Positions 1-43,533 of a DNA stretch of 43,533 nt are shown piece by piece. This DNA comes from Opitutus sp. (lineage in GTDB: Bacteria; Verrucomicrobiota; Verrucomicrobiia; Opitutales; Opitutaceae). The notes below the pieces were generated by a model. It was not told the DNA's origin and did not search any database. It saw nothing but the letters and a program-made list of their open reading frames with translations. The stretch lies in assembly GCA_013822585.1 (NCBI GenBank), contig PNKG01000003.1, forward strand, positions 1 to 43,533. Reading direction: 5' to 3'. Both the position numbers and the translations under genes were made by a program. Numbering within the stretch: the first letter of the stretch is position 1; each line of letters starts with the position of its first letter.

Positions 1-174
1 GGTGCGCTCTTTGCCGTGGAGGATGCCGATCTTTTTCATAGGGGGAAGGGATCGTGGTGGATCAGGAAACTGGCCCCGCTAGTCGCGCCAAGTCCCGCGA
101 GGCTGTCCACACCATTTCCGGGGCGCGCGGCGGGCTTGCCGCCGGGCGTGGGGCCCGTAAGGTCCGCGGTCCGC

Positions 175-1011
175 ATGTCCCAGCCCCCGTCCTCCCGTCG
201 CTCCCCTGCCCCGCGCCCCTCGCGCGGCCCCAAGCTGCGGGTCTGGCAACGGTTTCACTCGCGGATTTTCCGCAACAGCCGCGACGTGACCGTCTGGACG
301 CCTCCCGGCTACGGCGACCCGCGCCGGCGGCACCCGGTGATCTATTTCCAGGACGGCCAAAACATTTTCGACCCCGCCACCGCCTTCGCCGGCGAGTGCT
401 GGCGCGCCGGCGAGACGGCGGCCGACCTCGTGCGCGGCCGCGAAATCACGCCGCCGATCCTCGTCGGCATCGGCCACGCCGGCGCGACGCGGATCCACGA
501 ATACACCCCGACGCGCGCCGAGTTCGAGCTCGACGGCCAAAAACAGCGCAGCGCCGGCGACGCGAAGCGCTACGCGCGCTTCGTCGTGACGGAGCTGAAG
601 CCCTTCATCGACGCCCGCTACCTCACCCTGCCCGGTCCGCGCACGACCTCGCTCGTCGGCTCGTCCATGGGCGGACTCGTCTCGCTCTACACCGCGCTGT
701 GGCATCCGCGCGTGTTCGGCAACGTCGCGGCGCTGTCGCCTTCGCTGTGGTGGGACGACCGCGTGGCGTTGCGCGATTTCGGCGCGCTCAAGCGCCCGCT
801 GGACTTCCGCCTCTGGCTCGACATCGGCACGGCCGAGCCGGGCTGGGAGGTCGTCAGTTATTTCCGCGACACGCTCGTCGGCGCCGGCTGGACGCTCGGC
901 GAAAATCTGGAGTATCGCGAAATCCCCGGCGGCGGGCACAGCGAGCAAGCCTGGGCCGCGCGCCTGCCCGACGTGCTGCGCTTCCTCGTCGGTCGCGGGC
1001 GGTTACGCTGA
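175..1011 (+). CDS. putative esterase, alpha/beta hydrolase (esterase D / enterochelin esterase-like)
   Basis: ORF with HPVIYFQDGQNIFD, GSSMGGL nucleophile elbow, and C-terminal GGGHSEQAW histidine; internal ATG at 175 preferred over 16. Confidence 0.8.
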   Translation: MSQPPSSRRSPAPRPSRGPKLRVWQRFHSRIFRNSRDVTVWTPPGYGDPRRRHPVIYFQDGQNIFDPATAFAGECWRAGETAADLVRGREITPPILVGIGHAGATRIHEYTPTRAEFELDGQKQRSAGDAKRYARFVVTELKPFIDARYLTLPGPRTTSLVGSSMGGLVSLYTALWHPRVFGNVAALSPSLWWDDRVALRDFGALKRPLDFRLWLDIGTAEPGWEVVSYFRDTLVGAGWTLGENLEYREIPGGGHSEQAWAARLPDVLRFLVGRGRLR

Positions 1012-1081
1012 GTCTCAGCGCTGCAGCAGGCGGTCGATCCACGCGGAGGCGAGCTGCGTCGCCACGACCGAGTGCGATCCG

Positions 1082-1108
1082 TGTAGGGCGGGGTCGCCGA
1101 ACCCCGCC
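1082..1108 (+). repeat. REP-like palindrome, left copy flanking the RAYT gene
   Basis: TGTAGGGCGGGGTCGCCGAACCCCGCC; exact reverse complement (27/27) of 1657-1683; starts with GTAG tetranucleotide. Confidence 0.85.
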
Positions 1109-1178
1109 GCTTTGCCGGTGTTCCCGCTTGAGCCAATCGCCGCATGGGGCATCCACGAATCACGGGCCGTCTGCTATC

Positions 1179-1646
1179 ATGTCTGCGCGCGCCCATCTGC
1201 ATAGGCTGTCCACCCTCTGGGTCGAGAATCCGCTCTATTTTGTCACGCAGAACACCGCAGGCCGACGGAGGATTTTGCACCTGCCCGCATCGGCCGGGAT
1301 CGTTCGCCGTGCGCTCGCAGATGCCGACAAAGTGCATGGCTGGGCGGTCGGAAAATTCGTGATCATGCCCGACCACATCCATTTCTTCGTCCGGGCCAGG
1401 CCGGGCGCCAAGTCGCTCTCCAATTTCATGCGCGACTGGAAACGTTGGACGGCCCGCGAGATTCTGGCCGCACATGGCTTGCGGGCACCGTTGTGGCAGG
1501 CCGAATTCTTCGACCATGCCCTGCGTTCCGCGAACAGTTACGCTGAGAAGTGGGAATACGTCCGCCTAAATCCCCTGCGTGCCGGTTTGGTGCTGTCGGA
1601 CGAGTCATGGCCGCACGAGGGCGAGATCCATGCGCTTACCTATTGA
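1179..1646 (+). CDS. REP-associated tyrosine transposase (RAYT, Y1_Tnp/IS200-like)
   Basis: MPDHIHFFVR HUH motif and SYAEKWEYVRLNPLRAGL catalytic Tyr segment; flanked by inverted REPs; lies inside the longer 54..1646 frame. Confidence 0.9.
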   Translation: MSARAHLHRLSTLWVENPLYFVTQNTAGRRRILHLPASAGIVRRALADADKVHGWAVGKFVIMPDHIHFFVRARPGAKSLSNFMRDWKRWTAREILAAHGLRAPLWQAEFFDHALRSANSYAEKWEYVRLNPLRAGLVLSDESWPHEGEIHALTY

Positions 1647-1656
1647 AAGTGAAGAT

Positions 1657-1683
1657 GGCGGGGTTCGGCGACCCCGCCCTACA
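1657..1683 (-). repeat. REP-like palindrome, right copy flanking the RAYT gene
   Basis: GGCGGGGTTCGGCGACCCCGCCCTACA; exact inverted copy of 1082-1108. Confidence 0.85.
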
Positions 1684-1741
1684 TCGGAAACGAAAGAGCC
1701 CTCCGGCGGGGCGGGCTCGCGGCAAGGGACCGGCCGGCCCT

Positions 1742-3415
1742 TCACTCGAGGCCGGTCACGTTGACGTCGTTCGGGTGCTCGACGGTGAACTTCACGGTGA
1801 GCTCGCGTTTCTCGCCGGGCTTGAGGTCGAGCGTCCACTTCAGCGCGCCCTCGTCGGTGGGCTTCACCTCGCCGGCGGCGGGCGCGAGCTGCTTGATGAC
1901 GATCTTCTCGTTGCGCGAGAGCGGGAGCTGATCGACCACGATCACGCGCTCGGCCGTCCGCTTGTTGTTCTGGATCGTGAGCAGATACTCGTAGGTGATG
2001 CGCTTGCCGGAGTTGGTGAGGCCGGTGTCCTCGGTGAATTTCTGCACGCGCTTGTGCTTCACGGCGATGCCCTCGTCCGCACCGAGCGCGAGGTCGAACT
2101 TCTCACCGGCCATCACGGTGCGGAGGTGGCTGGTGGCAACGAAGGTGTCGTCAAGGAACACGTTCATCGCGCCGGCGAGCAGCGGGAAGTCGGAGCTGTT
2201 GATCACCTTCGCCGTGAGGAACGCCGTCTGCTGGCGTTTCGGCACCGTGAGGTATTCGGGGTTGGCGGCGAAACGCGCGCTGGTGATCGGCACCTTCTGC
2301 GCCGTGCCGTCGCTTGGGATGGTGGACGCAGTCGCGATCTTGAACGACGCGCTGGTCGCGCCCGCTTCGATCGTGGCGCCGGCCATCTCGGCTTCGCGCG
2401 ATTCGTCCGACAGGGCGCCGGCGACGTCGGAGGTCATCGTCTGCATGTTGACCTCGCGCGGGGCGTTGGCACCGGGCGCGACCATGGCGAGCTTGGCGCG
2501 GGCATCGCGATCGGAGTGCTCGGCCATCTGGCGAAGCAGGACGGGATTGAACACATCGAGATTCCACGCCGTGAGCGCCGGGGCGGCACCACCAAGGGAC
2601 GGGCGCGCGGTGGAGAGCGTCAGTGTGACGTCCTTCCAGTCCTCGCCGGTGTTCTGGCGCACGACGCCGAAATACCCGAGGGCCACGGCGCGTTCGCCGC
2701 TGAGCACGCGCGCGTCGTAGCTCGACGACCACGAGGCGCCACCGACCGTGTAGGAAAGGCCGAGCTCGAGGCGGCCGGCCTGCGCCGCCGAGACGCGCAC
2801 GGTGACGGTCTTGTAGCCGCGACCGCCCGCGCCGCGCAACTCGTTGAGCTGTTGCTCGAGCGCGGCGATCTTTTCCGCGAGCGTCTCGTGCTTGGCATCG
2901 ATCTTCTGCACCGCCGCGGCGATTTCGACCAGCTGCTTCTGGCCAAACTCGAGCGTGGCGCGCACCTCATCGAGCTTCGGTCGATCGACGTCCTTGCCGC
3001 CGGGGGAAACCGCGCCGGCGATGAAGCGCGTGATCGCCTCGCGTTGGCCGGCGAGCACGCCGGCTTCGTCCTGCAACCGCCGGTCGTCGGCCCGCAGCGC
3101 GCGGAGCTGATCCTCGATCTGTTTCACGCGCTCATTGGGTGTGAAGTCCACGTAGGTGCGCCGGGCACTGACGTCGAGGATCGTGGCCTGGGCCGGGCCG
3201 CGGCCGGTGACCTGAAGCGACTGCTCGAGCAGCGTCTCGGGCAGGTTGGCGAAGACCAGCTCGGCCGGACCGGCGGCGAGATCGAGCGCGGCGGTGCGGG
3301 TGACGACGGCGCGGTCGGCGTAGACCGTGACCGCGGAAATCCGGGAATCGACCGGCGCGGCGGTGAGCGCGGCGGCGAACGGAACGAGGAGGGCGAGGAG
3401 CCGGAATGATTTCAT
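1742..3415 (-). CDS. mucoidy inhibitor MuiA family / DUF4139 domain protein, secreted
   Basis: Signal peptide, RISAVTVYADRAVVTR N-terminus (DUF4140-like), central coiled coil, C-terminal DUF4139-like region. Confidence 0.8.
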   Translation of the reverse strand: MKSFRLLALLVPFAAALTAAPVDSRISAVTVYADRAVVTRTAALDLAAGPAELVFANLPETLLEQSLQVTGRGPAQATILDVSARRTYVDFTPNERVKQIEDQLRALRADDRRLQDEAGVLAGQREAITRFIAGAVSPGGKDVDRPKLDEVRATLEFGQKQLVEIAAAVQKIDAKHETLAEKIAALEQQLNELRGAGGRGYKTVTVRVSAAQAGRLELGLSYTVGGASWSSSYDARVLSGERAVALGYFGVVRQNTGEDWKDVTLTLSTARPSLGGAAPALTAWNLDVFNPVLLRQMAEHSDRDARAKLAMVAPGANAPREVNMQTMTSDVAGALSDESREAEMAGATIEAGATSASFKIATASTIPSDGTAQKVPITSARFAANPEYLTVPKRQQTAFLTAKVINSSDFPLLAGAMNVFLDDTFVATSHLRTVMAGEKFDLALGADEGIAVKHKRVQKFTEDTGLTNSGKRITYEYLLTIQNNKRTAERVIVVDQLPLSRNEKIVIKQLAPAAGEVKPTDEGALKWTLDLKPGEKRELTVKFTVEHPNDVNVTGLE

Positions 3416-3511
3416 GGGCGTTCGGATGATGGTGAACTCAACGACGTGCGACCGGACGCTTTCTTAGGCGTTCCGCAGCCGGAACGCAACGACCCCCTGC
3501 GGCCGAGGCGT

Positions 3512-3796
3512 TTAACCCCGGTCGACGAGGTCGAGCAGGTCGCCGACCTTGCGGTGCGACTCGAGCGGGTGCCGCAAGCGGTAAGCGCGGTTGATCTTGT
3601 AGCGGTTGCGCTGGCCCTCGCGTGTGCGGGTCAGCACGCCGTCCTTCTCCAGCGCGCTGACGATGGCGTGGACCGCGCGCTCGGTGATGCCGACCTGCGC
3701 CGCCACCTCGCGCAGAGTGATGTCCTCGTTCTGCGCGAGGCAGACGAGCACATGGGTGTGGTTGGTGAGGAAGGTCCAGCCGGGCGTCTCGGCCAT
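3512..3796 (-). CDS. winged helix-turn-helix transcriptional regulator (MarR/ArsR-like)
   Basis: FLTNHTHVLVCLAQNEDITLREVAAQVGITERAVHAIVSALEKDGVLTRTREGQRNRY wHTH pattern; divergent from the IDH gene. Confidence 0.75.
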   Translation of the reverse strand: MAETPGWTFLTNHTHVLVCLAQNEDITLREVAAQVGITERAVHAIVSALEKDGVLTRTREGQRNRYKINRAYRLRHPLESHRKVGDLLDLVDRG

Positions 3797-3824
3797 GAAC
3801 CCAATTTGGCCGGGTCCGGGCCCG

Positions 3825-3876
3825 ATTTCAAGAATCCAGACTATTGAAATTGACTTCATGTATATTATTTCAAGAA
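3825..3876. promoter_or_regulatory. AT-rich divergent regulatory region with repeated ATTTCAAGAA half-sites
   Basis: ATTTCAAGAA at 3825-3834 and 3867-3876 (42 bp apart), inverted TTGAAAT at 3844-3850; between the wHTH regulator and IDH starts. Confidence 0.5.
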
Positions 3877-3885
3877 ATACAAGCC

Positions 3886-5403
3886 ATGAACTCTCCCGCC
3901 TCCGCCCTTCCGGCCGCCCCCGTCACGACCGCGTCCACCCCGGCGGTGCCCGTCACCATCGCCCGGGGCGACGGCATCGGCCCCGAAATCATGGACGCCG
4001 TGCTGCGCATCCTCGCGGAGGCCGGCGCCCGCCTCGCGCCGGAGGATGTCCAGGTCGGGGAGAAGGCCTATCTGGCCGGCCGCACCTCGGGCATCGGCGA
4101 GGAGGCCTGGGCTTCGCTGCGCCGGACGCGGGTGGCGCTGAAGGCGCCCATCACCACGCCGACCGGCACGGGCTACAAGAGCCTCAACGTGACGCTGCGC
4201 AAGACCCTCGGCCTCTATGCCAGCGTGCGCCCCTGCGCAAGCTACGCCCCCTTCGTGCCTTCCCTCTTCACCGGGCTCGACGTGGTCATCATCCGCGAGA
4301 ACGAGGAGGACACCTACGCCGGCATCGAGCACCGCCAGACCGACGAGGTTTACCAGTGCCTCAAGCTCATCACGCGCCCCGGCTGCGAGCGCATCTGCCG
4401 CTACGCCTTCGACCACGCGCGCCGCCACGGCCGCCGCAAGGTCACCTGCATGGTGAAAGACAACATCATGAAGCTCACCGACGGCCTCTTCCGGAAGGTC
4501 TTTCTCGAGACGGCCGCCCATTACCCGGAGATCCAGACCGAGGCGATGATCATCGACATCGGCACGGCCCTCCTCGCGACCGACCCCCTGCGCTTCGACG
4601 TGGTCGTCGCCCCGAACCTCTACGGCGACATCATCTCCGACGTGGCGGCGCAGTGCGCCGGCTCCATCGGCCTGGCCGGCTCGGCCAACATCGGCGAACA
4701 CTGCGCGCTGTTCGAGGCGGTGCACGGCTCCGCGCCGGACATCGCCGGCCGGGGCATCGCCAATCCCTCCGGCCTGCTCGAGGCCGCCTGCCTCATGCTC
4801 GTGCACATCGGCCAGGCCGACGTGGCCAACCGCATTCGCAATGCCTGGCTCCGCACGCTCGAGGACGGTTTTGCCACCGCCGACATCTTCCGCGACGCCG
4901 CGCGCCAGAAGAAGGTCGGCACCGCGCAATTCGCCGAGGCCGTGATCTCCCGCCTCGGCCAGGAACCGCGCCACCTGCCGCGCGACGCCGCCCCAGCACC
5001 CGCTGCCGTGCCCGCCGCCGCCGCGACGCCACCGGTCTCGCCCACCCCGAAGACTCTCCCTGAAAAGATTCTCGAGGGCGTGGACGTGTTCCTCCACTGG
5101 TCGCCCGCCCGGCGCGATGCCGCCAAACTCGCCGAGCGCGTGCAGGCCGCCCTGCCCGCCCCGCTCAAGCTGAAGATGATCGCCAACCGCGGCGTGCTGG
5201 TCTGGCCGGAGGGCCGGCCGGAGGCGTTCTGCACCGACCACTGGCGCTGCCGCATCATCGCCACCGGCGAGAATCCGATGCGCCCGCGCCACATCGCCGA
5301 GGCGCTCCTCGCCCTCGAGGCGCATCACCTCGACGTGGTGAAGACCGAAAACCTCTACCGCTTCAACGGCCAGCCCGGCTACTCGCTCGGCCAGGGCGAG
5401 TAA
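3886..5403 (+). CDS. icd: isocitrate dehydrogenase, Thermus-type with C-terminal extension
   Basis: VTIARGDGIGPEIM, ITTPTGTGYKSLNVTLRK, IIRENEEDTYAGIEHRQT, KVTCMVKDNIMKLTDG, NLYGDIISD, and long C-terminal extension. Confidence 0.9.
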   Translation: MNSPASALPAAPVTTASTPAVPVTIARGDGIGPEIMDAVLRILAEAGARLAPEDVQVGEKAYLAGRTSGIGEEAWASLRRTRVALKAPITTPTGTGYKSLNVTLRKTLGLYASVRPCASYAPFVPSLFTGLDVVIIRENEEDTYAGIEHRQTDEVYQCLKLITRPGCERICRYAFDHARRHGRRKVTCMVKDNIMKLTDGLFRKVFLETAAHYPEIQTEAMIIDIGTALLATDPLRFDVVVAPNLYGDIISDVAAQCAGSIGLAGSANIGEHCALFEAVHGSAPDIAGRGIANPSGLLEAACLMLVHIGQADVANRIRNAWLRTLEDGFATADIFRDAARQKKVGTAQFAEAVISRLGQEPRHLPRDAAPAPAAVPAAAATPPVSPTPKTLPEKILEGVDVFLHWSPARRDAAKLAERVQAALPAPLKLKMIANRGVLVWPEGRPEAFCTDHWRCRIIATGENPMRPRHIAEALLALEAHHLDVVKTENLYRFNGQPGYSLGQGE

Positions 5404-5428
5404 GGCCCGCACCCCGCACGCATCCGCC

Positions 5429-6457
5429 ATGGACCTCCTCCCTTCGCTCCTGCAAAGCCTGTTCTCACCGGTGGTGCTCGCCTTTCTGCTCGGCATCGTC
5501 GCGACGCTCGTCCGCAGCGACCTCAAGATCCCCGAGCAGCTCTACGCCGCGATGACCATCTACCTGCTCTTCGCCATCGGGCTGAAGGGCGGGGCCAAGC
5601 TCGAAGGACTTGCCTGGGGCGAGTTGGCGCGCCCTATGACCGCCGCGATGCTGCTGTGCCTCGCCATTCCGGTCTGGTCGTTCGCGATCTTGCGGCGCAT
5701 CGGCCGCTTCTCGTCCGTGGACTCCGCCGCCATCGCGGCGCACTATGCATCGGTCTCGGTCGTCACGTTCGGTGCGAGTCTGACATTCCTGGACGCACGC
5801 CAGGTGCCGCACGAAGGCTTCCTGCCAGCGCTTCTGGCCCTGATGGAAGTGCCCGGCATCATCGTCGCCTTGCTGCTCGCGCGCGTCGCCAACGCCGTGC
5901 CCGCCGAAGCCGCAACCGCTGCCCCGATGCGCGGGCTGGGCTTCGTCGCCCCGGGCGCAGCGGTGCCGTGGGGCAAGATGCTGCACGAACTTCTCACCAG
6001 CAAAGGCATTCTCCTGCTGCTCGGCGGGCTGGCCATCGGTTTCACCTCCGGTCAATCCGGCTACACGCAGGTCGCCCCGTTCTTCGACGGACCCTTCCGC
6101 GGCGTGCTGATGCTGTTCCTCCTCGAGATCGGCCTTGTCACGGGGCGTCGCCTGCAGGACTTGAAGCACACGGGGTTCTTCATCGGCGGCTTCGCCCTCG
6201 TCGTGCCCTTCCTGCACGGCCTGCTCGGCGTTTGGCTCGGCCAATGGGCCGGGCTCAGCGTCGGCGGCGCGACCGTGCTCGGCACCCTGGCTGCCAGCGC
6301 CTCCTACATCGCCGCGCCGGCCGCCGTGCGCGTCGCCCTGCCGCAGGCCAATCCCGCCCTCTACCTCACGGCGTCGCTCGCGATCACGTTTCCGTTCAAC
6401 GTCGTGCTCGGCATCCCCGCCTACTTCGCCTTCGCCCGCTGGCTCTACGCCGCCTGA
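5429..6457 (+). CDS. sodium-dependent bicarbonate transport family permease (SbtA-like)
   Basis: Polytopic membrane protein; LLFAIGLKGGAKL, ASVSVVTFGASLTFL, GLVTGRRLQDLK typical of the family. Confidence 0.85.
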   Translation: MDLLPSLLQSLFSPVVLAFLLGIVATLVRSDLKIPEQLYAAMTIYLLFAIGLKGGAKLEGLAWGELARPMTAAMLLCLAIPVWSFAILRRIGRFSSVDSAAIAAHYASVSVVTFGASLTFLDARQVPHEGFLPALLALMEVPGIIVALLLARVANAVPAEAATAAPMRGLGFVAPGAAVPWGKMLHELLTSKGILLLLGGLAIGFTSGQSGYTQVAPFFDGPFRGVLMLFLLEIGLVTGRRLQDLKHTGFFIGGFALVVPFLHGLLGVWLGQWAGLSVGGATVLGTLAASASYIAAPAAVRVALPQANPALYLTASLAITFPFNVVLGIPAYFAFARWLYAA

Positions 6458-6467
6458 CCCCCGAGCC

Positions 6468-6490
6468 ATTGTCACCTAATAGGTGACAAT
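6468..6490. promoter_or_regulatory. perfect odd palindrome, 11-bp arms and 1-nt centre
   Basis: ATTGTCACCTA-A-TAGGTGACAAT in the intergenic gap upstream of the SDR gene. Confidence 0.7.
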
Positions 6491-6566
6491 CTCCGGGAAG
6501 CACGCTCGGCGTTCGCAGGCGCGAAAAAACCTTCGCGCGCCACGCCGCGGCTGCCACGCTTGCGCC

Positions 6567-7409
6567 ATGCCTCAACTCGCCGGCCAGGTCGTCATCGTCA
6601 CCGGGGCCTCCTCCGGTATCGGCGAGGCCACCGCCCGCCGCCTCGCGCGCGGCGGGGCGAGGGTCGTGGTTTCCGCCCGCCGGCCGGACCGGCTCGACGC
6701 CCTCGCGCGCGAACTCGACCCGGCCGGCGCGAACATCCTCGCCGTCGCCGGCGACATCACTGACGACGCCGACCGCCGCCGGTTGGCCGAAGCGACATTG
6801 GCGAAGTTCGGCCGGATTGACGGGCTGGTGAACAACGCCGGCTACGGCACGCGCGGGCCGGTGGAGACCACGCCGGTCGACGCCATTCGCCGCAACTTCG
6901 AGACCAATGTCTTCTCGCTTGTCGCACTGACGCAGCTCGTGTTGCCCACAATGCGCGCGCAACGCTCCGGCACGATCGTCAACATCGGCTCCGTCGCCGG
7001 CCGGATCGCGCGCCCGCTCTCGAGCATCTACGATTCCACCAAGCACGCGCTCGAGGCGCTGACCGACGGGTTGCGCGGCGAGCTGAAGCCCTTCGGCGTG
7101 CGCGTGACGCTCATCCGCCCCGGCTACATCGTGACCGAGTTCGTGCAGGCCGCGGACGCGGCGTCGGAACGCCACCTCGAGAACGCGGGGCCGTATCAGC
7201 CCTTCATGACCGGTTTCCGTCTCGGCTACCAGAAGCTCCGCCGCGTCGCCGGCGCGCCCGACGACATCGCGGTGCTCGTCGAACATGCGCTCGTGTCGAA
7301 CGACCCGGCGCCGCGCTACGCGGCCCCGTTCCACGCGAAGGCATTCCTCTTCCTGAAATGGGTGCTCCCCGCCCGACTGCTCGCGCACCTCACGCGCCTG
7401 CGGACCTGA
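6567..7409 (+). CDS. short-chain dehydrogenase/reductase
   Basis: VTGASSGIGEATARRLA, NNAGYGTRG, YDSTKHALEALTD. Confidence 0.9.
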   Translation: MPQLAGQVVIVTGASSGIGEATARRLARGGARVVVSARRPDRLDALARELDPAGANILAVAGDITDDADRRRLAEATLAKFGRIDGLVNNAGYGTRGPVETTPVDAIRRNFETNVFSLVALTQLVLPTMRAQRSGTIVNIGSVAGRIARPLSSIYDSTKHALEALTDGLRGELKPFGVRVTLIRPGYIVTEFVQAADAASERHLENAGPYQPFMTGFRLGYQKLRRVAGAPDDIAVLVEHALVSNDPAPRYAAPFHAKAFLFLKWVLPARLLAHLTRLRT

Positions 7410-7446
7410 TAGCGTCTGGAGTTGTCGTTTGACACTCCTGAAAACT

Positions 7447-7462
7447 GGTAAGACGGTAAGAC
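7447..7462 (+). repeat. tandem 8-bp direct repeat GGTAAGAC x2 abutting the antitoxin start codon
   Basis: GGTAAGACGGTAAGAC immediately followed by GTG at 7463. Confidence 0.6.
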
Positions 7463-7720
7463 GTGACCACGACGCTTTCCAGCAAAGGCCAAATCGTCCT
7501 TCCCAAGGCCGCCCGACGCCGGCTCGGACTTCAGCCCGGCACGAAGTTCGCCTGTCGCGTGCGCGACGGCGAGATCGTGCTGGTGCCCGAGACGCGGCCC
7601 GCGACCAAGGTGAAGCTGAAGCGCCACGCCTTGACCGGCCTACCCGTGCTCACCCCGCCCAAAGGCAGCGGCACGCTGACCTCGGCCCGCGTGCGGGAAC
7701 TGCTGACGGACTTCCCGTGA
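7463..7720 (+). CDS. AbrB/MazE-fold (SpoVT-type) antitoxin, VapB-like
   Basis: TTTLSSKGQIVLPKAARRRLGLQPGTKF swapped-hairpin AbrB motif; GTGA overlap with downstream PIN gene. Confidence 0.85.
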   Translation: MTTTLSSKGQIVLPKAARRRLGLQPGTKFACRVRDGEIVLVPETRPATKVKLKRHALTGLPVLTPPKGSGTLTSARVRELLTDFP

Positions 7721-8103
7721 AATACCTGCTCGACGTGAACGCGTTGGTGGCGGCGCTGTGGGCGGCGCACGAGCACCACGCGCGAATCCATCAGTGGCTC
7801 GCCGCCCTGCCGGATGCCGACGAGGTGCTGACCTGCGGGCTGACGGAGATCGGCTTCGTCCGCGTGATCAACGCGGCCTACGGCGTGCCGGTCGCGGTGG
7901 CGAAAGAGGCGCTGTCGGAGTTTCGCTCGCGGGCGGAAATCGGGTATTTGGAAACCACCCCGTCACCGTGCGACACGCTCCCCGCCTGGGCGCATTCGCA
8001 CAAGCAAGTGATGGACGCCTACCTCGTCGCCATCGCCGAACACCACGGCGCGAAACTGGCGACGCTGGACCGCGGAATTCCGGGGGCGAAGCTGGCCGGC
8101 TAG
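7717..8103 (+). CDS. PIN-domain toxin, VapC-like
   Basis: KYLLDVNALVAALW, acidic residues and DAYLVAIAEHHGAKLATLDRG; GTG start overlaps antitoxin stop by 4 nt. Confidence 0.85.
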   Translation: MKYLLDVNALVAALWAAHEHHARIHQWLAALPDADEVLTCGLTEIGFVRVINAAYGVPVAVAKEALSEFRSRAEIGYLETTPSPCDTLPAWAHSHKQVMDAYLVAIAEHHGAKLATLDRGIPGAKLAG

Positions 8104-8588
8104 TCGTCAGGAAGCTCGTAGCTTCCTTTTCGGCGGGCGGGAAATATGATCGGCCGCAGCAGGCTCGCAGCAATTAAACTGGGGAAAAGCAGTATCGCCA
8201 TCAGGTCGCCGATCCAAAGGTGCCACGCGTTATCCACTTCGAATTCCCAAGCGGAATCGCTAAGTTGATTGCTGGTCCTGCGCGCAACCAAACTTACACG
8301 GTCGCCGACAGTCAGGACCTGAAAACTACTGTAGCGGTGCGAATGGAATCTGAACGTCTTGTGCTCGACCAGCAGCTCCACCTCCACCACAGGAGCGCTA
8401 ACAGAACCGCCGCGCGCCGTTGAGGACCGGTCCATGCCGATGACGGTAGCGCGATAGGGTTTTCCGTAGGCATCGAATTGCCACGCAGAATAGATGTTTT
8501 GGCAGGCCATCCAGACGATGCTCCCGAACAGGAGTAGCGCGCCCACCAGAAGAATATTTGAAACCCAAAGCAGCCAGCGCGAGTTCAT
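8100..8588 (-). CDS. DUF3592-like membrane protein
   Basis: Two TM segments flanking an extracytoplasmic region (AWQFDAYGKPYRATVIGMDRS...VGDRVSLVARRTSNQLSDS). Confidence 0.6.
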   Translation of the reverse strand: MNSRWLLWVSNILLVGALLLFGSIVWMACQNIYSAWQFDAYGKPYRATVIGMDRSSTARGGSVSAPVVEVELLVEHKTFRFHSHRYSSFQVLTVGDRVSLVARRTSNQLSDSAWEFEVDNAWHLWIGDLMAILLFPSLIAASLLRPIIFPARRKGSYELPDD

Positions 8589-10072
8589 GTGTTGCGAGAT
8601 TGGCTCAGCCACGCGTGCACCTCCGCGGCGAGCTTCGGGCCGAAGCCCCCGACTTTGGCGATCTGGTCCGTGCTGGCGGCACGGAGCTTTTCAATCGCGC
8701 CGAAGTGGGCGAGGAGCGCAGCCTTCCGCTTCGCCCCGAGGCCGGGGAAGTCGTCGAGCACGCTCTCCTTGATTTTCCGCGAGCGGAGATCGGCATTGTA
8801 GGTGTTGGCGAAGCGGTGGGCCTCGTCGCGCAGGCGCTGGAGGAGGTTCAACCCGGAGTGCGTGAGCGGCAGGTTGAGCGGCGCGCGCTGGTCGGGGAAG
8901 ATGATCGTCTCGCGCTTCTTCGCGAGGCCGATCATCGGCGGGGGCGGCGCGCCGATGCCGAGAAAGGCCTTCAACGCCGCCGCGATCTGGCCGCGTCCGC
9001 CGTCGATGACGACGAGATCGGGGAAGGGCTTCTGCTCGTCGAGGAGGCGCTTGTAGCGGCGGGCCACCACCTCCTCCATCGCGCGGAAGTCGTCGTTGCC
9101 GATGAAGCTCCGGATCGAAAAGCGCCGGTAGTTCGCCTTGTCCGGCGCGCCATCGGTGAAGTGCACCAGGGAGGCGACGACGAAGGTGCCGCTGATGTGC
9201 GAGATGTCGAAGCACTCCATGTGGCGCGGCGGCGCCTCGAGGCCGACGGCCTGCTGCACCGCGCGCAGGGCCTCCTCGTTGGGCCGCAGGCGCGTGAGGT
9301 CGCGGGTGAATTTCCGCGTGCGCGCCAGCGTGCGCTCGAGCGCCTGCACGACATCGCGCAGCTCGGCGGCCTTCTCGAACTCCTGCTTGGCGGCGCGGGC
9401 CTTCATCTCCTCGCGGAGCTCGTCGAGCCACTCGCGGCTCTTGCCGTCGAGGAAGTCGCAGGCCTGCTCGACGCGCGCGCGGTAGTCGGCCGCCGCGACC
9501 TCGTTGGGCCAGCCGTAGAGCTCGGCGCGGACGTCCTCGTAGAGTTGGTAGCGACCGTCGGGCAGGCGCGCGGGGCGCGTGTCGCCGAGGAGGATGCCGA
9601 ATTGCTTGCGCATCGTCGCGAGCGTGCGGCGGAGGAGCGCGGAGTGCGCGAAGGGGCCGAAGTAGCGCGAGCGGTCCTCCTTGCGGAAACGGGTGAGCGT
9701 GAAGCGCGGCAGCTCGTCCTCGGGGTTGACGCGCACGAGGAGGAAGCGCTTGTCGTCGGTGAAATCGGTGTTGTATTTCGGCCGCCACTGCTTGATCAGC
9801 TTGCCCTCGAGGAGGAGCGCTTCGGGCTCGGACTTCACCTCGATGGTGTCGAAGTCGGCGATCATCTCGATCAGCGTGCGGATCTTCGGCTGGTGGCGGA
9901 GCTGGCGGGGGCGGCCGGGCTGGAAATAGGAGGCGACGCGTTTCTTCAGGCTCTTGGCTTTGCCGACGTAGATGATGCGGCCGAGCCGGTCCTTCATCAG
10001 ATAGACGCCCGGCCGCTCCGGCAGCAGCCGGAGTTTTTCGCGGATCGCGTCGGTGGAGCGGGCGTCGGACAT
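8585..10072 (-). CDS. uvrC: excinuclease ABC subunit C, short form
   Basis: GIY-YIG (GVYLMKDRLGRIIYVGKAKSLKKR), UVR motif, RNaseH-like FDISHISGT...VVIDGGRGQ, HhH FPGLGAKRKAALL. Confidence 0.92.
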   Translation of the reverse strand: MSDARSTDAIREKLRLLPERPGVYLMKDRLGRIIYVGKAKSLKKRVASYFQPGRPRQLRHQPKIRTLIEMIADFDTIEVKSEPEALLLEGKLIKQWRPKYNTDFTDDKRFLLVRVNPEDELPRFTLTRFRKEDRSRYFGPFAHSALLRRTLATMRKQFGILLGDTRPARLPDGRYQLYEDVRAELYGWPNEVAAADYRARVEQACDFLDGKSREWLDELREEMKARAAKQEFEKAAELRDVVQALERTLARTRKFTRDLTRLRPNEEALRAVQQAVGLEAPPRHMECFDISHISGTFVVASLVHFTDGAPDKANYRRFSIRSFIGNDDFRAMEEVVARRYKRLLDEQKPFPDLVVIDGGRGQIAAALKAFLGIGAPPPPMIGLAKKRETIIFPDQRAPLNLPLTHSGLNLLQRLRDEAHRFANTYNADLRSRKIKESVLDDFPGLGAKRKAALLAHFGAIEKLRAASTDQIAKVGGFGPKLAAEVHAWLSQSRNT

Positions 10073-10087
10073 GGGCTTGCCGAAGAA

Positions 10088-10119
10088 AACCACTAATGGA
10101 CACGAATGCACACGAATAA
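10088..10119. repeat. dispersed repeat of the AACCACNAATGGACACGAAT type
   Basis: AACCACTAATGGACACGAATGCACACGAATAA; related to the inverted elements at 39032-39124. Confidence 0.55.
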
Positions 10120-10238
10120 CCCAACTCCGTTCTCGACCGCGGAGAGACGGCATTCGTGCCGATGAGTGTTCACGGGGGGTTCCCAACGGGCGGCTGGCAA
10201 TTTGGGCTTTTCGGGCTACGGTGCCGGCCTTGGATAGC

Positions 10239-11564
10239 ATGGCCGCACCTTCACCGAACGATTCCCCGCCCGCTCCCGCGGGCAAATCAATTCCGCGCTA
10301 CGAGTTGATCACCCTCGGCGACGAATTGCTCCTCGGCCTCACCGCCAACAGCCACCTGGCCTGGATCGGCGCCCAGCTCGGCCGCCGCGGCGTGCTGCTC
10401 GGGCGCAACGTCACCATCACCGACGAGGCCCCGGCCATCGCCGCGCAGTTCCGCGAGAGCTGGGCGCGCGCCGACGTGGTCATCACCACCGGCGGCCTCG
10501 GGCCGACCTGCGACGACCGCACGCGCGAGGTGGTGGCGGAAATCCTCGGGCAGGAGCTGGTCTTCGACCCGGAGATCATGCGCGCGATCGAGGAGCGCTT
10601 CGCGAAGTTCAACCGCCCCTGCACGCCGAACAACCGCCGGCAGGCCTTCAAGTTCTCCCGCGGCGAGGTCCTCCCCAACCCCAACGGCACCGCGCCGGGG
10701 CTGTGGGCCGAACAGGACGGCAAGGTGCTCGTGATGCTGCCCGGGCCGCCGAACGAACTGCAGCCGATGTTCACCGACCAGGTGCTGCCCCGCTTGGCGC
10801 AGCTCGGGCTCGTCAGCGACCAGGAGGGCTATCTCCAGCTCCGCACCGCGGGCGTGGGCGAGTCGATGCTCGAGACGCGCTTCCAGCCGGTCTTCGCCCG
10901 CTATCCGGGGCTGGGCGTCGCGTATTGCGCGCACCAGTGGCAGGTCGACTGCCGCATCAGCTCGCCCGACGGCCGCCATCCGCGCGCCACGCTGCAGCAG
11001 ATCGCCGCCGAATGCGCGGCGCTGCTGGGCGACGACTTCGTGTGTTTCGGGCAGGACAACCTCGCCAAGGTCGCCGCGGACCTGCTGCGCAATTCCGGCC
11101 GCACGCTCGCCGTGGCGGAATCGTGCACCGGCGGCCTCCTCGCCAACAGCTTCACCGACATCTGCGGCGCCTCGAAATTCTTCATGGGCGGCATCGTCAG
11201 CTACTCCAACGACTCCAAGACGCTCCTGCTCGACTGCCCCGAGTGCCTGCTCTCGCAGCACGGCGCCGTGAGCGCGGAGTGCGCCGTCGCCATGGCCAGC
11301 GGCGTGGCCGAGCGGCTCAGCGCCGACTACGGCCTCGCCATCACCGGCTACGCCGGCCCGGCCGCCGGCCACTGCTGCGACGACAGCGCCGTCGGCACGA
11401 TCTACATCGGCCTGCATTCGCCGCTGGGCGACTGGTCGAAGAAGCTCGTCTGTCCCGGCGCGCGCCACCCGGTGAAGCTCCGCGCCGTGACCGCCGCGAT
11501 CGACTGGCTGCGCCGCGAAGTCGCGCGCGAACTGCGCCGCGCCGCCGCCCCGCTGGCGAACTGA
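10239..11564 (+). CDS. cinA: CinA family competence/damage-inducible protein (nicotinamide-nucleotide amidohydrolase domain)
   Basis: ELITLGDELLLGLTANSHL, TTGGLGPTCDDRT, MLPGPPNEL, AESCTGGLLAN. Confidence 0.92.
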   Translation: MAAPSPNDSPPAPAGKSIPRYELITLGDELLLGLTANSHLAWIGAQLGRRGVLLGRNVTITDEAPAIAAQFRESWARADVVITTGGLGPTCDDRTREVVAEILGQELVFDPEIMRAIEERFAKFNRPCTPNNRRQAFKFSRGEVLPNPNGTAPGLWAEQDGKVLVMLPGPPNELQPMFTDQVLPRLAQLGLVSDQEGYLQLRTAGVGESMLETRFQPVFARYPGLGVAYCAHQWQVDCRISSPDGRHPRATLQQIAAECAALLGDDFVCFGQDNLAKVAADLLRNSGRTLAVAESCTGGLLANSFTDICGASKFFMGGIVSYSNDSKTLLLDCPECLLSQHGAVSAECAVAMASGVAERLSADYGLAITGYAGPAAGHCCDDSAVGTIYIGLHSPLGDWSKKLVCPGARHPVKLRAVTAAIDWLRREVARELRRAAAPLAN

Positions 11565-11657
11565 GTCGCGCACCGCGTTGGAACGCATTGACCCGATGCG
11601 GTCACGCCCCGAGCGCGTTGCGGTCAACGCGCTCCACCTCCGCGCCGTGACAAGGAA

Positions 11658-11688
11658 GAGCCGCGGCGCGCCGGGCGCGCCGCGGCTT
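11658..11688 (-). terminator. very strong inverted repeat, possible terminator of the outer-membrane protein gene
   Basis: 15-bp perfect arms (AAGCCGCGGCGCGCC on the minus strand) separated by 1 nt; downstream of minus-strand CDS ending at 11770. Confidence 0.45.
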
Positions 11689-11769
11689 GGGCACACACTA
11701 ACCTGCAAGGCATTCCCACCGCCTTGTCATCGCGCGGTCCGCGGAACGGACCGCGGTGGTCCGGCTGAA

Positions 11770-12417
11770 TCAGTAGCGGAAATTCACGCCGACGCGGTAT
11801 TCCATGTTCTGGTCGTCGTCGCGCGAGACGCTGCCGAGCACGGTGAACTTGTCGGTGAGGCGGACGTTCGCCTTCACGCCGAAGTCCCACGTGCCGTTGC
11901 CGGAGCCCTCGGTGAGGTCCGTGTAGCGCACGAACGGTGTCACGGCCACGACGGGCGAAAGCTCGATCTCCGCGCCGACCCCCGCGCCCCAGCCGAAGGA
12001 ATCCTCGCGGTTGTTGCCGAACTCCTGCCAGACCCAGCCCACGCCGGCCTCGGCGTAGGGCTTGATGCCCTGGTAGTTCGTGAACACGCGCGCGCCGGCG
12101 AGCAGGCTGTGCTGCCTCAGGCGCGAGCCGAAGACGCGGTCGGTCTGAGTGTAGTCGTATTCGAGAAACGCATCGAGGCCGTCGCGCACGTTCCGGTTGA
12201 AGCCGAGCGTGAAGCTGTCGGCGTCGACGCCGGTGCCGTCGAGGTCGATGAACCCGTAGGACAGCGACGCATAGTTCTGCCCGAGCAGGCCGGCGCCGCG
12301 CTCGGCGGGCGCCGGTTCGGCGGCGGGGGCCGTCGTCTGCGCGAACGCCGACGCGGCGAGGCCGAGCGAAACCGCTGCGGCCAGGAGGAGGGAATTGGTG
12401 GAATGGATGTTCTTCAT
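11770..12417 (-). CDS. outer membrane beta-barrel protein
   Basis: Signal peptide MKNIHSTNSLLLAAAVSLGLAASAFAQ and alternating beta strands ending in ...MEYRVGVNFRY (terminal aromatic). Confidence 0.75.
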   Translation of the reverse strand: MKNIHSTNSLLLAAAVSLGLAASAFAQTTAPAAEPAPAERGAGLLGQNYASLSYGFIDLDGTGVDADSFTLGFNRNVRDGLDAFLEYDYTQTDRVFGSRLRQHSLLAGARVFTNYQGIKPYAEAGVGWVWQEFGNNREDSFGWGAGVGAEIELSPVVAVTPFVRYTDLTEGSGNGTWDFGVKANVRLTDKFTVLGSVSRDDDQNMEYRVGVNFRY

Positions 12418-12659
12418 ACGGTTGATCAGTTTGGCGGTGGGGTGCCTCGGCCGGAGCCGTTGCGCCGCCACATGCGGATGAAAACACGCCGCGGCGCGCG
12501 AAGTTCCGGGCAAAAATATCCCCCAGTCGCGGAACCCCGCGCGGGCCGCGCTGTCGGGCGCGCGCGATTTTCCCGGGAACGGGACGCGCGGCGCCTCATC
12601 CGGACCGCAGGACCCGGTTGCGTTGCGAGCGCGCCAGGTTACTGTCCGGAGCCACGCCC

Positions 12660-13193
12660 ATGAAACCCCACCGTCTGCTCCTCGCCCTCCTCCCCGCCAT
12701 GTTCTTCCTCGCGAAAGCCTCCGCCGAACCCGTGAAGGTCGGCGACGCCGCGCCGGCCGTCACCGGCACGACCGACGCCGGCGCCAAGCTCAATCTCGCC
12801 GAAGTCTACAGGAAGCAGCCCTACACCCTCGTCTATTTCTACCCGAAGGCCGGCACGCCCGGCTGCACCAAGCAGGGCTGCTCGCTGCGGGACGGCTACG
12901 AGGCGCTGACGAAGAAGGGCGTCGCCGTCATCGGCGTGAGCCACGACGACGTGAAGGCGCAGGCCGACTTCAAAGCGAAATACCATCTGCCGTTCACACT
13001 CATCGCCGACACCGACAAGGCCGTGATCAACGCCTTCGGCGTGCCCACGCGCACGGTGCCCCTCATGGGCGAGCTCGCCGCGCGCTCCGCCTACCTCATC
13101 AAGGACGGCACGGTCGTCTACACCGACTACAAGGGCACGACGACCGAGCAGGCGCAGGTCATCCTCGACTTCATCGCTGCGCAGAAGAACTGA
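12660..13193 (+). CDS. exported peroxiredoxin (Bcp/AhpC-TSA family)
   Basis: Signal peptide, VYFYPKAGTPGCTKQGCSLRDGYEAL, GVSHDDVKAQADFKAKYHLPFTLIADTD. Confidence 0.9.
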   Translation: MKPHRLLLALLPAMFFLAKASAEPVKVGDAAPAVTGTTDAGAKLNLAEVYRKQPYTLVYFYPKAGTPGCTKQGCSLRDGYEALTKKGVAVIGVSHDDVKAQADFKAKYHLPFTLIADTDKAVINAFGVPTRTVPLMGELAARSAYLIKDGTVVYTDYKGTTTEQAQVILDFIAAQKN

Positions 13194-13216
13194 TGCGGTA
13201 GCGTCGCCTCATGTCG

Positions 13217-13237
13217 GGGCGCAGTCTTGCTGCGCCC
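13217..13237. repeat. REP-like palindrome, GGGCGCAGTCTTGCTGCGCCC family
   Basis: 8-bp stem, 5-nt loop; same family as 14508-14580 and 35375-35445. Confidence 0.7.
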
Positions 13238-13414
13238 GTGCGGCCAAATTGAACGCCGCCCTTCCGCCAGCGCTACTCCCCGGAGCAAGCTCCGGGGATT
13301 CGACGCGCGGCTTGCACAGTCCCGCTGGCGCGGGACTGGCCGGGCGGCGTCCTAATCTCACTTGTGAGACCCCGCAGCAAGCTGCGGGGAATGTGGCAGC
13401 ATTCAAACCCGTGG

Positions 13415-13440
13415 GGCCTCACCTCGCGTGAGGCCTTTTT
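13415..13440 (+). terminator. rho-independent-type terminator hairpin
   Basis: GGCCTCAC-CTCGC-GTGAGGCC-TTTTT. Confidence 0.6.
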
Positions 13441-13456
13441 CGTTCGCTCGGTCGGG

Positions 13457-13482
13457 GCTCGACGCAAGGTCGAGTCCTACAG
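13457..13482. repeat. REP-like palindrome with CTAC foot (GGCTCGACGCAAGGTCGAGTCCTACA)
   Basis: Stem GGCTCGAC/GTCGAGTC around GCAAG, followed by CTACA. Confidence 0.55.
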
Positions 13483-13495
13483 CCGGCATGTGCCG

Positions 13496-14476
13496 TCAGG
13501 TGACTGCCGCCCTGCTCCACCGGTTCGCCAGCACGCCGTTCACGAGCAACTGCACCGGGTGGTAGAACAGGATCGGCAGCAAAATCAGCGACAGGTCCGC
13601 GCGCGCGCCGAAGATCAGCACGGCCAGCGGCACGCCCAGCGCCAGCGTCTTCTTCACCGCGCAGAAATAGCCCGCGATGAAATCCTCGCGCCCGAGCCGC
13701 AGCGCCCGGCACGTCGCCGCGATGACGGCCGACATGAACGCGAACAGCCCGGCCGCCAGCGCGAACGTGCGCAACGTCACCGCTGCGCCGTGGCGCTGCC
13801 AGACGCCGCTCTGCACCGAGTCGCAGAACGCCGCGTAGACCATGAACAGGATGGCGCCGTGGCTCAGGCGCGCGACCCACGGCTTGCGCGCGTCGATCCA
13901 CGCCGCCGCCTGCGTGCGCAACGCCGCGCCGAGCGCGAACGGCGCCAGCGTGAGCGCCGCGATCTTCAGCAGCAGCGGACCGGGCGGCGCCGACTGGCCG
14001 GTCGTGCGCATCAGCAGCTGCACAAGCACCGGCGTGAGCAGCACGCCGAGGACGTTTGAGAACGCCGCGTTGAAGAGCGCGCCCGCGGTGTTGCCGCGCG
14101 CCACCGCGGTGAACACGACCGAACTCGAGACCGTCGACGGCAGCACGCAGAGATAGAGAAACCCGTGGCGGATCGCCGCCGGCGCGTCCGGCCACAGCGC
14201 CGGCAGCAGCGCATCGAGCGCCAGCCCGACGACCGGAAACACCGCGAAGGTGAATGCCTGCACCACGAGGTGCAGCCGCCAGTTGGCCGCGCCTTCGCGG
14301 ATTTTTTCCCACGGCAGCGACCAGCCTTGGAGAAACAGAATCAGTGCGACGCCGAGATTCGTCAGCAGCTCCGGGTGCAACCAGCCGCCGCGCGCGCCCG
14401 GCCCGGGAAACGCGAACGCCAGCGCCGTCGCCGCGGCGAGGCCGAGCAGGAAGGCATTGGCGCGCAGCCAGGTCAT
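13496..14476 (-). CDS. bile acid:sodium symporter-like transporter (SBF-like)
   Basis: 10-TM pattern; NLGVALILFLQGWSLP, LPSTVSSSVVFTAVARGN, FCAVKKTLALGVPLA. Confidence 0.85.
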   Translation of the reverse strand: MTWLRANAFLLGLAAATALAFAFPGPGARGGWLHPELLTNLGVALILFLQGWSLPWEKIREGAANWRLHLVVQAFTFAVFPVVGLALDALLPALWPDAPAAIRHGFLYLCVLPSTVSSSVVFTAVARGNTAGALFNAAFSNVLGVLLTPVLVQLLMRTTGQSAPPGPLLLKIAALTLAPFALGAALRTQAAAWIDARKPWVARLSHGAILFMVYAAFCDSVQSGVWQRHGAAVTLRTFALAAGLFAFMSAVIAATCRALRLGREDFIAGYFCAVKKTLALGVPLAVLIFGARADLSLILLPILFYHPVQLLVNGVLANRWSRAAVT

Positions 14477-14507
14477 GGGGAAATTGCGTGAGCGTGTCAT
14501 TCTGAGT

Positions 14508-14580
14508 GTAGGGGCGCAGTCTTGCTGCGCCCGGATCGCCGCGCGTTCGCCGAAAGGGCGCAGCAAGACTGCGCCCCTAC
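14508..14580. repeat. inverted REP pair (BIME-like), GTAGGGGCGCAGTCTTGCTGCGCCC
   Basis: 14508-14532 and 14556-14580 are exact 25-nt reverse complements with a 23-nt spacer; GTAG foot on both outer ends. Confidence 0.85.
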
Positions 14581-14605
14581 CCTAAGAGCGAAAGTCTGTT
14601 CTCGC

Positions 14606-15535
14606 TCACAGCTCATCGTCGTTCACCGGCGCGAGCACCTCGGCGCGCGGATCCAGCCGGGCGCGCCCGACCCAGTCGCGGAACAGCGGCGTGCGGTCGA
14701 GCAGGTCGGCGCCCAGCGGCGCGGCCACGAGGTCGATCACGCGCAGGGCGCCGCGCTCGTCGCGCACGACGTTGCGGTCGTGTGTGTCGGCCACGAGCCA
14801 GGGTTCGCCGTCGAGGAAGGCGAGGCGCGGGTGGTCGCGGTCGGCGCGGAGAAAGCGCGAGGGAATCGGGATGAGGCGGTCGGGGTCGAGCCCGGAGACG
14901 TCGTGTTTTTCCGGCAGCAACTTGCCGCAGGTCTGCTTGGCCACGAGCACACCCTCGTGGGTGACGCCGATGATCTCGGTCGGCATGCCGACGATGTGCG
15001 TCAGGCGGAGTTTCTCGAAGAGCCGGCGGTAGCCGCCGGGCACGGCGGTGGCGAGCAGCAGGCCGTCCGCGCCGCGCGCGAAGGCGAAAGTCGCGCCCAC
15101 GTCGCCGCCCTCGCGGAAGAGGAAAAACTTGTAGACCGACTGCCGCGCGTCGGCGAAGGCCAGCGCCTCCACGCCGCCGCCGATGCGGTGCAGGCGCGCG
15201 GTGTTGGACTCGAAGGGGTCGTCGGCTTCCGAGTCGAAGCCGAAATCCTCCAGGCGCACGAGCGGCAGCGTGCGGCGGAAGGCGCGGATGGCCGCGCCGA
15301 GTTCGGCCCAGCGCGGCTCGGCAAGCTCCAGCAGGCCTACTTCGTCCCCTTGGGCGAGGACGAGCGCGCGGTCCTGACGTGTTCCGAAAGCGCATTGGGC
15401 TGCCTTCGCGCCCATTTGATCGAGCGCCCGAAGTCGTTGCCCGTGACGGTCCAGAATCCCTGCCCAGGCTTCGCCGTCGGGGAGCCGGGGACCTTCGAGG
15501 AATGTTTCTCCTCCGGTGAAGGGGTCTTTTTGCAT
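14606..15535 (-). CDS. hypothetical protein with kinase-like fold features
   Basis: Coherent 309-aa ORF; SVYKFFLFREG and VADTHDRNVVRDERGALRVIDLVAAPLG resemble a phosphotransferase Lys strand and catalytic loop. Confidence 0.6.
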   Translation of the reverse strand: MQKDPFTGGETFLEGPRLPDGEAWAGILDRHGQRLRALDQMGAKAAQCAFGTRQDRALVLAQGDEVGLLELAEPRWAELGAAIRAFRRTLPLVRLEDFGFDSEADDPFESNTARLHRIGGGVEALAFADARQSVYKFFLFREGGDVGATFAFARGADGLLLATAVPGGYRRLFEKLRLTHIVGMPTEIIGVTHEGVLVAKQTCGKLLPEKHDVSGLDPDRLIPIPSRFLRADRDHPRLAFLDGEPWLVADTHDRNVVRDERGALRVIDLVAAPLGADLLDRTPLFRDWVGRARLDPRAEVLAPVNDDEL

Positions 15536-15776
15536 GGATCGGACACGCGCCCACCGTGCGCCGGGCACGGGTGGAGGCAAAGGGAATCTGCGCGCAAGGT
15601 GTTCACAAAGCCCGCGCGAGGCCAGCACTTTGCCCGGCACCCGCGCGCGCCGGAGTGGAATCGCCGCGCGTCGCGGCAACGAGCCCGGGCTTGCCCCCGG
15701 CCGCCACCCGGAAATCCTGACGCTTGACACCCCCGGAGCCCTGCACTGACGTTGGCCCTCTTTTTTCAACAAAACC

Positions 15777-15914
15777 ATGCAACCTACATTCCGCCCGCAC
15801 CGCAAGAAGCGCGCCCGCAAGATCGGTTTCCGCGCCCGCAAGTCCACCAAAGGCGGCCGCAAAGTCCTCGCCGCCCGCCGCCGCAAGGGCCGCAAACGCC
15901 TGACGGTCGTCTGA
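15777..15914 (+). CDS. rpmH: 50S ribosomal protein L34
   Basis: [45 protein letters not shown]; below the 60-aa cutoff of the ORF track; immediately upstream of rnpA. Confidence 0.95.
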
Positions 15915-15928
15915 TCCCCTTCCCCGCC

Positions 15929-16327
15929 GTGCCCGGCGCTGACAGACCGACCCCGTCGCAGCGCCTCCGCGCCGTGCAGCGCGTGAAGCGCAACCGCGAC
16001 TTCCACGCGGCCCGCGAACACGGCCGCCGGGCCGACTGCGGCGCGTTCCTGCTGGTCTGGCACGCCCGCCCCGCGCCCGATTCCGCCGCGCCGGCCCGCG
16101 CCGGGGTCGTCGCCTCCAAGGCCGCCCTCGGCAACGCCGTGCAGCGCAACCGCGCCAAACGCCGCCTCCGCGAGATCTTCCGCAAGCACCAGCACGCCGT
16201 GCCCGCCGGCCACGACCTCGTCCTCACCGCCCGGCCCGCCCTGCTCCGGCTGCCGTTCGCCGAGGTGGAAAAAAACTTCCTCGCCGCCTGCCGGAAGCTG
16301 GGTCCCGCCACTCCCCCGCATGCCTGA
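15929..16327 (+). CDS. rnpA: ribonuclease P protein component
   Basis: RVKRNRDF..., VASKAALGNAVQRNRAKRRLREIFR; GTG start proposed. Confidence 0.88.
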   Translation: MPGADRPTPSQRLRAVQRVKRNRDFHAAREHGRRADCGAFLLVWHARPAPDSAAPARAGVVASKAALGNAVQRNRAKRRLREIFRKHQHAVPAGHDLVLTARPALLRLPFAEVEKNFLAACRKLGPATPPHA

Positions 16328-16664
16328 AGTCCGCCTCCTCAACCCGGTTTCCCGCGCCGTCGTCGGCGCGCTGAACGGACTCATCTGGGCCTACCAGAAG
16401 ACCCTTTCGCCCGCCCTGAGCGTCGCGGCCCCGATGGGCGGCTGCCGCTTTGCGCCCACCTGCTCGCATTACGCCCGGGAGGCGCTGCGCGAGCACGGCG
16501 TGTTCGCCGGCCTCGCCCTCTCCATCATCCGCCTCGCCAAGTGCGGCCCGTGGCACCCGGGCGGCCCCGATCCGGTTCCGCGCCGGAAGATTTCCTGCGT
16601 CAAAGTCATCTCCGCCTCCGGCGCAGACCGCTCCCCGCTCCCCGCTCCCCGCTCCCTTTCCTAA
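16320..16664 (+). CDS. yidD: membrane protein insertion efficiency factor YidD
   Basis: IWAYQKTLSPAL...CRFAPTCSHYAREALREHG...LAKCGPWHPGGPDPVP. Confidence 0.92.
   Translation: MPEVRLLNPVSRAVVGALNGLIWAYQKTLSPALSVAAPMGGCRFAPTCSHYAREALREHGVFAGLALSIIRLAKCGPWHPGGPDPVPRRKISCVKVISASGADRSPLPAPRSLS
16628..16655 (+). repeat. perfect tandem heptad CCGCTCC x4 just upstream of yidC
   Basis: CCGCTCC at 16628, 16635, 16642, 16649; overlaps yidD 3' end. Confidence 0.8.
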
Positions 16665-18454
16665 TGGACAAGAAAAACACCGTCATCGGCGTGCTCCTGA
16701 TCATCGCCGCCGTGGTCAGCTTCTACTTCAGCGCGAAGATGGCCCCGCAGCCCGCGCCGCGCCCGGCCATCGAGACCGCCCCGGTCGCCAACCCGATCGC
16801 CCAGAACCAGGCGCCGGCCCCCGGCCCCGCCTCCTCGCCGCACGACGCGGCGTTCACCGCCCCGGTGAAGACCGGCGCGCCGGCGGAGTTTCTCACGCTG
16901 AAGAACGACCATGTCGCCGTGCGCTTCACCACCGCCGGTGGCGCCATCGCCAGCATCGAGCTGCAAAAGCATGCCGCCGTGCTCGGCCTGCCCGAGCGCT
17001 ACATCCTCAACGCCCTCCACGCCGCCCCGGCACTGGCCTTCCTCGATTTCCCCGGCGCCGACCAGGACGCCCGCTACGAACTCGTCTCCCACACCGCCAC
17101 CGAGATCGTCTACCGCGCGCGCGTCGGCGACCGGATGGAAGTCACCCGCCGCTACACGCTGGCCGGCTCGGCCGGAAGCGACCCCTACCAGATCCGTCAC
17201 GAGACCACGTTCCGCAATCTCGGCGGCGAGCCCGTGACGCTGCCCCGCGGCATCGTCAGCCTCGGCACCGCCTCGCCGATCAATGCCGAGGACTACGGCC
17301 TCTATCTCAATGTCGGCTACTACGACGGCGAGGACTTCGAGCACTTCGAGCGCAGCAAGCTCGAGGGCGGCGGCTTCCTCAGCAGCTTCGGCATCGGCTC
17401 CAAGACCGACCTGCCCTTCATCGAGCAATCCGCCGCGGTGCAATGGGCCTCGGTCAAGAACCAGTTCTTCGCCTCCATCCTCACCCCCGACCAGCCCGGC
17501 GCCGGCATCCGCATCGAGCGCGTGAAGGTCTATCCGCAGGCGCCCGTCGAAGACCACCGCGCCTATGGCGTCACCGGCCTCGCCTATTTCGACTTCAAGC
17601 CCCTCGCCGCCCACGCCACCTCCACCTGGGGCGCCACCTACTACGCCGGCCCCAAGGAATACAACCGCCTCGCGAACACCGATCACTTCAAGAAGAACGA
17701 GGACAAGGCGATGCAGTTCGGCTTCTTCGGTTGGTTCGCGAAGCTGCTGATCACGATCATGACCTGGGTGCACAACCTGATCGGGGGCGAAGCCATGAAG
17801 TGGGGCTGGGGCTGGGCCATCGTCATCACCACGCTCTTCCTCAAGCTCGTCTTCGTGCCCTTCACCCTCGCCGCCTCCCGCTCCTCCAAGCGCATGGCCA
17901 AGCTCGCGCCGATGATGACCGAGCTGCGCGAGAAATACAAAGACCAGCCGCAGAAGGCGCAGGAGGCCATGCTCCGCCTCTACAAGGAATACAAGGTCAA
18001 CCCGCTCGGCGGCTGCATCCCGGTCCTGATCACGATCCCGTTCTTCATCGGCTTCTTCTCCATGCTCCAGAGCGCGTCCGAGCTGCGCTTCGCGGCCTTC
18101 CTCTGGGCGCCCGATCTTTCCGCGCCCGACACCATCGCGCGCATCCTCGGCTTCCCCCTCAACATCATGCCGCTCCTCATGGGCGCGACAATGATCATCC
18201 AGATGCGCCTCACCCCCACGCCGACCACCGACCCGGCTCAGGCCATGATGTTCAAGATCATGCCGTGGATGTTCACGATCTTCTGCTACAACTTCTCCTG
18301 CGCCCTGGCGCTCTACTCGACCATCAACGGCCTCTTCACCATCGGCCAGCAGATGGTCATCAACCGCATGCCCGAACCCGAACTCGAGAAACGCGAGCCC
18401 GCCGCCCCGGGCGGGATGAAGAACGTCACGCCGAAGAAGAAGAAGAAAGGCTGA
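16664..18454 (+). CDS. yidC: membrane protein insertase YidC
   Basis: MDKKNTVIGVLLIIAAVV N-terminus, large periplasmic domain, FTLAASRSSKRMAKLAPMMTELREKYKD, NPLGGCIPVLITIPFFIGFFSML. Confidence 0.95.
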   Translation: MDKKNTVIGVLLIIAAVVSFYFSAKMAPQPAPRPAIETAPVANPIAQNQAPAPGPASSPHDAAFTAPVKTGAPAEFLTLKNDHVAVRFTTAGGAIASIELQKHAAVLGLPERYILNALHAAPALAFLDFPGADQDARYELVSHTATEIVYRARVGDRMEVTRRYTLAGSAGSDPYQIRHETTFRNLGGEPVTLPRGIVSLGTASPINAEDYGLYLNVGYYDGEDFEHFERSKLEGGGFLSSFGIGSKTDLPFIEQSAAVQWASVKNQFFASILTPDQPGAGIRIERVKVYPQAPVEDHRAYGVTGLAYFDFKPLAAHATSTWGATYYAGPKEYNRLANTDHFKKNEDKAMQFGFFGWFAKLLITIMTWVHNLIGGEAMKWGWGWAIVITTLFLKLVFVPFTLAASRSSKRMAKLAPMMTELREKYKDQPQKAQEAMLRLYKEYKVNPLGGCIPVLITIPFFIGFFSMLQSASELRFAAFLWAPDLSAPDTIARILGFPLNIMPLLMGATMIIQMRLTPTPTTDPAQAMMFKIMPWMFTIFCYNFSCALALYSTINGLFTIGQQMVINRMPEPELEKREPAAPGGMKNVTPKKKKKG

Positions 18455-18482
18455 AGGCCGGAAGGGCCGGAAAGCTGAACTC
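18451..18482 (+). repeat. period-8 purine-rich array after yidC stop
   Basis: CTGAAGGC|CGGAAGGG|CCGGAAAG|CTGAACTC. Confidence 0.5.
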
Positions 18483-18556
18483 CAGCCCGCCCTCCGGCCC
18501 GCACTGAAAACGCCCCAGGCGCTCCGCTCCCGGCGACACGATCTCCATCGACGACT

Positions 18557-18588
18557 CAGCCCTTCCGCCCTTCAATCCTCCAGCCCTT
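18557..18588 (+). repeat. period-8 pyrimidine-rich array before yebC start
   Basis: CAGCCCTT|CCGCCCTT|CAATCCTC|CAGCCCTT, 9 nt before ATG. Confidence 0.55.
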
Positions 18589-18597
18589 TCCGCCCCC

Positions 18598-19353
18598 ATG
18601 GCCGGTCACAACAAATGGTCGAAGGTCAAACGCCTCAAGGCGGTGACCGACGCGCGCAAGGGCAAGGTCTTCTCGCGCCTCGCGCGCGACATCACCCTCG
18701 CCGCCAAGGCCGGCGGCGGCTCGCCCGACGCCAACGCCCGCCTGCGCACCCTCCTGCTCAAGGCCCGCGAAGCCAACATGCCCGCCGACAACGTCGAGCG
18801 CGCCATCAAGAAAGGCACCGGCGAACTCCCCGGTGTCGTCTTCGAGGAGTTTTCCTACGAGGGCTACGGCCCCGGCGGCGTGGCCTTCATCGTCAAGGTC
18901 ACGACCGATAACAAGCAGCGCGCCGCGCAGGAGGTGCGCTCGATCTTCACCCGCTGGGGCGGCAACCTCGCCCAGACCGGCGCCGTGTCGTTCCAGTTCT
19001 TGCACGCCGGCCAGTTCCTCGTCGCCGCCGGCAAAACCACCGAGGACCGGCTGATGGAGGTCGCCCTCGACGCCGGCGCCGACGACGTGATCGCCACCGA
19101 ACAGGGCTTCGAGGTGCGGTGCAACATCCACGCCTTCGACAAGGTCGCGCACGCCCTCGAACACGCCGGCATCAAGCCCGACTCCGCCGAGATCGCCTAC
19201 ATCCCCGTGAACACCGTGCCGGTGACGAACCTCGACGTCGCGAAGAGCATCGTGCGGCTGCAGGAGGCCCTCGAGGAAAACGAGGACGTGCAGGCCGTCT
19301 TTTCCAACGAGGAGATGGACGAAAAGACCGGCGACGCCGCGCACGCCGGCTGA
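18598..19353 (+). CDS. yebC: YebC/PmpR family protein
   Basis: MAGHNKWSKVKRLKAVTDARKGKVFSRLARDITLAAKAGGG...NARLRTLLLKAREANMPADNVERAIKKGTG. Confidence 0.95.
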   Translation: MAGHNKWSKVKRLKAVTDARKGKVFSRLARDITLAAKAGGGSPDANARLRTLLLKAREANMPADNVERAIKKGTGELPGVVFEEFSYEGYGPGGVAFIVKVTTDNKQRAAQEVRSIFTRWGGNLAQTGAVSFQFLHAGQFLVAAGKTTEDRLMEVALDAGADDVIATEQGFEVRCNIHAFDKVAHALEHAGIKPDSAEIAYIPVNTVPVTNLDVAKSIVRLQEALEENEDVQAVFSNEEMDEKTGDAAHAG

Positions 19354-19360
19354 CCGCCGG

Positions 19361-20203
19361 TCAGACGATGGAGGCGCGCAGGCGCTTGAAGGTCTCCTCG
19401 GCGCGCTGCACGCCGCTGGCGAAATGCAGCTCCGAGATCCGCGCCGCCGCCAGGGTGGCCGCATCCGCACGCGGATGCTCGCCCGGCAGGCCGTAGCCAT
19501 TGCGCGCCGCGACCGCCGCGGCCAGCTGGAGAAGATGCACGGCCGGCTCTTCCCGGCCGGTCGGGTCGTCGTGATGCTCGATCGCACCGACCACCTCGGC
19601 CGGCAACTGCCAGTGTTGCAGGACATGCGCCGCCACGCTCCAGCCGTCGGTCCCCCAGTGCCGGCGCTCCCACTCGGCCACATGGCTGGAACCGCTGGCG
19701 GAAAACGAGGGGAAGGAGGCCGCCTCGCGCTGCGCGGCGCGGTCGAGCACGACCTTGCCGATGGAGCGCAGCAGCCCCGTCGTGTAGCAGGCCTGGCGAT
19801 CCAGTCCGGCGCGGCCACCGAGTTCTTCCATGAGGGTCGCCGTGAAAAGCGCGTTCGCCCGGTAGCCGGCCCCGCTGATGCCGTAGAGCGCGAGCGGATG
19901 GTCCGTCAGCTGCACGGCGGCCAGCGCGCCGACGAGCCGGTGCACCTCGCCGAAGCCGATCGCGACCACGGCATCCTCGATCGAGGCGATGGGCACCGCG
20001 CGGCCGTAGGCGGCGCTGTTGGCCATGCGGAGCAGGCGCGAGACCAGCGCGGCGTCGCGCCGCAGGAGAGCCACCACATCGGTGGCATCGGTCCCGGGAT
20101 CGCGCACAAGCCGGCCCAGCTCCGCGAGGAGTCGCGGAGCAGCGGGGAGTTGCTGCGCCAAATCGAGGAACAGCACCTCGGTGTAGGTGCCGGCCGTTGT
20201 CAT
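19361..20203 (-). CDS. HDOD domain protein
   Basis: LPAAPRLLAELGRLVRDPGTDATDVVALLRRDAALVSRLLRMANSAAYG...AVVAIGFGEVHRLV. Confidence 0.88.
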   Translation of the reverse strand: MTTAGTYTEVLFLDLAQQLPAAPRLLAELGRLVRDPGTDATDVVALLRRDAALVSRLLRMANSAAYGRAVPIASIEDAVVAIGFGEVHRLVGALAAVQLTDHPLALYGISGAGYRANALFTATLMEELGGRAGLDRQACYTTGLLRSIGKVVLDRAAQREAASFPSFSASGSSHVAEWERRHWGTDGWSVAAHVLQHWQLPAEVVGAIEHHDDPTGREEPAVHLLQLAAAVAARNGYGLPGEHPRADAATLAAARISELHFASGVQRAEETFKRLRASIV

Positions 20204-20247
20204 GTTTCCCCCTTCATCGGCCCCGCCGGCCCGGGGTGAAGGCCTTT

Positions 20248-20583
20248 TCAAGCCGGGGTCAGATGCCCGATCTGGCGGGTCAGCGACTTCTCCAGGCTGC
20301 CGCAGACCAGCGCGCAGAGCTTCGGGATCGTCGGGTCGCTGATGCGGTAGAAGACCTGCAACCCCTCCTTGCGGCGCGCGAGGATGTGCGCGGCCGTGAG
20401 CGTCTGGAGGTGCCGCGACACGTTCGCCTGCGTGCCGCCGGTGAGCTCGACGAGCTCCGTCACGTTCCTCTCCCCCTCGAAAAGGGCCTGGATCAGGCGC
20501 AGCCGCATCGGCTCGGCCAGGACGGCGAAGCGGGCGGCGACGAGCTGCAGGGCGGCCTCGCTGAGGGGGCGGTGCTTGGGCAT
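20248..20583 (-). CDS. ArsR-family HTH regulator
   Basis: LAEPMRLRLIQALFEGERNVTELVELTGGTQANVSRHLQTLTAAHILARRKEGLQVFYRISDPTIPKLCALVCGSLE. Confidence 0.9.
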   Translation of the reverse strand: MPKHRPLSEAALQLVAARFAVLAEPMRLRLIQALFEGERNVTELVELTGGTQANVSRHLQTLTAAHILARRKEGLQVFYRISDPTIPKLCALVCGSLEKSLTRQIGHLTPA

Positions 20584-20603
20584 GCGACGGAGGAAACACC
20601 CGC

Positions 20604-20648
20604 TTGACATCGTGGCAAGCATATGCGCCTATGCTCATATAAAGTCAA
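20604..20648. promoter_or_regulatory. divergent promoter/operator region of ArsR-RND module
   Basis: TTGACA at 20604 and imperfect dyad AGCATATGCGCCTATGCTCATATAA between the ArsR gene and the DUF2892 gene. Confidence 0.45.
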
Positions 20649-20656
20649 TAAGTCCC

Positions 20657-20881
20657 GTGACCACCCACCACCTCGTCCGCCTCCTCGCCGGCTCCGTCAC
20701 CCTGCTCGGCGCCGCCCTCGCCTGGTTCGTCCATCCTTACTGGATCCTGCTGCCGGCTTTCGTCGGCCTGAACCTCATCCAATCCGTCTTCACCGGCTTC
20801 TGCCCGCCGACCCTCATCCTGCGCAAACTCGGCTGGGTCGACGGGCAGGACGTCATCCGCTGGGGCGGCCGCAACCGCTGA
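20657..20881 (+). CDS. DUF2892 (YgaP-like) inner membrane protein
   Basis: HHLVRLLAGSVTLLGAALAWFVHPYW...GLNLIQSVFTGFCPPTLILRKLG; GTG start. Confidence 0.8.
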   Translation: MTTHHLVRLLAGSVTLLGAALAWFVHPYWILLPAFVGLNLIQSVFTGFCPPTLILRKLGWVDGQDVIRWGGRNR

Positions 20882-20886
20882 AAACC

Positions 20887-21906
20887 ATGGCCGTGCGACC
20901 CGCGATTTCCGCCGCCCTCATCGGGATTCTGCTTTCCGGTTGCTCCCGTCCCAGTGACAAGCCCGCCGCCCCCGCCCCGCCGGCGGTCGCGGTGCGCACC
21001 GCGGCCGTCGCGGAGGAAAGTCTGCCCGTGTTGGTCGACGCCCCGGCGACGGTCCGCCCGGCGGAGCGCGCCACCCTCGCCGCCAAGCTCACCGGATCCA
21101 TCGCCACGCTGCCCGTGGCCCTCGGCCAGCCGGTGGCCGCCGGCGAGGTGCTCTTGACGCTCAACACCCCCGAGATCGCCGCCCGCCTGCGCCAGGCCCA
21201 GGCGCAGCTGGCCGAGGCCGGGCGCAACACCGCGCGCGTCCGCATGCTCGTCGAGAAGGGCGTCAACGCGCCCGAGTCGCTCCGCGACGCCGAGGACCGC
21301 CAGCGATTCGCCGAGGCTTCCGTGGCCGAGGCCGAGGCGCTCGTCGCGTTCGCCACGCTGCGCGCTCCCTTCGCCGGCGTGATCACGGAAAAGCACGCCC
21401 TGCCCGGCGATCTCGCGGTTCCGGGCCAGGCCCTGCTCGTGCTCGAGTCCACCCAGCGCCTCCGCGCCGAAGGGTTCGTGCCCGAGCAGGCGGGCGCCTT
21501 GCTGAAGCGCGGCGATCCGCTCGCCGTCGCGCTGCGCGACGGCGACCGGCCGGTCGAGGGCGCGATCGACGAGATTTCCGCCGCAGCCGACGCCGCCAGC
21601 CGCTCCGTGCTGGTGAAGGTCGCGCTGCCCCCGGGCCTCGCCCGCTCCGGCCAGTTCGCCCGGCTGCTGGTGCCGCACGGCCGGTCGTCCGCCCTGCTCG
21701 TGCCGGCGGGCGCGGTCACCCGTTTCGGCCAGATGGAGCGTGTCTTCGTGGCCGAGGAACAACGCGCCGTGCTCCGGCTCGTGAAGACCGGCCGCCTGCT
21801 GGACGGCCGCATCGAGATCCTTTCCGGCCTGCGCCCCGGCGAGCGCATCGTGCTCGATCCCCCCGCGACGCTGCGCGACGGCCAGCCCCTCGCGACCGCC
21901 CCATGA
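20887..21906 (+). CDS. RND efflux periplasmic adaptor (HlyD/MFP family), lipoprotein
   Basis: Lipobox [54 protein letters not shown]. Confidence 0.92.
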
Positions 21907-24900
21907 GTTCCGCCCCCGAAAAACCCGGGTTCGCCGGCCGGCTGGCGGCGGCCTTCACGGCGTCGCGCCTGACGACGCTGGCGGTGGCCGCCTCTCTTCT
22001 GCTCGGCGGGTTCGCCGTGCTCATGCTGCCGCGCGAGGAGGAGCCGCAGATCAAGGTCCCCATGATCGACGTGCTCGTCGCCATGCCCGGCGCCACCGCC
22101 CGCGAAGTCGAAAACCGCGTCACGCGCCCGATGGAAAAACTCCTCTGGGAAATCCCAGGCGTCGAATACCTCTACTCCACCTCCCGTCCGGGCGGCGCGC
22201 TGGTCATCGTGCGCTTCAAGGTCGGCTCCGACCTCGAGCAGTCCCTCGTCCGCCTCAACCAGAAACTGCAGGCGAATTACGACCGCATCCCGCCCGGCGT
22301 CGGCGCCCCGCTGGTGAAACCGCGCACGATCGACGATGTGCCCATCGCCGCCCTCACGCTCCACAGCCGCGCGCACGACCATCTCACCCTGCGCCGGCTC
22401 GCCGCCCAGCTCGACGACGCCGTCAAGGCGCTGCCCGACGTCTCCGAGACCACGCTGATCGGCGGCGTGCGCCGCCAGCTCCGCATCCAGGTCGACCCGG
22501 CCAAACTCGCCTCGCGCCAGCTCACGCTCGACGACCTCGCCCGCGCCCTCCGCGCGGCCAACGCGCGGAGCCAGGACGGCGCGCTCCCCTCCGGCAACCG
22601 GTCGCTGCTGATCGAAACCGGCTCCTTCCTCCGCGACGCCGCCGACGCCGCCGGACTCGTGCTCGGCGACGCCGCGGGCCGGCCGATCTACCTGCGCGAT
22701 GTCGCCACCGTCGCCGACGGCCCCGCCGAGCCCTCCGATTACGTGCTCTTCGGCTCGGCGGATGGCGAGGCGGCCGCCGTCACCCTCGCCGTGGCCAAGC
22801 GCCCCGGGGCCAACGCCGTCACCGTCACCCGCGAACTGCGCGCCACGCTCGACCGCCTGCGCGGCGTGCTGCTGCCGGCGGACGTGGACGTGACCTTCAC
22901 CCGCGACTACGGCGAGACCGCGAGCGAAAAATCGAACGAACTGCTGCTCCACATGGGCATCGCCGTCTTCGGCGTCGCGCTCCTGATCCTCCTCTTCCTC
23001 GGCTGGCGCGAGTCGCTGGTCGTGCTGCTGGCCATCCCCGTCACGCTCTCGCTCACGCTGCTCGTCTTCTATCTCTACGGCTACACGCTGAACCGCATCA
23101 CGCTCTTCGCGCTGATCTTCTCCATCGGCATCCTCGTGGACGACGCGATCGTGGTCGTGGAAAACATCGTGCGCCACCAGCGGCTGCCGGCGGCGCGCGG
23201 GCGGGCGCTGCGGGACATCGCGGTCGAGGCGGTGATCGAGGTGGGCAACCCGACCGTGCTCGCGACCTGGGCCGTGATCGCGGCCGTGCTGCCCATGGCC
23301 TTCGTCGGCGGCCTCATGGGCCCCTACATGCGGCCGATCCCGATCGGGGCGAGCGCCGCGATGCTGTTTTCCCTCGTCGTGGCGTTCACCGTCACGCCCT
23401 GGGCCGCGGTGCGCGTGCTGCGCCGCCGGGCGGAAAGGCTCTCGTCCGCACACGAGGCCGACGTGCACGACGTGGCGCCCGACGACTGGTCGACCCGGCT
23501 CTATCACCGCCTCATGGACCCGCTGATTGCGCGCCGTCGCTGGCGCTGGGCCTTCCTCGGCGGCGTGGCCGCGCTGCTCCTCGGCGCACTGGGGTTGGTG
23601 CCGCTCGGCGTCGTGCAGGTGAAGATGCTGCCCTTCGACAACAAGTCGGAGTTCCAGGTCGTCCTCGACACGCCCGAAGGCACCACGCTCGAGGAGACGA
23701 CGCGCGTCGCACGCGAGCTCGCCGCGGAACTGCGCCACGAGCCCGAGGTGCGCGATTACCAGATCTACGCGGGCACCGCCGCGCCGTTCAATTTCAACGG
23801 CCTCGTCCGCCACTACTTCCTGCGCCGCGGCCCGCACGTCGCCGACATCCAGGTCAACCTGCTGCCCAAGGGCGAACGCTCCGCCCAGAGCCACGACGTT
23901 GCCGCGCGCGTCCGTCCGCGCCTGGCCGAAATCGCCCGGAAACACGGCGCGACGCTCGCCGTGGCCGAGGTGCCGCCCGGCCCGCCCGTGCTGCAGACGC
24001 TCGTGGCCGAGATCTACGGTCCGGACGAGGAAAGCCGCCTCGCGCTCGCCCGGCGCGTGAAGGATATCTTCGCACGCACGGAGGGCGTCGTGGACATCGA
24101 CTGGTATGTCGAGGAGCCGCAACCGGCCGCGCATTTCCGCGTCGACCGCACCAAGGCCGCGTTGCACGGCATCAGCGTGGAAACCATCTCGCGCACGCTG
24201 CGCACCGCCGTCGGCGGCGCGACGGTCGATCTGCTTCACCAGCCGCTCGAGCGCGAGGATGTCGACCTCGTCGTCGAACTCCCCCGCGCGCTGCGCGGCC
24301 GTCCGGAGGACCTGCTCGCACTGCAGCTTCGCCCCGGCCACGACGAGGTCGCCCGCGCCGGCGGGCCTCCGCTGATTCCGCTCGGCGAACTCGTCACGCT
24401 CGAGCGCGCCGTCGGCGAGCGGAATCTCTACCGCAAGAACCTGCGGCCCGTCGTCTACGTCACGGGCGACGTCGCCGGCCGGGTCGCCAGCCCGGCCTAC
24501 GCGCTCTTCGCCATGAACCGCGAGATCGCCCGCCTCGACGCGCGGGAGTTCGGCGGCACCCAGCCGCGGATCGAGCTCCACCAACTCAACCAGCCGCGGA
24601 GCGAGCTGGAGCCGGCCCTCAAGTGGGACGGCGAGTGGCACGTGACGCTCGAGGTGTTCCGCGACCTCGGCCTCGCCTTCGGCGCCGTGTGCATGCTGAT
24701 CTACATGCTCATGGTCGGCTGGTTCAGGAGTTATGTGACGCCCTTCGTCATCATGGTGGTCATCCCGCTTTCGCTCATCGGCATCCTGCCGGCACATGCG
24801 GCGATGGGGGCGTTCTTCACTGCGACCTCGATGATCGGCTTCATGGCCGGCGCAGGCATTGTGGTGCGCAATTCGATCATTCTGGTCGACTTCGTCGAGT

Positions 24901-25151
24901 TGCGCCGGGCGCAGGGCCTTCCCCTGGCCGCAGCCGTGGTCGAGGCCGGCGCGGTGCGGTTCCGGCCGATGCTGCTCACCGCCCTGGCGGTGATCGTCGG
25001 CGCGTCGGTCATCCTCGCCGACCCGATCTTCCAAGGCCTCGCCCTCTCGCTGCTCGCCGGCGAGGTCGCATCGCTGCTCATCAGCCGGTTCGCCGTGCCC
25101 GTGCTCTACTACATGGCGAACGCCGGGCGCGCCTCCTCTCCTGCCGCCTGA
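21903..25151 (+). CDS. RND family efflux transporter permease
   Basis: 1082 aa; [36 protein letters not shown]-terminal TM repeats; ATGA overlap with MFP gene. Confidence 0.95.
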
Positions 25152-25481
25152 ACCGGCTTCCCCTTTTCTTGGCCGGCGTGAGGCTCGCCCGGCTGCCGGC
25201 GGATTTTTTTCGGGCGTGGCGCTTGCCGGGACGCCCGCGGTCGGCCGGCTTTGCAACTTCCTGGAAGGAGCCGGCCCTCCGGCGCGGAATCCGGGGACGA
25301 CCACCGTTCCGCGTCGGATCTCGCCTCCGGCACGCAGCCAGACGGCCTCCTTCGCACAATGGCGGACCACATTCCCGCCGGTCCCGGCCGCACAGCGCCT
25401 CCGGTTCCGAACGGGCGCTTGCGCCTCCCTTGTCCTTATCACCCGCATGGCTAAAACGCGGGGTTGGGGGTATATTTTCCC

Positions 25482-26114
25482 ATGAAAACCCCGCTGCGTC
25501 TGTTGCTCGCGTGCGGCCTCGCTGGCGCGCTGTCCGCCCAGGACACCCAACCGGCTGAAGTGAAGTTCTCCTGGGCCGACCTGGCCGAACCCGCTGTCGC
25601 CGAACTGGCGAAATCCGGCGAACGCCTGATCGATCGCATCGGCGGATCGCTGATGGTCGAGGTCGAGCGCATGCTCGGCACGCAGGGCCTCGAGACCGCG
25701 GTGCAAACGCTGCACCTCCGGCACCTCAATCCCCCGCGGCCCGTCGAGGGCAAGCCGCGCGTCACCGAAATCAAGCGCACGAGCTTCCGCGTGCGCAACC
25801 CGCGCAACGCCCCCGACGCGGCCGACCTGGCCGCGCTCGAAATGATCCGCGGCTTCCTCAACAGTGGCGAGCAGCCGCCAAAACTCCTCGTGCAAAAAGT
25901 CGAGCGCGCGGACGCCCCGGTCGAATGGCGCGTCTACCGCCCGATCTCGGTCGGCCCCAACTGCCTCCTCTGCCACGGCCCCGTCGAGTCGCTGCAGCCC
26001 CAGGTGCGCTACCTGCTCGAGCGCTACTACCCCGAGGACAAGGCCACCGGATACAACGCCTACGACTGGCGCGGCCTCATCCGCGTCTCCTACGAGCGGC
26101 CGGACAAGAGCTGA
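25482..26114 (+). CDS. DUF3365 / Tll0287-like haem family protein
   Basis: Signal peptide; CLLCHGP (CxxCH haem motif), YRPISVGPNCLLCHG, DKATGYNAYDWRGLIRVSY. Confidence 0.82.
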   Translation: MKTPLRLLLACGLAGALSAQDTQPAEVKFSWADLAEPAVAELAKSGERLIDRIGGSLMVEVERMLGTQGLETAVQTLHLRHLNPPRPVEGKPRVTEIKRTSFRVRNPRNAPDAADLAALEMIRGFLNSGEQPPKLLVQKVERADAPVEWRVYRPISVGPNCLLCHGPVESLQPQVRYLLERYYPEDKATGYNAYDWRGLIRVSYERPDKS

Positions 26115-26161
26115 ACGCATCCGCGGCTTGCGCGCGGCGCGAAGCCGGGCACTGTCGGCGC

Positions 26162-26554
26162 ATGCTCAAAAAACTCACCCTCTGCTTCCTCACGGTCACG
26201 GCCACCGTGTTCGCGGGCGATGTCGCCAGGATTTCCCCCGCCAAAGCCGCCGCCCTCGTGCACGACGGCCACGCCGTCCTGGTCGATGTGCGCGAGACCG
26301 CCGAGTGGAAGGAAACCGGCGTGGCCCAGCCGGCCGTGCTGCTCGAGAAAAGCGACTTCGACGGCGCCAGGGCGGCCTGGACGCCGTTCCTCAGGAAGAT
26401 CGGCAAGGACCGGACGATCATTCTCTACTGCCGCTCCGGCAAACGCGCCGGCACCGTGGCCGAGGCGCTCGCCGCGCAGGGTTTCAAGGTGGTCAACGCC
26501 GGCGGCTTCAAGGATTGGGCCGATGCCGGCCTGCCCGTGCGTCAGGTCGAGTGA
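26162..26554 (+). CDS. exported rhodanese-like sulfurtransferase
   Basis: HAVLVDVRETAEWKETGV, active-site loop YCRSGKRAG, GFKVVNAGGFKDWADAGLPV. Confidence 0.9.
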   Translation: MLKKLTLCFLTVTATVFAGDVARISPAKAAALVHDGHAVLVDVRETAEWKETGVAQPAVLLEKSDFDGARAAWTPFLRKIGKDRTIILYCRSGKRAGTVAEALAAQGFKVVNAGGFKDWADAGLPVRQVE

Positions 26555-26597
26555 GCCCGCCCTTGCGCTTGGCGGGCGGCTGCATCCCCTTGCCCGC

Positions 26598-27197
26598 ATG
26601 ACCTCCCCGGCGCCCCGCGGCGCACACTTCCTCTTTCTCCTCGCCAGTTCGCGCCGCGACGGCAACGCCGAGACCCTCGCGCGCCACGCCGCCGCCGCCC
26701 TGCCCGGCGGCACGCGCCAGACCTGGCGGCGGCTCGACGAGCATCCGCTGCCGCCGTTCGCCGACCTGCGGCACGCCTCGGCGGAGGCGTGGCAGCCCGC
26801 AATCGACGGCCACGCGCGCACGTTGCTCGAGGCAACACTGGCGGCGACCGACCTCGTGTTCGTCGCGCCGGTCTACTGGTATTCGCTGCCCGCCTCCGCC
26901 AAGCTTTACCTCGACCACTGGACCGCGTGGCTGCGCGCCCCGGGCTGGGATTTCAAGGCCCGCATGGCCGGCAAGTCGCTCTGGGCCGTCACCGCGTTGA
27001 GCGACAGCGATCTCCGCTACGCCGCTCCGCTCGAGGGCGCGCTCAAGCTGACCGCCGCCTACCTGGACATGCGCTGGGCCGGCCTCCTCGCCGGAGAAGG
27101 CAACCGCCCCGGCGACGTCACCCGCGACACGCGCGCCCTGACCGCGGCGAAAACCTTCTTCCGCTCCGCCGACCCCGGCAGCAGGGCCGACGGCTGA
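26598..27197 (+). CDS. NADPH-dependent FMN reductase / flavodoxin-fold NAD(P)H oxidoreductase
   Basis: FLLASSRRDGNAETLA, DLVFVAPVYWYSLPASAKLYLDHW. Confidence 0.85.
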   Translation: MTSPAPRGAHFLFLLASSRRDGNAETLARHAAAALPGGTRQTWRRLDEHPLPPFADLRHASAEAWQPAIDGHARTLLEATLAATDLVFVAPVYWYSLPASAKLYLDHWTAWLRAPGWDFKARMAGKSLWAVTALSDSDLRYAAPLEGALKLTAAYLDMRWAGLLAGEGNRPGDVTRDTRALTAAKTFFRSADPGSRADG

Positions 27198-27361
27198 GGC
27201 GGGCCGCGCCCCACGGGGAGAACAAATCCGCCGCCCGCTCCCCCTGCACCTCACCGCCTCCGCGAAAGCACTGGGGCGCACCCCCGATTGTGCCGATGCA
27301 GGGATACCCGGGGTTCCCCGTTAAAACGCACAGGACCCGGCCATCATCAGCCTCCTCCACC

Positions 27362-27742
27362 ATGTCCCAAGACATCCTCGACCAGATAACTGTCGCCATC
27401 GGCAGCCACCGGCAGTGGAAACAGCGCCTGCAAGCGGCCATCGACACCGGCCAAAGCACCTTCTCCGTGTCTGAAATCTGCGTGGACAATCGCTGCGACT
27501 TCGGTCGCTGGCTCTACCGCCTGCCCCCGGCGAGCCGCTCCTCCGCGCACTGGCGCGAAGTGCAGCGGCTGCACGCCTGCTTCCACCAGGAAGCGGGCGG
27601 CGTGTTGGAACTGGCGCTCCGCGGCGACAAGGCCGGCGCGCAAGAACGCATGACCCTGGGCGGCAGTTTCGCCGCCGCATCCGCCCATCTCACCGGCGCG
27701 ATGATGAAGTGGAAGTCAGACCCCGTGGTCGCCGCAGGCTGA
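27362..27742 (+). CDS. stand-alone CZB (chemoreceptor zinc-binding) domain protein
   Basis: HRQWKQRLQAAID...VDNRCDFGRWLY...RLHACFHQEAG CZB pattern. Confidence 0.82.
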   Translation: MSQDILDQITVAIGSHRQWKQRLQAAIDTGQSTFSVSEICVDNRCDFGRWLYRLPPASRSSAHWREVQRLHACFHQEAGGVLELALRGDKAGAQERMTLGGSFAAASAHLTGAMMKWKSDPVVAAG

Positions 27743-27788
27743 CCCGCCCCGGCGACGTGCGCCGCGCTCGCCCGCGCCACCGGTCTCT

Positions 27789-28682
27789 TCAGCCCTTCCA
27801 ACTGAACAGCCGCTTCGCCGTGATCACGCAGACGCAATCCTCGCCGTCCTGCGTGTGCAGCCAGTGCGGGTCGAGTTCGGGGAACGCCTTCTCCAGCGCG
27901 GGGCGGGCTCGGCCGACTTCGAGCGTCACGATGCCGTGCGGCTGCAGGCGCTCGCGCGCCTGGCGCAGCAGCTTGCGCACGACGTCCAATCCGTCGCGCC
28001 CGCCGTCGAGCGCCAGCGCGGGCTCGCGTTTGAATTCCTCCGGCAGGTCGCGCAGCTCGCGCGTCGGCACGTAGGGCGGATTCGCGAGGATGAGGTCGTA
28101 TCTCACCGGCTTCACCGCGTCGAAGACGTCCGAACGGCGCAGCGTGATGCGCGCCCCGAGATCGTTCTGCGCAAAGTTGAAGCGTGCCACGGCCGCGGCG
28201 TCGGGCGACAGCTCGATGGCATCGATTTTCGCCCCGGGGAACCGCTCCGCCAGCAGCACCGCGAGGCAGCCGCTGCCCGTGCAGACGTCCACCGCGCGTT
28301 TCACCGGCTTGCCCGCCGGCAACCACGCGGGAATCTGCTCCGGCAGCAACTCCACGAAATACGAGCGCGGGATGATCACGCGCTCGTCGACGTAGAACCT
28401 GTGCCCGCCGAGCCAGGCCTCGCGGGTCAGGTAGGCGGCGGGCTCGCGCTCGTCGAGGCGGCGGCGGAAGACTGAGGCGACTTTCGCCGCCTGCCCGGGC
28501 GCGAGCGTGCGCCGCAGCACACGGCGCGGACTTTCGAGCGGCAGGTCGAGCGTGCGCAGCAGCAGGTAGAGCGCCTCGTCGTGCGCGTTGTCGGCCACCT
28601 GGCCGAGCGAAACCTTCTTCCTCGCGTAGGCGCGCACCGCCCACGCGAGCCAGTCTCCGATGGTCTGGGGGCGCGCGGGCAT
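27789..28682 (-). CDS. prmB: N5-glutamine methyltransferase, PrmB-like
   Basis: AVDVCTGSGCLAVLLA, LILANPPYVP, RVIIPRSYFVELLPEQ. Confidence 0.82.
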   Translation of the reverse strand: MPARPQTIGDWLAWAVRAYARKKVSLGQVADNAHDEALYLLLRTLDLPLESPRRVLRRTLAPGQAAKVASVFRRRLDEREPAAYLTREAWLGGHRFYVDERVIIPRSYFVELLPEQIPAWLPAGKPVKRAVDVCTGSGCLAVLLAERFPGAKIDAIELSPDAAAVARFNFAQNDLGARITLRRSDVFDAVKPVRYDLILANPPYVPTRELRDLPEEFKREPALALDGGRDGLDVVRKLLRQARERLQPHGIVTLEVGRARPALEKAFPELDPHWLHTQDGEDCVCVITAKRLFSWKG

Positions 28683-28685
28683 CGT

Positions 28686-29483
28686 TCAGGGCCTCTTCGG
28701 CCGGTGTTCGGAGCAGTAGCAGCGGTCGTCGTCGCCGTAACGGAAATCCTCCATCGGGTGCGTCACGTCGTTCTTGCCGCAGACCGCGCAGACGTGGCGC
28801 GGTTCGCGCTCGCCGGACCGCGCCGCGGCGACGCGCGCCTGGTGCTCCATGCGGCGGCGGCCGGAGCGGAGGCGGACGACGATGTCGCCCCCGAAGAAGA
28901 GGAGGAAATTGCCCACCGAGGCCAGCACCGCCAGGCGGTCGGGCCAGCCGCCGAGGACGAAGGTGATCGCATAGCCGATCCACGCGATCAGGGCCAGCCA
29001 CTTGATCTTCACCGGCAGGATGAAGAAGAGGACGATCTCGAAGTCCGGGTTGAGGAAGGCGAAGGCGAGGAAGACCGTGCCGGCGAGGAAGGCGTTCGTC
29101 GCCCATGTCGTCGGGAAAAGGAAGGCCACCAGCACCGTGAACAACCAGCCGGTGAAGATGAACAGGTTGAACCGGAACGCGCCCCAGTAGCCCTCCAGCG
29201 CGCTGCCCATCATCCAGAACATATACCAGCCGAAGGCGAGGAACACCGCGCCGACCAGCGTGAGCCGCGTCGGGTCGACCGGCGGCACAAACAGGAACGA
29301 GAAGACGCGCCAGATCTGACCCTCGAGCACGGCGGCGGGCAGCAGCGCAGTGAAGCCCAGGATGTCGGGCCGGCCGAACAGCGCCAGCGTCAGCACCACC
29401 ACCTGCCCGGCGACGAAATAGAGCGACAGGTTGTGGATCGCGAAGCGGCCGAAACGACGCTCGAGCGGGTTGAGAAAATCCAT
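28686..29483 (-). CDS. rhomboid/derlin-like integral membrane protein with C-terminal zinc ribbon
   Basis: Multiple TM helices (GQIWRVFSFLFVPP..., YWGAFRFNLFIFTGWLF) and CAVCGKNDVTHPMEDFRYGDDDRCYCSEH. Confidence 0.7.
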   Translation of the reverse strand: MDFLNPLERRFGRFAIHNLSLYFVAGQVVVLTLALFGRPDILGFTALLPAAVLEGQIWRVFSFLFVPPVDPTRLTLVGAVFLAFGWYMFWMMGSALEGYWGAFRFNLFIFTGWLFTVLVAFLFPTTWATNAFLAGTVFLAFAFLNPDFEIVLFFILPVKIKWLALIAWIGYAITFVLGGWPDRLAVLASVGNFLLFFGGDIVVRLRSGRRRMEHQARVAAARSGEREPRHVCAVCGKNDVTHPMEDFRYGDDDRCYCSEHRPKRP

Positions 29484-29648
29484 GCGATGGAACTGGCAGC
29501 CCGCCCCCCGGCGTGCAAGCGCCGAGGCGGCACTTGGAAAATCCGCGCGCCATTCGCCGCACGCCGTCCGACGAATGCCTCTGCGTTCGCGTGGCAAGGC
29601 GGTCGCCGACGGCCCGGCGGCGACAAGAGCGCGAGTCCTGGCAGGAAC

Positions 29649-29723
29649 GGTAGTGTCGGCTTCAGCCGGCTGCCTTCCGATTTCGTTCGCTCATCCCGAC
29701 CGGCTGAAGCCGGTCCCACTACT
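29649..29723. repeat. inverted REP pair, GTAGTG..CGGCTTCAGCCGG family
   Basis: GTAGTGTCGGCTTCAGCCGGC and GACCGGCTGAAGCCGGTCCCACTAC, GTAG/CTAC on outer ends. Confidence 0.75.
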
Positions 29724-30585
29724 TCTTCGCCGCCGCTTCCTTCGCGGCAATCGCGTCGAGCACCTGCTGTTTCTCGGCCGTGAGTTGCAGATCGGTGACC
29801 TGGTCGAGCCGCGCCCGGGCGTCCACGACACGGTCGAGCTTCACGAGGATGTTCGCCTGGTGCAGGCGCACGAGCTGGCGCGTGGCGGTGGTGGCGGCGC
29901 GCTGTTCGAGGGTCTGCCAGACGCCGAGCGCCTCCTCCCAGCGCGGCGGGTCGAGCTCGTAGTAGGCTTTGGCTTGCTGGTAGGCGTAGGCGAAGTCGCC
30001 CGCGGCCAGGTCGGCGGCGCGGCGGTAGGCGTCGAGCATCGCCTGCTCCAGCGCCTCGCGCTTCCACTCGCCGCTGCGGATGAACTCGTCGCGCCCCTCC
30101 ATCAGCAGCTTGGCGAGGTGCAGGTGGTAGAGCGGCTCCTTGGGCTCGAGGTCGATGGCCGACATCAGGTAGGGCAGCGCGTCGAGCGGCTTGCCATCCT
30201 CCGCGAGGTGCTTGGCGAGCTGGTTCTTCACCAGGGCGATGTTCGGATCGAGCCTGTTGGCTTTCAGCAGCAGCGCGACGGCCTGCTTGTTCATGTCGAT
30301 CTTGCCGAGGAACAGGCCGTAGGCGACATAGGCGGCGGCGAAGTCCGGGTTCTTCTGGATGAGGATGTCGTAGCTGGCCGCAAGGTTCTTGGCGTCAGCC
30401 ATGAAACGGCCCTCGTCCAGTCCGTCGCCCTCCTGCTCGGCGCGGGCGAAGAGCTGCTTCTGCCGTTCGACGATTTCCTTGAGCGACTTCTCGGCCAGCG
30501 TCTCGGCGGCGAGGCGCGGGGGCGCGCCGACGGCCAGCAGGGCGCAGAGGACAAGGAGGCGGAAGATCACGGGGCGATGGGACAC
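29719..30585 (-). CDS. tetratricopeptide repeat protein, exported
   Basis: Signal peptide; repeated helical pairs (NPDFAAAYVAYGLFLGKIDMNKQAVALLLKANRLDPNIALVKNQLAKHLAEDGKPLDALPYLMSAIDLEP). Confidence 0.8.
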   Translation of the reverse strand: MSHRPVIFRLLVLCALLAVGAPPRLAAETLAEKSLKEIVERQKQLFARAEQEGDGLDEGRFMADAKNLAASYDILIQKNPDFAAAYVAYGLFLGKIDMNKQAVALLLKANRLDPNIALVKNQLAKHLAEDGKPLDALPYLMSAIDLEPKEPLYHLHLAKLLMEGRDEFIRSGEWKREALEQAMLDAYRRAADLAAGDFAYAYQQAKAYYELDPPRWEEALGVWQTLEQRAATTATRQLVRLHQANILVKLDRVVDARARLDQVTDLQLTAEKQQVLDAIAAKEAAAKK

Positions 30586-30765
30586 GGGCAGTGGCGGTTC
30601 GTGCCATGCTGCGTGCGTCGTGGCGGCACGGGCGATTCTTTTTCTGCCTCCGCCACGGATTTCGCACTGGCGGCGCGACGGTTTTGCGCGACTTTCACGA
30701 CGAGTCCGCGGCCCGCCACGCCACGGCCAATCCCGACGAAAAACCCGCCGGGCGTGCCCAGGCCA

Positions 30766-30790
30766 GTTTGTAGTCTATTAGACTACAAAC
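30766..30790. promoter_or_regulatory. perfect odd palindrome, 12-bp arms and 1-nt centre
   Basis: GTTTGTAGTCTA-T-TAGACTACAAAC; intergenic. Confidence 0.7.
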
Positions 30791-30944
30791 CTCCCACGAC
30801 GATGCCAGCAGCCAAAGGCCCGAAGCGAAAGGCCGGAGCGGAAGGCGCGCCGGCCCGGACGCTCGTGAACACCACGCCGGCGGCATCCGCGGCGGGGCGC
30901 ACTCCGCGCTTCCGCTTTCAGGCGAAACGCGCATCGTGGCACGC

Positions 30945-31394
30945 ATGGCCAACGTCTACGACACCCTCCGCGCCGACATCGTCGCCGCGATGAAAGCCCG
31001 CGAAACCGCCCGCGCCACCGCGCTGCGCACCATGGACGCCGCGATCCAGCGCGCCGCGATGGACGCGAACAAGCCGATCGACGAGGCGCTCGCCCTCGCG
31101 ACGATCCGCAAGGCCGTGAAAAACCTTTCCGACGCCCGCGCCGAGTTCGCGAAGGGCGGCCGCGCCGACCTCGTGGCCGCCAACACCACCGAGATCGGCT
31201 TCCTCGGGAAATACCTCCCGCAGGCGCTCGACCCCGCCAGGCTCGAGGCGCTCATCACCGAGGCCATCGCCGCCACCGGCGCGACCTCGAAGAAGGAGAT
31301 GGGCAAGGTCATCGGCGCGCTCAAGCAGCGCCCCGAAGCCGCGCTGATCGACTTCGGCGCCGCCAGCCGGCTCGTGCAGGCCCGGCTGCCGTGA
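30945..31394 (+). CDS. YqeY/GatB-like domain protein
   Basis: TLRADIVAAMKARETARATALRTMDAAIQ...YLPQALDPARLEALITEAIAATGATSKKEMGKVIGALK. Confidence 0.9.
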   Translation: MANVYDTLRADIVAAMKARETARATALRTMDAAIQRAAMDANKPIDEALALATIRKAVKNLSDARAEFAKGGRADLVAANTTEIGFLGKYLPQALDPARLEALITEAIAATGATSKKEMGKVIGALKQRPEAALIDFGAASRLVQARLP

Positions 31395-31466
31395 CCGCGC
31401 CCGGCCCGGCACTTGGGGCCCGGGCTGCCCTGGGCGCTTCCGGCGCGAAACGGCGCGTTTCGTGTC

Positions 31467-31565
31467 ATGCGGAAGTTTTTTCTTGCCGCGTCCGGGCTGC
31501 GGGGGAAATTCTCCGCGCACGATCACCCGATGATCCCCAGCCATCACCATCACCACCTCCTCTAG
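31467..31565 (+). CDS. candidate histidine leader peptide (32 aa; internal ATG at 31530 gives MIPSHHHHHLL)
   Basis: MRKFFLAASGLRGKFSAHDHPMIPSHHHHHLL*; five consecutive His codons (31542-31556) 173 nt upstream of hisG start, followed by terminator hairpin. Confidence 0.75.
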   Translation: MRKFFLAASGLRGKFSAHDHPMIPSHHHHHLL

Positions 31566-31605
31566 CCTTCCCACCCGGGAAGGCAGGTGCCTTCTCGTGG
31601 TGATG
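31566..31605 (+). promoter_or_regulatory. attenuator hairpin region
   Basis: CCTTCCC-ACCC-GGGAAGG (31566-31583) overlaps GAAGGCA-GG-TGCCTTC (31579-31594); GTGGTGATG (31597-31605) is the exact complement of His codons CATCACCAC (31548-31556). Confidence 0.65.
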
Positions 31606-31618
31606 AATCCCTTTTCTG

Positions 31619-31654
31619 AACCCCGGTCGGCACCGTCCACCGGGGTTTCTCTTT
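31619..31654 (+). terminator. his attenuator terminator hairpin
   Basis: AACCCCGGT-N11-ACCGGGGTT-TCTCTTT, 9-bp stem with U-rich tail. Confidence 0.75.
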
Positions 31655-31698
31655 GGGCCCCGATGGAACCACCAGCCATCCCCTGCGCGAAAACCTCC

Positions 31699-31738
31699 CA
31701 GCCCTTCTGTCTTTCCTCCTTTCAGCCTTTTCTCCGCC
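31699..31738 (+). repeat. period-8 pyrimidine-rich array directly before hisG ATG
   Basis: CAGCCCTT|CTGTCTTT|CCTCCTTT|CAGCCTTT|TCTCCGCC|ATG. Confidence 0.55.
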
Positions 31739-32650
31739 ATGCCTCCCTCCGCCCCGCCCAAAGACCGCCTCCGCCTCGCCGTGCAGAAAAGCGGCCGCCT
31801 CGCGACCGACTCGCTCGACCTCCTCGCCCGCTGCGGCATCAAGGTCAAGACGCCCAAGGAGAAGCTCCTCCTCCACGCCGGCAATTTCCCGATCGACCTG
31901 CTCTTCGTGCGCGACGACGACATCCCGCAGCTCGTGATGGACGGCGTGTGCGACCTCGGCATCGTCGGCACCAACGTCCTCGAGGAGACCGCGCTCCAGC
32001 GGCGCACCGACGGCGACGGCGACGGCTACGAACTCGCGCGCACGCTCGAATTCGGCGGCTGCCGGCTCGCCATCGCCCTGCCCGAGGAACGCACCTACGC
32101 CGGCCCGGCCGACCTCGCGGGCCTGCGCATCGCCACCTCCTACCCGCAGCTCACGAAGCGCTTTCTCGCCGAAAAGGGAGTCGCCGCCGAGGTCGTGGTG
32201 TTGAGCGGCTCGGTCGAGATCGCGCCACGCCTCGGCCTCGCGGAGGCGATCTGCGACCTCGTCGCCACCGGCTCGACGCTCGAGGCCAACCAGCTCCGCG
32301 CGGTCGAGACCGTCTTCCGGAGCTCCGCCGTGCTCATCCGCGCCGCGCGCGAGCTCAACCCGGTCAAGGCCCATGCGCTCGAGCTGCTGCTCCGCCGCAT
32401 CGACGGCGTGCAACTGGCCGCCGAGGCCAAATACATCATGCTCCACGCCCCGAAGTCCGCCCTGCCGGAGATCCGGAAGCTCCTGCCGGGCGCCGAGAAC
32501 CCCACCCTCCTGCCGCTGGCCGGCGACGAGTCGCGCGTCGCGCTCCACGCCGTCTGCCAGGAGGCCGTGTTCTGGGAAACGATGGAGTCGCTCAAGCGCG
32601 CCGGCGCCAGCAGCATCCTTGTCCTCCCGATCGAAAAGATGATGCTGTGA
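31739..32650 (+). CDS. hisG: ATP phosphoribosyltransferase, long form
   Basis: [56 protein letters not shown]-terminal regulatory domain. Confidence 0.95.
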
Positions 32651-32657
32651 AATAAAG

Positions 32658-32689
32658 CTGAAGGACTGAAGAGCTGAAAGACTGAAACT
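32658..32689 (+). repeat. period-8 purine-rich array after hisG
   Basis: CTGAAGGA|CTGAAGAG|CTGAAAGA|CTGAAACT. Confidence 0.75.
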
Positions 32690-32775
32690 CCGGCCCGATC
32701 CTCCTCGCCCATGCCCCTCGTCTCCAGCCGCGATTGCCACCCCGTCGCCCGTCGCCGGGCAGAGGTCCGCGCATC

Positions 32776-34122
32776 ATGCCCACCGCACTCGACCAGCACC
32801 TCACGCTTCAGCCCTTCCCCGTGACTCCCCTCGTCTGGAAAAACCTCTCGCCCGCCCGCCGCGCCGCCGCCCTGCAGCGGCCCGCGCAAGCGGTGCGCCC
32901 CCAGGTCGCCGCCGCGGTCGCGCGCCTCGTCGCGCAGGTGCGCCGCGAGGGCGACGCCGCGCTCCGCCGCCTGACCGCGCGGTTCGACGGCGTCCGGCTC
33001 TCCGCGCTGCGCGTGAGCGAGGCCGAGTTCGCCGCCGCGGAGGCGGCGCTTTCGCCGGCCGACCGCGCCGCACTGCGCACGGCCTACCGCAACCTTCGGC
33101 GTTTCCACGCCGCCCAGCGCGCGGCTCCCGTGCGCCTCGAGACCACCCGGGGCGTCGTCTGCGCAAAGGTCTCGCGCCCCATCGGCCGCGTGGGCCTCTA
33201 CGTGCCGGGCGGCAGCGCGCCGCTGTTCTCGACCGCGCTGATGCTGGGCGTGCCGTCGCAACTGGCCGGCAACCCGGGGCGCGTGCTTTGCACACCGCCG
33301 GGCCCCGCCGGCCGCGTGAGCCCGTGGATCCTCTGCGCCGCACGGCTCTGCGGCATCGCCGACGTGTTCAAGGCCGGCGGCGCGCAGGCCATCGCCGCCT
33401 TGGCCTACGGCACCGCCACGATCCCGAAATGCGACAAGCTCTTCGGCCCCGGCAACGCCTTCGTCACCGAGGCCAAGCAGCTCGTCGCCCGCGACCCGGC
33501 CGGCGCGGCCATCGATCTGCCGGCCGGGCCCTCCGAGGTGATGGTCATCGCCGACCACACCGCCGATCCTGTCTTCGTCGCCGCGGACCTGCTCTCGCAG
33601 GCCGAGCACGGGCCGGATTCGCAGGTTGTGTTGGTGGCGTTGTCGGAAAAATTCGCCGCGCGGGTCTCCGCCGAGGTCGTGGCGCAACTCCGCCTCCTGC
33701 CACGCCGGGCCATCGCCGCCGCGGCCCTGCGGAAAAGCCGCGTCATCCTCGCCGCCTCGCGCGCCGAAGCGGCCGCGATTGCCAACCTCTATGCGCCCGA
33801 GCACCTGATCCTGCAGGTGGCAAACCCGCGCGCCCTCCTGCCGGAAATCACCGCCGCCGGCTCGGTGTTCGTCGGCGCGTGGACGCCCGAATCGCTCGGC
33901 GACTACGCGAGCGGCACCAACCACGTGCTGCCCACCTACGGCTGGGCGCGGGCCTACAGCGGTCTCGGCCTTTCCGACTTCCAGCGCTCCATGACCGTGC
34001 AGGAGGCGCGGCCACGCGGCCTGTGCCGCCTCGGCCCGGCCGTCGCCCGCCTCGCCGACGCCGAAGGCCTCGCCGCCCACCGCCGCGCCGTCACTGTCCG
34101 TCTGCAAAAACTCGCCCGATGA
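32776..34122 (+). CDS. hisD: histidinol dehydrogenase
   Basis: IGRVGLYVPGGSAPLFSTALMLGVPSQLAG, KLFGPGNAFVTEAKQLV, LPAGPSEVMVIAD, TNHVLPT. Confidence 0.95.
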   Translation: MPTALDQHLTLQPFPVTPLVWKNLSPARRAAALQRPAQAVRPQVAAAVARLVAQVRREGDAALRRLTARFDGVRLSALRVSEAEFAAAEAALSPADRAALRTAYRNLRRFHAAQRAAPVRLETTRGVVCAKVSRPIGRVGLYVPGGSAPLFSTALMLGVPSQLAGNPGRVLCTPPGPAGRVSPWILCAARLCGIADVFKAGGAQAIAALAYGTATIPKCDKLFGPGNAFVTEAKQLVARDPAGAAIDLPAGPSEVMVIADHTADPVFVAADLLSQAEHGPDSQVVLVALSEKFAARVSAEVVAQLRLLPRRAIAAAALRKSRVILAASRAEAAAIANLYAPEHLILQVANPRALLPEITAAGSVFVGAWTPESLGDYASGTNHVLPTYGWARAYSGLGLSDFQRSMTVQEARPRGLCRLGPAVARLADAEGLAAHRRAVTVRLQKLAR

Positions 34123-34164
34123 GCGCCTCCGCCTTTCTTTCCATCGCTCGGCTTCCCTCTGTCG

Positions 34165-34229
34165 CCGGGGTCGCTGACCCCGGTCTCCCTTCGAGTCGCG
34201 TCCACTCCGGGGTCGCTGACCCCGGCTAC
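34165..34229. repeat. two direct copies of REP-like palindrome CCGGGGTCGCTGACCCCGG
   Basis: 34165-34183 and 34207-34225 identical; second copy followed by CTACA (34226-34230). Confidence 0.8.
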
Positions 34230-34240
34230 ACCGATTTCCG

Positions 34241-35305
34241 ATGAAACCCATCGACTCCGTTCTCGCCCTTGTCCGCCCCGAGATCCTCGCGCTCACGCCC
34301 TACTCGTCGGCGCGCAAGGAATCATCCGGCGGACGCGTCTGGCTTGATGCGAACGAAAATCCCCTCACGCCGCACGCCGGCGCGCCGCGTCTCAACCGCT
34401 ATCCCGACCCGCAGCCGCCCGAGCTCATCGCCCGGCTCGCCTCGCTCTACGGCGTCGTGCCCGATCGCGTGCTCGTCACGCGCGGCTCCGACGAGGGCAT
34501 CGACCTGCTCCTGCGCGCCTTCTGCCGCGCCGGCCAGGATTCCATCGTCATCACGCCGCCGACCTACGGCATGTATGCCGTCGCCGCCGGCATCCAGGGC
34601 GCCGCCGTCCGCAGCGCCCCGCTCGAGCGCGACCAGGACTTCGCCCTCGATGTCGGCGCCGTGCTCGCGGCGGTCGACGCGTCGGTGAAGCTCGTTTTCC
34701 TCTGCTCGCCCAACAATCCCACCGGCCAGCTTCTCGCCTGCGACTCCGTGCGGCACGTCGTCGACGCGCTGGCCGGACGCGCCATCGTGGTCATCGACGA
34801 GGCCTACGGCGAGTTCGCCAGCGAGCCGAGCTTTGCCGGTGAATTGGCGGAGCGGCCGAACCTCGTCGTGCTGCGCACGCTCTCCAAGGCCTTCGGCCTG
34901 GCCGGCGCGCGCGTGGGCGCGACGCTTGCCACCCCCGAGCTGATCGCCGTGCTGAAAAAGATCATCGCGCCCTACCCGATCCCCACGCCGGTGGCGAACG
35001 CCGCGCTCGAGGCCTTGGCGCCGCACGCCATCGCGGCGGCCCGCCGTTCCGCGCTCGGATTGGTCGAGCAACGCCGACGGCTCGCGGCCGGCTTGGCCGA
35101 ACTGCCCGCCGTGAGGCGCGTGTGGCCGAGCGACGCCAATTTCCTTCTCGTCGAAGTCACCGACTCCGCCCGCGTGATGTCCGTCGCCCGCGCCGCGGGC
35201 CTCATCCTCCGCGACCGCAGCAAGGACGTCCCCAACACCGTCCGCATCACCGTCGGCTCGCCCGAAGAAACCGCCTTCGCCTTGGAGACCCTCGCCCGTG
35301 CGTAG
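34241..35305 (+). CDS. hisC: histidinol-phosphate aminotransferase
   Basis: WLDANENPLTPH, LVTRGSDEGIDLLLRAF, CSPNNPTGQ, VVIDEAYGEF, RTLSKAFGLAGARVG. Confidence 0.95.
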   Translation: MKPIDSVLALVRPEILALTPYSSARKESSGGRVWLDANENPLTPHAGAPRLNRYPDPQPPELIARLASLYGVVPDRVLVTRGSDEGIDLLLRAFCRAGQDSIVITPPTYGMYAVAAGIQGAAVRSAPLERDQDFALDVGAVLAAVDASVKLVFLCSPNNPTGQLLACDSVRHVVDALAGRAIVVIDEAYGEFASEPSFAGELAERPNLVVLRTLSKAFGLAGARVGATLATPELIAVLKKIIAPYPIPTPVANAALEALAPHAIAAARRSALGLVEQRRRLAAGLAELPAVRRVWPSDANFLLVEVTDSARVMSVARAAGLILRDRSKDVPNTVRITVGSPEETAFALETLARA

Positions 35306-35374
35306 CCGCCGCGAACAATCCAACCGCGCGGCAGCGCGGGTCGGGCGAGTCCTCCGGACGAGCCGCTTGGCCTT

Positions 35375-35445
35375 GGGGGGCGCAGTCTTGCTACGCCCTT
35401 CGCTCGCTCGCGGCACCATTGGGGCGCAGCAAGATTGCGCCCCCA
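35375..35445. repeat. inverted REP pair of the GGGCGCAGTCTTGCTGCGCCC family
   Basis: 35375-35398 and 35421-35445 imperfect reverse complements; same family as 14508-14580. Confidence 0.8.
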
Positions 35446-35455
35446 CCACGCTGGC

Positions 35456-36520
35456 ATGAAAAAACTCCTCTTCCTCGACCGCGACGGCACCCTGATCGAC
35501 GAACCCCCCGACCGGCAGGTCGACCGGCTCGACAAGTTCGCCCTCGAACCCGATGTCGTGCCGGCGTTGCGGCGCTTCGCCGAAGCCGGCTACACGTTCG
35601 TCCTGGTCACGAATCAGGACGGACTCGGCACACCCAGCTTCCGCGAAAGCGAATTCCGCCCGCTGCAGGACCTGCTGCTCCGCATCCTCGAGTCGCAGGG
35701 CATTCGCTTCGAGGCCGTCCGCATCTGCCCGCACACCGCCGCCGACCGCTGCGACTGCCGCAAGCCCAGGCCCGGCCTCGTGCTCGACTACCTGCGCGAC
35801 ACCGCGTGGGACCGCGGGGCCTCCGCCGTCATCGGCGACCGCGAAACCGACCTGCAACTCGCCGACGCGCTCGGCGTGCGCGGGCTGCGCTACGACCGCA
35901 AGGCCGGCGGCTGGTCCGCACTCGCGCGCCAGGTGCTCGACGCCCCGCGCAGAGCCACCGTCCGCCGCGAGACCAAGGAGACGAAGATCACCGTCTCGGT
36001 CGACCTCGACGCCCCGGGACCGGTGGCGCTCCGCACCGGCCTCGGCTTTTTCGACCACATGCTCGAACAGATCGCGCGCAACGCCGGCATCGCTCTCGAG
36101 ATCGCCTGCGAGGGCGACCTGCACATCGACGAGCACCACACCATCGAGGACACCGGCCTCGCCCTCGGCACCGCGCTGCGGCAGGCGCTCGGCGACAAAC
36201 GCGGCATCGGCCGCTACGGCTTCATCCTGCCGATGGACGAGGCCAAGGCCGAGGTTGCACTCGATCTCAGCGGGCGCGCCTGGTTGGTCTTCGACGCGCA
36301 ATTCCCGCGCGAGCGCGTCGGCGAGATGCCGACTGAAATGGTTTCGCACTTCTTCAAGTCGGTCAGCGACACCCTCGCCGCCACGCTCCACATGAAGGCC
36401 ACCGGCGACAACGCGCACCACATGGTCGAGGCGCTGTTCAAAGGCTTCGGCCGCGCCCTGCGCCCCGCCATCGCCCGCGGCACCGGCGGCGACATCCCCA
36501 GCTCGAAAGGCGTGTTATGA
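35456..36520 (+). CDS. hisB: bifunctional histidinol-phosphatase / imidazoleglycerol-phosphate dehydratase
   Basis: HAD motif LFLDRDGTLIDEPPD fused to IGPD domain GLGFFDHMLEQIARN...DEHHTIEDTG...HHMVEALFK. Confidence 0.95.
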   Translation: MKKLLFLDRDGTLIDEPPDRQVDRLDKFALEPDVVPALRRFAEAGYTFVLVTNQDGLGTPSFRESEFRPLQDLLLRILESQGIRFEAVRICPHTAADRCDCRKPRPGLVLDYLRDTAWDRGASAVIGDRETDLQLADALGVRGLRYDRKAGGWSALARQVLDAPRRATVRRETKETKITVSVDLDAPGPVALRTGLGFFDHMLEQIARNAGIALEIACEGDLHIDEHHTIEDTGLALGTALRQALGDKRGIGRYGFILPMDEAKAEVALDLSGRAWLVFDAQFPRERVGEMPTEMVSHFFKSVSDTLAATLHMKATGDNAHHMVEALFKGFGRALRPAIARGTGGDIPSSKGVL

Positions 36521-36564
36521 ACGCGCGTCGATCGTCTTTCGTTCGCGCCGCCGGCGAACCGCAA

Positions 36565-36690
36565 AAACGCCAACCCCCGGCCTCCACGCACCAAGGAAGC
36601 CCTGAATGCCAAACTCGTCCGTTGGCGTTTGGCTCTTGGTGTTTCTCTGGGTCTTGGATGTTGGAGAGTGGAGTTGTTCTCCGATTTTTC
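36565..36690. repeat. TTGG-rich dispersed-type repeat with interleaved inverted segments
   Basis: AAACGCCAAC (36565-36574)/GTTGGCGTTT (36621-36630) and CACCAAG (36589-36595)/CTTGGTG (36635-36641), then repeated TTGG every 6-15 nt. Confidence 0.55.
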
Positions 36691-36716
36691 CTCTCACCCT
36701 CTCTTTCACTCCCCTC

Positions 36717-37307
36717 ATGCTAGCCATCGTCGACAGCGGCGGCGCCAACATCGCCTCGGTGCGTTTCGCCCTCGAACGCCTCGGCGGGCGCGGCCAACTG
36801 ACGGCCGATCCGGCGGTCATCCGCGCGGCCGACCGCGTGATCCTGCCCGGCGTGGGCTCAGCCCCGGAAGGCATGAAGCGCCTGCACGCCAAGGGCCTGG
36901 TCGACTGCGTCCGCGCGCTCACCCAACCCGTGCTGGGCATCTGTCTCGGCATGCAGCTCCTCTTCGAGGCCTCCGCCGAAGGCGAAGTCCCGTCGCTCGG
37001 CCTGCTGCCCGGCCGCGTGGACCGCCTGCCGGAGTCTCCGGGCATCACGGTCCCGCACATGGGGTGGAACACGCTCGAAACCCTCCGCGCCACGCCCCTG
37101 CTCCGCGGCCTGCCGCCGGACGCCCGTTTCTACTTCGTGCACAGCTACGCCGCGCCGGTCACAGCGGACACCCTCGCCGCCGCGACCCACGGTGCCCGCT
37201 TTGCCGCCGTCGTGCAGCGCGGCAATATTTCCGGCGTGCAATTCCACCCCGAGCGCTCCGGCCCCGCCGGCGCGCAACTCCTCAAGAACTTCCTCACCCA
37301 CACCTGA
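36717..37307 (+). CDS. hisH: imidazole glycerol phosphate synthase subunit HisH
   Basis: MLAIVDSGGANIASVRFALERLG, GICLGMQLLF, PHMGWNTL, GVQFHPERSG. Confidence 0.95.
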   Translation: MLAIVDSGGANIASVRFALERLGGRGQLTADPAVIRAADRVILPGVGSAPEGMKRLHAKGLVDCVRALTQPVLGICLGMQLLFEASAEGEVPSLGLLPGRVDRLPESPGITVPHMGWNTLETLRATPLLRGLPPDARFYFVHSYAAPVTADTLAAATHGARFAAVVQRGNISGVQFHPERSGPAGAQLLKNFLTHT

Positions 37308-37318
37308 CGGCGGAACCC

Positions 37319-37341
37319 TTCATGCCGTAATACGGCATGAA
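37319..37341. promoter_or_regulatory. perfect odd palindrome, 11-bp arms and 1-nt centre
   Basis: TTCATGCCGTA-A-TACGGCATGAA in the hisH-hisA spacer. Confidence 0.7.
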
Positions 37342-37370
37342 CGCCGGGACCACTTCCCCCTGCCAGTTCA

Positions 37371-38113
37371 TGATCGTCTATCCCGCCATCGACCTGCGCC
37401 GCGGGCGCGTCGTGCGCCTGACCGAAGGCCGCTTCGAGGCCGAGACCGCCTACCACGACGACCCCGTCGCCGTCGCGCGCGGGTTCAAGGCCGCCGGCGC
37501 CGCCTGGCTGCACCTCGTCGATCTCGACGGGGCCAAAGATCCCACCCAGCGGCAGACGCGGCTCGTGGCCGAGATCGTCCGGGCCGCTGGCCTGCGCGTG
37601 CAATCCGGCGGCGGCGTCCGCGAGGAGGCGCACGTCCGTGCACTGCTCGACGCCGGCGTCGAGCGCGTGATCGTCGGCAGCCTCGCCGTGAAACAGCCGG
37701 CCCTCGTCGGCGCCTGGCTGGAGTCGTTCGGCCCGGAGAAGATCGTGCTCGCGCTGGATGTGCGCCTCGCCGCCGGCGTGCCGCTGATCGCCGTCGCCGG
37801 CTGGCAGGCCGACAGCGGCGTCACGCTCGACGCCACGCTCCGCACCTTCCTGCCGCGCGGGTTGCGCCACATTCTCTGCACCGATATCTCGCGCGACGGC
37901 AAGCTCACCGGCCCGAACTTCGCGCTTTACGCCGCGCTCCGGCGCGATTTTCCAACGCTCGCGGTGCAGGCGTCCGGCGGCGTGTCCTCGCTCGCCGACC
38001 TCCGCCGCCTCCAGGCGGAGGGCGCGCCCGGCGCCATCGTCGGCCGCGCGCTCTACGAAAACAGGTTCACCCTCAAGGAGGCATTGGCCGTCCCATCTTT
38101 CTCTGAATCGTGA
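37371..38113 (+). CDS. hisA: phosphoribosylformimino-5-aminoimidazole carboxamide ribotide isomerase
   Basis: [69 protein letters not shown]. Confidence 0.95.
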
Positions 38114-38203
38114 TCTCTGTCTTCTCCCCCATTCATCCGCGTTCCATCCTGCCAATCCTGAGATCGGGAAAGGCTTCCGCCCTTCCGCCCCCGCGCATGC
38201 TTC

Positions 38204-38243
38204 CGCTTCAGCCCTTCAGTTTTTCAGTCCTTCAGCCCTTCAT
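38204..38243 (+). repeat. period-8 pyrimidine-rich array before hisF
   Basis: CGCTTCAG|CCCTTCAG|TTTTTCAG|TCCTTCAG|CCCTTCAT. Confidence 0.75.
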
Positions 38244-38252
38244 TTCCCTCCC

Positions 38253-39020
38253 ATGCTAGCCCGCCGCATCATCCCCTGCCTCGACGTCCGCGCCGGCCGC
38301 GTCGTCAAGGGCGTGCAGTTCCGCCAGCACGAGGACGTGGGCGACATCCTCGAACTGGCCCGGCGCTACCGCGACGCGGGCGCGGACGAGATCGTCTTCT
38401 ACGACATCACCGCGAGCAGCGACGGACGGACCGTGTCGGCCGACTGGGTGGAGAGCGTCGCGCGCGTGCTCGACGTGCCGTTCTGCGTCGCGGGCGGCAT
38501 CCGTTCCCTGGATGATGCGCGCCGCCTCCTGCACAGCGGCGCCGACAAGGTCTCGCTCAACTCCCCCGCGCTCGAAAACCCCGCGCTCGTCACCCGCCTC
38601 GCCGCCGAGTTCGGTTCGCAGGCCGTCGTCGTGGGCATCGATTCGCGGGCGGAGCACGGCGACTACTTCGTGAAGCAATACACCGGCGATCCGGACAAGA
38701 CCCGCGCCACGCGCTGGCGCACGGTCGACTGGGCCCGGGAGGCGCAGCGCCTCGGCGCGGGCGAGGTCGTGCTCAACTGCATGAATCAGGACGGCGTGCG
38801 CGGCGGCTACGATCTCGCGCAGCTCAAGCTCGTGCGCGCCGCGCTCACCATCCCGCTCGTCGCCTCGGGCGGCGCGGGCGCGCCGGAGCACTTCCGCGAT
38901 GTGTTCCGCGCCGCCGGCGTCGACGGCGCGCTCGCCGCGTCGGTTTTCCACAAAGGCACGATCCGCATTCCCGACCTGAAATCCTACCTCGCCCGCGAGG
39001 GCGTGTGCGTCCGCACCTGA
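38253..39020 (+). CDS. hisF: imidazole glycerol phosphate synthase subunit HisF
   Basis: [77 protein letters not shown]. Confidence 0.95.
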
Positions 39021-39031
39021 ACCCAGACCTC

Positions 39032-39124
39032 AACCACAAATGAACACCGATGGACACAGATCGAGGACGCGGCTTCGTTCGCTTTCTCCGTTCATCTGAG
39101 CGCATCTGTGTCCATCTGTGGTTT
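39032..39124. repeat. inverted pair of ACCACNNATGNACACNGATG dispersed-type repeat
   Basis: AACCACAAATGAACACCGATGGACACAGAT (39032-39061) versus reverse complement of 39091-39124. Confidence 0.65.
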
Positions 39125-39134
39125 CTCCCCTCCG

Positions 39135-39749
39135 ATGAATTCTCTTCCGACTCTCGACTGGCAAAAGGGCGGCGGCCTCCTTCCCGCCATCGTCCAGGAT
39201 GCCGACACCCAACAGGTGCTGATGCTCGGCTACATGAACGCCGCGGCGCTCGAGCAGACGCTCGCGACGAAGCGCGTGACGTTCTTCTCGCGCGCGAAGA
39301 GCCGCCCGTGGGTGAAAGGCGAGACGTCCGGGCACTACCTCGATCTCGTCAATGTGGAGGCCGACTGCGACGCGGACGCCCTGCTCGTGCGGGCGCGACC
39401 GAACGGCCCGACGTGCCATCGGGGCACCTGCAGCTGCTTCGGCGAGGGCGGCGCGAGCGGCGTCGGCTTCCTCGCCGAACTCGAGCGCCTCGTGACGCAG
39501 CGCATCGCCTCCGGCGACGAAAAGAGCTACACGGCCAAGCTCGTCCGCGAGGGCGTGAGGCGCGTGGCGCAGAAGGTCGGCGAGGAGGGCGTGGAAACGG
39601 CGCTCGCCGCCACCGCGGGCGACCACGCTGAACTCGCCGGCGAAGCGGCCGACCTGCTCTACCACCTCATCGTGCTGCTGCGCGCCAAGGGCCTCACGCT
39701 CGGCGACGCGCTCGCGGTCTTGGAAAAACGCCACGCGGCGAAGAAATAG
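39135..39749 (+). CDS. hisIE: bifunctional phosphoribosyl-AMP cyclohydrolase / phosphoribosyl-ATP pyrophosphatase
   Basis: DTQQVLMLGYMNAAAL, FFSRAKSRPWVKGETSG, CHRGTCSCF, EEGVETALAATAGD. Confidence 0.95.
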   Translation: MNSLPTLDWQKGGGLLPAIVQDADTQQVLMLGYMNAAALEQTLATKRVTFFSRAKSRPWVKGETSGHYLDLVNVEADCDADALLVRARPNGPTCHRGTCSCFGEGGASGVGFLAELERLVTQRIASGDEKSYTAKLVREGVRRVAQKVGEEGVETALAATAGDHAELAGEAADLLYHLIVLLRAKGLTLGDALAVLEKRHAAKK

Positions 39750-39763
39750 TCGGTTCACGATAA

Positions 39764-39859
39764 TGTAGGGCGTGGTCTCCCGACCCCGCCGGTATCGGCC
39801 GCGAGAGCGCGCGAAAAGCCCGAGAAGAAGGAGGCGGGGTCGGGAGACCCCACCCTACA
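39764..39859. repeat. inverted REP pair, TGTAGGGCGTGGTCTCCCGACCCCGCC family
   Basis: 39764-39790 and 39833-39859 reverse complements with 2 mismatches in 27, 42-nt spacer, GTAG feet outward. Confidence 0.85.
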
Positions 39860-39901
39860 GTGTTTGCGGAGGTGCGTTGAGGGGTCGCGCGCCCTTTTCG
39901 C

Positions 39902-40468
39902 TCAGTCTTCCTTCGGGGCCGGCAGCTCCGCGACCATCTGGAAGCGCACGCGCACGTTGGGGTCGACCTTGAGCACGCCCATCCTGCGGATGGCCTTCAG
40001 CCCCCAGGTGCGATAGTCGACCGTGACCTCGCCCCTGATCGTGTAGCCGCGGCCGGCGCGGGTCACGTTGACGGGGAATTCGACGCGCTCGGTGACGCCG
40101 TGGAAGGTGAGCTTGCCGTTGGCCTGGCCCTGACCGTCGGGAGCGAGCGCGAGCACGCCGAGTTCGAACAGACCCGCGGCGTCGGCGCTGCCGAGCCATT
40201 CCATCATGTGGTGGTCCCGCTTCTCCTCGCCCGTCTTCAGGTCGGCAAATCGGAAGTCGAACCTGGCGCTTTTGATCTTGTTCGCCGGGTCGACGCCGAT
40301 CGCCGCCTGGAACTTGTCCAGCCGCCCGGTGAACGAGCCAACGGTGGCTTTAACGTCGACGTCGACGAAGGACTTCTCGCGGTCGATTTTCAGTGCTTGG
40401 TCTGCCGCGAACAGCGACGAAACGGCCAGCAGCGCGAACATCACGGGGAGCGGGCGGAGCGCTTTCAT
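39902..40468 (-). CDS. YceI family protein, exported
   Basis: Signal peptide; IDREKSFVDVDVKATVGSFTGRLDKF, GKLTFHGVTERVEFPVNVTRAGRGYTIRGEVTVDYRTWGL. Confidence 0.85.
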   Translation of the reverse strand: MKALRPLPVMFALLAVSSLFAADQALKIDREKSFVDVDVKATVGSFTGRLDKFQAAIGVDPANKIKSARFDFRFADLKTGEEKRDHHMMEWLGSADAAGLFELGVLALAPDGQGQANGKLTFHGVTERVEFPVNVTRAGRGYTIRGEVTVDYRTWGLKAIRRMGVLKVDPNVRVRFQMVAELPAPKED

Positions 40469-40561
40469 GGGGTGCACCATGCCGATCCGCGGCGGCAGCG
40501 CAAATCCGCAGTCGCTTCGCGCGCAGGGATGCGTATGTCTTCCGCCAACCCCACCCCGACC

Positions 40562-41044
40562 ATGAGCGAACGCCAGACCGCCGACCAGTGGTTCGCCGAA
40601 TACGGCGAGAGCCACCAGAACCGCATCAACAAGACCATCCATTGGCTCTGTGTGCCGACGATCTTTTACTGCGTGCTCGGCCTGATCTGGTCGATTCCGG
40701 TCGGCGGCGCCCTTGTCACCGCGATGCCGTGGTTCAACTGGACGCAGCCGGTCGCGCTCGCCGTGCTGTTCTTCTACCTGCGCCTGTCGATGCCGCTGGC
40801 GGTCGGGATGTTCCTCTTCATGGGCCTGTGCTACGGACTGATCGAGTGGCAGCACGCCGCCGGTTGCCCGGTGCCGGTGTGGAAAAGCAGCCTCGCGCTC
40901 TTCGTCGCGGCGTGGATCGGCCAGTTCATCGGCCACAAGATCGAGGGCAAGAAGCCGTCGTTTTTCCACGACGCGGTCTTCCTCCTCATCGGTCCGGCGT
41001 GGCTGATGCACTTCGTCTACCGCCGGCTCGGCTGGCGGTATTGA
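40562..41044 (+). CDS. DUF962 / Mpo1-like membrane protein
   Basis: WFAEYGESHQNRINKTIHWLCVPTIFYCVLGLIW...IGQFIGHKIEGKKPSFFHD. Confidence 0.85.
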   Translation: MSERQTADQWFAEYGESHQNRINKTIHWLCVPTIFYCVLGLIWSIPVGGALVTAMPWFNWTQPVALAVLFFYLRLSMPLAVGMFLFMGLCYGLIEWQHAAGCPVPVWKSSLALFVAAWIGQFIGHKIEGKKPSFFHDAVFLLIGPAWLMHFVYRRLGWRY

Positions 41045-41067
41045 GGAGCAAGGAGGCAGGCCGTCTT

Positions 41068-41140
41068 ACCCGGTAGCGGAAGCCGTGAGGCTTTCGCGGC
41101 ATGGGCGAAGGCGAAATTCTCCCGGATTCCGCTACCCGGG
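41068..41140. repeat. inverted REP pair, GGTAGCGGAAGCCGTGAGGCTTTCGC family
   Basis: 41068-41097 versus reverse complement of 41111-41140; GTAG foot present. Confidence 0.65.
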
Positions 41141-41181
41141 CCTGATGTTCCGCCCTCGGTCCGCCGTCCCCCGGCAATCCC

Positions 41182-41646
41182 TTACCCGCGGCCGCCGCGA
41201 AGCACGACGACGTTGGCGAGGTCGTTCTTCTCGAACTCGGCCCAGTAGCGTTCCTCGATCTTCTTGAGCGCGTCCTCCTCGGAGGGCGGCGGTTCGACGC
41301 CCGGCGTCTCGAGCGCGCGTTTCGCCGCGGCGCCGGCGTGGTCGCGGTCGGCGAGGCGCTGGACGAGTTCGTGCCAGAAGGCGTCGTTTTGGAAGTCGAG
41401 CTGGATCTCCTTCATGCGCTCGTCCTCGGCGAGTTTGCCCGAGGGTTGGAGCGTGCCGTCGCCGCGCTCCTCCACGAGGTCGGCGCAACCCATCTCGGTC
41501 GCCAGCTCCATCAGCCGCTGGTCGAGGGCGAAGTAGCGCTTGGCCGCGGCGGTGTCCTCGCCCTGGTAACCGGTGACGGCCCACATGCCGAGGTGGACGA
41601 GTTCGAGGAGCTGGCGGTATTCCTTCGCGGTGAACGAAACTTTCAT
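41182..41646 (-). CDS. hypothetical protein
   Basis: Coherent ORF MKVSFTAKEYRQLLELVHLGMWAVTGYQ...LANVVVLRGGRG. Confidence 0.6.
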   Translation of the reverse strand: MKVSFTAKEYRQLLELVHLGMWAVTGYQGEDTAAAKRYFALDQRLMELATEMGCADLVEERGDGTLQPSGKLAEDERMKEIQLDFQNDAFWHELVQRLADRDHAGAAAKRALETPGVEPPPSEEDALKKIEERYWAEFEKNDLANVVVLRGGRG

Positions 41647-41754
41647 GGCGAAGGCCAACGGTTGCCCGCGCCCCGCGCCCCGCAAGCGCGAAGTGGGCGC
41701 GCGGATGCGCCTCGAAGGCAACCGTTCGTAGATTGATCGCTTGCGATTTTCGGC

Positions 41755-42759
41755 GTGCCGGGTAGCCAGCTCATCGTGGTGGCAAACAAACCCATTACCA
41801 TTGCGAGCCGCTTCTCGCCCGATGAACAGGCCGTGTTGCACCAAGGAGATTGTCTCGATCTGCTGCGCCATATTCCTGATCGAAGCGTGCGCCTGGTGGT
41901 CACCTCCCCGCCTTACAATCTCGGGAAGGCATACGAGCGCCGCCAGACAATCGCCGACTACCTTGCCTTTCAAACCCGGGTGATCGAAGAATCTGTTCGG
42001 ACGCTTGTCGACGGAGGCAGCCTCTGCTGGCAGGTGGGCAATCACGTCCAAAAATCCACCTCAAGCTCGATTCTCCCGCTCGACATTCTCCTGTATCCGG
42101 CGTTTGCGAACCTGGGCTTGCGACTGAGGAACCGCGTGATCTGGCATTTCGAGCACGGGCTTCATTGCACCAACCGGTTGTCCGGACGCTACGAAACTGT
42201 GCTTTGGTTCACCAAGGGTGAGGCTTACTACTTCGACGTGGATCCGATCCGTGTCCCGCAAAAATACCCGGGCAAGAAATATTTCAAGGGGCCGCGCGCC
42301 GGCCAATATTCCTGCAACCCGCTCGGCAAGAACCCGGGCGATGTGTGGATCATCCCCAACGTCAAGAGCAACCACGTCGAGAAGACAGGCCACCCCTGCC
42401 AATTTCCCGTCGAATTGATCGAACGGCTCGTCTTGTCTCTCACCGCCCCCGGCGAATGGGTTCTCGACCCCTTCGTGGGCGTGGGCACCTCCATCGTGGC
42501 CGCCGTCCGCCACCAGCGCCGCGGCGCCGGAGCGGAGAAAGACGCCCGCTACGCCGCCATTGCACGCCAACGGATCGATCTGGCGCTGCGCGGCGAATTG
42601 AAGACCCGCCCGATGCAGAAGCCGGTTTTCAACCCAAAAGACGCCGGTCTCAATCTCACCACCGCCCCATGGGGCGGCTCCACGGGCACCTACGCCGAAC
42701 CCACCGTTCGCCAGCTCAAGTTCTTCGAGCCGAAGTCCGAACGCACCCGCGTCAAATGA
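41755..42759 (+). CDS. site-specific DNA methyltransferase (N4/N6 class, type II R-M)
   Basis: TSPPYNLG catalytic motif, VLDPFVGVGTSIVAAV AdoMet motif; overlaps downstream endonuclease by ATGA. Confidence 0.92.
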   Translation: MPGSQLIVVANKPITIASRFSPDEQAVLHQGDCLDLLRHIPDRSVRLVVTSPPYNLGKAYERRQTIADYLAFQTRVIEESVRTLVDGGSLCWQVGNHVQKSTSSSILPLDILLYPAFANLGLRLRNRVIWHFEHGLHCTNRLSGRYETVLWFTKGEAYYFDVDPIRVPQKYPGKKYFKGPRAGQYSCNPLGKNPGDVWIIPNVKSNHVEKTGHPCQFPVELIERLVLSLTAPGEWVLDPFVGVGTSIVAAVRHQRRGAGAEKDARYAAIARQRIDLALRGELKTRPMQKPVFNPKDAGLNLTTAPWGGSTGTYAEPTVRQLKFFEPKSERTRVK

Positions 42760-43367
42760 AGATTGCCCAGGTTTATTCGCACCTCAACGGACTCGAGTAT
42801 CTTCTGGTGCACCGCAAGCCGCTCTGGACCGAAATTCAGCGCGTCATCCATGCCGTGGACGCCAACGCCTGCAAGACCAAGATCAGCCAAGAGAAGACCA
42901 TGCGTGGCCGCCGGTTGTTCAGTCCCAGGGCGATGAACGCCGGATTTGAGTCCCTGCTGCGCGATCTGGGCTGGCGAGAGAGCCGCGTTGCCTACTGGGT
43001 CACGAAAGACGAGAAACTCATCCGCCGAATTGTCGCCAAGTCGGCCGCCGACCAGAAAGCGGAAATCGAATCCGCCGGGCTTGAGCCGATTTACAGCTAC
43101 AACCAGACCGACTTTGTGAAGGACCGTGTCGCCCTCGAAGTGCAATTCGGGAAATATTCCTTCGTGGCCTACGATCTCTTCGTCAAACATCTCGCATTCT
43201 ACGTTGGTGATCAGATCGATGTCGGTGTGGAAATCCTCCCGATGAAACGCCTGCAGTGCGAGATGTCCTCCGGCCCCGCCTATTTTGAAGGCGAGTTGTT
43301 CAATGTCATCCGCAACGGTCGCGGTGTGCCCGCCGTTCCGCTCGTGGTCATCGGCGTGGAGCCTTAG
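42756..43367 (+). CDS. BglII/BstYI-family type II restriction endonuclease
   Basis: KIAQVYSHLNGLEYLLVH...YNQTDFVKDRVALEVQFGKYSFVAYDLFVKHLAFYVGDQIDVGVEILPMK resembles BstYI as I remember it; D-x(n)-EVQF catalytic pattern. Confidence 0.85.
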   Translation: MKIAQVYSHLNGLEYLLVHRKPLWTEIQRVIHAVDANACKTKISQEKTMRGRRLFSPRAMNAGFESLLRDLGWRESRVAYWVTKDEKLIRRIVAKSAADQKAEIESAGLEPIYSYNQTDFVKDRVALEVQFGKYSFVAYDLFVKHLAFYVGDQIDVGVEILPMKRLQCEMSSGPAYFEGELFNVIRNGRGVPAVPLVVIGVEP

Positions 43368-43507
43368 CGGCTTCGCCTGATTTCACGCGAACTCGCCGCA
43401 AGTCTGCAAACGTGCCGGCTGACCGGACGCGGCCTTGACCGGGCCGGGGGCGCTCCCTTCACTGCCCGACCGCTCCCCACATCCAGTTGGGGGCGCACCT
43501 TCCCGCC

Positions 43508-43533
43508 ATGTCCAACAGCTCCGCCGAAATCCC
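43508..43533 (+). CDS. start of a possible downstream gene truncated by window end
   Basis: ATGTCCAACAGCTCCGCCGAAATCC (MSNSSAEI...), only 8 codons visible. Confidence 0.25.

Follow-up and report, generated by a model that had tools for sequence, protein, structure and literature searches.

Leader-peptide attenuators of amino acid operons are on record for Proteobacteria, Actinobacteria and Firmicutes (PMC2965389, PMC9413887), those for histidine having been described as proteobacterial with cases from Firmicutes added (PMC9413887, PMC2965389), and in E. coli the AB, CD, EF and DE structures have been described (PMC10989985). In the open-access literature, which was not searched exhaustively, we found no report of a his attenuator in Verrucomicrobiota. 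The locus described here lies upstream of hisG in a stretch of 43,533 nucleotides from Opitutus sp., the whole of which is referred to below as the window, and had been predicted from its letters alone to encode a histidine leader peptide and an attenuator. This reading is upheld, a terminator, an antiterminator and an alternative hairpin being predicted in all 28 distinct leaders that were compared. We regard the element with considerable confidence as a ribosome-mediated attenuator of his transcription that resembles E. coli hisL and probably descends, with divergence, from a gammaproteobacterial one acquired together with the operon. Its features are collected in Table 1.

Table 1. Features of the putative his attenuator and of the his operon in the window (alternative pairings are predicted).
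Feature	Position	Strand	Remarks
-35 element TTGCCG	31483..31488	+	all 28 leaders share CTTGC; immediately preceded by an A-rich stretch
-10 region AAATTC	31506..31511	+	spacer to the -35 hexamer exactly 17 nt
Leader peptide ORF, MIPSHHHHHLL, stop TAG	31530..31565	+	conserved start codon; 11 residues
Segment A, five His codons	31542..31556	+	31548-31556 complementary to 31597-31605
Segment 1 (B) GCCTTCCC	31565..31572	+	shares last base of stop codon
Segment 2 (C) GGGAAGGC	31577..31584	+	8 bp with segment 1, or (as 31579-31585) with segment 3
Segment 3 (D) GGTGCCTTC	31586..31594	+	31588-31594 with segment 2; 31586-31591 with 31629-31634
Segment 4 GTGGTGATG	31597..31605	+	partners: His codons (ribosome absent) or, via 31599-31601, terminator left arm 31620-31622
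Terminator left arm (E) AACCCCGGT	31619..31627	+	31620-31622 and 31624-31626 taken up in antiterminator
GGCACC, terminator loop	31629..31634	+	antiterminator core, 3' half
Terminator right arm (F) ACCGGGGTT and interrupted T tract TTTCTCTTT	31639..31654	+	
hisG, long-form ATP phosphoribosyltransferase, gammaproteobacterial type	31739..32650	+	
hisD	32734..34122	+	TIGR00069; true start may be further in
hisC	34241..35305	+	TIGR01141
hisB, bifunctional HisNB	35435..36520	+	NF003937, TIGR01261 above cut-off
hisH	36606..37307	+	domain begins at about residue 40 of ORF
hisA	37337..38113	+	
hisF, by position	38253..39020	+	His_biosynth domain PF00977
hisIE (PRA-CH and PRA-PH), operon end	39108..39749	+	sole PRA-CH match in assembly

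The five histidine codons on which the original prediction was built (CATCACCATCACCAC, 31542-31556) are present, and neither strand of the 43.5-kb window has any other run of at least five such codons. The frame to which they had been assigned, of 32 codons and starting at 31467, is not borne out: its ATG precedes the -35 element of a conserved promoter (TTGCCG, 31483-31488), so this frame is unlikely to be translated from the leader transcript, and it was dropped in favour of the conserved start at 31530, which is ATG in the window and GTG in one relative (L031). Peptides of 9-11 residues with 3 to 6 histidine codons are encoded in all 28 distinct leaders. In relatives the promoter combines the invariant CTTGC with an AT-rich hexamer exactly 17 nt further on, CATCAA-like or CTTTTT-like in most of them, the AAATTC of the window being a poor match to a -10 element. 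The distance from the -10 hexamer to the leader start codon is 11-18 nt across relatives, and in the 18 nt that separate the two in the window no Shine-Dalgarno-like sequence was found. Directly upstream of the leader lies a gene for a YqeY-like protein (PF09424, window 30936-31394); a similar coding end occupies this position in some relatives (L032, L033 and L038) and is absent in others.

Downstream of the peptide, segment 4 was confirmed as the complement of the histidine codons 31548-31556, and so was the proposal of mutually exclusive hairpins, now delimited as 31565-31572/31577-31584 and 31579-31585/31588-31594, which share bases. The 9-bp terminator with its T-rich tail also stands (31619-31627/31639-31647), about 85 nt before the hisG ATG. 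Since the window has an interrupted T tract, the hairpins might act on something other than intrinsic termination, control being translational or Rho-dependent; we consider this very improbable, as the terminator stem is kept in 28/28 leaders at this distance from hisG and is followed in many relatives by longer T tracts. An intrinsic terminator separating the leader ORF from the first his gene is thus predicted by sequence in every case. The CCGGG of the first hairpin loop was considered as an antiterminator and dropped, its sequence not being conserved.

Conservation was assessed with a covariance model of the leader (R1) searched against 200 genomes of the family, 20 of which scored 99-132 bits, the next best match reaching 33.8; all 20 belong to the three genera that carry this operon. 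Pooled with loci gathered earlier, these strong matches make up the 28 distinct Opitutaceae leaders, which occur only in genera with the gammaproteobacterial-type his operon. When the region upstream of hisG was compared across relatives, a check that had been suggested together with the prediction, a short histidine-rich ORF upstream of a his gene, common hairpins and the terminator were found in all 28. CAY repeats are simple sequence, and a histidine run could in principle have arisen by chance beside unrelated hairpins, yet a coincidence of this kind is as good as refuted by conservation in 28 leaders and by scores of 99-132 bits against a background of 33.8 bits. Weak R1 matches (L131-L135) were rejected as leaders, as were weak matches to Rfam model RF00514 that lacked a poly-His ORF.

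The original prediction had reported no convincing antiterminator able to capture the left arm of the terminator (31620-31626), and in this respect it has to be revised, since one was found by masked folding. In the predicted structure a core of GGUGCC (31586-31591) pairs with GGCACC in the terminator loop (31629-31634), and within this helix C31594 together with CG at 31596-31597 pairs with CGG at 31624-31626, and GGU at 31599-31601 with ACC at 31620-31622, both in the left arm. Folding was performed stepwise, with the RNA made up to the terminator loop and the bases covered by the ribosome masked, on the assumption that the ribosome extends about 13 nt 3' of the A-site codon; the outcome depends on the order of folding. 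With the ribosome placed at the histidine codons, capture of the left arm was the minimum-energy fold of the RNA up to the terminator loop in 28/28 leaders, 5-7 of the 8 left-arm bases being captured, a range whose lower end of 5 is reached by 44% of shuffled leaders. Moving the ribosome to the stop codon gave, in 28/28, a predicted hairpin 2:3 that forms ahead of terminator synthesis, and without a ribosome pairing of the histidine codons with segment 4 was predicted in 26/28. The antiterminator is therefore predicted to be favoured by a ribosome at the histidine codons and pre-empted by the other hairpin when the ribosome is at the stop.

At equilibrium and at full length, with the ribosome at the histidine codons, the terminator is predicted to be more stable than the antiterminator in 26/28 leaders, so the antiterminator would need kinetic trapping, as it would in E. 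coli. In the no-ribosome state, at equilibrium and with the terminator loop out, the antiterminator wins again in most sequences, which makes shut-off in the absence of translation the least certain step. The antiterminator arms themselves show strong conserved complementarity: pairs 1-3 of the core are intact in 28/28 leaders, at pair 4, 14 leaders have U-A and 7 have C-G, and pair 6 is U-G, G-C, C-G or A-U in 12/16 members of clade I. Pairing between arms of the same leader is on average 1.9 kcal/mol stronger than between swapped arms, none of 20000 permutations being as good; within clades this advantage is weak (p = 0.04 and 0.16), and independent covariation is consequently modest.

Taken together, these pairings suggest how the leader may work. 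When histidine is short, a ribosome stalled on the histidine codons would mask them and leave segment 1 free to pair with segment 2, so that segments 3 and 4 would be available to the left arm and loop of the terminator as these emerge; with the antiterminator formed, RNA polymerase would proceed into hisG. When histidine is plentiful, the ribosome would reach the TAG and mask segment 1, allowing segments 2 and 3 to pair and the terminator to form, and transcription would end about 85 nt before hisG. If no ribosome is present, the histidine codons would pair with segment 4, which would also block the antiterminator.

The word "verrucomicrobial" in the original prediction is right for the host, a member of Opitutaceae, but not for the operon, which belongs to the gammaproteobacterial type as judged from its order hisG-D-C-B-H-A-F-IE (hisGDCBHAFI), which is that of E. 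coli, from the fused HisNB and HisIE and from the position of its HisG within the proteobacterial long-form clade; this would explain the unusual presence of the attenuator in this phylum. Two classes of HisG relatives exist within the family, one at 73-88% identity and the other comprising ordinary HisG at about 30%, and every locus of the former class whose upstream region is covered has the leader. The N-terminal domain of HisB, which is also present in Bacteroides, was found in 11/57 relatives, all of them in genomes with the 73-88% class. Leader and gammaproteobacterial-type HisG and HisNB thus co-occur within the family, neither having been found in its other members, and since no carrier genome has more than one HisG, the ordinary one was apparently replaced. 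Among HisG of known structure, 1h3d, that of E. coli, is closest in sequence. In a maximum-likelihood tree of HisG, built without Bacteroidota, the Opitutaceae carriers make up a single clade (100/99) nested among proteobacterial sequences and well away from the ordinary verrucomicrobial HisG, and their sister group consists of gammaproteobacteria (support 90/80 only), many of which have histidine leaders. Downstream of the operon (window 41755-43367) a DNA N6/N4 methylase (PF01555) is followed by a protein that contains a BglII restriction endonuclease domain (PF09195), an apparent restriction-modification pair.

Comparison with the Rfam His leader model gave a divided answer: the alignment is full-length, but the scores, from 28.8 to 45.7 bits, stay below the gathering threshold of RF00514 (49 bits), and a scan of Rfam at gathering cut-offs returned no match above threshold. 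In a permissive scan RF00514 aligned to 31541-31654 of the window over the whole model (positions 1-126) with 28.8 bits (E 0.0078), the best score among the relatives scanned being that of L047 (45.7 bits, E 4.5e-4), the earliest branch in HisG. Other members of the phylum also gave weak RF00514 matches (G412, at 46.8 bits, among them), which were dismissed as noise because none of the loci examined has a poly-His ORF.

A second histidine leader was observed outside Opitutaceae but within its class, in genus g77 of family f23, where most members (L161-L165, L201-L227) have a HisG of another transferred type, sharing about 50% identity with that of the window, with no His-rich leader, and others keep an ordinary HisG at 29%, so that this is apparently a second replacement of his genes in the phylum. 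In three g77 genomes (G269, G496 and G799) leaders lie upstream of hisG (L166, reverse complement, from 1333; L167; and L228, reverse complement, from 1445), with the sequences MIWQVTIHHLHHHHVR, which follows TTGACA-N17-TATAAT, and MTLHHHSLHHHTSRR. These leaders have consensus-like promoters and a predicted antiterminator in which the nucleotides immediately following the stop codon pair with the left arm and loop of the terminator; this helix, of 14 bp in L166, is predicted to be stable there even at equilibrium, and the plan is two-state and trp-like. Attenuators of the trp type are two-state, the position of the ribosome selecting either the antiterminator or the terminator; the leader of the window shares this selector and differs by its extra 2:3 step, and the g77 leaders appear closer to the trp-type plan than it does.

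The existence of this differently built attenuator in another verrucomicrobial family, the proposal that Firmicutes lineages acquired or evolved theirs separately (PMC9413887, PMC2965389) and the RF00514 score below cut-off all lend something to the view that Opitutaceae, having acquired the operon, evolved a genuine attenuator of their own, converging on the hisL plan. We nevertheless consider such an origin unlikely, because RF00514 aligns over its full length and scores highest, among the leaders scanned, in the earliest branch, because the order of elements (TAG, C/T-rich B, G/A-rich C, CTTCC, GTGGTG, ATGAA) agrees with that in E. coli at every segment, and because the sister group of HisG includes many leader-bearing gammaproteobacteria. 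The simplest and most likely reading is that operon and leader were transferred together and later diverged, the direction, from Gammaproteobacteria, being the one these relationships suggest. The fuller scenario, that a complete his operon with its RNA attenuator moved from Gammaproteobacteria to Opitutaceae and stayed functional with a nearly leaderless ORF devoid of a Shine-Dalgarno sequence, while a second verrucomicrobial family built its own histidine attenuator independently, we favour only slightly over its negation.

A classic device of his control is thereby extended to a phylum for which the open-access literature shows no report of one. If functional, it would imply coupling of transcription and translation in Verrucomicrobiota, as well as the survival of a ribosome-sensing RNA through transfer between phyla, with the sequence drifting and the logic kept; the 28 leaders provide a natural set of variants for testing which pairings matter.

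Among described systems, the leaders of the his operon and of hisS/hisZ in Firmicutes (PMC9413887, PMC2965389) resemble that of the window in having a short ORF, a run of histidine codons and a terminator/antiterminator pair, and differ in belonging to another phylum and in being reported as novel structures without RF00514 matches (PMC9413887). From hisL the Opitutaceae leader, apart from its phylum and its scores below the Rfam cut-off, differs in three respects: it has no A:B hairpin at the stop codon, where the RF00514 alignment contains many non-pairs and the E. coli alignment lacks the segment; its peptide of 11 residues starts 11-18 nt past the -10; and its predicted antiterminator draws on the terminator loop (GGCAC) as well as the left arm. 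In E. coli hisL (L234:2217-2295) the first two histidine codons, CACCAC, can pair with GUGGUG just past segment D, a pairing seen besides A:B in the predicted no-ribosome fold, and this long-range pairing is retained in the Opitutaceae leader. Identical folding steps gave for E. coli hisL the same switch, CACCAC:GUGGUG included, with the terminator winning at equilibrium, and left-arm capture with the ribosome at the histidine codons was likewise predicted for three other gammaproteobacterial leaders. With the exception of A:B, the counterparts of hisL are all present (B:C, C:D, D:E, E:F and His codons:GUGGUG), and the likeness to E. coli and Salmonella extends to a histidine-codon peptide ending in TAG at segment B, a terminator before hisG, the order of the his genes and the HisNB fusion.
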